64,000 bases of DNA from Flavobacteriales bacterium (lineage in GTDB: Bacteria; Bacteroidota; Bacteroidia; Flavobacteriales; UBA7430), in the NCBI GenBank assembly GCA_022425195.1, contig JAKMFX010000034.1:1-64000 (forward strand). The letters run 5' to 3'. The notes under the pieces were generated by a model that saw only the letters and a list, made by a program, of their open reading frames with translations, was not told where the DNA came from and searched no databases. Shown here one piece after another: positions 1 through 64,000 of this stretch. The translations under genes and the position numbers were made by a program. Positions within the stretch are counted from its first letter, which is position 1, and every line of letters starts with the position of its first letter.

Positions 1-745
1 GAATGGCATCCATTTTATGTCGGTTGGCCAGATGTAAGTCGGTAAAAATTTTAAATACTTCTTTTTGACGGCCTTCGTAGCGATTTTGAGAATCCTCCGC
101 ATAAGCTTTCATTGCCCATTCGAGCTCGTCGTAGGAAGCTCCTAATTGATCTTCGTCGGTTCTGCCATCTGCCCAAAGCCCATCGGTGGGTTTAGCGGTT
201 TGAATGGCATCTATAACATTTAATTCTTTTGCAAGGGCAAAGACTTCAGATTTCATTAAATCAGCAATGGGACTTAAGTCGACACCTCCATCTCCGTATT
301 TTGTGTAGAAACCGACACCAAAATCCTCTACTTTATTTCCCGTTCCTGCGACCAACATACCGTGTGCTCCCGCAAAGGCGTATAGAGAAGTCATTCGTAT
401 TCTTGCACGGGTATTGGCCATGGTCAAGTTGTGATTTGCTTCTGAGGGAACCACTTTTGAAAGGGTGTCGAAGGTGTCACTGAGATCTACGGTTGTATAG
501 CTTGCGTTTGAGAAGTTTTCACACAGCCATTCAACGTGAGCTTGAGAGCGGTCAAATTCATTTTTGTGTTGGTGAATAGGCATCAGCAAGCACAAGACTT
601 TTTTACCTGTTAAGGCGCAAAGGGTAGAGGTGAGCGCTGAGTCGATTCCTCCAGAAATCCCAACGACAAATCCGTTTGTGTTCGATTGGTTGCTGTAGTT
701 GGTTAACCAATTTGTAATGTGTTCGATTGCCTTTTTCGTCTCCAT
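1..745 (-). CDS. nadE: NAD+ synthetase (NAD synthase), C-terminus cut by window edge
   Basis: Manual minus-strand translation METKKAIEHITNWLTNYSNQSNTNGFVVGISGGIDSALTSTLCALTGKK... has the SGGIDSA PP-loop; also GTGNKVEDFGVGFYTKYGDGGVDLSPIADLMKSEV. Not in the supplied ORF list. Confidence 0.93.
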   Translation of the reverse strand, partial: METKKAIEHITNWLTNYSNQSNTNGFVVGISGGIDSALTSTLCALTGKKVLCLLMPIHQHKNEFDRSQAHVEWLCENFSNASYTTVDLSDTFDTLSKVVPSEANHNLTMANTRARIRMTSLYAFAGAHGMLVAGTGNKVEDFGVGFYTKYGDGGVDLSPIADLMKSEVFALAKELNVIDAIQTAKPTDGLWADGRTDEDQLGASYDELEWAMKAYAEDSQNRYEGRQKEVFKIFTDLHLANRHKMDAI

Positions 746-859
746 AGCTGCTGTAAATGAGATTACAAATTTAATAAAAATGAATTTTCCATGAATATTG
801 ATTTAGTTTTAATGTGTTCATTATTCATTTCTTATTTTTGCAAGATAAATGGTATCAAA

Positions 860-1831
860 ATGAAGCAGCTATTTGCATTTATTTTTTTTGGTTTGATTCT
901 ACTATCGTCTTGTCATCAGCAGAAGATAGATGTGTCTTCTGTGACGCCTCCGATAACGATAGGGCATTTTGATCATGCTTTTTTCGCCATGGACAGTATG
1001 AATTTTACATCCGATCTTCAAGCGCTGAAAAAAGACTTTCCTGATTTTTTTAGAACGGATCAGGATGAAGCGGAACTCAAAAAACGTTTTTTAGACCCTC
1101 AGATTCGAGAGTTGTACAATGCTGTGGACACTTCTTTTATGGATCTAAGCCTTTTGGATGATAAGATTTATCATGCATTTCAGCACTTGTATCATTATTT
1201 CCCTACGCACAAGCCGGTGCGTATTCACACCTGGGTTTCTAATTTCGAGCGCTTAGACCCTATTTTGGTTTCAGATCAATCATTACTTATTTCTTTGGAT
1301 ATGTATTTAGGGCCTGATGCTCATTTTTATCAAACAGCACCCAACTACATCAAACAGGGTTTTGATAAAAAATACCTATTGACAGATATGTTTTCTGCTT
1401 ATTTTAGCGCGAGTCTTCCTTTATCAGATGACAATAGCTTGCTGGCATCCATGCTTCATTATGGGAAAATACATTACCTAACATCGTTGATGCTTCCCGA
1501 TGCATCTGAAGAGATGGTTATGGGGTATGCTCCACAGAAAATGTCATGGTGCTTTGAAAATGAATCGGATGTATGGGCTTATTTTATTGAAAACAAGCTT
1601 TTGTTCTCGAGTATGCAAGAAAATAAAAGGAGATTTATAGAAGATGCTCCATTTTCAAAGTTCAACACCCACTTTGATCGTGAAACCCCCGGAAGAATTG
1701 GACGGTGGATGGGCTGGAATGTCATTAGATCTTACATGAAGGCAAATCCTGAAAAGAGTTTAATAGAGTTAATGAATGAGCTAGATGCTCAAAAAATATT
1801 ACGTGAATCACGTTACAAACCAAAATCGTAA
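860..1831 (+). CDS. gldB: Gliding motility lipoprotein GldB
   Basis: Lipoprotein signal MKQLFAFIFFGLILLSSC at internal Met of ORF 791..1831; adjacent to gldC and nadE; TATTTTTG -7 box at 833-840 supports the start at 860. Confidence 0.85.
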   Translation: MKQLFAFIFFGLILLSSCHQQKIDVSSVTPPITIGHFDHAFFAMDSMNFTSDLQALKKDFPDFFRTDQDEAELKKRFLDPQIRELYNAVDTSFMDLSLLDDKIYHAFQHLYHYFPTHKPVRIHTWVSNFERLDPILVSDQSLLISLDMYLGPDAHFYQTAPNYIKQGFDKKYLLTDMFSAYFSASLPLSDDNSLLASMLHYGKIHYLTSLMLPDASEEMVMGYAPQKMSWCFENESDVWAYFIENKLLFSSMQENKRRFIEDAPFSKFNTHFDRETPGRIGRWMGWNVIRSYMKANPEKSLIELMNELDAQKILRESRYKPKS

Positions 1832-1833
1832 GC

Positions 1834-2175
1834 ATGAAAGAGTCCGAAATTAAAATAAACATTAGTTTAGACGACAATAAAGTCCCTGAGAAAATCCAAT
1901 GGTCTGCAGAAGATGCTGGAGAAGTGAATCAGCAATCAGAAGCTGTACTTATCTCGCTCTGGGATGCAGAAAACCAAAATGCGCTTCGCATTGATTTGTG
2001 GACCAAAGAAATGAAGGTAGATGAAATGAAAACATTTTTTCATCAGACCCTTACAGCGATGACAGAGACCTATGAACGTGCCACTGGTGACGAGAAGATG
2101 GCTAAAGACATGCGACGTTTTTGTCATTATTTTGCTGATGAATTAAATCTTTTGAAAGACATTAAGAAGAAATAA
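1834..2175 (+). CDS. gldC: Gliding motility protein GldC
   Basis: 113 aa, directly downstream of gldB, characteristic sequence KESEIKINISLDDNKVPEKIQWSAEDAG. Confidence 0.88.
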   Translation: MKESEIKINISLDDNKVPEKIQWSAEDAGEVNQQSEAVLISLWDAENQNALRIDLWTKEMKVDEMKTFFHQTLTAMTETYERATGDEKMAKDMRRFCHYFADELNLLKDIKKK

Positions 2176-2219
2176 TCTCCAGTCTTGCATGGGTTTCAAC
2201 CTACTGAGATTATTTTTTT
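2171..2219 (+). terminator. Rho-independent terminator of gldBC
   Basis: AATAATCT(C)CAGT ... ACTGAGATTATT stem followed by T7; overlaps the gldC stop codon. Confidence 0.75.
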
Positions 2220-2289
2220 CGTAGCTTTATGTCATAGGACTGAAAATTGACCTTATCAACATTAAATTATTCAAACTGATCCTCTTTTC

Positions 2290-2796
2290 ATGAATCACAA
2301 ACTACTCATCCGTCTCATTTCTTTTTTGCTTCCGATAGCTGTCTTTGGTCTTTATATAATGCCAAAGTTTACGACCAGTATTGATTTTTTGCCATTGTTA
2401 AATGCTTGCATCAACGGTACCGTATTTTTCATTTTGATTTTTGCCGTGGTGGCTATTAAAAAAGGAAACCGTGAGCTACATAAGAAGCTCATGTATTCTG
2501 CGGTAGTTTTATCTATTGTATTCTTAGTTTTTTACGTATTCCATCATGCCACGCACGATACGGTTTCATTCGGAGGAGAGGGACTGATTAAAAAGGTCTA
2601 TTATTTCATTTTGATTACACACATCATTTTGGCGATAGCTATTGTGCCTTTGGTATTGATTAGTCTTTCTAGAGCCATGCAGGAGAAATTCACTCAGCAC
2701 AAAAAAATAGCAAGAATAACCATGCCACTTTGGATGTACGTATCTCTTTCCGGAGTTCTGGTGTACTTGATGATCTCTCCGTACTATCCTTTTTAA
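2290..2796 (+). CDS. DUF420-family membrane protein
   Basis: 168 aa, multi-TM, HATHDTVSFGGEG; next to cytochrome oxidase assembly genes. Confidence 0.7.
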   Translation: MNHKLLIRLISFLLPIAVFGLYIMPKFTTSIDFLPLLNACINGTVFFILIFAVVAIKKGNRELHKKLMYSAVVLSIVFLVFYVFHHATHDTVSFGGEGLIKKVYYFILITHIILAIAIVPLVLISLSRAMQEKFTQHKKIARITMPLWMYVSLSGVLVYLMISPYYPF

Positions 2797-2807
2797 ATAG
2801 AGGTCTG

Positions 2808-3701
2808 TTAGTTGATGAACCGATCTATGATATAGATGATTTGAAAAATGGGTAGGTAGATGATCGAGGCAATCATCAGTTCCTTGGCCTGTGCATCACT
2901 TGTATTTTGGTAGAGTTGAATGGTTTTGTATACAAACCAGCAGCCCAGTCCAAGGATCAAAATAAATGAATATACAGAAAGGTTGAGTCCGGATACATTC
3001 CAGAAGAATGGCACGACCGATAGCATCACCATTCCTATAGATGTAATGATGGCTATTAGGGCCGGATAAGTTCCTTTTTCACCTCCAAATAACATTTTAA
3101 AACCTGCGTTCTTATACTCTTTGTCTAACACCCAGGCAATGGCGATGAAGTGAGGGAACTGCCATAAAAATTGAATGGCAAACAGCGTTCCCCCAATCAA
3201 TTCAAAATTGTCGGTTGCAGCCACCCAGCCCAGCAAGAAAGGTATGGCCCCCGGAATGGCTCCTATAAATACAGAGAACGTTGAAATACGCTTCATAGGT
3301 GTATATGCCAGTACATAGAGGAGTATTGAGAGCAAACCGAAAAAGCTCGACTTAGAGAGGTGGCCAAAAAAGCTTCCTTGTGGATGTATAAAGTTCAGTA
3401 GGTAGAGTCCAACGGCTCCGGTCAGGGCAGAGAAAATGAAAGCCTGCAATACCGTTAAGCGCTTCATAGGTAGCGGCCGGTTAGCGGTTCTAGGCATTAA
3501 TTGATCAAAGTTTCTCTCAAGAATTTGATTGAATCCATTTGCAGATCCCGTAACGAGAAAGCCCCCCAACATCAGCAAGAAAAATTCGTTAACCGAAAAG
3601 TCTTCTATTCCGATGAGATAACCCGATACAGCTGAAAACACAACGGTAAAGGACAAACGGAATTTTAATAATTGGGCGTAATATTTGAGTGTATGGATCA
3701 A
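2808..3701 (-). CDS. ctaB: Protoheme IX farnesyltransferase
   Basis: UbiA-type motif GFNQILERNFDQLMPRTANRPLP; multi-TM; cox cluster. Confidence 0.92.
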   Translation of the reverse strand: MIHTLKYYAQLLKFRLSFTVVFSAVSGYLIGIEDFSVNEFFLLMLGGFLVTGSANGFNQILERNFDQLMPRTANRPLPMKRLTVLQAFIFSALTGAVGLYLLNFIHPQGSFFGHLSKSSFFGLLSILLYVLAYTPMKRISTFSVFIGAIPGAIPFLLGWVAATDNFELIGGTLFAIQFLWQFPHFIAIAWVLDKEYKNAGFKMLFGGEKGTYPALIAIITSIGMVMLSVVPFFWNVSGLNLSVYSFILILGLGCWFVYKTIQLYQNTSDAQAKELMIASIIYLPIFQIIYIIDRFIN

Positions 3702-3950
3702 TTATTCGGTCAAGGAATTACGAGTCTTTTTCTTTTGCAGGAAGTATAAAATAGTAAAACCTACCGCTGCCAGATAAGGGAATGCCATCAGGTATAAGAT
3801 TCCGTCATTTAAGCCAGCTCCTTTTGATCCACCTGCTTCAAGATTGGTTTCCACTACAGCTTTACACATGGCACACTGTGCACTCGCATCACTACTGATT
3901 GTGAAGAGCACCAGCCCCATTGCTAAAAAGATTCCTAATTTAGTTTTCAT
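3702..3950 (-). CDS. Small membrane protein with N-terminal CAMC motif
   Basis: Signal peptide MKTKLGIFLAMGLVLFTISSDASA then QCAMCKAVVETN and one TM; between ctaB and sco. Start refined from ORF 3702..3974. Confidence 0.6.
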   Translation of the reverse strand: MKTKLGIFLAMGLVLFTISSDASAQCAMCKAVVETNLEAGGSKGAGLNDGILYLMAFPYLAAVGFTILYFLQKKKTRNSLTE

Positions 3951-4701
3951 AACGTTGTCGTTCTGCTTTTGCATCCTTGTGATATTCAGCCATCAATGTT
4001 TTGATGTCTTTAATCATGTCCTTGATGACAAAATCTTTGGTTCCATCGTAACTTCCCACTGGATTTCCTTTCATCTTACTTTCAGGGCCGCAACCCGAAC
4101 AGTCGAGGTCGGGTTTCTTAGAAGAAGTGTCACATCCGGTACAGATAAAATTGCTGTAACCCGATCGAACTCTTCCCTCACGATCGACGATCACTAGATA
4201 TTCAGAATGAAGAAATCCACCTGGCGCGAGTTCGTCTTCTTGAGCATTGACAAAGTAGGATCTTGCGACCTCATAAATGGCCTCTTTATCTCCAGTTACA
4301 AAGTTGAAATTCGACTCATCAATTCGCATTCTTTTTGCGTATTGCTTTAATTGCTCTGGTGTGTCGTACTCCGGATTCACCGTATGTGATAAGAACTTTA
4401 TGTTTGGGTAAATACTCAGTTCACTTTGTATGTACCTCATGTTGATGGTCATCGTAGGGCAGATGGTCGGACAGGTAGTGAAAATAAAATTCGCCACGTA
4501 AATGTTGTCGTCATAATCCGCATTCGTGATGGTATCTCGATTTTGGTTGATAAACGAAAAAGGTGGAATACGATGGTCATCTTCACCAATTACGGCAAGC
4601 TTTACAAAGTTGTTTTCCCCTCTAGAAAGAAAGTTGTAAGCCAGGTAAGGCAAAACAAGCAATGCGAAAAGCAATCCCCACTTTTTTAATTTTTCCTGCA
4701 T
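3940..4701 (-). CDS. SCO1/SenC family Cu chaperone
   Basis: FTTCPTICPTMTINMRYIQSEL CxxxC motif; thioredoxin-like; cox cluster. Confidence 0.9.
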   Translation of the reverse strand: MQEKLKKWGLLFALLVLPYLAYNFLSRGENNFVKLAVIGEDDHRIPPFSFINQNRDTITNADYDDNIYVANFIFTTCPTICPTMTINMRYIQSELSIYPNIKFLSHTVNPEYDTPEQLKQYAKRMRIDESNFNFVTGDKEAIYEVARSYFVNAQEDELAPGGFLHSEYLVIVDREGRVRSGYSNFICTGCDTSSKKPDLDCSGCGPESKMKGNPVGSYDGTKDFVIKDMIKDIKTLMAEYHKDAKAERQRYEN

Positions 4702-4710
4702 GAGGTAAGT

Positions 4711-5034
4711 TTACATGATGGAATAATTGTAGAATCCTTCTACAATGATGATGAACAATAGGTAAGGTATAAGAATAAACATCGGGCCTATGATGACCCA
4801 TTTTAAACTTTTCTTTTCATCTCCTAGGTGCATGAAGGTCATCACAATATATGCGGCCTTCACAATCGTTAGTATGATGAAGATATGATTCAATAATTTG
4901 GTTCCAAGAACTATAGTTTCCACCATGAATGGAGGTTTGATAATCCCAAGTACAACTTCAACGGCAGTCACAAATAGAAGTATCCAAAATACTTTCCAAA
5001 TCCACCAGTTTCCTTTTTTAGTTTCGTTAGCCAT
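4711..5034 (-). CDS. Cytochrome c oxidase subunit IV-like membrane protein
   Basis: FMHLGDEKKSLKWVIIGPMFI; small 3-TM protein; start at MANETKK. Confidence 0.8.
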   Translation of the reverse strand: MANETKKGNWWIWKVFWILLFVTAVEVVLGIIKPPFMVETIVLGTKLLNHIFIILTIVKAAYIVMTFMHLGDEKKSLKWVIIGPMFILIPYLLFIIIVEGFYNYSIM

Positions 5035-5051
5035 GATCGTCTTTTTTACAA

Positions 5052-5717
5052 TTATACCAAGTAGAAGAATGTGAATACGAACACCCATACTAAATCTACG
5101 AAGTGCCAGTATAAACCTACTTTTTCAACCATTTCATAATGTCCTCTTTCTTCATAGGTCCCCTTGATCACATTGATTAAGATGATGATTAGGATGATCA
5201 CACCACTAAGTACGTGGAATCCGTGAAAACCGGTTATAAAGAAGAAGTAGTCACCGAATAGAGGGTGTCCGTAGGGATTGCTTACTAAAGTTGCAGGTAC
5301 GCCATCCAATCCATGAATGAAGTGTGCCCATTCCCATGCTTGCGAGGATAAAAACAAGATTCCACCTACAATCGTTAATGAAAGCCAAAGAATCACTTTC
5401 TTTTTCTCCATTTTGTGACCATAGTTTACCGCCAATACCATGGTCACGGAACTTAGGATCAGTATGAAGGTCATTAAGGCAACAAACAACAATGGATGCT
5501 CTCCTTCTAGAAATGGGAAGTGCGTAAATACTTCTTCAGCTACGGGCCATATGTCTCCATATTTAAATCTACTAAATCCATAGGCTGCTAAAAAACCTGA
5601 GAAGGTTAAAGCATCTGTCATCAAGAAAAACCACATCATTAGTTTTCCGTAACTCGAGCCTAAGGGTTTTGCATCGCCTCCGCCCCAGGGATCTTTATTT
5701 TCAACTGCTTGTTCCAT
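5052..5717 (-). CDS. ctaE: Cytochrome c oxidase subunit III
   Basis: GFHGFHVLSGVIILIII, YWHFVDLVWVFVFTFFYLV. Confidence 0.92.
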   Translation of the reverse strand: MEQAVENKDPWGGGDAKPLGSSYGKLMMWFFLMTDALTFSGFLAAYGFSRFKYGDIWPVAEEVFTHFPFLEGEHPLLFVALMTFILILSSVTMVLAVNYGHKMEKKKVILWLSLTIVGGILFLSSQAWEWAHFIHGLDGVPATLVSNPYGHPLFGDYFFFITGFHGFHVLSGVIILIIILINVIKGTYEERGHYEMVEKVGLYWHFVDLVWVFVFTFFYLV

Positions 5718-5737
5718 AACTTATATCGTTCTCGATT

Positions 5738-6292
5738 TTATGAGTAAGTAAAAAATAGGAATAGGTACAACCACAATAGGCCCAAAAAGTGCCAGTAAAT
5801 GGAGACCAAATGTATTCCTAGATAATTGTCTTTTGTATATTTTCCAATTTTGGATTTTATCGTTGTAATCGTCAGTGCGATCAAACCTCCGATTAGGTGG
5901 AGCAGGTGCATCAGCGTGATCGCGTAAATGAAAGATCCCGAAGCATTACTTCCTTCCCCGGTCAAATAAACACCTTGCGCAACCAAATCACCCCAACCTT
6001 GGATTTGAGAAAAGGAAAAAAGGATTCCCAAAAGCAAAGTACCGAGTAGCAGGGAGGTCCCTGATTTACCTGCTTTCACATTTTGTGCAGCAAACAAGAG
6101 CAAGGCACTGCTGACCACGATGGCTACTGTACTTATGGTAAACCATACAGGCATCTCAAACTCAAGCCATCCGCCTTCGGCTTTCCTTACGATGTAAGCT
6201 GAGGTGAGCCCACCGAAAAACATGACGATACTTACAATACCTATCCAAAGGAGTTGCTTAGAAGCTTTATTTTTTTTGAGATTCAATTGCAT
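5738..6292 (-). CDS. Heme-copper oxidase subunit III family protein (second copy)
   Basis: Multi-TM, LVSIYWHFLGLLWLYLFLFFTYS C-terminus, upstream of subunit III. Confidence 0.85.
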   Translation of the reverse strand: MQLNLKKNKASKQLLWIGIVSIVMFFGGLTSAYIVRKAEGGWLEFEMPVWFTISTVAIVVSSALLLFAAQNVKAGKSGTSLLLGTLLLGILFSFSQIQGWGDLVAQGVYLTGEGSNASGSFIYAITLMHLLHLIGGLIALTITTIKSKIGKYTKDNYLGIHLVSIYWHFLGLLWLYLFLFFTYS

Positions 6293-6301
6293 GTTTGTTG
6301 G

Positions 6302-8053
6302 TTAGTGTTCTGTTTCACCTTCTTTTAAAGGTACATTTTGAGGGACAAAGTCCTGATCAGCTCCTGGCTTAGAGTAGTCATATGCCCAACGCTCTACGGT
6401 TGGAATTTCACCTGGCCAGTTTCCGTGTATTCTTTCTACAGGTGTTGTCCACTCTAGCGTGTTAGAGCCCCATGGGTTCTCTGTAGCCTTCGTTCCTTTG
6501 AAGATGCTATAAAAGAAATTGAAAATAAATAACAACTGAACCAAACCACCTATGATGGCAAAGAATGTGATGACCTCGTTGATGTCAGACAGTCCGTCAA
6601 ACATTGGGAAAGCACTGTTGGTATAATATCTTCTTGGAAGTCCTGCTAATCCTAAGAAATGCATTGGGAAGAATACCCCATAAGCAGAAATAAAGGTGAC
6701 CCAAAAGTGGAAGTATCCCAATTTCTTGTTCATCATACGTCCATACATCTTTGGGAACCAATGGTAAACTCCTGCAAGCATCCCATAGATGGCAGACAAT
6801 CCCATTACAATATGGAAGTGACCTACCACAAAATAGGTGTCGTGTACGTTGATGTCAAGGGCTGAATCACCCAGGATGATTCCTGTCAAACCTCCGGTGA
6901 TGAAGGTCGATACAAATCCAATGGCAAAAAGCATTGCCGGTGTAAATCGAATGTTTGCCCTCCATAGTGTGGCCAAGTAATTAAATACTTTTACCGCTGA
7001 AGGGATGGCAATAAGTAAGGTCGTAAATGTAAATACAGAACCTAAGAATGGATCCATTCCCGTGATAAACATATGGTGACCCCATACCACAAAGGATAAG
7101 AATGCAATAAGAATCAAGGCACCCACCATCGCTTTGTAACCAAAAATAGGCTTTCTAGAATTGACAGATATTACTTCAGATACAATCCCTAAAGCTGGTA
7201 ACAAAATAATGTATACCTCAGGGTGACCTAAGAACCAGAATAGGTGTTCGAATAAAATTGGAGATCCTCCTGTATTGTGAAGAGCCTCACCATTAATGAT
7301 GATGTCTGAAAGGTAAAATGAAGTACCAAAACTACGGTCAAAAATCAGAAGCAAAGCACATGATAAAAGTACTGGGAAAGATAGCACCCCTAAGATGGCA
7401 ACGATTAATAATGCCCATATGGTTAAAGGAAGTCGACTCATGGTCATTCCTTTGGTACGCATATTAAGAATGGTAACAATATAGTTAAGCCCTCCTAATA
7501 GAGAAGATACGACAAACAAAGTAATGGCGATGAGCCATAGATCTTGTCCTAATCCCGAACCAGGTATCGCCTGTGGTAGTGCGGATAGAGGAGGGTAGAT
7601 GGTCCAACCTGCAGCTGCGGGTCCCGACTCAACAAACAGAGAGTACAAGAGTACAATGGTAGCTGCGAAAAAGAACCAATAAGACAGCATGTTCATAAAT
7701 CCTGAGGCCATATCTCTAGCTCCAATCTGAAGTGGAATTAAGAAGTTGGCGAACGTACCGGTTAATCCGGCAGTAAGTACCCAGAATATTAAGATGGTAC
7801 CGTGCATGGTTACCAGCGCCAGGTAGATGTTTGGATCAAGTACTCCGCCTGGAGCCCATTTCTCACCCAGGAAAAACTCAAGCACTGCGAAAGATTCTCC
7901 AGGATTGGATAATTGCAGACGGAAAAGTATTGACATCAGCATTCCAATCACACCCATAAACATACCGGTGATGAGGAATTGCTTAGCAATCATCTTGTGA
8001 TCTAAACTAAAGACGTATTTCGTTAAGAACGTTTCTTTATGATGTTCTGACAT
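6302..8053 (-). CDS. ctaD: Cytochrome c oxidase subunit I
   Basis: WFLGHPEVYIILLPALGIVSEVI, HDTYFVVGHFHIVMGL, 583 aa. Confidence 0.97.
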   Translation of the reverse strand: MSEHHKETFLTKYVFSLDHKMIAKQFLITGMFMGVIGMLMSILFRLQLSNPGESFAVLEFFLGEKWAPGGVLDPNIYLALVTMHGTILIFWVLTAGLTGTFANFLIPLQIGARDMASGFMNMLSYWFFFAATIVLLYSLFVESGPAAAGWTIYPPLSALPQAIPGSGLGQDLWLIAITLFVVSSLLGGLNYIVTILNMRTKGMTMSRLPLTIWALLIVAILGVLSFPVLLSCALLLIFDRSFGTSFYLSDIIINGEALHNTGGSPILFEHLFWFLGHPEVYIILLPALGIVSEVISVNSRKPIFGYKAMVGALILIAFLSFVVWGHHMFITGMDPFLGSVFTFTTLLIAIPSAVKVFNYLATLWRANIRFTPAMLFAIGFVSTFITGGLTGIILGDSALDINVHDTYFVVGHFHIVMGLSAIYGMLAGVYHWFPKMYGRMMNKKLGYFHFWVTFISAYGVFFPMHFLGLAGLPRRYYTNSAFPMFDGLSDINEVITFFAIIGGLVQLLFIFNFFYSIFKGTKATENPWGSNTLEWTTPVERIHGNWPGEIPTVERWAYDYSKPGADQDFVPQNVPLKEGETEH

Positions 8054-8059
8054 ATTAAA

Positions 8060-9037
8060 CTAGTTTAGTGTTAATGTATTTTTTAGCGTTTCTTGTGAGG
8101 CCATCCAAGCATTATATTCCTCTTGAGTTTCAACGATAAACTTCATCTTCATGTTGTAGTGAGCCGCACCACAAATTTTATTACACAACAAGACAAACTC
8201 AAAGTCTTCACCTTCTTGCTCTTTCATTTCAGCCGTGGTTTGTGTTGGCGTGAAGCCAAACTGGGTTGTCATACCCGGAACACAATTCATTTGCACTCTA
8301 AAATGTGGTAAAAAGGCAGAGTGTATCACGTCTTGCGAACGCATTTTGAGAAGTACAGGCTCATTAACGACCAAGTGTACTTCTCGAGTAACGATGTCGT
8401 CTTGAGCGCTGTCATCGTCCATGTCCACACCCAAAACATTGAGTCCTTCAACGAGTTTGTAGTTCGCCTGACCTAAAGTATTGTCATCACCCGCATATCG
8501 AGCTGTCCAGTTGAATTGTTTTGCATACAATTCGATGATTTTAGAATTTGTTGTGTCTACACCCGTAATGTCGTTCCAAACATTCAAACCATAAATGATC
8601 AGAGGTGTAAGAACCAAGGTAGGTACCACTGTCCAAATCACTTCTAGCTTGTTGTTGTGTGGGTAGAAGTAGGCAACGGTATTTTTGCGACCTCTGTATT
8701 TATAAGCGAACCATGCAAGTATGGGTTGTGTTAAGAAAAACACAAAAAGGATGACGCCCATGGTGAAATTCATTAAGGTGTCAATGGTCGCTCCGTGCAA
8801 AGAACTTGCAGGAGGTAGGATGTGAACGCCCCAATATTTGAATTGCCACAGAACAAAGCCTAAGAAAAGAACCCCAAATACAGCAAAGGTCAAGATCCCT
8901 TGTATGTTGTTGTCTTTATCGGTGATTTCATTGGCGTCTTGGTCTTTCACTTCTGAAACCAATTCATTCACCCTTAATATTTGCACCAAAACAATTACTG
9001 AAAGTAATATGATCAATCCAACTAATATACTCATCAT
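8060..9037 (-). CDS. ctaC: Cytochrome c oxidase subunit II
   Basis: CuA motif CNKICGAAHYNM; two N-terminal TM helices. Confidence 0.96.
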   Translation of the reverse strand: MMSILVGLIILLSVIVLVQILRVNELVSEVKDQDANEITDKDNNIQGILTFAVFGVLFLGFVLWQFKYWGVHILPPASSLHGATIDTLMNFTMGVILFVFFLTQPILAWFAYKYRGRKNTVAYFYPHNNKLEVIWTVVPTLVLTPLIIYGLNVWNDITGVDTTNSKIIELYAKQFNWTARYAGDDNTLGQANYKLVEGLNVLGVDMDDDSAQDDIVTREVHLVVNEPVLLKMRSQDVIHSAFLPHFRVQMNCVPGMTTQFGFTPTQTTAEMKEQEGEDFEFVLLCNKICGAAHYNMKMKFIVETQEEYNAWMASQETLKNTLTLN

Positions 9038-9483
9038 GGTCTAAAAATTTTCGAATCTAAATACCTGTTATTTAACACGCTGTAAGCTGTTTTCTAGGAT
9101 TGAGATGAAGAGGTCCTCCCGTTTGGTTTGATTGTAATTTGGGGGGCGTAAAACTCTGTTTAATCAATCTTCAAAAATGTCCACAGAAATCATGTGCAAA
9201 ATTACTAAATTTAAATGATAATCAACAGCAAATTTTACCATGTTTTAATGAGGAATCTTTTTTGATGACCAGGATGGAATGATTTCTCTTTGAGGCTTAA
9301 TGGATCGGCTTCGGGGAAGGAAACCATCTAATTAAAGATTTAAGTGTCTTATTATAAGTGGGTTGTTGCTTTTAGTGTTTTCAAAAATAGGCCGGTTTTT
9401 AATAGTGATGCACACATTTGAAAAGTAAAGGTTGGCTTGCTGTTGGGCTTTTTTGGGGAAGTCCCGAAAGGGCTCTAAGGTCA

Positions 9484-10158
9484 CTAAACCAAATCGAATT
9501 CACGAGCTTTGTTGGAGAGCTCAATAAGATTTTTAACGTTTAGTTTTTTCATTAGGTTATAGCGATGAACTTCTGCGGTCCTCCTGCTCACTTCAAGTTC
9601 TTCAGCAATTTCTTTATTGCTTTTGCCTTTTAAGATGATGCTCAGTACTTGCATCTCTCTTTTCGATAGATTGAATTTATTTACGCTTGATTTGTTCGCT
9701 GTGCTGTTGTTTTTTGTTGGATTCAGATGGTTGATGAGAATGGAAGAAACATCTCCAGAGAAATATTTGCCGTCATTTGAAATGGTCTCAAGCGCCTTTA
9801 GTAATTCAACTTTACTGGCCCCTTTTAGCATGTAGCCGTCTGCGCCAGCCTCTATGGCCTCTAGGACATATTCTTGCGCATCATGCATCGATAAAATCAA
9901 TGTTTTGATCTTTGGGAATTTACTGGTTACGATGCGTACCAGTTCATTACCTGTCATTTCAGGCATTCGAATGTCTACGATAAGCATGTCTGGTTGATGT
10001 TCTGGGATGATCTCGAGTGCCTCATTACCGTTGGAGGCTTCTGCGATGACTTCGAAAGCATTTTCATGTGCTAAAAGTGCTTTGATTCCATCTCTAACGA
10101 GGACGTGGTCATCCACCAAAATTATTTTTAGAGGCGCTTTAGATTCTTCAGATTTCAT
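9484..10158 (-). CDS. NarL/LuxR-type response regulator
   Basis: IILVDDHVLVRDGIKALL receiver; KREMQVLSIILKGKSNKEIAEELEVSRRTAEVHRYNLMKKL HTH. Confidence 0.93.
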   Translation of the reverse strand: MKSEESKAPLKIILVDDHVLVRDGIKALLAHENAFEVIAEASNGNEALEIIPEHQPDMLIVDIRMPEMTGNELVRIVTSKFPKIKTLILSMHDAQEYVLEAIEAGADGYMLKGASKVELLKALETISNDGKYFSGDVSSILINHLNPTKNNSTANKSSVNKFNLSKREMQVLSIILKGKSNKEIAEELEVSRRTAEVHRYNLMKKLNVKNLIELSNKAREFDLV

Positions 10159-10196
10159 ACCGTGAAATTACACTTTTTAAGTAATTATACCTAATT

Positions 10197-11546
10197 TCAA
10201 TCCAATGGGATGTTGAGTGTGATTCGTGTTCCTTTTTCGGGTGAAGAGTTCACGAAAAGTCGTCCGTTTACATAGTCCATTCTCTCCTGCATAAAAGTCA
10301 TGCCCATCCCTCCAAAGGCTTTTTCAGCACTTTCTTTCGGGCTGGCAAAGCCCACACCATCATCATCAATGTTAATACTTAACATGTTTTTACTGTGAGA
10401 TAGGGTAATTATGATATAACTCGATTTGGAGTACTTAACGGCGTTGTTAATGGCCTCTTGAACAATTCTGTAAATGTTAATTTCGTCTGTAGGTTGAAGT
10501 CGCTGATTGAATTCGGATTTATTGAGAAAGGTAATGTTTTGCCCTGTGAGTCGTGATAACTCATGAGCCAATTTGGAAAGGGCGGAGCTTATGCCGTAGT
10601 CTGAAAGTTCAGGTGGTGTCAGGTTGAAAGTTGCCGTTCGTACACCTTGAATGATATCGGAGGTAAGGTCTTTGAGCTGTTCAATTTTTTGTAGGGATTC
10701 TTCTTTTTTGTTGAGTTCTATGCTTTCGATGTTGAACTTGAGTCCAGTGAGCATTTGACCGATTCCATCGTGTATGTCTTTTGCGATTCTACTCTGTTCC
10801 TTTTCTTGATTTTCAATGATTTTACTGGAGATGATTTTTTGTTGTTGCATTTTCTGCTCGAAGTTCTTTTTCGTCAGTGCTTCTATGTCAAAATTTGCCT
10901 TTTTACGTTTTGTAATATCTGAGGCGATGACAATCAAGTCGTCACGCCCCTCTGATAAAAAGGGAATCAGGTGCATCTCCAGCCAAATGACTTTACCCGT
11001 ATTGTCGGTTGCTTCCAACTCACCTTGCCAGCCTGTTTTTGCATATGATGCAATCAGTGCGCTTATGTTTTGTTGCTGGTCCTTGTGAATGGAAATGATT
11101 TCTGGAAAGGAAGTCCAATCTTTAAGCTCGGGTATGTTGAAGTGTTGGAGGAATTTTCTTCCAATGTGTAAGATGGAACCTTTTGAGGTTATCCTAGCGA
11201 ACAACAAATTCCGGTCGAATGTTTGCGTCAATTGACGATATCTTTCAATCGACTTTTCCTTTTCAGACAGCAGCTCGTCTGATTTTTCTGATGCTTCTTT
11301 GTTTTTTTGTTCTGAAAGAGATATCGTTTGCTTTAGTGGTTTTACGATGAGCAGATAAAGCAGGATAATACTTGTGAGTAAAATCAATAGGTTCACCGAA
11401 AGGGCGATGTAAATCTCGGATTCAATGTCAGAGTTTATCAGCTGTTTTGGGAGCACAAATAGATGGGTCACCAAAGACAGAAGGAATGCGCCAACACCAA
11501 CAAAAAGCAAATACCTCATCGCGTTGTTGTTTTTATTGGAGTACAT
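10197..11546 (-). CDS. PAS-containing NarX/DesK-class (HisKA_3) sensor histidine kinase
   Basis: Two TMs, PAS segment, ENQEKEQSRIAKDIHDGIGQMLTGLK phospho-acceptor, HATPase region. Start refined to MYSNKNN. Confidence 0.9.
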   Translation of the reverse strand: MYSNKNNNAMRYLLFVGVGAFLLSLVTHLFVLPKQLINSDIESEIYIALSVNLLILLTSIILLYLLIVKPLKQTISLSEQKNKEASEKSDELLSEKEKSIERYRQLTQTFDRNLLFARITSKGSILHIGRKFLQHFNIPELKDWTSFPEIISIHKDQQQNISALIASYAKTGWQGELEATDNTGKVIWLEMHLIPFLSEGRDDLIVIASDITKRKKANFDIEALTKKNFEQKMQQQKIISSKIIENQEKEQSRIAKDIHDGIGQMLTGLKFNIESIELNKKEESLQKIEQLKDLTSDIIQGVRTATFNLTPPELSDYGISSALSKLAHELSRLTGQNITFLNKSEFNQRLQPTDEINIYRIVQEAINNAVKYSKSSYIIITLSHSKNMLSINIDDDGVGFASPKESAEKAFGGMGMTFMQERMDYVNGRLFVNSSPEKGTRITLNIPLD

Positions 11547-11547
11547 T

Positions 11548-12129
11548 TTAAGAGGCCTGCAAAGCTTTTCCAACAAGATCTTGGCAGGTTTTAGATAGCT
11601 TGAGTTTTAGGGCATGTTCATGTCCTTTTTCTGACATTTTGTTCCATGTTTTCTTTACGATGTCGACAATTTTATCTTCATCGTGTTTTAGGGAAAAGCT
11701 TTCGAAATAGTATTCCAGGAAAACCAGGCAGGCAACATCTTCTAAGGTTTGAGTTTCAGCATCATTTTTGAGTGCTTTTTTGTGGATTAAAAAAGCGACT
11801 CTGTCACTAAATTCTGAGGAATAACCGACTGTACTTAATATTTCACTTGTTAATGATGCGTGCTTTTTCTTGAGCTCATTCCTCCATTTGAAGTACCCTA
11901 CTTTATTTGCAGGATAGTCGCTTCTGGGAATCTCCCAACGCCCAATATGCTGTGCTCGAATGGCTATCTTGAGTTCTTCAGAGGCCTCAGGATCAAAGTC
12001 TAGAAGCTGGGCAAACATTCTTTGAGAATAAAGAAGTTCTTTAGGATGCTCTTCGTTTAAGTAGTTCTCCTTATTGGGGTCTAGCGCATTTTTTTCGTCA
12101 ATCAGTAGCAGGGCTTTTTCTAATAGCAT
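11548..12129 (-). CDS. DUF4202 family protein
   Basis: AIRAQHIGRWEIPRSDYPANKVGYFKWRNELKKKHASLTSEIL pattern; next to nirD. Confidence 0.78.
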   Translation of the reverse strand: MLLEKALLLIDEKNALDPNKENYLNEEHPKELLYSQRMFAQLLDFDPEASEELKIAIRAQHIGRWEIPRSDYPANKVGYFKWRNELKKKHASLTSEILSTVGYSSEFSDRVAFLIHKKALKNDAETQTLEDVACLVFLEYYFESFSLKHDEDKIVDIVKKTWNKMSEKGHEHALKLKLSKTCQDLVGKALQAS

Positions 12130-12153
12130 GGGCTTTGTATAAGATAATCAAAG

Positions 12154-12525
12154 CTATTCAGAAAATCCGACATACACAATGCCCTTTTCAATTTTGACAG
12201 GATACACTGCAATGGCTTCTAGGTCACCATTTAAATTTTCACCCGATTCTAAGGAAAATGTTTTCTTATGCATTGGACAGGCTACTTTTGGAATTCCTCC
12301 TTCATCTCCTATCATCCCCCTCGAGAGGACCATTTCCAATTTGTGAGGGCAAAGATTTTGGCAAGCATACCAGGTACCTTTTCGAGTGAAATTGTACACG
12401 GCAATTTGTTTGTCTTTGTACTTAATACATACCCCACCATTTTTTGGGAAATCGCTTTCTTTTGCAATTTCAAACCAAACATTTGCATCTGTATTTTTGA
12501 CCGTTTCGTAGGTTGATAGGTTCAT
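12154..12525 (-). CDS. nirD: Nitrite reductase (NAD(P)H) small subunit, Rieske-type
   Basis: CQNLCPHKLEMVLSRG...ACPMHKKTFSLESGE; adjacent to nirB. Confidence 0.92.
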   Translation of the reverse strand: MNLSTYETVKNTDANVWFEIAKESDFPKNGGVCIKYKDKQIAVYNFTRKGTWYACQNLCPHKLEMVLSRGMIGDEGGIPKVACPMHKKTFSLESGENLNGDLEAIAVYPVKIEKGIVYVGFSE

Positions 12526-12543
12526 GTTGTTTTCTTTAAAGGG

Positions 12544-15057
12544 TTACCATGCTTTAGGCATTTTTTGATCCCTCATAGGGACAAAAACTAGGTTGTCGTC
12601 AGTCTCATCAGAGTTCAAGTAATGCTTGAACCTGCCTTGTAGTTCCTCGTTTTCTACAATTTGTCTCCACTCACATTCGTAGGCGTCAACCAATTGTTGC
12701 ATTTCTTCTTCTAGTTCGGCTGCGATGCTCAGGGAGTCTTCAACAACGACCTTTTTGAGTTGCTCAATACCTCCTTCTAATTTGTCGAGCCAAGCGGCTG
12801 TTCTCATGAGTGGTGCCGCTGTTTGGATGTAGTACATCAAAAAGCGATCGAGGTATTTAATGCATGTTTCATTGTCAATCTGCTCGGCAAGTAGTTGTGC
12901 ATGTTTGGGGGTTGCTCCTCCATTCCCACACACATAGAGGTTCCATCCACCTTCTACGGCGATGACCCCAAAATCTTTTCCTCGGGCTTCCGCACATTCT
13001 CTAATGCACCCAGAGACGCCGCCTTTGATTTTGTGAGGAGACCGCAAGCCCTTGTATCGGTCTTCAAGTTCTATGGCGAAACTTACACTTTCATCCATCC
13101 CGTACCGACACCATGTTGAACCCACACAACTTTTCACCGTTCGCAGGGATTTTCCGTAGGCATGTCCACTTTCAAAACCCGCATCAATGAGTGTTTTCCA
13201 TATCCCAGGGAGTTCATGTAGCTGCGCGCCAAACAAATCGATTCTTTGTCCGCCAGTAATCTTGGTGTATAGGTTGTATTTTTTCCCGACTTCACCAATG
13301 GTGATGAGTTTCTCTGGCGTGATTTCTCCTCCGGGGATCCTCGGAACAACAGAATACGTTCCGTTGCGTTGGATGTTGGCTAAAAATTTGTCGTTCGAGT
13401 CTTGTATGACATCTTCCTTGTTCGCAGTGTCATTGTAAAGGCTCGCTAGAATAGAGGCAATTAGGGGTTTGCATGTTTCACACCCATGTCCTATCCCGCA
13501 AGCATCCAGTGCTTCATCAAACGTACGAATCTTTTTTACTTTTATGATGTCATATAGCTCTTGTCGGGTGTATTCAAAGTGTTCGCAAATCGTCTCTTTG
13601 ACTTCTTGTCCTAGTGATTTTAATGTTTCATTGACCAACTCCGTTACCATAGGCTTACATCCCCCACAACCGGATGTTGCTTTTGTTTGGCAAACGACCT
13701 CTTTAAAATTTGTGGCTTCTCCCTCTAGTAAACTCCCACAGATGTCTTTTTTTGAAACGTTTTCACAGGAGCATATTTGTGCAGAATCCGGCAGGGCCAT
13801 AGCACTACCAAAAGAGTCGTCCCCTTCAGAGCGCGCACCTAGAACAAGGTCTTCAATATTTTCGGGAAGAGCCATTCCATTGAGGTATATCTGATGGAGC
13901 ATGTTGTAATCTTCGGCATCTCCTATGAGAATCCCTCCAAGAAGTTTTTTCCCATCAGTACTTATGTTGATTCTTTTGTAGACGTGATTAATTTTATTTT
14001 CGAAAAGAATTGAGTGTCCCTCTTCTGCGGGAACAAATGGATTTCCAAAGCTCGCAACATCTACACCGATCAGTTTGAGTTTTGTAGACATGTCAATGTG
14101 CTCAGACATGAATTTCTCTGAGCTGCCAAGAATCTGTTCAACAGCGATATCCGCCATTTCATATCCCGGGGCCACCAGTCCATAAATCATTTGGTTGTAT
14201 AGTGCTACTTCTCCAATGGCATAAATACTTGGGTCTGAGGTTTGCATCTTATTGTTAACGACAATTCCTCCCCTAGGCCCCGCCTCAAGGTCGCAAGTTT
14301 TAGCCAATTCGTCTCGAGGTCTAATTCCAGCGGAGATGACCAGCATGTCGGTGTCAAGTCGATCTGCTCCTTTGAATTGCATACCCTCAATTTTCCCATT
14401 TCCCAGGATCTTACTTGTGGCTTTACTCAAATGAATGTTTATTCCCAGTGATTCCAGCTTTTGTTTAAGAATGTTACTCCCGCTGTTGTCAAGTTGTCTG
14501 GGCATTAGTTTGTCCGCAAATTCAACGACATGGGGTTCTAGCCCCATATCCATAACTGCCTTGGCAGCTTCAAGGCCTAACAATCCTCCGCCGAGTACCG
14601 TCGCTTTCGAATTTGGTTTTTCTTTCTTCAGCTTTGCAGCATAGGTAAGCATGTCTTCTAAGTCCTCGATGGTCCGGTAGACAAAAACCCCTTGTTTGTC
14701 AACCCCATCTATAGGAGGAACAAAGGGAGAGGACCCTGTAGCCAGAACCAGGTAGTCGTATGGATATGTTTTTTTGCTGGAGGTTTCAATCTCTTTCTGC
14801 TTTGAATTGATGGATGTGATGCGCTCTGAAGTGATCAGTTCGATGTTGTTTTCACGGTACCATTCTCTGGGTGCAAGTTCAAGCTTTTGAGCGTCTTGAT
14901 TTTCGAAATACTCACTCAGATGGACCCGATCATAGGCAGGTCTTGGTTCTTCTCCAAAAACGATTAACTTATAATCCCCATCTTTCTGTGAAGCTCTAAA
15001 CTTTTCACAAAATTTGTATCCAACCATCCCATTTCCGACAACCAAAACATTTTTCAT
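12544..15057 (-). CDS. nirB: Nitrite reductase (NAD(P)H) large subunit
   Basis: FAD/NAD domains, BFD segments (CSCENVSKKDIC, CGGCKP), siroheme/4Fe4S motif SCVGSTWCRYGM...GCIRECAEARGKDFG. Confidence 0.96.
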   Translation of the reverse strand: MKNVLVVGNGMVGYKFCEKFRASQKDGDYKLIVFGEEPRPAYDRVHLSEYFENQDAQKLELAPREWYRENNIELITSERITSINSKQKEIETSSKKTYPYDYLVLATGSSPFVPPIDGVDKQGVFVYRTIEDLEDMLTYAAKLKKEKPNSKATVLGGGLLGLEAAKAVMDMGLEPHVVEFADKLMPRQLDNSGSNILKQKLESLGINIHLSKATSKILGNGKIEGMQFKGADRLDTDMLVISAGIRPRDELAKTCDLEAGPRGGIVVNNKMQTSDPSIYAIGEVALYNQMIYGLVAPGYEMADIAVEQILGSSEKFMSEHIDMSTKLKLIGVDVASFGNPFVPAEEGHSILFENKINHVYKRINISTDGKKLLGGILIGDAEDYNMLHQIYLNGMALPENIEDLVLGARSEGDDSFGSAMALPDSAQICSCENVSKKDICGSLLEGEATNFKEVVCQTKATSGCGGCKPMVTELVNETLKSLGQEVKETICEHFEYTRQELYDIIKVKKIRTFDEALDACGIGHGCETCKPLIASILASLYNDTANKEDVIQDSNDKFLANIQRNGTYSVVPRIPGGEITPEKLITIGEVGKKYNLYTKITGGQRIDLFGAQLHELPGIWKTLIDAGFESGHAYGKSLRTVKSCVGSTWCRYGMDESVSFAIELEDRYKGLRSPHKIKGGVSGCIRECAEARGKDFGVIAVEGGWNLYVCGNGGATPKHAQLLAEQIDNETCIKYLDRFLMYYIQTAAPLMRTAAWLDKLEGGIEQLKKVVVEDSLSIAAELEEEMQQLVDAYECEWRQIVENEELQGRFKHYLNSDETDDNLVFVPMRDQKMPKAW

Positions 15058-15098
15058 AGCGATTACTTTTAATAATTATTGGACAAAACTACGTAAAA

Positions 15099-15114
15099 TA
15101 AGTAATAATACGTA
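15099..15114. promoter_or_regulatory. Shared 16-bp palindrome TAAGTAATAATACGTA upstream of nirB
   Basis: Matches TAMGTAWWAATACKTA found upstream of crp1, moeA and nas; followed on the minus strand by TAGTTTTG -7 box (15084-15091). Confidence 0.7.
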
Positions 15115-15566
15115 GTGTATTTATTATTATTACGTAATTGTTGTTTTCTATTTCTTTAATCTGTTTAATCATCACCATTAAAAGCGTCATGTCGTATAAC
15201 TTTGTAGGAATGATGGTGCTTAAACGAAGAATTATGGTGTAAATTTCGTGTTTTAGATTAAGTTTAAGCCTGTGAAAAGGTGTGTTTAAATCTATTATAT
15301 AGTGTATGAAACCTGAAAATAAAATAGCTTTTTAACTACGAGTTGACATCTTTATACAATCACTAAGAAGTTACTTTTGTCAAAAATTATTTAGTGCTTG
15401 TATAAAAAAAACACATGAAAATGGCACTACTTATTTTTAGTCTAAGGCTCTACCAGTACAGAAACTACCGATCTACAAAAATATCATGAGCCCTTTTGAA
15501 TCGCTTTGATGTCATCCTAGATTTGCGAGGAGCTTGTGCTTTGTGAGACACAGCTTACATATATTT

Positions 15567-15582
15567 TAAGTAATAATACTTA
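15567..15582. promoter_or_regulatory. Shared 16-bp palindrome TAAGTAATAATACTTA upstream of first FNR-like gene
   Basis: Perfect inverted repeat TAAGTA-N4-TACTTA; TACTTTTG -7 box at 15602-15609. Confidence 0.72.
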
Positions 15583-15640
15583 GTATTACACAAATTTTAC
15601 CTACTTTTGCCTGAAATAAATTCACTTAACCCTGAGAGTT

Positions 15641-16345
15641 ATGTCTGATTGTGTTTCATGTGAGAATCTAAATTGTATGATCAAAAAGAACATACATCAT
15701 GAAGGTATTCAAAAGTATGTGAGTGAAAAACACAACATCATTTGTAAGAAATCACAGCAGTTCATTATGGAGGGTGCCCCGGCTCACGGTTTATTCTTTG
15801 TAAGAAAGGGTCAAGTAAAAGTGGTTAAGACGGGTATATACGGTCGCGAGCAAATTGTTCGATTCGCTCATGATGGAGAGATTATTGGTCATCGTGGTTT
15901 TGGGACCACAAAACATTACCCCATCGGCGCACTTGCCATCAAGGAAACCCATCTTTGCAACTTTACGAATGATGTACTTCAAAAGATGCTCAAGGAGGTT
16001 CACGAACTTACATTTGACATGATGCTTTTCTATTCTGAAGAACTCAACAGGTCTGAAACAAAAGTTAGAAAGTTTGCCCAAATGACGGTGAGAGAAAAAG
16101 TAATTGATTCCTTCCTTTACATCTATCGAAAATTTGGACAGTGTGAAGACGACTTTTTCAACATTCAACTTCCTAGAAAAGATTTTGCCGATTTTGCGGG
16201 AACTACAGAGGAGCAAGTCATTCGTATCATCTCCAGTCTCAAAAAGGAAAAGTTGCTCCAAACAAGTGGGAAAAAAATTGGAATCATTGATGTCCCTTTA
16301 CTCAAAAAAGAAATTTCGGAACACAACTATTTCTTGGACAGCTGA
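15641..16345 (+). CDS. Crp/Fnr family regulator with N-terminal CxxCx4C (paralog 1)
   Basis: MSDCVSCENLNC, cNMP-like beta-roll, C-terminal HTH RKDFADFAGTTEEQVIRIISSLKKEKLL. Confidence 0.9.
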   Translation: MSDCVSCENLNCMIKKNIHHEGIQKYVSEKHNIICKKSQQFIMEGAPAHGLFFVRKGQVKVVKTGIYGREQIVRFAHDGEIIGHRGFGTTKHYPIGALAIKETHLCNFTNDVLQKMLKEVHELTFDMMLFYSEELNRSETKVRKFAQMTVREKVIDSFLYIYRKFGQCEDDFFNIQLPRKDFADFAGTTEEQVIRIISSLKKEKLLQTSGKKIGIIDVPLLKKEISEHNYFLDS

Positions 16346-16527
16346 TTTATTAGAATCGACATCTGTACTCTTATCACATGAAACCTGCTAAAACACAGGG
16401 TTTAATATGTTGAAAACAGACTTTTTTACCTACACATCCCCATACTACAGCACAATTCTAAGCTCTAATTTTACGGTGTAATTGCATCATGAATTCTTCA
16501 TGGCGCGTCAAATCAAATTTGCACCAC

Positions 16528-17232
16528 ATGTCAGAATGTAAGTCTTGTAAAAATTTAAATTGCTTGATTAAGCAAAACAGTGTTGATCCCAATGTATTTC
16601 AGCTTCTCGAAACAAAGCATACCCTAAAGTATAAAAAAGGACAACAGTTCATTATCGAAGGGACGCCTGCACACGGTTTGTTTTTCGCTTACCAAGGAAA
16701 AGTGAAGGTGGTCAAAACGGGGGTAGAGAACCGAGAGCAGATTGTTCGATTTGCTCAAGATGGAGATGTCATAGGTCACCGTGGGGGATTTGGATCTTCC
16801 TCTTATTACTCGATTTCTGCGGAAACATTAGAAGACAGTACCCTTTGTTATTTTTCTAAAAAAGATCTTAAAAACATCCTGCTAAAAAACTCCAGGCTCT
16901 GTTTCGACTTCATGCTTTTTTATGCCGATGAATTGAGTGCCAGCGAGACAAGAGTTCGGAAGCTCGCTCAGATGTCTGTTAGAGAGCGGGTAATCGATGC
17001 GGTATTATTGATGGATCGAAAATTTGGCTCTACAGACCAACTTCTGAACATCAACTTGAATCGTAAGGATTATGCCGATTACTCTGGGACCACCGAAGAG
17101 CAGGTGATTCGAGTATTCTCCAAACTCAAAAAGGAGGGACTTTTGAATGCCAAAGGGAGGAGGATTGGGATTTTAAACCCTGCATTACTCCAGGAAGAAA
17201 TCTCCAAACACATACTTCCGAAGTCGCAATAG
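16528..17232 (+). CDS. Crp/Fnr family regulator with N-terminal CxxCx4C (paralog 2)
   Basis: MSECKSCKNLNC aligns with paralog 1; HTH RKDYADYSGTTEEQVIRVFSKLKKEGLL; start refined from ORF 16489. Confidence 0.9.
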   Translation: MSECKSCKNLNCLIKQNSVDPNVFQLLETKHTLKYKKGQQFIIEGTPAHGLFFAYQGKVKVVKTGVENREQIVRFAQDGDVIGHRGGFGSSSYYSISAETLEDSTLCYFSKKDLKNILLKNSRLCFDFMLFYADELSASETRVRKLAQMSVRERVIDAVLLMDRKFGSTDQLLNINLNRKDYADYSGTTEEQVIRVFSKLKKEGLLNAKGRRIGILNPALLQEEISKHILPKSQ

Positions 17233-17281
17233 TGGGGCGATGAATCCCTTGGCAGTGTCTATTGTGTAAATGCTTATACTC

Positions 17282-17303
17282 AAACCTGTCTTTTCGCAGG
17301 TTT
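17282..17303 (+). terminator. Hairpin after paralog 2 (weak terminator candidate)
   Basis: AAACCTG-TCTTTTCG-CAGGTTT perfect 7-bp stem, only a short T-run after it. Confidence 0.4.
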
Positions 17304-17387
17304 TAAAGTGATTAAAAGCGGGGCATAACACGATTAAAAGATGGTTTATGTATGGGTATTATCATCGTTTGAGTTCCATCACCCCAT

Positions 17388-17395
17388 TACATTTG
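17388..17395 (+). promoter_or_regulatory. Candidate -7 box TACATTTG for nrtA operon
   Basis: Matches Bacteroidetes TAnnTTTG, 44 nt upstream of the nrtA start. Confidence 0.45.
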
Positions 17396-17438
17396 TAATC
17401 AATATTAGTTCACAGAAATCAACCTTAAACCGATACAC

Positions 17439-18809
17439 ATGAAAAAGAAAGTACTCAAGTCCGCCGCATTTGCAAGCCTACTGCTTGCCATTTCTTGTGG
17501 CCAAACTTCAACAAGTGAAAAGCCAGAGGCGCAAGCCGGCTCAGATACCACGACCTTAGAAATTGAAAAGCCTCAGCTGACCTTTGGTTTTATAAAGCTT
17601 ACGGACATGGCTCCATTAGCTATTGCTAAAGAGAAAGGGTTTTTTGAAGACGAGGGACTTTTTGTTTCTGTGGAAGCACAATCTAATTGGAAGAATGTAT
17701 TGGATCGAGTTATCGACGGTCAATTGGATGGTTCGCACATGCTTGCCGGACAGCCCATTGCTGCGGGTGCAGGCTTCGGTCGTCAGGCGGAATTGGTAAC
17801 TCCCTTCTCTATGGATTTAAATGGAAATGGAATTACCGTTTCTAACAATGTTTGGTCCATGATGAAACCAAACATTCCCAAAGATTCAGAGGGTAAGCCT
17901 GTTCATCCGATTCGTTCAGAAAGCTTAAAGCCGGCTATTAAAAGTTATAATGAGCAAGGAAATGCTTTTAAAATGGGGATGGTATTTCCCGTATCCACGC
18001 ACAACTACGAGATTCGTTATTGGTTGGCTGCAGATGATATTCATCCGGGGATGTACACCAAAGAAAACATTCAAGGTCAGGTAGATGCAGATGTGCTACT
18101 TTCTGTAACGCCACCACCACAGATGCCTGCTACTCTGGAGTCGGGAACCATTTATGGTTACTGCGTGGGTGAGCCATGGAATCAACAAGCTGTATTCAAA
18201 GGCATCGGAGTTCCTGTTGTGACCAATTATGACATATGGAAAAACAATCCGGAAAAAGTATTCGTGATGACCAAAAAGTTTGTCGAGCAATACCCAAATA
18301 CCGCTGTTGCCGTTACCAAGGCACTGATTCGTGCTGGAAAATGGCTTGATGAGCCTGGTAACCGTGCTGAAGCGGTAAAAATCTTATCCATGTCTCAATA
18401 CGTAGGTGCTGACGAGGTCGTGTTGGCAAATTCAATGACGGGAACTTTTGAATTTGAAAAAGGCGATAAGCGATCTATGCCGGATTTCAACGTTTTCTAC
18501 CGATACAATGCAACCTACCCATTCTACTCTGACGGTATATGGTTTTTAACCCAAATGAGAAGATGGGGGCAGATACCAGAGTCTAAATCTGCTGAGTGGT
18601 ACGGAGAGAAGATCAAAGAGATCTACCGACCCGACATATGGACCAAGGCGGCTGAGATTTTGGTCTCAGAGGGTAAGATCCCAGAGGCTGACATCCCTGA
18701 AACGGATGGTTATAAGCCGGCAACCGATGAGTTTATTGACGGTAAAACCTACGATGCAAAAGATCCTATCGGCTATATCAACAGTTTTAGCATCGGTAAT
18801 AAAGATTAA
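17439..18809 (+). CDS. ABC nitrate transporter substrate-binding lipoprotein (NrtA/CmpA-like)
   Basis: Lipobox [35 protein letters not shown]; operon with NrtB/C/D-like genes. Confidence 0.9.
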
Positions 18810-18931
18810 TACAACAGGCAAATGGTTTGAGTAGGCTTAGTACTCAAAACTCAGAATTTATTGGGGGAGTGCTTGTGCAAAGCAAGTGCTCTCCTATTAA
18901 AAGCTTTAAAAAACACTAAAAGGATTACAAA

Positions 18932-20032
18932 ATGAAAGATTCTTTATTGCGCGCATTTCGGTTTCTTGGACTTGGGTTTTTAGAACCTGTAGTTAGGTTA
19001 GCTGCCGGGGAAGATTCTAAAAAGAATGTCATACAAATTTTTAAAAAAGTTCTCGCACCCATAGCCTCCATGATCCTATTTTTGGGGATCTGGTACACAG
19101 GTTCAAAATCTCTTTACAATAAAGAAGCGAATTATGCCATAGAGAAGACGAGAAGTGAAAGAGGGGATGCCGAGTCAGAAAAGACAAGAGATTGTATCGC
19201 GTCTGGAGATGTGAGTTGTCAGCCGAATACTTTACCTTCTCCGAAGCAAGTTTGGAATTCTTTTCAGCTCTTATTAGAAGATCACAGGCAAATTTCTGCC
19301 AATAAGGAAGCTTTTATCGTCAAAACATCTGCCCTGAACAAGAAGAGGTTGGAGCAGGGTAAGGATCCCATCGTTTATACGGGTAGGCCTTCCTTTGTGG
19401 ATCAAATCAAAACGAGTATCAAAACCGTATTTGCCGGTTTCTTATTGGCATTTTTATTCGCAACCCCTATCGGGATCATTATAGGTCTCAGTGAAACTTT
19501 AAGAAACTCATTCAATTGGCTGATTCAAATCTTAAAACCCGTTTCGCCAGTAGTGTGGCTTTTGTTGGTGTTTATGATTGTGAAAACACTGACCAAAGAT
19601 TCTACAGGAGATACCTCTTACATCATTTCATTTATCAGTGTGGGTCTTTGTTCTATGTGGGCTACCCTGGTGAACACCGCGGTGGGCGTTTCATCGGTAG
19701 ACAAAGATTACATCAATGTTGCTAAAGTATTGAAGCTCGGAACTTTTCAAAAGATTTTCAAGGTCATTTTACCAGCAGCGCTTCCTCTGATATTTACCGG
19801 TTTAAGAATTACGCTTTCCGTTGCTTGGATGGTGTTGATTGCCATTGAATTGCTGGCTCAAAGTCCTGGATTGGGTTCTTTTGTATGGGAGGAGTTCCAG
19901 AACGGTGCGAATGACTCAAATTCAAAAATTATCGTTGCGATGTTCATTATTGGATTCATCGGATTTTTGCTGGATCAAATCATGTTAACCATACAGAAGT
20001 TGATCTCTTTCGACAAAGGATCCGATGTATAA
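18932..20032 (+). CDS. ABC nitrate transporter permease (NrtB-like)
   Basis: BPD_transp_1-type TM domain, long hydrophilic insert after TM1. Confidence 0.88.
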   Translation: MKDSLLRAFRFLGLGFLEPVVRLAAGEDSKKNVIQIFKKVLAPIASMILFLGIWYTGSKSLYNKEANYAIEKTRSERGDAESEKTRDCIASGDVSCQPNTLPSPKQVWNSFQLLLEDHRQISANKEAFIVKTSALNKKRLEQGKDPIVYTGRPSFVDQIKTSIKTVFAGFLLAFLFATPIGIIIGLSETLRNSFNWLIQILKPVSPVVWLLLVFMIVKTLTKDSTGDTSYIISFISVGLCSMWATLVNTAVGVSSVDKDYINVAKVLKLGTFQKIFKVILPAALPLIFTGLRITLSVAWMVLIAIELLAQSPGLGSFVWEEFQNGANDSNSKIIVAMFIIGFIGFLLDQIMLTIQKLISFDKGSDV

Positions 20033-20079
20033 GTTATAGGTCGAAAATCAAAAAAGTAAGACAATAAAAAATTTATGAA

Positions 20080-20925
20080 ATGGCTTATTTAGAACTCAAT
20101 AACATTACTAAAAATTTTGGAACCGGTGCGGACATGACCGAGGTTTTAGACGATATCAATCTGCATATTGAAGAGGGAGAATTCGTAGCCATTGTAGGGT
20201 TTACAGGGAGTGGGAAAACGACTCTAGTGAATTTGATAAATGGTCTTGAAGCTCCGACCTCTGGAGAGGTGCTATTCAAAGGAAAGCCTGTAGAGGGGAC
20301 CAGTCATGAGCGGGGGGTTATATTTCAAAATTACTCTCTACTTCCATGGCTAACCGTTTATCAGAACGTAGAAATGGCCGTTCGAGAAGCCTTTCCCAAT
20401 GCGTCAAAAGATTTTTTAGACAAGCGCATCAAGGAATACATTGCTATGGTAAACCTAAGCCCAGCAATTACCAAAAGGCCGAAAGAGCTCTCTGGAGGGA
20501 TGCGTCAGCGAGTCTCAGTAGCCAGAGCCTTAGCCATGGATCCTGAGATGATCATTATGGATGAACCTTTGGGTGCGTTAGATGCATTGACAAGAGGGAA
20601 TTTGCAAGATGAAATTCTGAATATATGGAACAAAAACAAACGAACGGCCCTGTTGATTACAAACGATGTTGATGAGGGGATTTATATGGCCGATCGAATC
20701 ATTCCTCTCAAGCCAGGTCCGAAGGCGACTTTGGGGCCCGAATTTAAAATTAACATCGATAGACCTAGGGACAAAACATTGCTAAATGACAATCCTGAGT
20801 ACAAGAAAACCCGTAATGCCATTATAGAATACCTGATGGACATCGGTAACGAAAGGAGTTCGAATTCTACAATTCATTATGAATTGCCTGATCTGCAGCC
20901 TAGAGACCTTAGGTGGAGAGCATGA
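20080..20925 (+). CDS. ABC nitrate transporter ATP-binding protein
   Basis: Walker [37 protein letters not shown]. Confidence 0.9.
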
Positions 20926-20973
20926 GGGTATTGTGTATATGAGGAAGCAGAAATGATTTAAAAAAAGAACAAG

Positions 20974-21780
20974 GTGGAGACAAGTCAAAACATACAAGAA
21001 ACGCTGAGCTCAAATGAGATCATGCTCAATCTTACAGATCTAAAAAAAGTATATCCAACGCCCAATGGGGATTATGTCGTGTTAGAAGACCTCAATCTTT
21101 ATGTGAAAAAAGAAGAGTTCATCACCATCATAGGTCACTCGGGATGTGGGAAAACAACCATGCTTTCTATGATTGCCGGCTTGAATGAGATTACGGATGG
21201 TAAAATTTCAATTTTAGGGTCTTCTATTAAAGGACCTGGGCCTGATCGGGGTGTTATTTTTCAGTCGCCCAGCTTAATGCCTTGGATGACTGCAATGGAA
21301 AATGTCATGCTCGGCGTCAATAAGGTTTTTCCACATGGCAACAAAAAGGAGCGAGAGGACATTTGTAAATACTATTTGAATAAAGTAGGTCTCTCTGGAG
21401 CTTTTCACAAAAAAGCTTCTGAGTTGTCTCAGGGGATGCAGCAAAGGGTAGGGATCGCCAGAGCATTCGCCATAAAGCCTAAAGTTCTACTGTTGGACGA
21501 GCCTTTTGGGATGCTAGATTCTCTTACCCGAGGAGAACTTCAAGATGTGTTGATCGAAATCTGGAACAAAGAGAAAATCACAGCGGTCATGATTACGCAC
21601 GATGTGGATGAGGCCATCTTTATGTCCGATCGGGTGGTCATGATGACCAGCGGCCCTTCCGCAAAAATAGGTGACATCCTTCCTATAGAATTCGAAAGAC
21701 CGAGGTCAAGAAAGAAGGTTTTGGCACATAATGACTACTACGAGTATCGAAAACACCTCATCAACTTTCTTGAACATTAA
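20974..21780 (+). CDS. ABC nitrate transporter ATP-binding protein (second)
   Basis: Walker A GHSGCGKTT, LSQGMQQRVGIARAFAIKPKVLLLDEP; GTG start. Confidence 0.9.
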   Translation: METSQNIQETLSSNEIMLNLTDLKKVYPTPNGDYVVLEDLNLYVKKEEFITIIGHSGCGKTTMLSMIAGLNEITDGKISILGSSIKGPGPDRGVIFQSPSLMPWMTAMENVMLGVNKVFPHGNKKEREDICKYYLNKVGLSGAFHKKASELSQGMQQRVGIARAFAIKPKVLLLDEPFGMLDSLTRGELQDVLIEIWNKEKITAVMITHDVDEAIFMSDRVVMMTSGPSAKIGDILPIEFERPRSRKKVLAHNDYYEYRKHLINFLEH

Positions 21781-21834
21781 AAATTATCAACAAACCAGTC
21801 ACTAATAAAACATCACTAACAAAAATCACAAACT

Positions 21835-23067
21835 ATGATTCTAAAAAAATTACTTTTTGGTTTACTTGTTATCTCATCAGCAAGTATGTTCGCGCAGGTT
21901 TCAATCACAGGAGAGTTTACCACGAGAACGGAGTACACAAATGGATATAAAAAATTGGTCAAAGAGTCCGATGATTACGGATTGTCTACCTCATCAAGAG
22001 CCGCTTTGAACTTATCCTACAAAACAAGTGCTTACAGTACCTACTTAAGCTTACAAGAAGTGTTTACAATGGGTGATCGAACTCAGTTGTCTTCTGCTTC
22101 TAACGGTAACCTCAGAGTTCAGGAGGCATGGGCAAATCTCGGTTTGGGCGAAGGCTTAAGTCTGAAGTTAGGTCGACAGGGGGTTGCTTATGACGATCAA
22201 AGAATTTTGGGAACTGTGGGCTGGGCGCTACAGAAAAGAACACACGATGCGGCCATTCTTAAATACACTGAGGAAGGTTTGGCTGTAGACTTTGGTTTGG
22301 CTTTCAACCAAGAAAAATATTCTTTGACGGGTAATGACTATTATTCTGCCAAGAATTTCAGTTACAAAACCATGCAGTACGTGCATGCTAAAAAGACATT
22401 TGAAGGGGGGAGCCTTAGTGGTTTGCTCTTGAATAACGGATTTCAAACCGAAGGGACAGATTTGTACAATCTCATGACGGTAGGAGTTCATGCAAAGTTT
22501 AAGGTTCAGTCTGTTCTATTTAATGCGAATGCTTATGTGCAAGATGGAGAGCGTATAGGAGGGGCGAAAGTTTCAGGTGCTTATTTGGCCAGTTTAGATG
22601 CCAGCTACAAAGCGAGTCCAAAGGTAACTTATGGCTTGGGTGGTAGCATCATCTCCGGTAAAACAGATGAGTCCGCAGCTTTTTTCCCACTATACGGAAC
22701 CAACCATAAGTTTAATGGGTTCATGGACTACTTCTACGTAGGTCAGCACGCGAATTCTGTGGGCTTAATTGATTTGCACGCAAGTGCTAAGGTGAAGCTT
22801 GGAAAAGGATACGGAATGTTCGTAAAAGTGATGAATTTCCAGGCGGAACAAGATTTGGCAAGTGGCGATAATTCCATAGGGACGGAAGTGGATCTAGTGC
22901 TCTCTAAAAAGTTTGATGGATACACGGTGAAGGCAGGATATTCCCAAATGTTTGAAAGCGATGGAATGTATGACCTTCCACAGGGGGCTGTCGGCGCAGC
23001 TGACAGTTCAGGAAGTCAAAACTGGGCTTGGATGATGTTGGTGATTAAGCCGAAGTTCCTTCAATAA
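21835..23067 (+). CDS. Outer-membrane beta-barrel porin, alginate-export-like
   Basis: Signal peptide ending FAQ, alternating beta-strand pattern, LKLGRQGVAYDDQRILGTVGWALQKRTHDAA. Confidence 0.75.
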   Translation: MILKKLLFGLLVISSASMFAQVSITGEFTTRTEYTNGYKKLVKESDDYGLSTSSRAALNLSYKTSAYSTYLSLQEVFTMGDRTQLSSASNGNLRVQEAWANLGLGEGLSLKLGRQGVAYDDQRILGTVGWALQKRTHDAAILKYTEEGLAVDFGLAFNQEKYSLTGNDYYSAKNFSYKTMQYVHAKKTFEGGSLSGLLLNNGFQTEGTDLYNLMTVGVHAKFKVQSVLFNANAYVQDGERIGGAKVSGAYLASLDASYKASPKVTYGLGGSIISGKTDESAAFFPLYGTNHKFNGFMDYFYVGQHANSVGLIDLHASAKVKLGKGYGMFVKVMNFQAEQDLASGDNSIGTEVDLVLSKKFDGYTVKAGYSQMFESDGMYDLPQGAVGAADSSGSQNWAWMMLVIKPKFLQ

Positions 23068-23308
23068 ATATGGTACAGTAAATAAAGCATTCTTTGTTCG
23101 ATGGGTTTTGCAACTTGTGGCTGAATGTAAAGACTATTTCAACAGACACCAAACGTAAAAGATAAGCATGAAGTTAATACAGCATCCGATTTGTTTATTT
23201 GTTTGTTTTTTTGTCAAATTAAATTTACGAAAAACTGGTTAATACACTTTAGTCTTTGATCCCAGTCACAAGCTGTGGCCCATTTATAATTTCTTTGTTT
23301 TAGTTCCG

Positions 23309-23342
23309 AAAACCACCAATTTTATTGGTGGTTTTTGTTTTT
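23309..23342 (+). terminator. Rho-independent terminator
   Basis: AAAACCACCAAT-TTT-ATTGGTGGTTTT followed by TGTTTTT. Confidence 0.85.
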
Positions 23343-23388
23343 CTTATGCATTATGCGCGGGCAATTATTTTTCTAAATTGACTTCAAT

Positions 23389-23404
23389 TACGTATAAATA
23401 CTTA
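23389..23404. promoter_or_regulatory. Shared 16-bp palindrome TACGTATAAATACTTA upstream of moeA
   Basis: Matches TAMGTAWWAATACKTA; TATATTTG -7 box at 23416-23423. Confidence 0.72.
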
Positions 23405-23439
23405 GTAAAAAACGCTATATTTGTGAAAACATAACGATC

Positions 23440-24618
23440 GTGATTTCAGTTACAGACGCACTACATAGTATAAGTTCTCAAGAGCTTGATCCAAAGGAAG
23501 AACAACGTTCTGTTGTGGATGCTTTGGGGGCTACTTTATCAAAGGATGTTTATTCTCCCATCGACATGCCTCCTTTTAGGCAGTCTGCCATGGACGGTTA
23601 TGCGCTAAGACACAGTAATGATATGAATTACCGCCTTGTTGATGAGTCTCAGGCGGGGAATGATGCATCGCCCAAAATGAGCGCAAGGGATGTCGTGCGA
23701 ATTTTTACGGGTGCCCTTGTCCCAGATGACGCTGATACGGTAGTCATGCAAGAGCATGTACAAGCAAATGGAGAAGAGGTCTCTGTTCAAAAAATGCCCA
23801 AGCCATTTTCAAATATCAGAGAGAAAGGTGAGCAGATTGAAGAGGGGGGATTGGCTTTGGCTAAGGGTACGCAAATAAATGCCGCAGCAGTAGGTTTTTT
23901 ATCCGGACTAGGATTAGGGGATGTGTCTGTATATCAGAAGCCTAAGGTGGGTGTTTTAATCACAGGTAATGAATTACAATCTGTGGGAGCTCCTCTCAAA
24001 AAGGGATGTATTTATGAAAGCAATTCATCTTTGTTGAAAGCTGCTTTGAGGCAGACTGGTGTTTCTGATATAGAAATGCTTTCTGTTTTGGATGACCTTC
24101 AGTCTACTAAAGATGCGGTAAAAGAGTTGTTAGATAAAAGTGATATTTTACTCGTCTCAGGTGGGATATCGGTAGGGGATTATGATTTTGTAAAGGAGGC
24201 CCTGATCCACAACAATGTTGAGGAGGTGTTTTATAAGGTCAATCAAAAGCCTGGAAAACCTCTGTGGTTTGGGAAGAAAGCATCTAAATTCGTTTTTGCC
24301 CTTCCGGGAAACCCCGCGTCTGTTCTAACGTGTTTTTATATTTATGTGTATCCTATGCTTCAGCGATGGATGACCGGGCAATCCTTTTCAAGCGAACGTA
24401 TCCTCGCGAAATGCACCTCGGGAGTCGCTAACAAATCAGGCAAGACTCTTTTTTTAAAGGCCATACTCAATGAGGATGGTAGCGTCAGCCCTCAAGGCGG
24501 TCAAAGCTCTGCGATGATGCACACCTACGCCTTGAGTAATGTTTTGATCTGTGTGCCTGAAGGAAAGAAGCAGGTTCACGAAGGGGAAGAGGTGGAATGT
24601 ATAAAACTGCCTCTATGA
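23440..24618 (+). CDS. moeA: Molybdopterin molybdotransferase MoeA
   Basis: DMPPFRQSAMDGYAL, LLVSGGISVGDYDFVKEAL, FALPGNPASV. Confidence 0.95.
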   Translation: MISVTDALHSISSQELDPKEEQRSVVDALGATLSKDVYSPIDMPPFRQSAMDGYALRHSNDMNYRLVDESQAGNDASPKMSARDVVRIFTGALVPDDADTVVMQEHVQANGEEVSVQKMPKPFSNIREKGEQIEEGGLALAKGTQINAAAVGFLSGLGLGDVSVYQKPKVGVLITGNELQSVGAPLKKGCIYESNSSLLKAALRQTGVSDIEMLSVLDDLQSTKDAVKELLDKSDILLVSGGISVGDYDFVKEALIHNNVEEVFYKVNQKPGKPLWFGKKASKFVFALPGNPASVLTCFYIYVYPMLQRWMTGQSFSSERILAKCTSGVANKSGKTLFLKAILNEDGSVSPQGGQSSAMMHTYALSNVLICVPEGKKQVHEGEEVECIKLPL

Positions 24619-24938
24619 AAGTAAAAAGTAGGATTTGGATTGAGGTGGATGGGACTCCTTTTTTGGGTAATGGGAGAATACAGCTATTGAAAGCAGTAAA
24701 TCAAACCCATTCTATGAGTTCGGCAGCGAAGTCTTTGAACATGTCCTATAAAAAAGCATGGCGCTTGCTCAATGAGATTAATGCTTCTGCCAAGGAGCCT
24801 GTTTTGGATAAAAAGATTGGTGGAAAGGACGGAGGGGGTACGCACCTTACCCCCTATGGTGAGGAATTGATAGTGCGTTTTGAAAATCTAAATTCGGCTT
24901 GTATAGCGTTTTTAGAAACCGAGTTTAAAAAATGGTAA
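24615..24938 (+). CDS. ModE N-terminal-like winged-helix regulator (no TOBE domain)
   Basis: GNGRIQLLKAVNQTHSMSSAAKSLNMSYKKAWRLLNEINASA; only 107 aa. Confidence 0.85.
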   Translation: MKVKSRIWIEVDGTPFLGNGRIQLLKAVNQTHSMSSAAKSLNMSYKKAWRLLNEINASAKEPVLDKKIGGKDGGGTHLTPYGEELIVRFENLNSACIAFLETEFKKW

Positions 24939-25684
24939 AAATGGCTGGTTTAGAAATCCATATCACAATTGTATTCTGTTTGCTCTTGGCGGCAGTAGCC
25001 TTTCTATACGCTAGTGTTGGGCATGGAGGTGCCAGTGGTTACATTGCGCTGATGAGTCTTTTTTCATTTCCCATTGTTTTTATCAAACCATCGGCCTTGG
25101 TGCTCAACATCTTCATTTCAGGGATATCATTTTGGTTTTTTAAAAAGCAAAAACACTTTAGAGGATCTTTATTTTATCCCTTTGCATTGACCTCGATTCC
25201 CGCCGCTTTTATGGGCGGTTATTTGGATGTGAATCCCGTTTTGTACAAACAAGCTTTGGGTGTGCTTCTGCTCTTGGCTACGCTACGCATTTTGGGTGTT
25301 TTCGGTAGAGGGAATCGTTCAAACCGAACCTTAAACAAACCCCTTGCCCTGGTCTTGGGTCTGAGTATTGGATTCTTTTCTGGACTGATAGGTATTGGTG
25401 GGGGGATTATCTTAAGCCCCATCCTCCTTCTACTTGGGTGGGCAGATTTAAAAGAATCGGCTGCGGTGTCGGCACTTTTTATCTTTGTTAATTCATTTGC
25501 TGGGCTGGTGGGTTATGTGTCCCACCATCCGCTGGAAGTACATCATTTTTATTGGGTTCCAATAGCGCTTATTGGAGGAGCTCTGGGGGCAAAGTATGGC
25601 AGTGGGACTTTCCCTAACCAAATACTTAGGTATACGCTTTCGGTGGTGTTATTAATTGCATGTTTAAAACTTACGATATTATGA
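24932..25684 (+). CDS. TauE/SafE family anion permease
   Basis: ASVGHGGASGYIALMSL and GLSIGFFSGLIGIGGGIILSPILLLL repeats. Confidence 0.9.
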   Translation: MVKMAGLEIHITIVFCLLLAAVAFLYASVGHGGASGYIALMSLFSFPIVFIKPSALVLNIFISGISFWFFKKQKHFRGSLFYPFALTSIPAAFMGGYLDVNPVLYKQALGVLLLLATLRILGVFGRGNRSNRTLNKPLALVLGLSIGFFSGLIGIGGGIILSPILLLLGWADLKESAAVSALFIFVNSFAGLVGYVSHHPLEVHHFYWVPIALIGGALGAKYGSGTFPNQILRYTLSVVLLIACLKLTIL

Positions 25685-26244
25685 TAGATAATTTATCGAT
25701 ATACATCCTATGTGGTGGAAAAAGCGCTCGAATGGGGAGTGAAAAGGGCTTGGTGGTTTATAATGATAAAACCTTTGTCGAGCACATCATTCATGCGGTA
25801 CAACCGCTTAGCGATTCCATTCATCTGGTAACGAGTAATGATGCCTACGAAACTTATGGGTATCCCTTGATCCCTGATGTGGTTCCCGGAAAAGGGCCCG
25901 TGGGTGGTATTTACACTGCTTTGCGCCATTCTTCATCCTCGTGGAATTTAATTCTAAGTTGTGATGTTCCTTTGATTACTACAGAGGTGTTGAAAAAACA
26001 TTTGTTCAAAGAAGAGCAGAAAAAACCCATTACATTTCTTTCGGATGGGAGTAAAGACAGTCCATTGATTGGCTTGTATTCTCGTCGACTTCGTGGACAT
26101 TTTGAGCAGGCCATCAGAAAAAAGTACTTAAAACTGAGTGATTTGATCAGCCTTCTGCCCCATGAAGTTGTGGTTGTCGATCAGGAAGAGACCGCAACAC
26201 TACAAAACATAAATTCACAAAAAGACCTCAACCGTTTATTATAA
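25681..26244 (+). CDS. mobA: Molybdenum cofactor guanylyltransferase
   Basis: LCGGKSARMGSEKGLVVYNDKTFVEH; LSCDVPLI. Confidence 0.92.
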   Translation: MIDNLSIYILCGGKSARMGSEKGLVVYNDKTFVEHIIHAVQPLSDSIHLVTSNDAYETYGYPLIPDVVPGKGPVGGIYTALRHSSSSWNLILSCDVPLITTEVLKKHLFKEEQKKPITFLSDGSKDSPLIGLYSRRLRGHFEQAIRKKYLKLSDLISLLPHEVVVVDQEETATLQNINSQKDLNRLL

Positions 26245-26248
26245 ATCT

Positions 26249-27052
26249 ATGCGTAAATCATCCACAAAAACCCCCAAGGTGATATTGGTAGGTTCCGGTC
26301 CTGGAGACCCAGACTTACTGACGCTAAAGGCGGTAAAAGCTCTAGAGAAAGCACCCGTTGTACTTTACGATGCTTTGGTGAATGAATCTATTTTGGATCA
26401 TGCACCCAATGCCTTGAAAGTATTTGTAGGAAAAAGGAGAGGAATGCACAGCTTTTCTCAGGATCACATTAACAATCTCTTGGTAAAGTATGCTCGAGAA
26501 TACGGCTATGTTGTTAGATTGAAGGGTGGAGATCCCTTCGTCTTTGGACGAGGGAAGGAAGAAACGGATTACATAGAATCTTTTGGAATAAAAACGGCCA
26601 TCATCCCGGGCATCACATCTGCCATAGCCGTTCCTGCAGCAATTGGTATTCCCGTGACACATCGAAAGTTTACCGAAAGTTTTTGGGTCATCACTGGAAC
26701 CACCTCATCACGCGAAATTTCTAGTGACATTCATCTAGCTGCTACCTCTAATGCCACCGTCGTCGTGCTGATGGGGATGAGTAAGCTGTCAGAGATTGTA
26801 GGTATCTACAAACGGAACAACAGATCTTCTTTGCCGATTGCAGTCATACAAAATGGAACAAAAGATGAGGAATCTTCAGGTGTGGGTACGATAGAGACGA
26901 TTGAAGCGATTGTAGAAGAAAAACAGCTTTCGTCGCCAGCCATCATCATTATTGGAGAGGTGGTAAACGGTCATGAAAGTATGCTGACTTACTTTACAGA
27001 AGCTTTTATAGAAGATGATTTTATTTATCAAAACTTAGATATAACCCCTTAA
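26249..27052 (+). CDS. cobA: Uroporphyrinogen-III C-methyltransferase
   Basis: VGSGPGDPDLLTLKAVKALEKAPVVLYDALV; RLKGGDPFVFGRG. Confidence 0.95.
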   Translation: MRKSSTKTPKVILVGSGPGDPDLLTLKAVKALEKAPVVLYDALVNESILDHAPNALKVFVGKRRGMHSFSQDHINNLLVKYAREYGYVVRLKGGDPFVFGRGKEETDYIESFGIKTAIIPGITSAIAVPAAIGIPVTHRKFTESFWVITGTTSSREISSDIHLAATSNATVVVLMGMSKLSEIVGIYKRNNRSSLPIAVIQNGTKDEESSGVGTIETIEAIVEEKQLSSPAIIIIGEVVNGHESMLTYFTEAFIEDDFIYQNLDITP

Positions 27053-27061
27053 AATAGTGCC

Positions 27062-27646
27062 ATGGAACGAAATGAATTGTATCCGATTTTTGTCAAAGTA
27101 CACGAGTTAAACTTTCTTATTGTCGGCGGTGGAAATGTGGGTTTGGAAAAGCTTTCCTTCCTACTTAAATCCAGTCCTAATGCAAATGTGGAAGTGATAT
27201 CTCTCGAATTTATGGAAGAATTGGAGACGCTAGCGGCGAAGCATCCCTCCGTTTTTTTAACGAGGAAAGCTTATGAAACTTCCGACTTGGAAAAAAGACA
27301 CTTAGTGATTGGCTGTACCGATAATTTAGATGTCAACCTTCAAATCAATAAGGAAGCAAAAGAGCGATATTTGATGGTGAACATTGCAGATACACCCCAT
27401 CAATGTGATTATTACTTGGGTGGGATTGTGACCAAGGGAAATGTGAAGATAGCCATTTCCACGAACGGGCAGTCCCCCACGATGGCCAAGAGAATTCGGC
27501 AGTTTTTAGAAGAAGTGCTTCCCGATGACATCCATGAGTTGGTGGGGAATCTCAACACTTACAGAAAAACACTTAAAAATGATTTCCAAGAAAAAGTAGA
27601 AATCATGAATAAGTTAACGAGTGATTTGATTGATAAAAAAGAATAA
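27062..27646 (+). CDS. Precorrin-2 dehydrogenase / siroheme-type NAD-binding protein
   Basis: FLIVGGGNVGLEKLSFLL; NIADTPHQCDYYLGGIVTKGNVKIAISTNGQSPTMAKRIR. Confidence 0.9.
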   Translation: MERNELYPIFVKVHELNFLIVGGGNVGLEKLSFLLKSSPNANVEVISLEFMEELETLAAKHPSVFLTRKAYETSDLEKRHLVIGCTDNLDVNLQINKEAKERYLMVNIADTPHQCDYYLGGIVTKGNVKIAISTNGQSPTMAKRIRQFLEEVLPDDIHELVGNLNTYRKTLKNDFQEKVEIMNKLTSDLIDKKE

Positions 27647-27648
27647 GT

Positions 27649-27885
27649 ATGGCATTGATAAGATACTTTGGTCAAATTGCAGAGGCTACCGGATGTACTC
27701 GAGAAAAAGTGTGCATCGCAAACATCAATTTGAAAGATTTAATGGACCGGTTGAATGAGCAGTATGGCTTGGAGCGATTCCAAAAACAGATTGCCGTGAA
27801 CCAGGTTCTTGTCAATCCTAATAAGACTTATTTAATTAAAGACTCTGATGAAATTGTCATACTCCCTCCGTATGCCGGGGGTTGA
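27649..27885 (+). CDS. moaD: MoaD-like molybdopterin synthase small subunit
   Basis: Ubiquitin-like, C-terminal VILPPYAGG. Confidence 0.9.
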   Translation: MALIRYFGQIAEATGCTREKVCIANINLKDLMDRLNEQYGLERFQKQIAVNQVLVNPNKTYLIKDSDEIVILPPYAGG

Positions 27886-27915
27886 TACTTTCGTTGATAA
27901 TACAAATTAATTTCC

Positions 27916-28344
27916 ATGAAAAATGTTTTTATAGAGGGGGCAATTACACCCGAATTTATTGCGCAATCCCTAGCGAAGCACCAAACGAAGCACAGCATTG
28001 GCGCCCATAATATATTTTTAGGCCAGGTGCGCGCAGACGAAGTTGATGGTCAGAAGGTGAAAGGGATTGAATACACTTGCTATATAGAGCTTGCGAACTC
28101 ACAGCTAGAAACCATTAGGGAAGAGACTTTTCAGAAGTACAAACTCACCTGCATGCATGTCTATCATAGCTTAGGCTTAGTGGAGGCCGGCGAAGTGTGC
28201 CTGTTCGTCTTTGTTTCTGCTGAGCGGCGAAAAGAAGTGTATGCAGCCACAGAATATTTGGTGAACCGCGTGAAAGAAGAAGTGCCCATTTTTGGGAAGG
28301 AAATATTTGACAATGAAACCCATCAGTGGAAAGTAAATCAATAG
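27916..28344 (+). CDS. moaE: Molybdopterin synthase catalytic subunit
   Basis: IGAHNIFLGQVRADEVDGQKVKGIEYTCY; VKEEVPIFGKE. Confidence 0.93.
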   Translation: MKNVFIEGAITPEFIAQSLAKHQTKHSIGAHNIFLGQVRADEVDGQKVKGIEYTCYIELANSQLETIREETFQKYKLTCMHVYHSLGLVEAGEVCLFVFVSAERRKEVYAATEYLVNRVKEEVPIFGKEIFDNETHQWKVNQ

Positions 28345-28346
28345 TT

Positions 28347-29258
28347 ATGGTAGATATTACGCATAAAAGAACCACCCTTCGAAAGGCAACGGCTTCAGCT
28401 CGAGTCAAAGTTAGTAAGCCAGAGACCATAGAGGCCCTTCAGAAAAACCTAGTTCCCAAAGGAAATGTTTTTGAAATGGCAAAAACAGCCGGTTTGTTTG
28501 CCGTTAAAAATACACATACCGTCATTCCCGATTGCCACCCTTTACCGGTGGAGTATACCTCTGTGGATTATGAGGTGGATGACTTGTACATCACCATCTT
28601 GTTTACCGTGAAAACCGTTTACAAAACGGGTGTTGAGGTTGAGGCCATGCACGGTGCATCTGTCGTTGCGCTAACCATGTACGACATGCTTAAGCCTATT
28701 GACAAGGGAATTGAAATACACGACATCAAGCTGCTCCAAAAGTCCGGAGGAAAAAGCAGTTATCAAAATCGATTTCCCAGCCCCATTCGAGCGAGTGTGC
28801 TGGTCTGCTCAGACACCATCTCTGAGGGGAAAAAGAAAGACCGTGCAGGACAAGTAATCATTGAACGACTCAAAGCGCATGGTTTTGAGGTGATCGACTA
28901 CGACATCATTCCGGATGAGATAGAGCAAATACAGAGTAAAGCACTGGAGTATGCGACCCAACAACAGCTGGTGATTTTTACTGGCGGCACGGGTCTGTCG
29001 GAAAGAGACGTAACTCCCGAAGCTTTAGCGCCCATCCTAGAACGGAGAATCCCCGGAGTAGAAGAGGCGATTCGCAATTACGGACAGGACCGAATGCCTT
29101 ATGCCATGTTATCGAGGAGTGTTGTGGGCACCATTGGAAATTGTTTACTCATCGCTCTACCCGGATCTACCAACGGTGCACGAGAGTCTATGGATGCGAT
29201 TTTCCCACACATTACGCATGTGTTTAAAGTGTTAAAAGGATTTACGCACAATGCATAA
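28347..29258 (+). CDS. Fused MoaC-MoaB molybdenum cofactor protein
   Basis: N-term MVDITHKRTTLRKATASARV and VEAMHGASVVALTMYDMLK (MoaC); C-term VFTGGTGLSERDVTPEAL, ALPGSTNGARE (MoaB/MogA-like). Confidence 0.92.
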   Translation: MVDITHKRTTLRKATASARVKVSKPETIEALQKNLVPKGNVFEMAKTAGLFAVKNTHTVIPDCHPLPVEYTSVDYEVDDLYITILFTVKTVYKTGVEVEAMHGASVVALTMYDMLKPIDKGIEIHDIKLLQKSGGKSSYQNRFPSPIRASVLVCSDTISEGKKKDRAGQVIIERLKAHGFEVIDYDIIPDEIEQIQSKALEYATQQQLVIFTGGTGLSERDVTPEALAPILERRIPGVEEAIRNYGQDRMPYAMLSRSVVGTIGNCLLIALPGSTNGARESMDAIFPHITHVFKVLKGFTHNA

Positions 29259-30258
29259 ACCCTCCGATATATTGGTAGATTCCATGGGGCGTAAGCACAA
29301 TTATTTACGCATTTCCCTTACGGAAAAGTGCAATTTGCGTTGTAGCTACTGCATGCCTGCTGAGGGGCTGCCGCTGATGCCAAAGAAGCATCTGATGACG
29401 CGTGAGGAAATTTTTAGGCTGGCCCAAGTTTTTGTGAAACACGGGGTCGATAAAATTCGGCTGACCGGAGGAGAACCTCTGGTAAGAAAAGATTTCACCC
29501 CAATTCTACAAGACTTGTCTACCCTACCCATCGATTTGACTTTAACCACCAATGCCGTATTGGTGGACCGATATATCGACCCCTTGAAGTCTTGTGGTGT
29601 TAGAAGTCTTAACGTAAGTCTCGACACCCTTCAGGAAGATAAATTCCTAACGATCACAAAGCGTGATGCCTTTAAAAAAACCCTTCAAAACATTCAGCTG
29701 TTGATTAGAGAAGGCTTTCACTTGAAACTGAATGTGGTGTTGATGAAAGGCTTTAACGACAATGAAATAATTGATTTCATATCTTTAACCAAAGCGCTTC
29801 CCATCGCACTTCGTTTTATAGAGTTTATGCCTTTTCACGGAAATAAGTGGGATAAGTCACAATTGGTCACCCAAAAAGAAATTCTTCAAACCGCGGCCCA
29901 TCACTTTGGAGCTGGTCAACTATTTCCTCTAGAAATCGAGGCCAATGCAACGGCAAAAAATTATAAAATAGCCGGCCATAAAGGAAGTTTTGGCATCATC
30001 AGCTCTGTCAGTAACCCCTTTTGTGACACCTGCAATCGTATTCGATTGACCGCCGATGGGAAAATAAAAAATTGTTTGTTTTCTAATGATGAGCTCGATC
30101 TACTCACACCCTTGCGGGAAAACACCTTTTCAGAAACCCTCATCAGCGATGTGATTTCACGAAAAAAGTCCGTTCGTGGAGGAATGACTTCATTTGAAGC
30201 GTTGAATGACCCAAAGAATCACAGTCAGAACAGAAGTATGCTGGCCATTGGCGGGTAG
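29251..30258 (+). CDS. moaA: GTP 3',8-cyclase MoaA
   Basis: LRISLTEKCNLRCSYCMPAEGL radical SAM motif; CDTCNRIRLTADGKIKNCLFS. Confidence 0.96.
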   Translation: MHKPSDILVDSMGRKHNYLRISLTEKCNLRCSYCMPAEGLPLMPKKHLMTREEIFRLAQVFVKHGVDKIRLTGGEPLVRKDFTPILQDLSTLPIDLTLTTNAVLVDRYIDPLKSCGVRSLNVSLDTLQEDKFLTITKRDAFKKTLQNIQLLIREGFHLKLNVVLMKGFNDNEIIDFISLTKALPIALRFIEFMPFHGNKWDKSQLVTQKEILQTAAHHFGAGQLFPLEIEANATAKNYKIAGHKGSFGIISSVSNPFCDTCNRIRLTADGKIKNCLFSNDELDLLTPLRENTFSETLISDVISRKKSVRGGMTSFEALNDPKNHSQNRSMLAIGG

Positions 30259-30288
30259 TGGTTGAATGGGCAAACCAACATATTTCCC

Positions 30289-31722
30289 TTAAGCTCTTGT
30301 GAACATCTTCTTTTGAAATGAAGTTTTTGGCGCCCCACATAGAGAACAGACAAAATCTTCTCCCAAGTCGTCGAAAGCCGTGTTGGGTTCAATTTCTTGA
30401 CTGGGGTCGCCGTATTCCGAGTCGTAAATGGTCAAACACTCCGAACATTGATGTACTTCGTATTCCATAATCTCCGGTTCGGTTTCGGGAAGGACGGTTT
30501 CATCCTTTTCGTTCCCCAGCTGATCGAAATACATACGACTCAATTCCATTAACAATCCCGGAAGCTCCACCATGTCTACATCTTGAACGTGAACGATGTA
30601 TTCTTGTTCGTTGGTGTCGAAGTTTTTGGCGTACAACAGGTTGTAGGTGTCTCGAATTTTATATGCTGAGAGTTCAATGGGGCTCGCATTTTTCTCAACG
30701 ACAATAGAGGTAAAGTAATTCGTTGTTTTTGAGTTGTTTGAAACCCCAAAGGTCAAGCCGTAGGTGCTGATGTCGTTTTGATCGAAGTTGGTGACTAAGT
30801 ATTTCTTTAGCTTTAAGGCCTCTTCATCTCCAACAGGTAAGTGCCAATTCAATTCTAGCATGGAGTGGCGTACGTTGATTCCAAACTTCCCCAATAATTT
30901 TTCCCACTGGAGTTTGGTGCTCTTGGGAATGTCTTTCACAATGAATGACTTCCAGGGAGTGATGGATATTTTACCAATTTCACAGGTCAGACAAAGGTCG
31001 CACATGGCTTTCAGGAAGTCGAGGCTGTAGAGGTTGTTACGCCAATATAAGCCCAGCCAGTATTTGTCGTTACCCGTTCTGTGCATTCCCTCGTAATAGG
31101 GGAACGGTTGAAAGGGAATCTCCAAAGGCTTGTCAATGGTAATGTTATTGGTCTGCTCCGCATCATTGACCAGTTCAAAGAGCGTTTCGATGGTTTCGGG
31201 CTCTTCCACAAGAAGCTTTTCAATGGCTTTGGTTACCCGAGCCATATCCCAGCTGTAAATCAATACCGGGTAGGGGAGAGTTTCCTTCCATCCGGGCAGT
31301 CTGAGGTAGAGGTGCCAGTAATCCTCCTGTTCTGAGGCGATAAAATTGAGGTTCCCGGTAAATACGGGTACCAAATGTTGTTTGGGGTCTGTAATGTTTA
31401 CTTTCAGTAGCGGAGTTTCTCGAAACTGCTCGAGCACATACAAATACTTGTCTCCCGTTAGCCATGATGTACTGGGCATGATATTGCTGGAGACATAGGA
31501 AGAACTGATGTTTTGTTTTTCTGTATTCTCAGGGGTAACCACCTCAAAATCTTTGAACGATTTCAAGGCTTCAGAGCATACTTCCTCGGGGAATAGAATG
31601 TCTTGTCGAGACCCAAAAGAAATGGCTTTTAAGCCGATGTCTTCCGTCGTTTGACAGATGGATTTCAATTCTGCAGGCGCCAATACGCCCCCTTTGATGA
31701 TTAGGCGACTTAATACTTTCAT
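30289..31722 (-). CDS. Degenerate sulfite/nitrite reductase-like protein with C-terminal rubredoxin domain
   Basis: N-term RLIIKGGVLAPAELKSICQTTEDIGLKAISFGSRQDILFP resembles NiR/SiR ferredoxin-like half-domain; C-term CSECLTIYDSEYGDPSQ...DDLGEDFVCSLCGAPKTSF is rubredoxin. Confidence 0.75.
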   Translation of the reverse strand: MKVLSRLIIKGGVLAPAELKSICQTTEDIGLKAISFGSRQDILFPEEVCSEALKSFKDFEVVTPENTEKQNISSSYVSSNIMPSTSWLTGDKYLYVLEQFRETPLLKVNITDPKQHLVPVFTGNLNFIASEQEDYWHLYLRLPGWKETLPYPVLIYSWDMARVTKAIEKLLVEEPETIETLFELVNDAEQTNNITIDKPLEIPFQPFPYYEGMHRTGNDKYWLGLYWRNNLYSLDFLKAMCDLCLTCEIGKISITPWKSFIVKDIPKSTKLQWEKLLGKFGINVRHSMLELNWHLPVGDEEALKLKKYLVTNFDQNDISTYGLTFGVSNNSKTTNYFTSIVVEKNASPIELSAYKIRDTYNLLYAKNFDTNEQEYIVHVQDVDMVELPGLLMELSRMYFDQLGNEKDETVLPETEPEIMEYEVHQCSECLTIYDSEYGDPSQEIEPNTAFDDLGEDFVCSLCGAPKTSFQKKMFTRA

Positions 31723-34700
31723 GACACCGGTTCTTTTGTGGCGCTGAGAATTTCTCTCACCTCTGTTTTACAACTTCCGCATCCCAGTCCTGCCCCCGTT
31801 TGCTTACACAGTTCCGTAAAGTCGTTGCAGCCTGCTGCAATCGCTTCTTGTAGGTTTCCTTCGCCTACCTGACTGCAAGAGCAAATGAGTTTGCCTTTTA
31901 CGGGTTCGCTGTTGGAAGCCCCCCGCAGCAGCTGGGTTCTTTTATTTGACAACTCAACTTTGGATTCTATAAGGGTTTTAAATTCCGCAAACTCGGTTTT
32001 GTCTCCAATGAGTACGGCACCGATGAGCAAGTCATTTCTTACAATGCATTTTTTATAGTAGCGCATCTGCATGTCCGCCAGAATGATCTCTTCATAGCTG
32101 TCGTCATTTTCGGGGACATCAATCTCACCAATGGTGCATAAATTCAGGTCTTTAAATTTGAGGATGTTCATGGCAACAGAGCCTTTGTATTGACTGCTGA
32201 TGTCTCCTGCAATGTAATTTGCCAGAATTCCCGCTTGCTCTTCAGCGGCAGAGGTGATTCCTAAAAGTTTGTTGTTAAACTCTGCAATCTCGCCAATGGC
32301 AAAAACATCCGGTACTGAGGTTTCTAGATGCTGATTGACCTTGATTCCTCGACCGCAAATGATGCCGGCATCCTTGGCAATTTCAATGTTCGGTCGCGTT
32401 CCAATGGCGTAGACGATCGCATTCGATTGAAAGGAACGCCCACTTTTTAGGGTGATGTTTAAGTGGTTGGCTATGTCGTCGTTGAAGACCGTGCTTACCT
32501 CATTGGAAAAATAAATCTGAATGCCCAAGTCGAGAACGTGCATGGCCAATAGCTTGCTCGATTTCGGATCTAGTTGTCTTTCCATCAGTCTAGAGCTCCT
32601 TTGAACGATGCTAATTTTTACTCCTTGTTCTTTCAGTGCAGCAGCCAATTCCAGCCCCAACAAACCTCCACCTACAATCGTTACATGTTTTTCATTTTCA
32701 GGTAGGTCAATCTGATTTAAGTACGCTTTAAAGCGATCGGCATCGGGTTTGTTTCTCATCGTGAAGCGTCCTGGAAGATCCAGTTGCACATCCCTTGGGA
32801 CAAAGGCCCGACTTCCCGTCGCCAGAATGAGTTTGTCGTAGGAGTATACTTCGCCGGAATTGTCAGTAACCTTTTTAGCAACCGTATCTATTTGTTCCAA
32901 GGCTACTTCGTCATGCATGTATATGTTCAGCTTGTAAAGTTCTTTCTCCCTAATTTTTTGAAGTTGCTCCCATGACAATTCGTCCGTCACGTATTCCGGA
33001 AGCAATACCCGATTGTAAAAGGAGTACTTCTCTTTTGAGAATACATGAATCTCATCTTGCTCGTTGTGTTCTCGATAGTTTTGTACAAAACGGAAAGCGG
33101 CAGCTCCCGCTCCGGCAACAACGATTTTATTGACTGGCTTTTTATATTTCTTAATGGATACTCGCGTGTATTTAAAGTCCGGTTCTTTGGACTCGAGGTC
33201 TACTATGGTATTCGTTAGGTTGTTGGTGCGGTTTAGGTCGCTTTGAAGTTGTTTCCCCCAATGCATTGGCAAGAACACCACACCCTCTCTCATTGTTTCA
33301 GTCACTTTTGCTCTTACCCGAACCATTCCATTCTTACTTTTCACCTCTACCACCTGTCCGTGTTTTATTTTTTGCAGATGTGCGTCTACAATACCAATTT
33401 CCAAAACAGGGTCCGGATAATGGGTTTTCAGTCGAGCGACTTTCCCCGTTCTCGTCATGGTGTGCCATTGGTCACGAATTCTTCCGGTGGTTAGTACAAA
33501 AGGGTATTCTTCGTTAGGTTTATCTGAGATGTTATGGTCAAAGGAAGCTACGTTAAAGCGAGCTTTTTGAGAGGCGGTGTGAAATTTTTTGTCTTCAAAC
33601 AATCGCTTTGTTCCGTTTTTGCTGGAAGCATTCACGGGCCATTGGAAGGTACCTTCCGTCTTCAGTCGATCGTAATTCAATTCAGTGATGTCGATGTTTG
33701 TGCCTTTGGTCATGGCGCAATACTCTTTGTAGATGTCCTCTGTTTGCGCGTACTGAAAAGCATGATATCCCATTTTTTGTGCGAAATCACATAGGATGTC
33801 TACATCAGGTCGCGCCTCTCCTGGCGCCTCAATAAATTTTGGCAAATGGGAAATTCGTCGCTCGGAGTTGGTCATCGTACCTTCTTTTTCGAGCCAGCCG
33901 GCTGCCGGAAGGACCAAGTCGGCATATTCGAGTGTGTCGCTTCGGTTCGAGATGTCCTGAACGATGACAAATTTCGCTTTTTTAAGCGCCCTTTCTATGC
34001 GATGCATATTGGGTAGGCTTACCATTGGGTTGGTACAGATGATCCATATGGCTTTCATCTTCCCCGATTCCAAAGCATCGAACATTTCGGTAGCGGTGTA
34101 CCCCGGTTTTGGCGAAATGGACGGTACGCCCCAGAAGTCAGCCACTTCCTGTCTGTGACTTTCGTTAGATAGGTCTTTGTGGACGGCCAATAGGTTCGCC
34201 ATTCCGCCGACTTCTCGTCCTCCCATGGCATTGGGTTGGCCGGTCAGAGAAAAAGGCCCAGAGCCAGGTTTTCCCACTTGTCCGGTGATGAGCGAAATGT
34301 TCAAGAGCGCACAGTTCTTGTTGGTTCCTATGGCACTTTGATTCAGCCCCATGGCCCACATGCTGATGAAGCCCTTGGCATTGCCGATCATGAGCGCTGC
34401 CTTTTTGATTTCTTCAACGCTGATGCCACATATCTTGGCCGCCTCTTTTATAGAGGTGCTTTTTACACGCTCTTTATAGGCTTCGAAATTTTCGGTATGT
34501 GCTTTGATGAATTTACTGTCAATCTTCTTTTTGTCGATCAGATGTCTTGCGATGGCGTGGTATAGAAAAACATCCGTTCCAGGGATGATCTGTAGATGAA
34601 GGTCTGCAAACTGAGCCGTATCTGTTTTTCTAGGATCGACCACAATCACTTTTACGTTGGGATTCTTTTCCTTGTGTTGTTCCAACCTTCTGAATAGAAT

Positions 34701-35243
34701 TGGGTGGCACCAAGCGGGGTTTGCTCCCGTGATGAGAAAGCAATCGGCAAGCTCAATGTCTTCATAGGAAACGGGTACGGAGTCTTCTCCAAAGGTCTTT
34801 TTGTATCCCACCACGGCAGAACTCATGCACAGTCTGGAGTTGGTGTCTATGTTATTGGTTCCCAGAAAGCCCTTGCTGAGCTTGTTGGCAATGTAGTATT
34901 CTTCGGTAAGGCATTGACCGGAAACATAGAGACCAACGCTGTTGGGACCGTGTTTTTTAATGAGCGATTTAAACACTTTTGCTGCTCGGTCTAATGCCGT
35001 ATCCCAGTCCACGCGTTCGCGAGGGTAGGCTTTGTTCCAACGCATCTCTGGGTATAAGAGCCGGTCGGAGGTGTCGTTCACCACATAGTGTAAGTTCATT
35101 CCTTTGGAACACAACATCCCTTTATTCACAGGGTGGTCTTTGTCTCCCGTTACGGTGACGTTTTCTTGAAAGTCCTTTTGGACTTCAATACCACATCCAA
35201 CGCCACAGTAAGAACAAGTCGTTTTGACACTTTGTTGTTTCAT
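31719..35243 (-). CDS. Assimilatory nitrate reductase fused to NirB-like FAD reductase and BFD [2Fe-2S] domain
   Basis: N-term CSYCGVGCGIEV...GMLCSKG (4Fe4S Mo-bisMGD); middle KIVVAGAGAAAFRFVQNYRE...YDKLILATGSRAFVP; C-term ICSCSQVGEGNLQEAIAAGC...GAGLGCGSCKTEVREIL. Confidence 0.93.
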   Translation of the reverse strand: MKQQSVKTTCSYCGVGCGIEVQKDFQENVTVTGDKDHPVNKGMLCSKGMNLHYVVNDTSDRLLYPEMRWNKAYPRERVDWDTALDRAAKVFKSLIKKHGPNSVGLYVSGQCLTEEYYIANKLSKGFLGTNNIDTNSRLCMSSAVVGYKKTFGEDSVPVSYEDIELADCFLITGANPAWCHPILFRRLEQHKEKNPNVKVIVVDPRKTDTAQFADLHLQIIPGTDVFLYHAIARHLIDKKKIDSKFIKAHTENFEAYKERVKSTSIKEAAKICGISVEEIKKAALMIGNAKGFISMWAMGLNQSAIGTNKNCALLNISLITGQVGKPGSGPFSLTGQPNAMGGREVGGMANLLAVHKDLSNESHRQEVADFWGVPSISPKPGYTATEMFDALESGKMKAIWIICTNPMVSLPNMHRIERALKKAKFVIVQDISNRSDTLEYADLVLPAAGWLEKEGTMTNSERRISHLPKFIEAPGEARPDVDILCDFAQKMGYHAFQYAQTEDIYKEYCAMTKGTNIDITELNYDRLKTEGTFQWPVNASSKNGTKRLFEDKKFHTASQKARFNVASFDHNISDKPNEEYPFVLTTGRIRDQWHTMTRTGKVARLKTHYPDPVLEIGIVDAHLQKIKHGQVVEVKSKNGMVRVRAKVTETMREGVVFLPMHWGKQLQSDLNRTNNLTNTIVDLESKEPDFKYTRVSIKKYKKPVNKIVVAGAGAAAFRFVQNYREHNEQDEIHVFSKEKYSFYNRVLLPEYVTDELSWEQLQKIREKELYKLNIYMHDEVALEQIDTVAKKVTDNSGEVYSYDKLILATGSRAFVPRDVQLDLPGRFTMRNKPDADRFKAYLNQIDLPENEKHVTIVGGGLLGLELAAALKEQGVKISIVQRSSRLMERQLDPKSSKLLAMHVLDLGIQIYFSNEVSTVFNDDIANHLNITLKSGRSFQSNAIVYAIGTRPNIEIAKDAGIICGRGIKVNQHLETSVPDVFAIGEIAEFNNKLLGITSAAEEQAGILANYIAGDISSQYKGSVAMNILKFKDLNLCTIGEIDVPENDDSYEEIILADMQMRYYKKCIVRNDLLIGAVLIGDKTEFAEFKTLIESKVELSNKRTQLLRGASNSEPVKGKLICSCSQVGEGNLQEAIAAGCNDFTELCKQTGAGLGCGSCKTEVREILSATKEPVS

Positions 35244-35276
35244 AGGGCTGCAAGATAGTCAAATTACGTATTTTTA

Positions 35277-35292
35277 TACGTATAAATACGTA
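35277..35292. promoter_or_regulatory. Shared 16-bp palindrome TACGTATAAATACGTA upstream of nas
   Basis: Matches TAMGTAWWAATACKTA; a third TACGTA lies at 35265-35270. Confidence 0.72.
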
Positions 35293-35402
35293 AAAATATG
35301 ACTTGAGTCCTGCGTAATCATGAAGACAAGTGACCCTATAAATCACAATCGATCAGGGATGTTATTGAAAATCAATTGTATTGGAAGCGGGTTCTTTCAA
35401 AT

Positions 35403-35435
35403 AAAAAAAAGCACCTACATTTCTGCAAGTGCTTT
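35403..35435 (-). terminator. Rho-independent terminator of the tRNA
   Basis: Minus strand AGCACTTGCA-GAAA-TGTAGGTGCT (10 bp with G-U pairs) followed by T-tract. Confidence 0.85.
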
Positions 35436-35442
35436 GTTTTTG

Positions 35443-35516
35443 TGGGCCCACCTGGGCTCGAACCAGGGACCCCTTGATTATGAGTCAAGTGCTCTAACCA
35501 GCTGAGCTATAGGCCC
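35443..35516 (-). tRNA. tRNA with CAT anticodon (elongator Met or Ile2)
   Basis: GGGCCTATAGCTCAGCTGGTTAGAGCACTTGACTCATAATCAAGGGGTCCCTGGTTCGAGCCCAGGTGGGCCCA; all four stems close; loop CTCATAA; no encoded CCA. Confidence 0.95.
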
Positions 35517-35608
35517 TATTTTTTCAATCTAGCCCTAGGGTGTTGACTGTAAAAATAAGGCTGCAATAATACGCATTATCTTGTTACCTTGCAACGAAAA
35601 TAGGAGAT

Positions 35609-36223
35609 ATGCTACAAGGAGTAAAAAACATCATTTTCGATTTGGGAGGCGTGATTTACGCCATTGACTATCAAAAAACAATTGATGCCTTTGTTGATTT
35701 AGGTATTGATGATTTCGAGAATTTGTATGCCAAGGCGGGGCAATCGGATTTGTTTGATGACCTAGAAACGGGAAAGATTTCCAGAACGGACTTTGTGGAA
35801 CGCATTCAAGGCTTGTTGTCTGTAAAAGTATCTCAAGCGCAAGTGGTGTCGGCATGGAATGCCATGTTGTTGAGATTTATGCCCGATGCGCTGTCTTGTG
35901 TAAAAGGTCTGAAAGACGATTACCGAATTTTCCTATTGAGCAATACCAATGAGATGCACATCGCAGAGATCAAGGCTAGGGTGGGTAAAGAAGCTTTTGA
36001 GGAGTTCAGTACTCTATTCGAAAAGCTTTATCTGTCGCATGAGTTGGGGCTCCGAAAACCCCATGCAGAGGTGTTTGAGTACATTCTTCAGGAAAAGAGT
36101 TTAAAGCCCGAGGAAACCTTATTTATAGACGATTCCATTCAGCACATAGAGGGTGCCCAAAGCCTTGGCTTAAAGGTGCATCATTTGAATGATGAGGAGC
36201 GGATATCTCAGCTCTTACCGTGA
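35609..36223 (+). CDS. HAD-superfamily hydrolase
   Basis: IIFDLGGVIYAIDYQ; FLLSNTNE; LRKPHAEVFEYIL; LFIDDSIQHIEGA. Confidence 0.9.
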   Translation: MLQGVKNIIFDLGGVIYAIDYQKTIDAFVDLGIDDFENLYAKAGQSDLFDDLETGKISRTDFVERIQGLLSVKVSQAQVVSAWNAMLLRFMPDALSCVKGLKDDYRIFLLSNTNEMHIAEIKARVGKEAFEEFSTLFEKLYLSHELGLRKPHAEVFEYILQEKSLKPEETLFIDDSIQHIEGAQSLGLKVHHLNDEERISQLLP

Positions 36224-36603
36224 GGGCAGGGTTTTAAGTTTTCATCCAGGTGAACAAAGACGATGTTGTCTATGGTGATGATGATTTCTTCAGACCCTTT
36301 GATACGAGCGACACATTTTACGGTGATGGAAGTTTTTCCGTAGGCGACCGTTTCCAAACCAATTTCTACGATGTCTCCATTGTGTGCTGGTCTTACAAAG
36401 TTGGTCTCTGACATGTACTTGGTCACCACATTTTTGGTCTCCAGCTGACACATCACATAGATGGCGGCTTCTTCGTCAATCCAGCTCAGGAGCGTTCCTC
36501 CAAATAGTGACCCTCTCGCATTTAAATCTTCCGGTTTGACCAGTTTTCGTGTGTGGTAGATCATTTTTGTCTTCGGTTTTTGTTCTAGGTTATTTTTTGA
36601 CAA
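36208..36603 (-). CDS. Acyl-CoA thioesterase (hotdog fold)
   Basis: DLNARGSLFGGTLLSWIDEEAAIYV; true start may be 36564. Confidence 0.88.
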   Translation of the reverse strand: MSKNNLEQKPKTKMIYHTRKLVKPEDLNARGSLFGGTLLSWIDEEAAIYVMCQLETKNVVTKYMSETNFVRPAHNGDIVEIGLETVAYGKTSITVKCVARIKGSEEIIITIDNIVFVHLDENLKPCPHGKS

Positions 36604-36989
36604 AGTTCAATAAGTACGCCCTTCGTATCTTTTGGGTGCACGAAGCAAACCCATTGGTTGTCTGCCCCTTTTATTGGATGCTCATTGATGATTTTAAATC
36701 CTTCTTTTTTGAGTCGTTCCATTTCAGCCTTAATGTCTTCCACGGCAAAGGCGATGTGATGGATTCCCTCGCCCTTTTTCTCTATGAATTTGGCTATGGC
36801 ACTGTTGGGGTGGCTTGCCTCTAAAAGCTCAATTTTACTTTCTCCGGTTTGAAAGAAGGAGGTGTTTACACCCTCACTTTCCACCGACTCTATTTTGTAG
36901 GGCGGGCCTCCCAGAAGCTTTTCATAAACTTCATTTGCTTGCTTCAAGTTCTTTACGGCAATGCCAATATGTTCTATCTTTTTCACCAT
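36585..36989 (-). CDS. mce: Methylmalonyl-CoA epimerase
   Basis: IEHIGIAVKNLKQANEVYEKLLG; GIHHIAFAVEDIKAEMERLK; VFCHPKDTKGVLIEL-like C-terminus. Confidence 0.9.
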   Translation of the reverse strand: MVKKIEHIGIAVKNLKQANEVYEKLLGGPPYKIESVESEGVNTSFFQTGESKIELLEASHPNSAIAKFIEKKGEGIHHIAFAVEDIKAEMERLKKEGFKIINEHPIKGADNQWVCFVHPKDTKGVLIELCQKIT

Positions 36990-36990
36990 A

Positions 36991-38826
36991 CTAGGACAGG
37001 TTCTGCATATTGTGCAATTTGTGGTAATGTCCTTTTTGTTCTAGCAATACCTCATGGGTGCCTTGTTCTACAATTTGCCCCTCATTAATCACCACAATTT
37101 CATCTGCATTCTGGATGGTAGACAGGCGATGAGCAATCACTATGGAAGTTCGGTTGGCCATCAGCTTGGTCAGGGCATCCTGAACCAGACGTTCCGATTC
37201 GGTGTCTAGGGCAGAGGTGGCCTCATCTAAAATCAATATCGGTGGGTTTTTCATCACCGCCCGCGCAATGCTCAAGCGTTGCTTTTGTCCGCCAGAAAGT
37301 TTGTGTCCGCCGTCACCAATGTTGTGCTCATAGCCATCTTCCAATTTCTCAATGAACTCGTGGGCATTGGCGATTTTGGCGGCTTCAATGACCTTGTCAA
37401 GCTCCGGGTTTTCAATCCCCAAAGCAATGTTGTTAAAGATGGAGTCGTTGAAGAGGATGGCGTCTTGGGTGACGATCCCCATTTGCTTTCTCAGGTCAAA
37501 GAGTTTGTAATCGCGAACGTCTTTTCCGTCTATCCATAGCGTTCCCTCTTTAAGATCGTAATAGCGGGCAGCGAGGTTTGCAAGGGTAGTCTTTCCACCA
37601 CCTGATTGACCAACCAAGGCAATGGTTTTTCCTTTTGGTATGTCGAGATTGATGTTTCTTAACACCGATTTGTCGTCGTAAGAAAAGTGGGCGTTTTCAA
37701 ACCGAATGGAAGTGCCAAACTTTTCGATACCGCAGGCATTGTCTTTCTCTTTCACCTCGATCTCTGCATCTAATACACTTAGAATCCGCTCAGCAGAGGC
37801 AGCGCCTTTCTGAATGAGGTAATACCCCTGGGAAAGGGATTTTACAGGCGGTAGAATTTGCGAAAAGATGATGATGAAGCCAATGAATGTCTGTGGGCTT
37901 AAGGCAGACAGCTCGGGGTTGTTTTGACTCTCAAAGATGAGGTTTCCTCCGTACCAGATGATAACCACCATCACTAGGGTGCTCAAAAATTCACTCATGG
38001 GAGAGGCCAGCTCTTTTCGTCTTAGGATGCTTGCTGTGATCTTTTGGTGCTTTAGGAGTTCCTCTTCGAATTTATCATTGATTTGCTTTTCTGCGTTGAA
38101 GGCTTTGATGACCCTGAGCCCTGAAATATTTTCTTCAATGGTCGATAATATTCGAGCAATTTGAGCCTGTCCTCGCGTTGACTTCCTCTTTAGCGTTTTC
38201 CCTATGTTTCCAATCACCAGACCGGCAAGAGGGAAGAGGAAGAAAACAATGAGGGTGAGTTTGGCACTCATCGTCATCAAGAAGATGATGGATGCGATGA
38301 TGTTGATGGGATCTCGCACCAAAACACTTAAGGTGTTGATGATGGTGTTTTCCACTTCGGTGACGTCTGTAGTCATCCTAGAAATCAAGTCTCCCTTCCT
38401 CTGTTCCGAAAAATAGGAAATGGACAGGAAGGACATTTTTTCGTGCAGCGCTTTGCGGATGTCCGTCACCACCCCTGTTCGAATGGGAATGAGAACGTAT
38501 TGCGCAAGGTAGCGGGTTAGGTTTTTTAGGAAGAAAGCACTCACAATCCCCACACAGATGAGCCCTAAGGCATTAGAGTCGCCAACGGATTCAATCATCA
38601 CTGTGAGTTTGTAGGAAAGGTATTCTTTGATCCACTCCGTGGAGAAGTCTCCCTCCGGAGCTACGGCAACCTTTTCTTGGGTGCCGAAAAGGATTCCCAA
38701 CATCGGAATGACCAGGGTGATGGAAAACAAACCAAAAAGCACAGAAAGGATGTTAAGGAACACATTGAGAAGTGCCAAATGCTTGTAGGTGTAGGCGAAT
38801 TTTAGAAGTTTAAAAAATGGCTTCAT
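36991..38826 (-). CDS. ABC exporter, fused TM and ATPase (MsbA-like)
   Basis: GQSGGGKTTLANLAARYYD, LSGGQKQRLSIARAVMKNPPILILDEATSALD. Confidence 0.93.
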   Translation of the reverse strand: MKPFFKLLKFAYTYKHLALLNVFLNILSVLFGLFSITLVIPMLGILFGTQEKVAVAPEGDFSTEWIKEYLSYKLTVMIESVGDSNALGLICVGIVSAFFLKNLTRYLAQYVLIPIRTGVVTDIRKALHEKMSFLSISYFSEQRKGDLISRMTTDVTEVENTIINTLSVLVRDPINIIASIIFLMTMSAKLTLIVFFLFPLAGLVIGNIGKTLKRKSTRGQAQIARILSTIEENISGLRVIKAFNAEKQINDKFEEELLKHQKITASILRRKELASPMSEFLSTLVMVVIIWYGGNLIFESQNNPELSALSPQTFIGFIIIFSQILPPVKSLSQGYYLIQKGAASAERILSVLDAEIEVKEKDNACGIEKFGTSIRFENAHFSYDDKSVLRNINLDIPKGKTIALVGQSGGGKTTLANLAARYYDLKEGTLWIDGKDVRDYKLFDLRKQMGIVTQDAILFNDSIFNNIALGIENPELDKVIEAAKIANAHEFIEKLEDGYEHNIGDGGHKLSGGQKQRLSIARAVMKNPPILILDEATSALDTESERLVQDALTKLMANRTSIVIAHRLSTIQNADEIVVINEGQIVEQGTHEVLLEQKGHYHKLHNMQNLS

Positions 38827-38864
38827 GAAGGTGAGTCCTTGTCGATTATCGTTACGGTATTATG

Positions 38865-38872
38865 CAAAGATA
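38865..38872 (-). promoter_or_regulatory. Candidate -7 box TATCTTTG for the ABC exporter
   Basis: TAnnTTTG match 39 nt upstream of the start. Confidence 0.45.
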
Positions 38873-38995
38873 AAATTCAAATTGATATGGGTTTCATCTC
38901 TAGAGAGTTTTAAGTGATTCATCTTTGTTTATTGGGGTGAATGAGCCCCTTTGAATTCCTGTCTTTTACTGTTGCTAAATTCTTATCTTTACCCC

Positions 38996-39355
38996 ATGGA
39001 AAGTACACGTCAAAAAAAAGTGGCCCGTCAAATTCAAAAGGATGTGGCCGAGATTTTATTGCAGAAGACCCCTTCAATAGCTCCTGGGGCACTTATTTCA
39101 GTTTCTAAAGTTCGGTTGAGCCCGGACCTGTCTTACGCCAAAGTTTTCCTTTCCGTGTTTCCGCTGAATGATAAGCAAGCCTTTCTAAGTGCTGTGGGTA
39201 ACCATAGCGCAGAAGTTCGAAACGAATTGGGGCGTCGTGTACGTCATCAACTTCGCATTGTTCCCGAGTTGACCTTTTTTATTGACGATTCTGTGGACTA
39301 TGCCGAAAACATAGATCGCTTACTTCGCGGAGAAGACACCAACTTATCTGAATAA
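38996..39355 (+). CDS. rbfA: Ribosome-binding factor A
   Basis: MESTRQKKVARQIQKDVAEILLQ; ISVSKVRLSPDLSYAKVFLSVF. Confidence 0.92.
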   Translation: MESTRQKKVARQIQKDVAEILLQKTPSIAPGALISVSKVRLSPDLSYAKVFLSVFPLNDKQAFLSAVGNHSAEVRNELGRRVRHQLRIVPELTFFIDDSVDYAENIDRLLRGEDTNLSE

Positions 39356-39357
39356 TT

Positions 39358-40578
39358 TTGAATGTTGCCCTTTACATCGCCCGACGCTATTTATTTTCTT
39401 CAAAGAGCAAGAATGCGGTTAATATAATCACGGGTATTTCTGTATTGGGTGTCGCTGTTGGGACCCTAGCACTGGTGGTGGTCTTGTCTGTTTTTAATGG
39501 CTTTGAATCGCTCATTAAGTCCATGTACCATGAGGTTAATGCCGATTTTGTGGTGCGCTCGGTAGCGTCGAAAAGTTTTGGCTCTTCAAGCTATGACCTT
39601 GAGGAATTAAAGGCCCTTGCGCCCTGGGAATCGATTCAAGAGGTATGTGAAGAAAAGGTGTTGTTGCGCTTTGAGGATCAAGAACAAATTGCAAAACTCA
39701 AAGGGGTTCAGCAATGGCCTTCTGATGATTCCCTTCGCATTGAGAAGCACATTTTTAAAGGGCGAAGTTTTAGAGGCAATCAGCGTCAAGACCTCGCCAT
39801 AGTGGGGCAGGCCCTAGCCCACACCTTATCGATTCCCGTGGATCAGTATTATATGCCCTTGCGCGTTTATGTTCCCAATGTATCAGCAAAAGTAGGATCT
39901 CTTGAACGACCTTTTACAGAAGGTTCTTGGTTTGTGTCTGGGATTTATTCCGTTCAAGCGAATCATGACGCTTCTTATGTCTTGTGTTCTTTGAGTTCTG
40001 TCCAAGACTTTTTAGGTAAGCAGCAGCAGGTGACCTCGCTGGAGTTCCAAGCGAAGGATGCCAATGCTGAAAACCTTCAGGAGGCGCTTCAGACGTATTT
40101 TGGTTCCGATTTTGAGGTTAAAAATCGATATCAACAGCAGGCGTTTTTGTACAAGGTGTTGAAAACCGAAAAGTGGGCCATCTTCTTCATCTTATCCTTT
40201 ATCCTGCTCATCGCCACCTTTACCATTGTGGCCTCAGTCATCATGATCGTCTTGGAAAAACGCAAGGACATTTCAAGTCTTTGGGCCATGGGTACTCCAG
40301 AGCATACCATCCAAAGGATTTTCTTTTATGAGGGATTGCTCATCACCTTTTTTGGGGGAGCTATAGGTTTGTTTTTTGGCGTGGTCTTGTGCTTGTTGCA
40401 GCAAAAATTCGGGTTCTTAAAAATTGGCGCACAAGGTTCTTTTGTCATCAATAATTACCCCGTTGAGGTTCAGACGACAGACGTACTTTTGATTATGCTT
40501 ACGGTACTTTCTTTGGGAATGTTGATCACTTGGATTCCAGTGAGACTGTTGAAGCGAAAGTTTATTCAGGGGTCTTAA
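39358..40578 (+). CDS. FtsX-like / LolC-E type ABC transporter permease
   Basis: IARRYLFSSKSKNAVNIITGISVLGVAVGTLALVVVLSVFNGFESL; TTG start. Confidence 0.9.
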   Translation: MNVALYIARRYLFSSKSKNAVNIITGISVLGVAVGTLALVVVLSVFNGFESLIKSMYHEVNADFVVRSVASKSFGSSSYDLEELKALAPWESIQEVCEEKVLLRFEDQEQIAKLKGVQQWPSDDSLRIEKHIFKGRSFRGNQRQDLAIVGQALAHTLSIPVDQYYMPLRVYVPNVSAKVGSLERPFTEGSWFVSGIYSVQANHDASYVLCSLSSVQDFLGKQQQVTSLEFQAKDANAENLQEALQTYFGSDFEVKNRYQQQAFLYKVLKTEKWAIFFILSFILLIATFTIVASVIMIVLEKRKDISSLWAMGTPEHTIQRIFFYEGLLITFFGGAIGLFFGVVLCLLQQKFGFLKIGAQGSFVINNYPVEVQTTDVLLIMLTVLSLGMLITWIPVRLLKRKFIQGS

Positions 40579-41603
40579 CAAAATTGGTAGTCGGCAAATT
40601 GTTCAGAGATTTCATCCAGAATTTCAAACAGTCGTTCTGGTTCGTCGGTGGTGACCAGTTTTTTTCGGTACTCCTTGATGCCGAACATCCCCTTGAAATA
40701 ATTGGTATAGTGCCTACGGGTTTCTACCACACCGAGCACAGGGCCTTTCCATTCTAGCGATCTTTGAAGGTGTTGTTTACAGGCAGCGATGCGCTCTTCT
40801 ATGGAGGGAGGGGCTAATTTTTCTCCCGTTTCTAGGTAGTGTTTTATTTCGTTGAAGATCCATGGGTATCCGATTGAAGCTCGGCCGATCATCATGCCGT
40901 CCACATCGTACCTTTCTTTCATCATTTTGGCCTTCTCGGGCGAGTCGATATCTCCATTGCCAAACACAGGGATGTGCATTCTTGGATTGTTTTTCACTTC
41001 AGAGATGAGGGTCCAGTCGGCTTCCCCTTTGTACATTTGCTTTCGGGTTCTCCCGTGTATGGATATGGCTTTTATGCCTACATCTTGAAGCCTTTCAGCC
41101 ACATCTACAATGTATTTACTTTCCTCGTTCCAACCCAATCTTGTCTTTACGGTCACAGGCAGGTCGGTAGATTTTACGATCTCTTCCGTCATGCGAACCA
41201 TTTTGGGAATGTCTTTTAATATTCCAGCGCCAGCACCTTTACAGGCTACTTTCTTTACGGGGCATCCGTAATTGATGTCGATGATGTCGGGTTTTGCTTG
41301 CGCTGTAATTTCCGCAGCTTCGCGCATGGAATTGATGTCGTAGCCAAAAATTTGAATGCCCATGGGGCGCTCGTATTCAAAGATGTCTAGTTTTTGAACA
41401 CTTTTGGCAGCATCGCGAATCAAGCCCTCTGAGGAGATGAATTCCGTGTACATCAAATCTGCTCCGTGCTGTTTGCAGAGTTCACGAAAAGGGGGGTCGC
41501 TAACATCCTCCATGGGAGCCAGCAAAAGGGGGTAGTCCCCAAGTTCTATATTTCCTATCTTTACCACTTCTGAAAAATATTCGCAAAAATACGAAAAACA
41601 CAT
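40575..41603 (-). CDS. dusB: tRNA-dihydrouridine synthase (DusB-like)
   Basis: LLLAPMEDVSDPPFRELCKQHGADLMYTEF; INYGCPVKKVACKGAGAGIL; true start probably a downstream GTG before KIGNIELG. Confidence 0.92.
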   Translation of the reverse strand: MCFSYFCEYFSEVVKIGNIELGDYPLLLAPMEDVSDPPFRELCKQHGADLMYTEFISSEGLIRDAAKSVQKLDIFEYERPMGIQIFGYDINSMREAAEITAQAKPDIIDINYGCPVKKVACKGAGAGILKDIPKMVRMTEEIVKSTDLPVTVKTRLGWNEESKYIVDVAERLQDVGIKAISIHGRTRKQMYKGEADWTLISEVKNNPRMHIPVFGNGDIDSPEKAKMMKERYDVDGMMIGRASIGYPWIFNEIKHYLETGEKLAPPSIEERIAACKQHLQRSLEWKGPVLGVVETRRHYTNYFKGMFGIKEYRKKLVTTDEPERLFEILDEISEQFADYQFC

Positions 41604-42522
41604 GGGATTTAGCCTTGTAGAGAAAACTAGAGGTATCTGGTCAAAGAAAAGTTATTCAACCTTGTTGTATTACTTCCCCATTGTCATTGTGATGGGGCTT
41701 ATGAGCTCACATATAGTGGGTGCTTTTATTTGTCAGTGGGTCTTTGATATCAGTTTCTTTTCGAGCACAAAGGAGGTTTTTGATCCTGAAAATAAAGACT
41801 TGATTGACGCCATGAAGGTGATGCAGTTTTTTAATGCGGTAGGAACTTTTATCATACCGGCATTTGCATTTTTGCACTTGCGAGGTGTGGAAAAGCCTGC
41901 TCAGTATTTGAAATGGCAAAACCCTTTGTCCGTGGTAGCGATGCTATCTATGTTGATCATGGCTTTTGCGATGATTCCTGTGGCCAACTTTTTGGGTTTC
42001 TTAAACGAAGGTTTATACCTACCAGAGTTTTTGGACTTTCTCAGAGTCATTGAAGAGCAAACCCTCCGCGTAACCGAACAATTTTTAATCATGGATACCT
42101 ATTTAGATTTGGTGCTTATGATTCTTTTAATAGGTGTCGTGGCTGCCCTAGGTGAAGAACTATTGTTTCGCGGAGTGCTGCAAAATTTATTTCTGGAATG
42201 GTGGGGGTCTAAGCATTTGGCCGTTTGGATAACAGCCTTGTTGTTTAGTGTCATACACCTTCAATACCACGCCATTTTACCCCGCTTTATATTGGGTGCC
42301 CTCATCGGTTATGTATATGTACAATCGGGCAACCTGAGAAGTTCGATTTATCTTCACTTTTTCTACAACACCACCCTGTTGATCATTACATTTTTAATTC
42401 AGCACAGTGGCATCCACTCTTCATGGGAGTTCATTGGTACAGAGCAATTTTTAATTGTACTCTTTTCGATGATTGTTCTGGGCTTATTTCTGTTTAAGGT
42501 GCCATTGTCAAAAAGAGATTGA
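41602..42522 (+). CDS. CPBP-family intramembrane metalloprotease
   Basis: GEELLFRGVLQNLFLEW EExxxR motif; VIHLQYHAILPRFILGALIGYVY. Confidence 0.9.
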   Translation: MGFSLVEKTRGIWSKKSYSTLLYYFPIVIVMGLMSSHIVGAFICQWVFDISFFSSTKEVFDPENKDLIDAMKVMQFFNAVGTFIIPAFAFLHLRGVEKPAQYLKWQNPLSVVAMLSMLIMAFAMIPVANFLGFLNEGLYLPEFLDFLRVIEEQTLRVTEQFLIMDTYLDLVLMILLIGVVAALGEELLFRGVLQNLFLEWWGSKHLAVWITALLFSVIHLQYHAILPRFILGALIGYVYVQSGNLRSSIYLHFFYNTTLLIITFLIQHSGIHSSWEFIGTEQFLIVLFSMIVLGLFLFKVPLSKRD

Positions 42523-42672
42523 CAGGTTTTTCAACAACAAGTCCCCATTCGCAAAACAAATGGGGACTCGGCCAACTTAAAAAACATGTTGAAAATGAAA
42601 GTCTTTATAAAACTAGTTGATTGCTGATCTATGCGCAATAGGTGAAATCACTCAATTTTGAATTTGAGTCAT

Positions 42673-42704
42673 AAAAAAAGGGAAGCCATGGCTTCCCTTT
42701 TTTT
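42673..42704. terminator. Bidirectional rho-independent terminator
   Basis: AAAAAAAGGGAAGCCATGGCTTCCCTTTTTTT perfect palindrome between convergent genes. Confidence 0.92.
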
Positions 42705-42720
42705 CTTTTCATCCTCAAGA

Positions 42721-43188
42721 TCAATCGACACTTGAATAGGTAGCGTAATTAATCTTGTAGGCCTGCGCTTTCCGTAATTCTTGTTTGATGTCAGTGATGA
42801 GGCCCATCTTAGCATCTACATCTGCCTTGATACAGGTAATCAGTTGCGGCTTTTTTTCTTCTGCTGTGGCTTCTCTTTTTGAAGCGACAAATTCTTGAAT
42901 GTCACTCGCCAATTTGAAGGAGTCATTCAACTGAATTCTAGGTTCCGTTCCAAATTTTGACTGCATGCCTGTAACAGGTGCACCCACGTATATATAGCTA
43001 CAGAGTGATTTGTCTTCAATTTTTTTCACCTCCGATGCTTGCGGTAGTGCGTTCTCAACCAATAGTGTTGTTTCTCTCATCACCGTGGTGACCATGAAGA
43101 AGAACAACAGCATAAAAACGATGTCGGGAAGAGAGGCTGTTGAGATGGCCGGAGTTCCACTCCCTTTTTTCTTCTTAAATCTGCTCAT
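42721..43188 (-). CDS. ExbD/TolR family protein
   Basis: STASLPDIVFMLLFFFMVTTVMRE. Confidence 0.9.
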   Translation of the reverse strand: MSRFKKKKGSGTPAISTASLPDIVFMLLFFFMVTTVMRETTLLVENALPQASEVKKIEDKSLCSYIYVGAPVTGMQSKFGTEPRIQLNDSFKLASDIQEFVASKREATAEEKKPQLITCIKADVDAKMGLITDIKQELRKAQAYKINYATYSSVD

Positions 43189-43734
43189 TTAGTTTCCTCC
43201 TGCATTTTTGGGTTCTGCTTCAGAAATTTTCTCAGGAAACATCTTTCGGATTTCCTTTTTTCTATCGCCTTTCAGTTCTGTGTAGTTCAGGCCAAATTTC
43301 TTTTGCGCTTCTCGATCTCTGAGCTCGCGGTAAGCTGCGGAGAGTTCGTTTTGGACTTTGATGTACATCTCGTAGGAAGTCCCACGGTCGTTTTGAAGCG
43401 AAATAATGGCTTTTTGAGGGTTGTCAGATAAGGAGGGGTTTTTGCCCCAGTTGTCTAAAAACTTTTTGGCTCCCGCTCTCAATTGAGAGATCTCCATCAA
43501 TTCTTCTTCCACCAAAAGTTGGTCTTTAGCATTGACCAATACCACATATATGTTTTTGGCTTTGATCTGAGAATCATCAATGATCTGCTCCTCATCTTCA
43601 GGCATCGCAGGAAGTTTTCGGACTAGGCCGGTGTCAACATCCATCGTGGTGGTGACCAGGAAAAAGATGAGTAGCAAAAATGCGATGTCTGCCATCGATC
43701 CTGCGTTAATTTCGGGTAATGATCTTCTAGACAT
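43189..43734 (-). CDS. ExbD/TolR family protein
   Basis: PEINAGSMADIAFLLLIFFLVTTTMDVDTGL. Confidence 0.92.
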   Translation of the reverse strand: MSRRSLPEINAGSMADIAFLLLIFFLVTTTMDVDTGLVRKLPAMPEDEEQIIDDSQIKAKNIYVVLVNAKDQLLVEEELMEISQLRAGAKKFLDNWGKNPSLSDNPQKAIISLQNDRGTSYEMYIKVQNELSAAYRELRDREAQKKFGLNYTELKGDRKKEIRKMFPEKISEAEPKNAGGN

Positions 43735-43737
43735 TGC

Positions 43738-44070
43738 CTATTTGTTAAGCATTTTTGATACCTCTGTATAGACTGTAGTCAGTATCGCTCCAACGGCCAA
43801 TACATAGAATACAATAAGACCTGCGCCAACTTGTCTGGACTGTGATTCGGTCACATCGAATTTCATAAAGTGATCCGTCACCTCATCAGATGCAATAAGT
43901 AGAGCAATGATGTAGATGAGCAACAATGCCCCGACAGTAATTCCTACTTGCTTCGCCTTTTTGGGATGCGAAATCAAATGTTTTATTGGAAATGCGATCG
44001 CAGATATCGTAGCCGCTGCGATTAAAATGTAGGTAAGAATAATACCGTAATTTGCCATGAAATCTCCCAT
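43738..44070 (-). CDS. Small 3-TM membrane protein of the ExbBD operon
   Basis: 110 aa, three hydrophobic segments, between exbB and exbD. Confidence 0.7.
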   Translation of the reverse strand: MGDFMANYGIILTYILIAAATISAIAFPIKHLISHPKKAKQVGITVGALLLIYIIALLIASDEVTDHFMKFDVTESQSRQVGAGLIVFYVLAVGAILTTVYTEVSKMLNK

Positions 44071-44096
44071 TTCAATATGTTTTAACGGTTTGTATG

Positions 44097-44933
44097 TTAT
44101 TTTTTAGCTGCTTCTTGTCTTGCCAAGATGTCAATCAGTGTGATCGAGGCATCTTCCATGGAGTTGACAAGGTTGTCTATCTTAGCGATGATATAGTTGT
44201 AAAATACCTGAAGGATCATGGCTACGATCAAACCAAATACCGTAGTCAATAAGGCTACTTTAATACCTCCAGCAACGAGTGCAGGAGAAATGTTGTTGTT
44301 GGCTTCAATGGCATCAAAGGCGCCAATCATTCCGATTACGGTACCCATAAACCCGAGCATAGGCGCTAAGGCAATAAATAGCGAGATCCAAGAAGTGTTG
44401 CGCTCCAATCGACCCATTTGAACCGATCCGTATGCAACAATAGATTTTTCAACCATGTCTAAGCCCTCTGATGAGCGCTCTAGTCCTTGGTAAAATATAG
44501 AGGCTACTGGGCCTGGCGTGTTGCGGCAAATTTCTTTTGCATCTTCAACGCCACCCTTATTTAATGCTTCGTCGATATCTCCTAGGAGTTGGTCGGTATT
44601 TGTCGTCGCTAAGTTCAAGTAGATGATACGTTCAATACACAGTGCCAAGCCTAAGATGAGCGCAATCAATACTATACCCATGAATCCGGCACCCCCTTCA
44701 ATAAACTTTTCCTTGAGCACTTGGTGGAAACCGGCTTCCGGCACTTCTTCTGAAATTTCTTCAATGGGAGCAGGTGCAGCCGCTTCAGCAACAGTGTCAG
44801 TGGTTAAAGAATCTACAGCCGAGCTGTCTGTGGTGATTTCCGTATTTGAAGAAGTCTCATCTTGAGCTAATGCGTCCAAGTTATTGATGTTCAGCAAGCC
44901 AAAGATTGCCAATAGGGAAAGTAATTTTTTCAT
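44097..44933 (-). CDS. ExbB/TolQ/MotA family proton channel protein
   Basis: LAPMLGFMGTVIGMIGAFDAIEANNNISPALVAGGIKVALLTTVFGL; N-terminal signal and low-complexity acidic region. Confidence 0.93.
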   Translation of the reverse strand: MKKLLSLLAIFGLLNINNLDALAQDETSSNTEITTDSSAVDSLTTDTVAEAAAPAPIEEISEEVPEAGFHQVLKEKFIEGGAGFMGIVLIALILGLALCIERIIYLNLATTNTDQLLGDIDEALNKGGVEDAKEICRNTPGPVASIFYQGLERSSEGLDMVEKSIVAYGSVQMGRLERNTSWISLFIALAPMLGFMGTVIGMIGAFDAIEANNNISPALVAGGIKVALLTTVFGLIVAMILQVFYNYIIAKIDNLVNSMEDASITLIDILARQEAAKK

Positions 44934-44972
44934 TTTTGTTGGTAATTTGTTGAATAAATGAACTTGTTTTTA

Positions 44973-44980
44973 CAAAACTA
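44973..44980 (-). promoter_or_regulatory. Candidate -7 box TAGTTTTG for exb operon
   Basis: TAnnTTTG match 40 nt upstream of exbB start. Confidence 0.45.
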
Positions 44981-45075
44981 AACAATTCCTTCAATAACTA
45001 AGCCGAAATTTAGTTCTCATCTATCTAAAGTTGAGTTTCTAATGCTTTGCATGTGCCATGCTTGTGTTTTATATG

Positions 45076-45107
45076 TTTGGCGAGGTTGATTAATAGCCTT
45101 AAATTTG
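45076..45107 (+). promoter_or_regulatory. Promoter upstream of CIA30-like/photolyase genes
   Basis: TTTG (45076) and TAAATTTG (45100-45107) with 20-nt spacer. Confidence 0.5.
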
Positions 45108-45219
45108 TGTTGTTGAGAATTTCACCATGCAGACATTCCCATAAACAGCAGGGATGCTTCTCCTTGGAGCTTCATTTAAATATTGCTGATGCTTAACTAT
45201 TTATCGATTTTTTTTACTG

Positions 45220-45732
45220 ATGGTATATACTTCTACTAATGCGCAGAACACCCAGGTTATTGTCGATTTTACAGACAGCCATAAAACTCCATCTTGGGAG
45301 GTGTTTAGCGACGGCGTGATGGGGGGCGTTTCGGAAAGTGTGTTCACCAAAGATGCAGAGGGCTCTGGTATATTCTCCGGGCATGTTTCTACGGATAATA
45401 ACGGTGGTTTTGCCGGTGTTCGTTGTCGTCTGAACGTGGATTTAACGCTGCGGAAAAGATTTGTACTCCACCTGACTGGAGATTCAAAATCCTATCAATT
45501 TAGGATCAAACACAAATCTTCAGATGCGCATTCCTATGTATATGCTTTTGAAACCTCAGGCGAAAAAGAGAGGGTCGTTATTGATATTGATGCATTCGTT
45601 CCAAGATACAGAGGGCGGGATATAGATAGGCCCAATTTTAATGATGCTTCACTTGAGGAAATCTGTTTTTTAATCGGGAATAAGGTAGATGAGGATTACC
45701 GACTGCAAATTCATAAAATAGAAATTGAGTAG
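45220..45732 (+). CDS. CIA30-family protein (5' end possibly frameshifted)
   Basis: DGVMGGVSESVF...GSGIFSGHVSTDNNGGFAGVRCR typical of CIA30 domain; directly upstream of photolyase gene. Confidence 0.85.
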   Translation: MVYTSTNAQNTQVIVDFTDSHKTPSWEVFSDGVMGGVSESVFTKDAEGSGIFSGHVSTDNNGGFAGVRCRLNVDLTLRKRFVLHLTGDSKSYQFRIKHKSSDAHSYVYAFETSGEKERVVIDIDAFVPRYRGRDIDRPNFNDASLEEICFLIGNKVDEDYRLQIHKIEIE

Positions 45733-45744
45733 CGCTTATAAACT

Positions 45745-47037
45745 ATGACATCGAAAACGCCCATATCCATATTCTGGTTTCGCAGGGACTTGAGACTTCA
45801 GGACAACACTGCACTTTACCATGCATTAAAGCAGGGTCATCCCGTCTTGCCCATTTTTATTTTTGACAAGGACATTGTTGAGGTTTTACCAGAGGACGAT
45901 CCCAGAGTGAATTTTATTTACGATACCCTTGCTGATATTGATAAAGAGCTAAAATCATTGGGCAGTTCTTTGTTGATTTTAAAGGGTAAAGTTGATGAGG
46001 TTTGGCAATCCCTGTGTAGAGATTATACCATCTCTGATGTGTTTTTTAATAGAGATTATGAGCCTTATGCCCGCCAGAGGGATGCAGGGATTGAAAAACA
46101 ATTGACAGGCGCTGGAATAATGGTTCATTCGTTCAAAGATCAGGTAGTTTTTGAGCCCCATGAGGTGTTGAAGGCCGATGGGAACCCTTACACAGTATTT
46201 ACGCCCTACAAAAGAAAGTGGCTGCAATTGTATGATTTGGTTACGATCTATGACGCTCCAGATGGATCTTCGTTTTTACAAATCACAAATGAAATTCCGA
46301 CAAAAAATGCACTTGGGATTAAGGTGTCTGAGATCAAAGTCATGCCCTATGATTTGAAAGTCGTTACAGATTATGCCAAGTACAGAGATTACCCATCCAT
46401 CAATGGGACTTCACGCTTGGGCCCATATTTGCGTTTTGGACTCGTAAGTGTTCGTACCCTCATGTCTAATATAGGCTCTGTGTCGGAGACTTTTACCTCT
46501 GAACTCGTTTGGAGAGAGTTTTTCATGCAGATCTTGTACCATTTCCCTCATGTGGTCAAAGAAAATTTCCGACCTAAGTACAATGCCATTGAGTGGGTAA
46601 ATGATGAAAAGATGTTTGAATTGTGGAAATCCGGAAAAACAGGATATCCCATTGTGGATGCTGGCATGCGTGAGCTGAATCAAACGGGGTATATGCACAA
46701 CAGGGTGCGTATGCTCACAGCAGGCTTTTTGTGCAAGCACTTACTTACGGATTGGAGATGGGGCGAAGCGTACTTCGCAGAAAAGCTGATGGACTACGAC
46801 CTATCGGCCAACAATGGGAACTGGCAGTGGGCTGCCGGAACTGGGTGTGATGCAGCTCCCTATTTTCGTGTATTTAACCCAAGTACTCAGGCAAAGAAGT
46901 TTGATGCTCAATTGGAATACATCAACAAATGGATTCCTGAACTTAATTCCCTAGAGTACCCACAGCCCATAGTTGTCCATGAACATGCCAGAAAAAGGGC
47001 ATTAGAAACCTATAAAATAGGACTGGCTAAATACTAG
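45745..47037 (+). CDS. Deoxyribodipyrimidine photolyase / cryptochrome family
   Basis: FWFRRDLRLQDNTALYHAL; SELVWREFFMQILYHFP; TGYPIVDAGMRELNQTGYMHNRVRM; DYDLSANNGNWQWAAGTGCD. Confidence 0.95.
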   Translation: MTSKTPISIFWFRRDLRLQDNTALYHALKQGHPVLPIFIFDKDIVEVLPEDDPRVNFIYDTLADIDKELKSLGSSLLILKGKVDEVWQSLCRDYTISDVFFNRDYEPYARQRDAGIEKQLTGAGIMVHSFKDQVVFEPHEVLKADGNPYTVFTPYKRKWLQLYDLVTIYDAPDGSSFLQITNEIPTKNALGIKVSEIKVMPYDLKVVTDYAKYRDYPSINGTSRLGPYLRFGLVSVRTLMSNIGSVSETFTSELVWREFFMQILYHFPHVVKENFRPKYNAIEWVNDEKMFELWKSGKTGYPIVDAGMRELNQTGYMHNRVRMLTAGFLCKHLLTDWRWGEAYFAEKLMDYDLSANNGNWQWAAGTGCDAAPYFRVFNPSTQAKKFDAQLEYINKWIPELNSLEYPQPIVVHEHARKRALETYKIGLAKY

Positions 47038-47207
47038 CTAAATCTTACTTTTCCTTTAGGGTATCTTTTTTTCCACAGCTGGATGCTTTCCATGTTAGGA
47101 AGGCTAATCTTGATTTTTTCTGTGTAGAAGACGATTTTCGGCTGTCTTTCTTTAATTGCTGAAATCAAATCTTCGGCTCGCTTGGTTGATAATCTTCTTC
47201 GGCTCAT
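47034..47207 (-). CDS. 57-aa basic protein, absent from ORF track
   Basis: Manual translation MSRRRLSTKRAEDLISAIKERQPKIVFYTEKIKISLPNMESIQLWKKRYPKGKVRFS*; fills the whole gap, stop overlaps photolyase stop. Confidence 0.6.
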   Translation of the reverse strand: MSRRRLSTKRAEDLISAIKERQPKIVFYTEKIKISLPNMESIQLWKKRYPKGKVRFS

Positions 47208-47225
47208 AATTTGTATATTAAATTC

Positions 47226-47256
47226 TTGGTAAAGTTATACAATTTGTATAAATTTG
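47226..47256 (+). promoter_or_regulatory. Promoter with MerR-type inverted repeat in the spacer
   Basis: TTG (47226-47228), N20, TAAATTTG (47249-47256); TATACAA-T-TTGTATA at 47236-47250. Confidence 0.7.
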
Positions 47257-47276
47257 ACAAACAAAACGTATACAAA

Positions 47277-47972
47277 ATGAAGAATTACTTAATTATAGGG
47301 GCCTCAGGGGGGATCGGACAAGCCATAGCAAGCCAGCTTCTTTACAAAAGCTACGCTGTTTATGCTACATTTTGTTCAAATCCCATCTCACTAGAGCATT
47401 CTAATTTGACGACAGGACATTTTGATGTTCTCAATTCTGATGAGTTTTCTTTCGATTTGCCTGAGGTTATTGACGGATTGATTTACTGTCCGGGAACGAT
47501 CAACCTAAAACCGTACAACGCTCTTAAGGATTCAGACTTTCTACATGAGTTCCAAGTCAACGTCATCGGTTTTAACAAAGTCATGAAGCTTGCTTTAAGA
47601 GCGCTGAAAAAGTCAGAAGGATCTTCGGTAGTAGGATTTTCTTCCGTCTGTGCACAGAATGGCTTTAGCTTTCATGCCTCTACGGCAGCCTCGAAGTCGG
47701 CCTTGGAAGGCTTATTTGTTTCTCTAGCAAAAGAGTTTTCACCCAAAATACGTTTTAACATCATTGCACCATCTATTATTAACACCTCCTTAAGCGCTCA
47801 TCTGCTTAATTCAGATTCTAAGAAAGATCGCATTGCGGCAAACCATCCGATTCCTCGTGTGGGGACTGCAAACGATGTCTCTTCCTTAGCATGTCATTTG
47901 ATTTCTGATGATGCTTCATGGATTACTGGGCAAGTATTTGCCGTTGACGGAGGTAAATCTAAACTACTATAA
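47277..47972 (+). CDS. Short-chain dehydrogenase/reductase
   Basis: YLIIGASGGIGQAIASQLL; STAASKSALEGLFVSLAKE; start refined to MKNYLI. Confidence 0.92.
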   Translation: MKNYLIIGASGGIGQAIASQLLYKSYAVYATFCSNPISLEHSNLTTGHFDVLNSDEFSFDLPEVIDGLIYCPGTINLKPYNALKDSDFLHEFQVNVIGFNKVMKLALRALKKSEGSSVVGFSSVCAQNGFSFHASTAASKSALEGLFVSLAKEFSPKIRFNIIAPSIINTSLSAHLLNSDSKKDRIAANHPIPRVGTANDVSSLACHLISDDASWITGQVFAVDGGKSKLL

Positions 47973-47973
47973 C

Positions 47974-48138
47974 ATGAATTTATTTAGCTTTTTTTCGCCC
48001 CGCAAGAAATTGCAACGCAAGTACAAAAACCTGTTGAAGCTTTCACACAAGTATTCACGTATCGATCGTAAGATATCTGACCAATACTTTAATGAAGCTT
48101 ACAAGGTGCTCCAGTCTCTCGAGAAATTACAAGGATGA
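47974..48138 (+). CDS. Lacal_2735-family small protein
   Basis: MNLFSFFSPRKKLQRKYKNLLKLSHKYSRIDRKISDQYFNEAYKVLQSLEKLQG. Confidence 0.75.
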   Translation: MNLFSFFSPRKKLQRKYKNLLKLSHKYSRIDRKISDQYFNEAYKVLQSLEKLQG

Positions 48139-48656
48139 AATGGTTATCAGTACTCACACTTATACTTACGTCAATGAGCATTACAGCACAAAGCATTCAT
48201 GAGTTGAGTTACCTCTCGATTGATGGAGAAACAATTTCAATGAAATCCTACGAGAACCAATATGTCTTGGTGGTTAATGTCGCTTCATTTTGTGGCTATA
48301 CTTCCCAATACGATGCCTTGCAGGAGCTTCATGAATCTCAAGAGAATCTGAATGTCATTGCATTTCCCTGCAACCAATTTGGAGCCCAAGAGCCAAACTC
48401 GGAGTCGGAAATTAAGGAATTTTGTTCTACAAAATTTTCCGTTGACTTTCCTATGTCGTCCAAAGTTGATGTGAAAGGATCGAAAGTCTCGCCCATCTAT
48501 CAATGGCTTACGCAGAAAGAACTCAACAAACTTGGAGACTTTGAAGTCTCGTGGAACTTCAACAAATTTTTGGTAGGCCCATCAGGAGAGTTGATCGCTC
48601 ACTTCCCGAGTAGTGTAAAACCTTTGAGTAACGAAATCACAAAACTCTTAAAGTAA
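48135..48656 (+). CDS. Glutathione peroxidase family protein
   Basis: NVASFCGYTSQYDALQELHE; FPCNQFGAQEPNSESEI; SWNFNKFLVGPSGE. Confidence 0.93.
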   Translation: MKWLSVLTLILTSMSITAQSIHELSYLSIDGETISMKSYENQYVLVVNVASFCGYTSQYDALQELHESQENLNVIAFPCNQFGAQEPNSESEIKEFCSTKFSVDFPMSSKVDVKGSKVSPIYQWLTQKELNKLGDFEVSWNFNKFLVGPSGELIAHFPSSVKPLSNEITKLLK

Positions 48657-48657
48657 T

Positions 48658-49128
48658 ATGTCGCATTTTCAGCTCACAAAAGTTCAGGACTTAAACACCG
48701 ACCTAGATACCATCTGGGACTTTGCCTCTTCGCCTAAAAACTTAAAAGAGATTACGCCGGACCACATGTTGTTTCACATCACTTCTGAGGTGGCAGAAAA
48801 AATGTATCCGGGAATGATTGTGACCTACGAAGTGGCTCCTTTGCTCGGGATAAAATTGGCCTGGGTGACGGAAATCACACAAGTTAAAGACAAGCATTTT
48901 TTTGTGGATGAACAAAAAGTAGGTCCCTACACTTTGTGGCACCACCAACACTTCTTTGAGGCGACGGAAACGGGAGTTCGGATGACGGACATCATTACGT
49001 ACAAACCGCCTTTTGGGATTTTCGGAAATCTATTGAACAGCTTAGTAATAAAAAGGCAATTAAATGCTATTTTTGACTATCGGAAGAAAGTGATGAATCG
49101 ATTATTTAATGATTCAAAACCCCTTTGA
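48658..49128 (+). CDS. SRPBCC-fold ligand-binding protein
   Basis: DTIWDFASSPKNLKEITPDHMLFHI; QKVGPYTLWHHQHFFEATETGVRMTDIITYKPPFG. Confidence 0.85.
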   Translation: MSHFQLTKVQDLNTDLDTIWDFASSPKNLKEITPDHMLFHITSEVAEKMYPGMIVTYEVAPLLGIKLAWVTEITQVKDKHFFVDEQKVGPYTLWHHQHFFEATETGVRMTDIITYKPPFGIFGNLLNSLVIKRQLNAIFDYRKKVMNRLFNDSKPL

Positions 49129-49146
49129 TACGTCTCATCCGTTTAG

Positions 49147-50043
49147 ATGAAAGTTATGGCACAGTATAGTATAGAACAGTTTTCTCAAATCACAGGAATT
49201 CCAAAAATCAACTTGCGAACCTGGGAGAATAGGTATGAATTTTTAATGCCTAAGCGTACAGATACCAACATCAGGGTTTACAATGATGAACTTTTGGTGA
49301 AAGGAATCAATACCCAGTTTTTGTTGGCGAACAACTTTAAGATTTCTCAGGTCAGTAAAATGACGGAAGAGGAAATGATATCACAGGTAGATTTCCTTGG
49401 GGAAGCCAAAGACATCCATGTAAAAGGAGGGTATTACATCAATAAGTTTTTAGAATCAGCAGTCAACTTTGACGAGTATTCTTTTCACAAGACTTTTGAC
49501 AAAGGCTATGTGGACATGGGGATCATTTCCTTTTATGATCTCGTTCTGATCCCTCTGTTGCAAAAAGTCGGTTTGCTGTGGCTGGTGAGTAAAATTTCAC
49601 CCTCACAAGAGCACTTTTTATCCGAGTTAATCAAACAAAAACTTTGTGCTTTAACCGATGCCATTGGGGCAAACAAAAAGTCGAAAAAAAGCACCTGGTT
49701 GCTTTTCTTACCCGAACGTGAGTTCCATGAAATCGGATTGCTTTTTGCTAAATTTTTATTGGTTCAAAATGGGTACAATGTCATCTATTTGGGAGATAAC
49801 CTACCCCTAGATTGTTTGGCTGAGGTTTCCGACAAACAAAAAGCAGAAAACCTATTGTTCTTTTCCATTTCAAATGTAAGCCTTTCAAGCATCAAAAATC
49901 ATGTTGAAAGGTGCAAGGAATACTTTCCGAAATCTAAAATACACGTGGTGACCAAAGGAACTAACCTGATGGAATTTAGTTCAGAGCATAAGGATGTTGC
50001 GTTTGTACATAATCTTGACGAATTCGTTGCCTGCATCAAATAA
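49147..50043 (+). CDS. CarH/LitR-like MerR regulator with B12-binding domain
   Basis: YSIEQFSQITGIPKINLRTWENRYEFLMPKRTDTNIRVY; WLVSKISPSQEH (Wx9EH); EFHEIG (ExHxxG). Confidence 0.9.
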   Translation: MKVMAQYSIEQFSQITGIPKINLRTWENRYEFLMPKRTDTNIRVYNDELLVKGINTQFLLANNFKISQVSKMTEEEMISQVDFLGEAKDIHVKGGYYINKFLESAVNFDEYSFHKTFDKGYVDMGIISFYDLVLIPLLQKVGLLWLVSKISPSQEHFLSELIKQKLCALTDAIGANKKSKKSTWLLFLPEREFHEIGLLFAKFLLVQNGYNVIYLGDNLPLDCLAEVSDKQKAENLLFFSISNVSLSSIKNHVERCKEYFPKSKIHVVTKGTNLMEFSSEHKDVAFVHNLDEFVACIK

Positions 50044-50093
50044 TACCTTTCTTAAGACTCTTTTATTCTATTACGACTTTCCTAAAAACAAGA

Positions 50094-50126
50094 ACACCAA
50101 GAATTGAAAGATTCAACTCTTGGTGT
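50094..50126. terminator. Long hairpin between convergent genes
   Basis: ACACCAAGA-A-TTGAA-AGA-TTCAA-C-TCTTGGTGT; 9+5 bp, no strong T-tract. Confidence 0.55.
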
Positions 50127-50149
50127 ACATTGTGCTATTAAAGGCTTTC

Positions 50150-50650
50150 TTATTTCACAAACAAATACCCCCTCATCATTTGTGAATGTCCTGGATAGCT
50201 ACAGAAGAATTCATAATTTCCTTTAGCAGGAGCTTCGAATTCAAGCGTTACGGATTCGCCAGGATTGGCGATGTCAGATGCCGCAACGAGATCTTTATGA
50301 TTTGGAATGAACTGATTGTCAGCACCCGCTTCAATGGCTTTCATGGCAACTTCCTTACGAGTACCATAGTTGCAAATTAATATGTTGTGAATCATCGCAG
50401 GGTCTACACCTTCATTGTATAGCTCAATGCGTACCCATGATCCTTCTTCAACGGTAATGTTTTTTTCACTGAACATCATGTCTTGCATGGTATTTCCAGT
50501 CGCACTAAGTTCGAATTCTTCCCAAATCTTTTCTTCTTCTTGCTGAACGACTACAGGTGCAGGTTCTGCTGTGGTCTTTGTTTCTGAAGGTCCGCAGCTG
50601 GCCGCCACTAAAATACATGCTGCTACTAATGTCTTTGTATATATTTTCAT
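50150..50650 (-). CDS. Azurin/plastocyanin-like copper lipoprotein
   Basis: Lipobox VAASCG; IHNILIC and FFCSYPGHSQMM type-1 Cu ligands. Confidence 0.9.
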   Translation of the reverse strand: MKIYTKTLVAACILVAASCGPSETKTTAEPAPVVVQQEEEKIWEEFELSATGNTMQDMMFSEKNITVEEGSWVRIELYNEGVDPAMIHNILICNYGTRKEVAMKAIEAGADNQFIPNHKDLVAASDIANPGESVTLEFEAPAKGNYEFFCSYPGHSQMMRGYLFVK

Positions 50651-50663
50651 GTCTTATGATTTT

Positions 50664-50698
50664 GATACAAATTTAGTGTATAATTATTTAATACAAAA
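50664..50698 (-). promoter_or_regulatory. Azurin-gene promoter with TGTAT-N9-ATACA in spacer
   Basis: Minus strand TTTTGTATTAAATAATTATACACTAAATTTGTATC: TTG-N18-TAAATTTG with an inverted repeat between. Confidence 0.55.
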
Positions 50699-50792
50699 GT
50701 TATGCAAGATAATTTTAACGAAAGCGTTATTTTGCCAAACCTAAATGAGGGCTTAGGGCTGAAACTTTGATTGTATTTTAATGAAAGATGGG

Positions 50793-51194
50793 TTACAGAG
50801 AATACAAGGCAAGGGCAAATTTTATGCTCCATCCAAGTGTGCGTATCCAGTTGCTATGAATTAAGCTGTTGATTCTTCCTGCGTGGTAAGCTTTGGCGAG
50901 TTTGTTGTGAAGCGGTACTTGAATCAAAAAGGTACTGAGCCAAATCATAATGACCAGAACAGCACTTGCGATGTGTATCGTGTTTGTGGGGTCTTGAAAG
51001 GTGAGTATGCTGATGACAATCAGTTCGAAAACCATCAAAGGCCCTACCAATGGGGCTATGAAGCCGGTGTAAGTGGCATGGTAATCTGTAAACGCGTCTT
51101 TTGGTATGGATTTTAGCAAGGGGTAGCTGATGAATTGAGTCATCAGAATAATTCCCATTAGAATTCCGCTGAGCGCAAGATTTAGGATGTCCAT
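50793..51194 (-). CDS. Small integral membrane protein
   Basis: 133 aa, four hydrophobic segments; downstream of crtA-like gene. Confidence 0.65.
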   Translation of the reverse strand: MDILNLALSGILMGIILMTQFISYPLLKSIPKDAFTDYHATYTGFIAPLVGPLMVFELIVISILTFQDPTNTIHIASAVLVIMIWLSTFLIQVPLHNKLAKAYHAGRINSLIHSNWIRTLGWSIKFALALYSL

Positions 51195-51206
51195 ATAGAT
51201 CCGGTT

Positions 51207-51902
51207 TTATGAATTTTCCCAAGTACCTTCTGTGTGGTACAGTTGAAAGCGAGAGAACAGTTCTTCGCTATACCAATTATAGGTTCGGGTCATTTCAATG
51301 GCTTTTTTGTGTGCTTTACTTTCGTAGGCATATTTTTTAATGGCTTCTGCGTTGTCCCATATGCTGAAGGTTGCCATTTGTTTAATCGGCATCTCACCAA
51401 TTCCCTTTTTGAATTTTAGGCCCGCTGCGTTTTCTATAGGTTTTTCAGCTGTGGGTACATAATTCCAAAATTTAATCAGGTGTTTGGTCTTTATGGTGGC
51501 TCTGGTGATGACCGCTATGGGAAGATCTTCAGTACTCAGTGAGGTAGATTTGACAAAGGGTTCTTTTTGAGACCACTGACCGTGTGCGGCAATGTTTTTC
51601 AGGAAATAGGTAATTTTTTCGGACGCCTTGTTGTTGTAGCGTTCCATCAGTTCCGATTTCGCAAGAAAGTCTTTTGCCTCAGACTCGGATTTCCAAACTT
51701 GAAGCAGGCAATACGTCGACCAATCCGGAAAGGGATTGAACCCCGATTTGTTTCCCGTGCCCATCAGTTTGTAGAACTCAAGGCCCCTCACATCATTCAG
51801 GTCTTTATGGGCATATTGCATCATTCCAAAGGCCCAGAATTTAGTGCTTAGGCCGTTATATCTAAAAAAGGTAAGTGTCGTTATTTGGTTTTGCTGGCTC
51901 AT
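51207..51902 (-). CDS. crtA: Spheroidene monooxygenase (CrtA) homolog
   Basis: FWAFGMMQYAHKDLNDVRGLEFYKLMGTGNKSGFNPFPDWSTYCLLQVW; overlaps cyclase gene by 4 nt. Confidence 0.85.
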   Translation of the reverse strand: MSQQNQITTLTFFRYNGLSTKFWAFGMMQYAHKDLNDVRGLEFYKLMGTGNKSGFNPFPDWSTYCLLQVWKSESEAKDFLAKSELMERYNNKASEKITYFLKNIAAHGQWSQKEPFVKSTSLSTEDLPIAVITRATIKTKHLIKFWNYVPTAEKPIENAAGLKFKKGIGEMPIKQMATFSIWDNAEAIKKYAYESKAHKKAIEMTRTYNWYSEELFSRFQLYHTEGTWENS

Positions 51903-53068
51903 AATGTTCTTTTGTAAGGGCGTAAAAAAGAGCTGAGGCGCTTTATAAGTGTTTTGGTAAAGGTGACGCGCGGAACCGCAAGTATAATGCTTAAGTCTTC
52001 GGCAAAGGAGGAAGACTCATCCAAGAACTTCAACAAGGTTTTTACGTCTGTTTTATCGAAAAGTCTTGAAAACAATTCTGCACCTCGAGCATTGTCATTG
52101 GCCAAAACATCCAATAAAAGTAGGTCATAGCCATTGTATTTGGTGCTGCTGTCAAAGTTTCTCAGATCCGATTGGCTTTTTAAGAAAGGGACGAGTTCTT
52201 TTGTTTTTTTTGCGCAATTGTAAAACGTATATCCCGTACTGGCCTTGGTCCACCCTCCGTTGGTTCCTATGTGAAGAATGTTCTTTGTGTTGTTGTTTCT
52301 AAATGGAAAGGCCGTCATGGGAATGGCGCCTTGTTCTTTTCTGTCGATCGTATACTCAGTGATTCCTCGTTTCTCTAAGTAATCTTTAATGCCGGCCTCA
52401 TAGGTCTCTTTGCTGAGTAATTTTTCTGAAAACAGGGTGTACTCAAAAAGGGCTTCATTTTCGCTTGTGGGCAAAACATACATGAATCTGGTGTTTCCCT
52501 CTTGAGGGATGTTGAAATCCATAAATGTAGCTGTGGAAGGGTCAAAAAATGGTTTTTTGGTTTTGATGAACCAACCCACAAAGTGTTGTTGAAGTACGGG
52601 GTACTTCTTTTGTGTTTTATAATCGGTGTAGTCGGAAATGCTATTGAATACTTTTGATGCTCGAAAGTGCTCTCCATCCGTATGAACACGAACACCGTCT
52701 TCATCAGCTTCGAGGCTCCTAACAGTTCCTTTTTGGAATTCGATGTGGGATTTCGATTCTATCACGGCCCATATTTTTTTATAAAAATCGGTGCTTAGAA
52801 TCATTTTGTAGGTGAAGGGCTGGATGGGAATTGTCTTTTCAAGTCCTTGCCCTGCCACATATATGGAGTTCCACGATTTTGAAACGATCTCATCCCATTC
52901 GCCACCGTCCGCTTCCCAAAAACACCAGGTGCGATCTTCCTGTTTTCTTTTTTCTGGGTCGATGATGAGGATTGATTTTTCATCAAAGAAAGAGTCCTTT
53001 GCCATTCGGTAGGCAAGCATCAATCCGGCAGCACCCGCTCCGGTAATTATATAATCGAAGTTCCTCAT
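51899..53068 (-). CDS. crtY: Lycopene cyclase (CrtY-type)
   Basis: YIITGAGAAGLMLAYRM; IGTNGGWTKASTGYTFYNC; FRNNNTKNILHIG. Confidence 0.9.
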   Translation of the reverse strand: MRNFDYIITGAGAAGLMLAYRMAKDSFFDEKSILIIDPEKRKQEDRTWCFWEADGGEWDEIVSKSWNSIYVAGQGLEKTIPIQPFTYKMILSTDFYKKIWAVIESKSHIEFQKGTVRSLEADEDGVRVHTDGEHFRASKVFNSISDYTDYKTQKKYPVLQQHFVGWFIKTKKPFFDPSTATFMDFNIPQEGNTRFMYVLPTSENEALFEYTLFSEKLLSKETYEAGIKDYLEKRGITEYTIDRKEQGAIPMTAFPFRNNNTKNILHIGTNGGWTKASTGYTFYNCAKKTKELVPFLKSQSDLRNFDSSTKYNGYDLLLLDVLANDNARGAELFSRLFDKTDVKTLLKFLDESSSFAEDLSIILAVPRVTFTKTLIKRLSSFLRPYKRTL

Positions 53069-53689
53069 TTAGAAAACTAAAAATACAGCGAAAAATACAA
53101 ATATAGATGCGAACACATGAAAAGAGATTTTTGCTTTAGAGTCGACCTCATAAGATTGGTAGCCTAAGTGAGCCAAACTACCTATGGCAAACCAAGCCAA
53201 GTAGTTTTGCAAGGGAACGATGCCCCCTTCAAACGCCCAAAAGTCAAACCTGGGTGCTGAGACTTCGATGACGACATCCAAAAGCGTCATGATGAAAGCG
53301 CCTGCACCTATTCTGATCCATTTGTTTTTGCTGAGGTATTTTGCCAGGTCTGCCGTCACCATGGTGAGCATACACCAGTTGAGGCAAATGATAAGGGGCA
53401 CACCCAGCACTTTGAAGCCCAAATTCGCCCCGTAGGAATAGGTCCCGAAAAGAAGCCCATAGTTGACGCCCAGCGCTTCTGTGATAAATCCCAAAAGAAA
53501 GGGGATGGCAAGTGCGTGAACAGTGTGCTTTGAAACGCCTTTTAGGTGGATGCAAAGGATGACAAAACTCAAGCTGAGGTTCAGTGGAGTGAGCATCAGG
53601 AACCAATCTTTTGCCGGCGAGAGTATGCCTATGATGCCAGAGATGGTGAACAACCAAAGCAGTCCTATAGAAATTTTTGTTTTTTGCAT
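53069..53689 (-). CDS. CruF-like carotenoid biosynthesis membrane protein
   Basis: LLGFITEALGVNYGLLFGTYSYGANLGFKVLGVPLIICLNWCML; within crt operon. Confidence 0.85.
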   Translation of the reverse strand: MQKTKISIGLLWLFTISGIIGILSPAKDWFLMLTPLNLSLSFVILCIHLKGVSKHTVHALAIPFLLGFITEALGVNYGLLFGTYSYGANLGFKVLGVPLIICLNWCMLTMVTADLAKYLSKNKWIRIGAGAFIMTLLDVVIEVSAPRFDFWAFEGGIVPLQNYLAWFAIGSLAHLGYQSYEVDSKAKISFHVFASIFVFFAVFLVF

Positions 53690-55167
53690 TAGCTATGATT
53701 TTTAGAGATCATTTCGGCCACAATTTTCCCGGACAACAAGCACAGTGGAATGCCGCCCCCCGGATGAACACTTCCTCCACAGAAATATAAGTTTTCGATC
53801 GAACTGCTGAAGTTGGGGTGCCTTAAAAAAGCGGCAAATTTTGAATTGCTGGCTGCGCCGTATAAAGAACCTTGATGGCTTTGTGTTTTTCTTTCGATCC
53901 GCTTTGGATCTAAAATCGATTCGTAGGTGATGAGTTTTGAAATATCTTCCCCCAGGATTTTGCTTAGTTTGCGAACGACATTTTCACGAGTACGGTCAAT
54001 CAGCTCGTCCCAATTTTGTCCTGTATTCCCGGGAACATTAATCATGGTGAACCAGTTTTCGCAACCTTCGGGAGCATCATTCGCCTCCTCTTTAGAGCTG
54101 ATGTTCACATATACGGTTGGATCGTCGGAAATGGTTTTCTGCTCAAAAATACAGTCGAACTCCTTTTTGTAATCACTGGAGAAAAAGATATTGTGCAGGT
54201 CCAGTTGTTGGAATTGTTTTTTGATGCCCCAATAAAAGATGAGTGCCGAACTGCTGCGCTCTTGTTTGAGTACTTTTTCAGGGGCCTTGTGTTTTTTTAA
54301 GAGTTTACGGTAACTGGGGACCACGTCGGCGTTCGAAATCACAAGATCTGCCCAGATGGATGCTTCTGGAGTTTTAATGCCCAGAACGCGATCACCTTCC
54401 GTTTCAATTTCTTCGACTTTGGTGTTAAATACAAATGTTACACCCAAATCTTTTGCCAGATGGTACAGGCATTCTGTGATTTTGTGCATCCCTCCAATGG
54501 GGAAATATGTACCTAGAGACTGCTCCAAATGGGGAATCATAGACATGATTCCAGGTGTCTGGTAGGGGGACGAGCCGTTATAGGTGGCAAAGCGATTGTA
54601 AAACTGCACCAATTTTGGGTCTTTGAATACCCTTTCGTTATGCTCCGATAGGCTGCTGTTGATGTTTAAGTAGGGAATGCTTAAAAGCGCTTTCACCATA
54701 TTTTTGGAAAGGTAGGTGCTTAATTTGTGCAATGACTTTTCTAAGAAGAGGGAGGCAGTGGCCTCGTATTTTTTTTGGCTGTTTTTCAAGTAATTGCGCA
54801 TGGTTTCTTCAGAGACATCAAAGGTTTTTGAGGCACTCCTAGCGAATTTCTCTGTGTCGGAAGGCGCCGAAAAGGTGGTTCCGTCATCAAAAAAATAATG
54901 GCAAATGGTTGATTTTTTTCGATACTTGAAGTAAGATGCAATGGGTTTATTCGCCAGTTCGAAAAGCTCTTCAATGAGCTTGGGTAGGGTAAACAGTGAG
55001 GGCCCCATGTCAAATCGATAACCCTCTGCAGAAAATTCTGTGAGCTTCCCGCCCGGGTAGGAATTGGCTTCGTAAACGTGGACTTGATGCCCTTGGCTTC
55101 GAAGTCGGATGGCGGCGGATAAGCCAGCAATTCCAGCGCCTACAATGATGATTTTTCGGTGTTCCAT
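53689..55167 (-). CDS. Phytoene desaturase family protein (CrtI/CrtD-type)
   Basis: KIIIVGAGIAGLSAAIRLRSQGHQVHVYEANSYPGGKLTEFSAEGYRFDMGPSLFTLP; GGSVHPGGGIPLCLLSGKI. Confidence 0.93.
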   Translation of the reverse strand: MEHRKIIIVGAGIAGLSAAIRLRSQGHQVHVYEANSYPGGKLTEFSAEGYRFDMGPSLFTLPKLIEELFELANKPIASYFKYRKKSTICHYFFDDGTTFSAPSDTEKFARSASKTFDVSEETMRNYLKNSQKKYEATASLFLEKSLHKLSTYLSKNMVKALLSIPYLNINSSLSEHNERVFKDPKLVQFYNRFATYNGSSPYQTPGIMSMIPHLEQSLGTYFPIGGMHKITECLYHLAKDLGVTFVFNTKVEEIETEGDRVLGIKTPEASIWADLVISNADVVPSYRKLLKKHKAPEKVLKQERSSSALIFYWGIKKQFQQLDLHNIFFSSDYKKEFDCIFEQKTISDDPTVYVNISSKEEANDAPEGCENWFTMINVPGNTGQNWDELIDRTRENVVRKLSKILGEDISKLITYESILDPKRIERKTQSHQGSLYGAASNSKFAAFLRHPNFSSSIENLYFCGGSVHPGGGIPLCLLSGKIVAEMISKNHS

Positions 55168-55273
55168 CTACCGTTAAATATAAGATGAAATTCAGAATTT
55201 GTAGGCATGTACCTCAAATTCTTTGACAAGGATTTTTTTGCCCTCCAAGAGGAGTGATTCCTTTCCATACCCA

Positions 55274-55699
55274 CTACATGGCGGCATGAGGAAAGGTGTC
55301 GTAACCTCGGTGTTTGGCAAAGTTTTTCAGGAAGGTCAGATGCCCTTTCTTACTTTTGATTTCCATTTTTATCGAATGTGTACCCATCTGCAATTCAAAG
55401 TATCTGTCGTTGGTTTGAAAAGTGATTTGGTTGTACCGCCCCACAATGGCATATTCATCGTTTAGGTAGCGGAAGTAAAAAGCCATTCCCTCTTTTTTCA
55501 ATTCGAAGTTACCGTGCAGCAAATCGTTGGATTTCTCCTCGCTGATTCCTATGCTTTCTGGATTCAGTTCGAGAATCTTGTATTTGGGAGATCCGTAGAT
55601 GCCCAATCGTATTTTCTCAAATAGAGAATAGGAAGGGCCTGTGATGCGATTCATTTCTATTTCTTTCTTTTTACGATCGATACTTGTTTTGAATAGCAT
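55274..55699 (-). CDS. Hypothetical protein upstream of crt operon
   Basis: 141 aa (or 126 aa from MNRITG); TAAATTTG -7 candidate upstream on the minus strand. Confidence 0.65.
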   Translation of the reverse strand: MLFKTSIDRKKKEIEMNRITGPSYSLFEKIRLGIYGSPKYKILELNPESIGISEEKSNDLLHGNFELKKEGMAFYFRYLNDEYAIVGRYNQITFQTNDRYFELQMGTHSIKMEIKSKKGHLTFLKNFAKHRGYDTFPHAAM

Positions 55700-55848
55700 G
55701 GTCTCAGGATTTGGTTTTTACAAATTTACGCATAACTTTTTGTAACTAAAGTCCTGCAAATGATTATTTGTTGCTGTTTTTTCATAGGTATAACAGATAT
55801 GAAGTTGAATGAGTTACCTTTGTTGAGAACTCCAATATAGACCCTAAA

Positions 55849-57996
55849 ATGAACAAAATACCAATCCCCTTTTTTCTTTTTTTAAGTTTCTCATTGAATC
55901 TACTCGCACAAAACTTTGAATTGGTTTGGGAAGATGGATTTGATGGTACTGAATTGGACGCTTCCAAATGGGCCCATGATATTGGAACTGGAAATCAATA
56001 CGGTTTGACCGGATGGGGCAATGGAGAATTGCAATGCTACCAGAGAGAAAATACCCTGGTATCGGATGGAACGCTCAAAATCATCGCAAAAGAGGAGCCT
56101 GATGGCGTAGCTGATCCCTTCAGTACTAGAGTCATGAATTATTCCTCCTCAAAGATCATTACCGCAGGCTTGTACACTTTCCGATACGGCCGCGTTCAAG
56201 CGCGAATCAAAACCCTAGTAGGTCAAGGCTTTTGGCCGGCCTTTTGGATGCTGCCTACCGATGGTAGCTGGCCTTGTGATGGCGAGATAGACATCATGGA
56301 ACAGGGAAACAGAATCACCGGAAATACAGAAGCAGAAATCACCACCGGAGCGGCACATCTAGGGCCTTGTTCTCAGGGGGGCAGTACCTATCGAACCTAT
56401 TCAAGAACTATAGAAAGCGGCTCATATGCCGATGATTTCCATGTGTATGAAGTGCGGTGGGAGCCGAATAAGATCAGCTGGTATGTGGATGATGTCTATC
56501 TCTTCCACGTAACTCCTGACGATTATCCCTCCGAATATACCTGGCCCTTTAATACAAGCGAATGGTTCTTGATGATTAACCTTGCCATTGATCAAGATGG
56601 ACCGAATGCAGAAACACAGTTTCCTTCTCAGATCGAGGTGGATTGGGTTCGAGTGTATCAAGAAAGTGCTGAGGCGCCCGAATGTACTGACAGCGAAGCT
56701 CACAATTATAATACGGATGCCCTTACGGATGACGGTTCTTGTTTGTACGAGGTAAACTTTGAGGTAGACATGAACTGTGCCTCTTTCCGACCTGAATACG
56801 TGAGCGTAACGGGCATGGATGAGACCGCTTGTGGTTCGGGAACGATTTTACAAGAAATTGGAGATTCAAAGATTTGGACCGGGACGGCCTATCTTCCAAA
56901 AGGTGTTTATCACTACAATTACTGTGCGGATGGTGGAGACCACCATGAAGACCTGCTTACTTATGCCAAAGACCAGGCCGATTGGTCATGTGTTGCCAGC
57001 ACGGATTCCACGACATTTGCGAAAAGAGAAGTTATGGTAGATGGCACCACACAAGTTTCGGAGGTATGGGCGTCATGTACATCTTGCGTCGTGTACAGTG
57101 GTTGTATGTATGCTTCAGCTACAAATTACAATCCCAATGCAAACGTCCAAGCCATGGATGATAATGGAGGTTGGTTCTGTAATTTCGAGTCTTGTGATCA
57201 GGCTCCCGTAGAAGGATGTCTTTGGATAGATTATTTCTTTCCCTTTGATGAGAACACCAACAGAGGACTCTGTCAATTTTGGGGAGGGCTAATTTGTTCA
57301 GATTCCCCTGACGTATACGGCTGTATGGATGCCAATGCACTTAATTACAATGCCCTTGCCAACATTCAGGCTGTAGATCAGTGGGATAACATTTTGTGTA
57401 CTTATGCCACTTGTGATGATGTCCCTGAGATGGGATGTAAGTATTCGGCAGCATTTGCTCCTTTTCACGCCAATTTTGGCGCGGGGAATTGTTCCGAATA
57501 TGGAGGAACTCCTTGTACGGACCCTTCAGAGGGATGTATGGATGTGAAAGCCTCAAACTACAGTACCATAGCTACGAAACCGGGTAAAGACCAATACGGG
57601 AATTCAGTATGTATTTATACTTCTTGTGATGATATTCCGGATGCAGGAGGCTGTATGTATAAGGAAGCTTACGCCCCCTACAATGAAGGTTTTACCCCCG
57701 AGAATTGTGTGGGCTATGGGGGAACGGCTTGTAAAAATACCCTTGCCATTGAAGAGTTCAAATGGCAATTTACTTTGGTGCCGAATCCTTCAGAAGGCCA
57801 TTTCTATGTGAAGGCTGAAGAAGTCCTTGAGGCACTCGAAATCTATGACCTCACCGGACATTTGGTGTATCAGAATGCCTTCCATTCAAAAGAAGCTGAA
57901 TTTGATCTGAGCCATCTCAGCTCCGGGTCGTACTTTCTAAAAGGCACCTTTTTAAGCGGTCAATCCACCACGAAGTCCTTGCTCATTTGTAAGTAG
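55849..57996 (+). CDS. Secreted GH16 glycoside hydrolase with Cys-rich repeats and T9SS-like C-terminal domain
   Basis: WPCDGEIDIMEQGNR catalytic motif; repeated GCMDxxAxNYN...CxYxxCDDxPxxGC units; C-term FTLVPNPSEGHFYVK...GSYFLKGTF. Confidence 0.92.
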   Translation: MNKIPIPFFLFLSFSLNLLAQNFELVWEDGFDGTELDASKWAHDIGTGNQYGLTGWGNGELQCYQRENTLVSDGTLKIIAKEEPDGVADPFSTRVMNYSSSKIITAGLYTFRYGRVQARIKTLVGQGFWPAFWMLPTDGSWPCDGEIDIMEQGNRITGNTEAEITTGAAHLGPCSQGGSTYRTYSRTIESGSYADDFHVYEVRWEPNKISWYVDDVYLFHVTPDDYPSEYTWPFNTSEWFLMINLAIDQDGPNAETQFPSQIEVDWVRVYQESAEAPECTDSEAHNYNTDALTDDGSCLYEVNFEVDMNCASFRPEYVSVTGMDETACGSGTILQEIGDSKIWTGTAYLPKGVYHYNYCADGGDHHEDLLTYAKDQADWSCVASTDSTTFAKREVMVDGTTQVSEVWASCTSCVVYSGCMYASATNYNPNANVQAMDDNGGWFCNFESCDQAPVEGCLWIDYFFPFDENTNRGLCQFWGGLICSDSPDVYGCMDANALNYNALANIQAVDQWDNILCTYATCDDVPEMGCKYSAAFAPFHANFGAGNCSEYGGTPCTDPSEGCMDVKASNYSTIATKPGKDQYGNSVCIYTSCDDIPDAGGCMYKEAYAPYNEGFTPENCVGYGGTACKNTLAIEEFKWQFTLVPNPSEGHFYVKAEEVLEALEIYDLTGHLVYQNAFHSKEAEFDLSHLSSGSYFLKGTFLSGQSTTKSLLICK

Positions 57997-58028
57997 GGGT
58001 TTATCGTTTTTAGCCAACTAAAAAAGGC

Positions 58029-58367
58029 TTAATAAAACTCATTTTTAGGGTCGGGGCCGTAGGGATTGTCTCCTTCGTCTCCTTCAGACAAGGCAAGGAA
58101 GAGGTTGTAGATGGGAACTAAGACAAACCAACCGCTTTTCCCTACATCGTGCATCCTTCTCACCGCAACCGCAATTCCCGGAATCAATACAGCTAAAGAG
58201 TAGAGGTTTGGTAAGATCATTAAGCCCGTCATGACGGCAATAATTCCTACAAGGAAAGAGACGATGATGTTAAATAGAAAGAAATACCAATACTCACTTC
58301 TTCTGGCTCGCCCGCTAAAGGTTGCGTAGTTCTGCCAAACTTTAAGATAATAATTGATGGGGTTCAT
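58029..58367 (-). CDS. DUF805 membrane protein
   Basis: YATFSGRARRSEYWYFFLFNII; RRMHDVGKSGWFVLVPIYNL; start refined. Confidence 0.9.
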   Translation of the reverse strand: MNPINYYLKVWQNYATFSGRARRSEYWYFFLFNIIVSFLVGIIAVMTGLMILPNLYSLAVLIPGIAVAVRRMHDVGKSGWFVLVPIYNLFLALSEGDEGDNPYGPDPKNEFY

Positions 58368-58566
58368 TTTGATGGATGTTTTACATGGGTCTGGTTTGTA
58401 GGTTTTGAAAATACTGTTTTTGTTGTAAAAACGTACTTTTTTAGCCAATAAAGAGCCAAAAAAGTGTTTTTTAACGCTTTTTTGCTCATTAATCGCTCTT
58501 TTTAAATAACGCTACGTCAGGGTCATCTGTCTGTTTTATCCGATGGTATGTAGAAGTCCAAAGGAT

Positions 58567-59061
58567 TTATTTCTCTAGAAATAGAAATGACACAATTAGC
58601 AATACAAAACTTATTGTAGAAGCAATCGTGCGAACCAAGTTCAAGCCATTCCACTTGGTTTCTATGCGATCTCTTAGTGCTTTCATTTCTTCTAAGGAGA
58701 TGGATTCCAAATGGGTTTTATCTAAGATTTCGTTCAAAGGGATGTTTCCTCCAACGGTCACACCAAAGGCGCCCAGCCAATAAATGACAAAAGCGCCTAC
58801 AAACACCCAAAAAATGTTGCTGGGGTACAAGCTGAAATAAAAGATTGGGACCAGTGCTACAGAGAGGATGGCGCCCATAAACAGGACTTTAAAAGTGTTG
58901 TTGAGTATGACTCGATTCATAGATTGTAAGGAGCGCAAGTATTCCAGATCGCTTAACTTTCCTATTCCCGGTTTTACAGCATTGGACCAGGTAAAGAAAA
59001 TACCGGCCATCAATCCCGTAAATAAGATGGCTGAGGCTAAAATGAGGGTTTCTGTTTTCAT
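58567..59061 (-). CDS. DUF1772-family membrane protein
   Basis: LMAGIFFTWSNAVKPGIGKLSDLEYLRSLQSMNRVILN; GNIPLNEIL. Confidence 0.82.
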   Translation of the reverse strand: MKTETLILASAILFTGLMAGIFFTWSNAVKPGIGKLSDLEYLRSLQSMNRVILNNTFKVLFMGAILSVALVPIFYFSLYPSNIFWVFVGAFVIYWLGAFGVTVGGNIPLNEILDKTHLESISLEEMKALRDRIETKWNGLNLVRTIASTISFVLLIVSFLFLEK

Positions 59062-59073
59062 ACGATTGTTGTT

Positions 59074-60414
59074 TTACTCATCATTTGTGTTTAGTGGGAT
59101 GATCCATCGATTGTTTTCTTGATCAAGGGTCCCACCAATCTCTTCTTCAATCACTCGATCTGTCACCATCAACCCTTTCAGCGCCATATTTTCTAACGTG
59201 TCGACACCTTCATTGGGAAAGTTTTGTCGGGTTCTGTGAATGTCAAACCGATTTGAGAACTGTCTGTTGAAAGATTTTTCGACCCCATCTTTTCCAATCA
59301 TGAAGCCTATTAAGCCCCCCCAGGTAGCTGTGGGGTTGTCGGAATCCCAACCGGCGAGGGTGCCAATTTTCAGGGTTCTTTTCAAATCTCCTTCCCCATA
59401 AAATAGACTTACCAAGCTTGCTGCAAAGTTGATTCCCGCAGCAAAACAACCGTTGCAATACAAGTTCTTGGAAGTCATGTTGTATCCATCGCGCTGCTCG
59501 ACCTGATATCTTTGGTAGATGGAATCTCTGGCTTGTTCCCAAGGTATCTCAGATTTATACAATTGTAACGTGTAGTCAAACATTTTTGCGGGGTAAGTAC
59601 TGTCGGGAAGAACCTGTTCAGCTTCCTGGGCCATCCAAAGGATTCTTTCACGCATCGTTTTCTCTGTATGCATTGATGCCAAGGCATGCAGGCTTACGTA
59701 AAATTTTGCGATGTCTTCAGATTCATGACGAGCGGTGGTTTGAATCGGGAGTTCTGCAATTCTCCTGGCAACATCAGGTCTTGCCGGAGAAAACAAACCA
59801 AAGATCTCAGTGGTTAATTGGGCGTCGATCATTTCAAAATGTTCATTCCTATTTGGATTCCCTGTTTCAGGAGGCAAGACACCCTCCTTCATCAAGTCAA
59901 AAGTTTTTTGGTTGGAGACCCATAAATAGTTTTCTTCTTTTGACCTTATGTGCTTTAACCACCCATCACGTATTTGCTCTGGAGATAGCAAACTAGTCTT
60001 ATGAATGTAATGAAGGTGCTGATACATATATTCAATATCGGTATCGTCATCTGCACCCCATACTTCATGAGTGTCTTTGAAGACAAAATCAATGGTGGGA
60101 GACAAGTCGCTCGGAACGCCATTTCCCCATATACTGGGTTGGTCGGGTTTCCCCCAATCGGCTCTGGTGTAGAAATCTCCCGTTTTGATGTCTCCAATAT
60201 CACCAATTTTATCCATCTCCGTAACAAGACCTGTCCAATTGGCAATGCACTGTCCCAACCAAAAGCCATACAATTGATCTTTGTATCGATCTCTGGAGAT
60301 ACTTAAGTACTGCCCGTCTTCTTGGCTGGTATTTCTCTCAGGATTGTTCTTAGTGTCCGAATTGCATGAGGACCCTACAAAGAGGGGTAACAATATTGCG
60401 ATATAGAATCTCAT
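59074..60414 (-). CDS. ADP-ribosylglycohydrolase family lipoprotein
   Basis: DRYKDQLYGFWLGQCIANWTG; ADDDTDIEYMYQ; GWDSDNPTATWGGLIG; lipobox VGSSC after start at MRFYIA. Confidence 0.88.
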   Translation of the reverse strand: MRFYIAILLPLFVGSSCNSDTKNNPERNTSQEDGQYLSISRDRYKDQLYGFWLGQCIANWTGLVTEMDKIGDIGDIKTGDFYTRADWGKPDQPSIWGNGVPSDLSPTIDFVFKDTHEVWGADDDTDIEYMYQHLHYIHKTSLLSPEQIRDGWLKHIRSKEENYLWVSNQKTFDLMKEGVLPPETGNPNRNEHFEMIDAQLTTEIFGLFSPARPDVARRIAELPIQTTARHESEDIAKFYVSLHALASMHTEKTMRERILWMAQEAEQVLPDSTYPAKMFDYTLQLYKSEIPWEQARDSIYQRYQVEQRDGYNMTSKNLYCNGCFAAGINFAASLVSLFYGEGDLKRTLKIGTLAGWDSDNPTATWGGLIGFMIGKDGVEKSFNRQFSNRFDIHRTRQNFPNEGVDTLENMALKGLMVTDRVIEEEIGGTLDQENNRWIIPLNTNDE

Positions 60415-60492
60415 AATTTGGAACGGTTTGTATAAAAGCAGTTGCGGATTTATGTGCACTTACTTCCAGTTAGTAAGATAGTGAATTAAAAC

Positions 60493-60527
60493 AAAAAACG
60501 GTTTGAGATTACTCCCAAACCGCTTTT
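60493..60527 (-). terminator. Rho-independent terminator (minus strand)
   Basis: CGGTTTG-loop-CAAACCG followed by T6 on the minus strand. Confidence 0.75.
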
Positions 60528-60549
60528 GCATTTATGTATCGTAGTAATT

Positions 60550-61452
60550 TTATTTCAACTCTTTCAACAAAGTGTTTGCAGCGATTTTACCCAATTCATT
60601 CGAAGCTGAAGGGCTTGCTCCAGTAATTAATTTTCTGTCCACACAAACCGTATTGTCAGATTCGGTATTCACAATCGTAGCCCCTAAGCTTTTTAACCTT
60701 TCGCTCACACCGTTTTTCATTTGTCCCGGTAAATAACCGATCAATGGGGTCATTTCATCAATTGCATCTGGGAACACCGCCATCTTATATCCATCATATA
60801 GGAATTTTTCATTGTCTAGCGTAGTGGATAATAATGCGCCTGGTCCATGACAAAGCGTAATCGTAAACAAATCACTTTGATGTGCCCAATTCAACACCTT
60901 ACTTACGTTTTTATCTTCTGGAATACCAATCATTGCTCCATGTCCGCCTGGCACAAAGACGGCAGCATAAGAGCTGTCATTATCGAATGAATCGGTGATG
61001 AAGTCTGTCAATTTTTTCGGCTGTTCAAAATTCGTTTTGTAGGCATGGTAAATCGCTTTCACATTTTTGTCTTCACTCGGGAAAGCCCACATTTCGAATA
61101 CTACAGGTTTGCCCGTAGGCGTTACGATTTCAAAATCGAATCCTGCATTTTGAAGGTGTAACATTGGTACAAGAGCTTCCACAGGGTGGTTTCCCGTAGA
61201 AAACATCTTGCCATTTTCCATTTCCAAGTTTTTGTGCTCGGTGAAAATCACCAAAATCTTAGACCTGTTGCCTTGGTATTTCTCGTACTTAATGTCTTCG
61301 AAATCCGTTACGGAAACGGTTCCTAATTTCAGCGCTAAACTCGAAGGACTATAAGATCCATCATCTTCTAGGGTAGGTCGTGACAGAAAGTAAATGACTG
61401 CGAATGCGAGTGTAATGATACTCGCCAATCCAATGAATGTTTTTTTTATCAT
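60550..61452 (-). CDS. DJ-1/PfpI family protein (Hsp31-like glutamine amidotransferase fold)
   Basis: AAVFVPGGHGAMIGIPED; FTITLCHGPGALL; N-terminal TM/signal. Confidence 0.88.
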   Translation of the reverse strand: MIKKTFIGLASIITLAFAVIYFLSRPTLEDDGSYSPSSLALKLGTVSVTDFEDIKYEKYQGNRSKILVIFTEHKNLEMENGKMFSTGNHPVEALVPMLHLQNAGFDFEIVTPTGKPVVFEMWAFPSEDKNVKAIYHAYKTNFEQPKKLTDFITDSFDNDSSYAAVFVPGGHGAMIGIPEDKNVSKVLNWAHQSDLFTITLCHGPGALLSTTLDNEKFLYDGYKMAVFPDAIDEMTPLIGYLPGQMKNGVSERLKSLGATIVNTESDNTVCVDRKLITGASPSASNELGKIAANTLLKELK

Positions 61453-61475
61453 GATTTTCTTTTTTTGAATTTTAC

Positions 61476-62459
61476 TTAACACATTTTTACAATAATTTTC
61501 CCTTTTGCTCTCCCAGAAGCAAGGTGGGTGAATGCTTCAATACTCTCGGAGAAGGTATATACTTTGTCAATAATTGGTTTGATCTTTTCATCCTCGATCA
61601 TTGTCTTCATTTCATTTAAATGTGAACCATTGGGATGCATGAAAATGAATTTGTACTCAGCACCTTTGTCTCTGCTTGCTTTGGCCAATTCTTCGGGTAA
61701 TTTATAATCGGTCATGCCGAACATTTTAGCAGTCGCTTCATCCAAAGGGCCTACAACGCTAGTGACTATTCCCCCTTGTTTTACAACTTCAAAGGCTTCG
61801 AGAGAATGGTTTTGACCCAGCGTGTCAAATACGATGTCTACATCTTTGGCGATGGTTTTGTAATCTTCCGTTTTGTAGTCGATGACTCTGTCTGCGCCAA
61901 GCTCTTTCACCCATGCCAAATTGCTTGTGCTTGTTGTGGTATATACATAAGCACCTTGCGCCTTGGCATATTGTATGGCCAAACTTCCGACACCTCCAGA
62001 GCCCGCATGGATCAGTACTCTGTCATTTTTCTTAAGGCCAGAAGCCTCTAGAGATTGCATGGCGGTTAATCCTGCTAGAGGGATGCCCGCCGCTTCCTCA
62101 AAAGAAATGTTTCCTGGCTTTTTTGACACCGCAACACTCGTAACAGCTACGAATTCGGCCAATGTACCCATTTGCTCTTGCGGGACTCTTGAATATACCA
62201 TGTCGCCCACCTCAAAATGGCTTACTTCATTTCCTTTTTCTACAACAATTCCACTTACGTCATAGGCAGACGTACATGGTAAGGGTAAAGGAAGTAAGGC
62301 TTGTAGGTTTCCCAGGATAATCCCTTTGTCTATTGGGTTGATCGCAGCAGCTTTTACTTCAATAAGTACATCATTTGCCTCAATGGTAGGTAGGCTGACT
62401 TCATTAAAGGCTAAGGCGTCCTTAATGTCACCGTATTTTATTACTTGAAGGGCTTTCAT
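61476..62459 (-). CDS. Zinc-type / quinone NADP-dependent oxidoreductase (MDR)
   Basis: AAAINPIDKGIILG; VLIHAGSGGVGSLAIQYAKAQGAYVYTT. Confidence 0.9.
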   Translation of the reverse strand: MKALQVIKYGDIKDALAFNEVSLPTIEANDVLIEVKAAAINPIDKGIILGNLQALLPLPLPCTSAYDVSGIVVEKGNEVSHFEVGDMVYSRVPQEQMGTLAEFVAVTSVAVSKKPGNISFEEAAGIPLAGLTAMQSLEASGLKKNDRVLIHAGSGGVGSLAIQYAKAQGAYVYTTTSTSNLAWVKELGADRVIDYKTEDYKTIAKDVDIVFDTLGQNHSLEAFEVVKQGGIVTSVVGPLDEATAKMFGMTDYKLPEELAKASRDKGAEYKFIFMHPNGSHLNEMKTMIEDEKIKPIIDKVYTFSESIEAFTHLASGRAKGKIIVKMC

Positions 62460-62531
62460 ATTTGTCTTTTTTTAATTTAAAACAAATGTAGGAAGTGCCT
62501 TCTGCGCAAAAATTGACTTATGGTAAGAAAA

Positions 62532-63107
62532 CTATTTTTTTGCTTTCTCTGCACGAATACGGCTCAAGCTTTCTTGCGTTATTCCTAAGAATGAAGCGAT
62601 GTGATAATTTCGGGTATGCCGCTCGATATCGGGATATTGCTTTAAAAATAAATCATACCTCTCTGCAGCACTTAATTGCAGTTGATTCAAAATGCGCTTG
62701 TGTAAGCTAACCACATGGCGCTCTAAATTATGTCTTTGATAAGATTCGAATTCAGGGAAACGCGTATGAATTCCATCCAGTTCTTTGGCGTTGAATTCAA
62801 TAACTTTAGATTCAGAAAGACATTCTACAGTTAGTGTTGCGAGTTCATCAGTGTGAATGGCTATATAATCGCTTATCCACCAATCTTTAATGGCAAACAG
62901 CAGGGTATGCTCTTTCCCATTTTTATCAATACAATAAGACCTCAAACAACCTGCCGTAACAAAGAAAGTTTTCTTTACAACTTGCCCTTGGCGGATTAAA
63001 ACCTCTCCTTTGTGAAGTGTCTTTTCTTTTGAAATGGAATATAGAAACTCCTCCGCTTCAGGGCGAAGGTGCAACCGGGTTTTTATTTTATGGATTAAGT
63101 CTTCCAA
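62532..63107 (-). CDS. Crp/Fnr family regulator
   Basis: cNMP-binding-like domain; short C-terminal HTH YHIASFLGITQESLSRIRAEKAKK. Confidence 0.88.
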   Translation of the reverse strand: MEDLIHKIKTRLHLRPEAEEFLYSISKEKTLHKGEVLIRQGQVVKKTFFVTAGCLRSYCIDKNGKEHTLLFAIKDWWISDYIAIHTDELATLTVECLSESKVIEFNAKELDGIHTRFPEFESYQRHNLERHVVSLHKRILNQLQLSAAERYDLFLKQYPDIERHTRNYHIASFLGITQESLSRIRAEKAKK

Positions 63108-63271
63108 ATTTATGGGTGATTCTGGTTTGTTACAACGGTTAGTATATGAAAAGTAGGCGATTACGAAGCACGAAACTTTTGGTTAAGCACTTAATTTGAT
63201 ACGAGCCAATAACCTTAATTTACTACTGTTTCGCCTATTTTTTTAAATACATTGTTATGCACTTTTATTCT

Positions 63272-64000
63272 TTATCTCAATCCATTTATGTCATATCGTG
63301 ACATAAAATTCCAAACCAATTCTGATGTATTCTGACCTTGATAAGTAGCATCAAACCAAACATGATCTCCTCCAATAAATTTGTAATGCTCAACAGAAAC
63401 TGAGCCATCTCCTTGGTCATAGACATAATGCTCAATAGACATTCCTCCGCTATTGTCGCTACTTACAGTTGGGCCGGTTATTGTATTGTTGAAATCAATC
63501 CAATAGTCCAAGGTGCTTTGTACAGCGCTGTAGTCATTGTTTCCGTTATAAGGGAGAACCCCGTCAGAAGTCCCGTGAAGATGTACTATGGGCATGGGAT
63601 GATTTATAGGCCCCGTACAATCTAACATTGCTCCAGAAACAGATGCTACCGCAGCAATTAAATCACTTTTATTATTCGCAAGGCCATATGCCATCATAGC
63701 TCCGTTTGAGTATCCGGCGGCATAAATCCTCTTCATGTCAACATGATATTGTGATGAAACCTCATGAATCATAGATTCAACAAATCCGAAATCATCTGCA
63801 GTGCTTTTATTGTCTCCCCCTGTTGGGCAAGGATTCCAATGGGAAGAACCATTGGAGCAGCTGCCTTGCGGAACAACTAAAATAAAAGTGTCAGATTCCG
63901 CCAATGCACGCATGTCGGCATCAATCATAAATGCACTTGCACTCCCTCCAAAACTATGAAAATTAAGCAATACAGGAACTGCAGATGTACCATCATATGA
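63272..64000 (-). CDS. PHB depolymerase/LpqC-type esterase, 5' part beyond window
   Basis: GYSNGAMMAYGLA nucleophile elbow; VPQGSCSNGSSHWNPCPTG; frame open to the edge (SYDGTSAVPVLLNFHS). Confidence 0.85.
   Translation of the reverse strand, partial: SYDGTSAVPVLLNFHSFGGSASAFMIDADMRALAESDTFILVVPQGSCSNGSSHWNPCPTGGDNKSTADDFGFVESMIHEVSSQYHVDMKRIYAAGYSNGAMMAYGLANNKSDLIAAVASVSGAMLDCTGPINHPMPIVHLHGTSDGVLPYNGNNDYSAVQSTLDYWIDFNNTITGPTVSSDNSGGMSIEHYVYDQGDGSVSVEHYKFIGGDHVWFDATYQGQNTSELVWNFMSRYDINGLR

Follow-up and report, generated by a model that had tools for sequence, protein, structure and literature searches.

The Operon and Its Promoter

The window analyzed here is the whole 64,000-nucleotide stretch of DNA from a Flavobacteriales bacterium, and it contains an operon that ends with the gene for a MerR-type regulator.

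47277-47972, plus strand: SDR oxidoreductase, gene 1 of the operon (Pfam adh_short_C2, 1.3e-35)
47974-48138, plus strand: small Lacal_2735/DUF6435 protein (NCBIfam NF033487, 49 bits, cut-off 32)
48135-48656, plus strand: glutathione peroxidase-like protein (Pfam GSHPx, 5.7e-36)
48658-49128, plus strand: SRPBCC-like protein (label of the sequence-only reading; no family match)
49147-50043, plus strand: CarH/LitR-like MerR regulator with a B12-binding-type domain (Pfam MerR_1 and B12-binding_2, fold match)

This gene content had been proposed in an earlier, sequence-only reading and is borne out by the Pfam and NCBIfam matches for all but the SRPBCC-like protein, and the CarH/LitR-like nature of the last gene product by its domains and a fold match to CarH. 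In relatives, the SRPBCC-like gene is a conserved partner with its own copy, 5' of the gene, of the N18 repeat described below.

A Bacteroidetes-type promoter consists of TTG and, after 17 to 23 bp, TANNTTTG. The region upstream of the SDR gene follows this pattern as TTG-N20-TAAATTTG, which is retained in G010, a genome of the same genus.

47226-47228, plus strand: -33-like TTG, inside operator unit 1 (see below); the 20-bp spacing is also found in G010
47249-47256, plus strand: -7-like TAAATTTG, overlapping the left arm of operator unit 2; also found in G010
47236-47250, no strand: palindrome TATACAA-T-TTGTATA (TATACAA 47236-47242, T 47243, TTGTATA 47244-47250)

The earlier reading took the palindrome for a MerR operator within the promoter spacer, with a further copy of its arm just before the start codon. 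Each letter and coordinate of the promoter at 47226-47256 was verified, as were the perfect palindrome in the spacer and the copy, GTATACAA, at 47268-47275, just 5' of the ATG of the SDR gene at 47277. The palindrome was nevertheless rejected as the operator unit. The exact 15-mer is present as a single copy in the window and in the 1.77-Mb genome, and matches with up to 2 mismatches were obtained in 29 of 100 shuffled windows. The genome search that the earlier reading had suggested gave 7 sites with up to 2 mismatches, whereas the reversed control gave 11, and a search of 11 further genomes of the same family yielded no exact match. Thus, although its letters are real, the short palindrome is neither enriched nor conserved on its own. 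It was also noted that the promoter contains a further half-site, its fourth, at 47211-47217 (TTGTATA). This half-site had been overlooked and completes the pattern to 2 head-to-tail copies of TTGTATA-N18-TATACAA.

A 32-bp Wide Inverted Repeat

Sequence comparisons indicate that the conserved unit is not the short palindrome but a 32-bp wide inverted repeat, TTGTATA-N18-TATACAA. Similarity to this unit was scored with a profile, R1, built solely from the sequences, on both strands, of 32 sites in other genomes, with the window's own genome excluded.

47211-47242, no strand: putative operator unit 1, TTGTATA-N18-TATACAA (R1 19.0 bits, genome-wide E 0.005)
47244-47275, no strand: putative operator unit 2, TTGTATA-N18-TATACAA (R1 20.7 bits, genome-wide E 0.0015; kept in G010)

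The 2 units are arranged in tandem with 1 bp between them, giving a 33-bp period, and unit 2 ends 1 bp before the ATG. The palindrome at 47236-47250 is therefore formed where the right arm of unit 1 meets the left arm of unit 2.

To define the repeat we used 30 loci, the window included, that encode close relatives of the MerR protein; the relatives were identified in a genome search, a contig scan with the regulator having found none. Among 64 TGTATA...TATACA pairs with spacers of 0 to 45 bp in these loci, 51 had a spacer of 18 bp and 5 the runner-up spacer, an excess with a nominal binomial p-value below 1e-70, although the related loci are not independent. The N18 pair was present in 29 of the 30 loci and in none of 11 loci from a more distant MerR clade. 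More weakly, the unit also reaches further inward, to TTGTATAAYTTTT...AAAARTTATACAA. The promoter in G010 reads TTGTATATTTAATTTTTGGTAAAGTTATGCAA-A-ATGTATAAATTTGACAAACAAAAGATATACAAAATG; here the short palindrome has 3 mismatches, yet both wide pairs are intact as TGTATA-N18-TATRCA. The identity of the predicted operator is strongly supported by these comparisons.

Tandem operators were examined as 23 distinct pairs, with spacings of 32 to 34, 40 to 42, 45, 50, 54, and 63 to 64 bp, which fit a 10.6-bp period. An equal regularity was seen in 0 of 20,000 random sets and, when the set was reduced to 14 pairs, in 0.5%, both figures being uncorrected for kinship. The helical period of the spacings suggests that the protein binds cooperatively along one face of the DNA. 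Tandem sites separated by whole helical turns (approximately 32, 42, 53, and 64 bp) were recorded at L043, L047, L050-L057, L060-L063, L093, L114, L171, L188, and L189.

The operator sequence does overlap a Bacteroidetes-type promoter, as had been claimed, but the "classic MerR position" was not upheld since the offset from the operator to TANNTTTG varies across relatives, with preferred values of -6, 4, 26, 38, and 45/46; the -6 class is partly part of the flank of the motif itself. Such varied offsets suit an occluding repressor rather than a MerR activator, which has to bind at one set place within the spacer.

An unannotated open reading frame of 56 amino acids is located on the minus strand at 47040-47207, divergent from the SDR operon, with its start 3 bp from unit 1. 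The stretch is mostly conserved in G010, and the translation had no Pfam match.

Sites Elsewhere in the Same Genome

Only 5 sites in the 1.77-Mb genome scored an E-value below 0.1 with profile R1, the next best having an E-value of 1.5. These were units 1 and 2 and the sites at an azurin-like gene, a PTPS-FolE gene run, and a photolyase operon. The azurin-like gene adjoins the SDR operon.

50676-50707, no strand: third putative operator, GTGTATA-N18-TATGCAA (R1 match at 50677-50703), 26 bp upstream of the azurin-like gene
50150-50650, minus strand: azurin/plastocyanin-like cupredoxin, predicted target (Pfam Copper-bind, 2.4e-12)

Genes of the same cupredoxin family are located 3' of N18 sites in G005 and G116. 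The PTPS site lies 2 bp before the first gene of a PTPS-FolE-epimerase/DUF2867 run (L206). The remaining site opens a gene run that encodes a secreted DUF3105 protein, a DNA photolyase/cryptochrome, and a flavin reductase (L205:3133-7233, contig C10). This photolyase/cryptochrome is a second one. In Pseudomonas putida, the genes known to be induced by light and controlled by LitR include those for photolyase and FolE (PMC9758184). We found no rhodopsin gene in the window's own genome. Based on sequence matches, the predicted regulon is strongly supported.

Predicted Targets in Relatives

The gene families adjacent to N18 sites in relatives supported the autoregulation proposed in the earlier reading at the level of site position, in that merR itself was the commonest target, with sites upstream of the gene in 24 loci. 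It was followed by genes for cupredoxin/fasciclin proteins (21 loci), a crtI-like desaturase (11), DUF2452 (8), SDR (7), SRPBCC (7), proteorhodopsin (6), PTPS (5), and a photolyase-like FAD-binding protein (3); YceI, PAS-UbiA, and glutathione peroxidase genes were found as well. Control of carotenoid genes is thus conceivable in those 11 loci, and no N18 site was found at the carotenoid cluster of the window (CrtD, CruF, and lycopene cyclase, 51207-55167).

Proteorhodopsin genes were examined separately. A Bac_rhodopsin gene was present in 20 genomes of these lineages, and 18 genes had an intact, scoreable start. An N18 core with up to 2 mismatches was located within approximately 105 bp upstream of all 18 genes (L207-L223 and L202); 10 cores were perfect, 7 had one mismatch, and 1 had two. 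At the same stringency, a core was obtained in 3.6% of shuffled 160-bp stretches.

Co-occurrence of Sites and Regulator

Sites were counted in 248 genomes, 30 of which encode a close relative of the MerR protein. These 30 genomes contained 120 exact N18 sites compared with 13 in the reversed control, whereas genomes with only a distant relative contained 18 compared with 20. Within one family (f12), at least 2 sites were present in 7 of 7 genomes with the regulator and in 1 of 11 without it, all with at least 90% completeness (Fisher p = 2.5e-4). When 40 regulators were placed on a tree, 2 changes were needed to account for the N18 label. Furthermore, the regulator in G011, of the same genus (L066/L225), is a decayed fragment with 2 in-frame stops, and this genome contained no exact N18 site, an apparent joint loss of regulator and sites. 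No regulator was detectable in G034, which is 98% complete and has a one-mismatch site before its proteorhodopsin gene, nor was one found in the less complete genomes G245, G066, and G165, in which sites are present.

Short paralogs of the regulator, of about 200 to 240 amino acids, were noted in G053, G080, G106, G130, G150, G205, and G215, and second, short copies in G067, G116, and G125. They seem to have no Rossmann half, as the match covers only residues 1 to 189. N18 sites are located near the short paralog of G125 (L189). No N18 motif was found in a distant Flavobacteriales clade (L064-L074), where a quick search for gapped repeats upstream of the genes gave only TTGTT-N22-AACAA, in 4 of 10 cases (L067, L068, L069, and L071); going by the sequence, this is possibly the operator of those 4 regulators.

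The Regulator Protein

The N-terminal winged helix of the window's regulator matched Pfam MerR_1 (2e-9, residues 7 to 75), and the protein also matched B12-binding_2 (3.5e-7). An AlphaFold model (pLDDT 89.1) contained a complete B12-type Rossmann domain, and the top Foldseek match was the CarH-AdoCbl-DNA complex 5c8e (E 2.9e-14), so that both the four-helix bundle and the Rossmann cobalamin-binding domain were recovered. The score against the NCBIfam CarH equivalog was 75.8 bits, far below the cut-off of 400 bits. The genome itself encodes a PduO-type cob(I)alamin adenosyltransferase.

Equivalents of Trp131, Glu141, His142, Glu175, and the lower ligand His177 are present. The light-response signature consists of GxxW, EH, GxxH, and GxxxP (PMC11796333). 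The regulator has GLLW, EH, and GDNLP, and its REFH has the histidine without the leading glycine. The position of His132, the upper ligand of the light state, is occupied by leucine and was never histidine in the aligned homologs. In L060-L063 the Trp131 equivalent is lost as well, and the operator is still found in 3 of these 4 loci. The H132A variant of TtCarH is still mostly tetrameric in light (PMC10442372), but CtMerR, which has arginine at this position, goes from tetramer to monomer in light (PMC11796333). A light response of the window's regulator is therefore possible, and its dependence on light and B12 is inferred.

A Model of Dark Repression and Its Alternatives

The architecture and conservation of the operator, the regulon, the co-occurrence with the regulator, the CarH fold, and the gene for AdoCbl synthesis are supported directly by the sequence comparisons and predictions above. 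The most likely interpretation is repression in the dark by promoter occlusion, relieved by light: tandem, abutting 32-bp operators over the promoter would be bound by the CarH-like MerR repressor in the dark and freed by light, a model to which we assign a probability of roughly 0.65. A dimer or tetramer would bind each half-site by its winged-helix domain, probably cooperatively and on one face of the helix. The bound protein would cover both promoter elements, -33 and -7, together with the start predicted at about 47260-47265, thereby occluding the promoter, and would repress its own operon, the azurin-like gene, PTPS-FolE, and the photolyase operon. Light would release it, probably because bound adenosylcobalamin is photolyzed and the protein no longer oligomerizes. 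In this model, the CarH-like regulator is presumed to be the protein that binds, repression is favored over activation, and light and B12 are the presumed signal. Counting against the model are the leucine in place of His132, the low score against the NCBIfam CarH equivalog, the genomes with sites but no detectable regulator, and the lack of a site at the window's carotenoid genes.

The same operator and regulator could instead act without light sensing by B12, the input coming from another photoreceptor, redox state, or singlet oxygen, as for class II LitR with its LOV protein or CarA with CarS. This is unlikely, but it is the alternative that we take most seriously. The replacement of His132, the missing glycine in GxxH, and the retention of operators in L060-L063 without Trp131 would all fit, and class II LitR does act with a LOV anti-repressor (PMC9758184). 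However, the window's protein retains the equivalents of His177, Trp131, Glu141, His142, and GxxxP, a complete B12-type Rossmann domain was modeled, and the genome encodes the cobalamin adenosyltransferase. It is improbable that another transcription factor uses the repeat as its operator, with merR just one of its targets, as the sites in G034, G245, G066, and G165 might suggest: both within families and within genera, the number of sites tracks the presence of the close MerR clade, the decayed merR of G011 is accompanied by the absence of exact sites, merR is the commonest target, and the half-site fits TnnACA.

We consider it very improbable that the regulator is a MerR-type activator that realigns the -33 and -7 elements from the short palindrome that the sequence-only reading took for the operator. 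A perfect palindrome is indeed located within the 20-bp spacer, but it is not enriched, has no exact match in the 11 other genomes of the family, and is broken in G010 where the wide pairs persist, and the position of the operator relative to TANNTTTG varies. A chance palindrome in AT-rich DNA would explain near matches to the short palindrome, which are expected by chance, and is scarcely credible given the N18 spacing in 51 of 64 pairs, the independent profile matches, and the 18 of 18 proteorhodopsin genes.

Comparison with Known Systems

The repressor in the proposed model resembles CarH/class I LitR of Thermus thermophilus, Bacillus megaterium, and Myxococcus, which has in common with it a MerR DNA-binding domain, a four-helix bundle, and a Rossmann B12-type domain and, as is predicted here, an operator over promoter elements and autoregulatory and photoprotective targets. 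The CarH half-site TnnACA fits the arm TATACA of the window's operator (PMC9304148). However, characterized CarH operators are tandem 11-bp direct repeats, nnnnTnnACAn (PMC9304148), whereas those described here have inverted half-sites with an 18-bp spacer and are often doubled; the upper ligand His132 is absent, and the predicted targets include proteorhodopsin in relatives. TnnACA was found at -11 of the right arm in 1 of 186 cases, and a search for CarH-style 11-bp direct repeats in the SDR operon promoter found none.

Class II LitR of Pseudomonas (PplR1 and PmlR2) has the operator T(G/A)TACA-N12-TGTA(C/T)A, and its 2-part operators also overlap the promoter and 5' UTR (PMC9758184). Target kinds such as FolE and photolyase/cryptochrome are common to both. 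The window's operator does not match this pattern, having the half-site TGTATA/TATACA and N18 rather than N12, and class II LitR has no Rossmann B12 domain and relies on a LOV anti-repressor, whereas the window's regulator has the Rossmann domain. CtMerR of Chloracidobacterium is a MerR-B12 photoreceptor that likewise has no histidine at position 132 (PMC11796333), and its structure 8jbt was among the fold matches of the window's regulator. The classic MerR activators (MerR, BmrR, and SoxR) have the DNA-binding domain and a long-spacer promoter in common with the system described here, but the operator here is not fixed in the spacer, and its geometry and position point to occlusion.

Judged by sequence, the repeat is an operator of the CarH/LitR kind in a new form, whose inverted N18 layout differs from that of both CarH and class II LitR and whose light-related regulon is unusually clear. 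In this group, the operators of CarH-type proteins are probably inverted, with a wide spacer. This would extend the known plasticity of CarH-type DNA binding and would provide a precise 32-bp operator with an adjacent candidate regulator and a readable regulon, in lineages known largely from genomes. The operator is also a ready-made part for light-control work. In the open-access literature we found no link of CarH/LitR to flavobacterial operators or to proteorhodopsin control, which is not proof of absence. Through the predicted regulon, proteorhodopsin is linked with carotenoids, with photolyase, and with the synthesis of pterins. We tentatively suggest, at slightly less than even odds, that in several flavobacterial lineages proteorhodopsin is under direct dark repression by a CarH-like B12 photoreceptor, as are carotenoid, photolyase, pterin, and cupredoxin genes, and that the photoreceptor acts via helically phased wide inverted repeats unlike the described CarH operators. 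If so, a single regulator would couple phototrophy to photoprotection.
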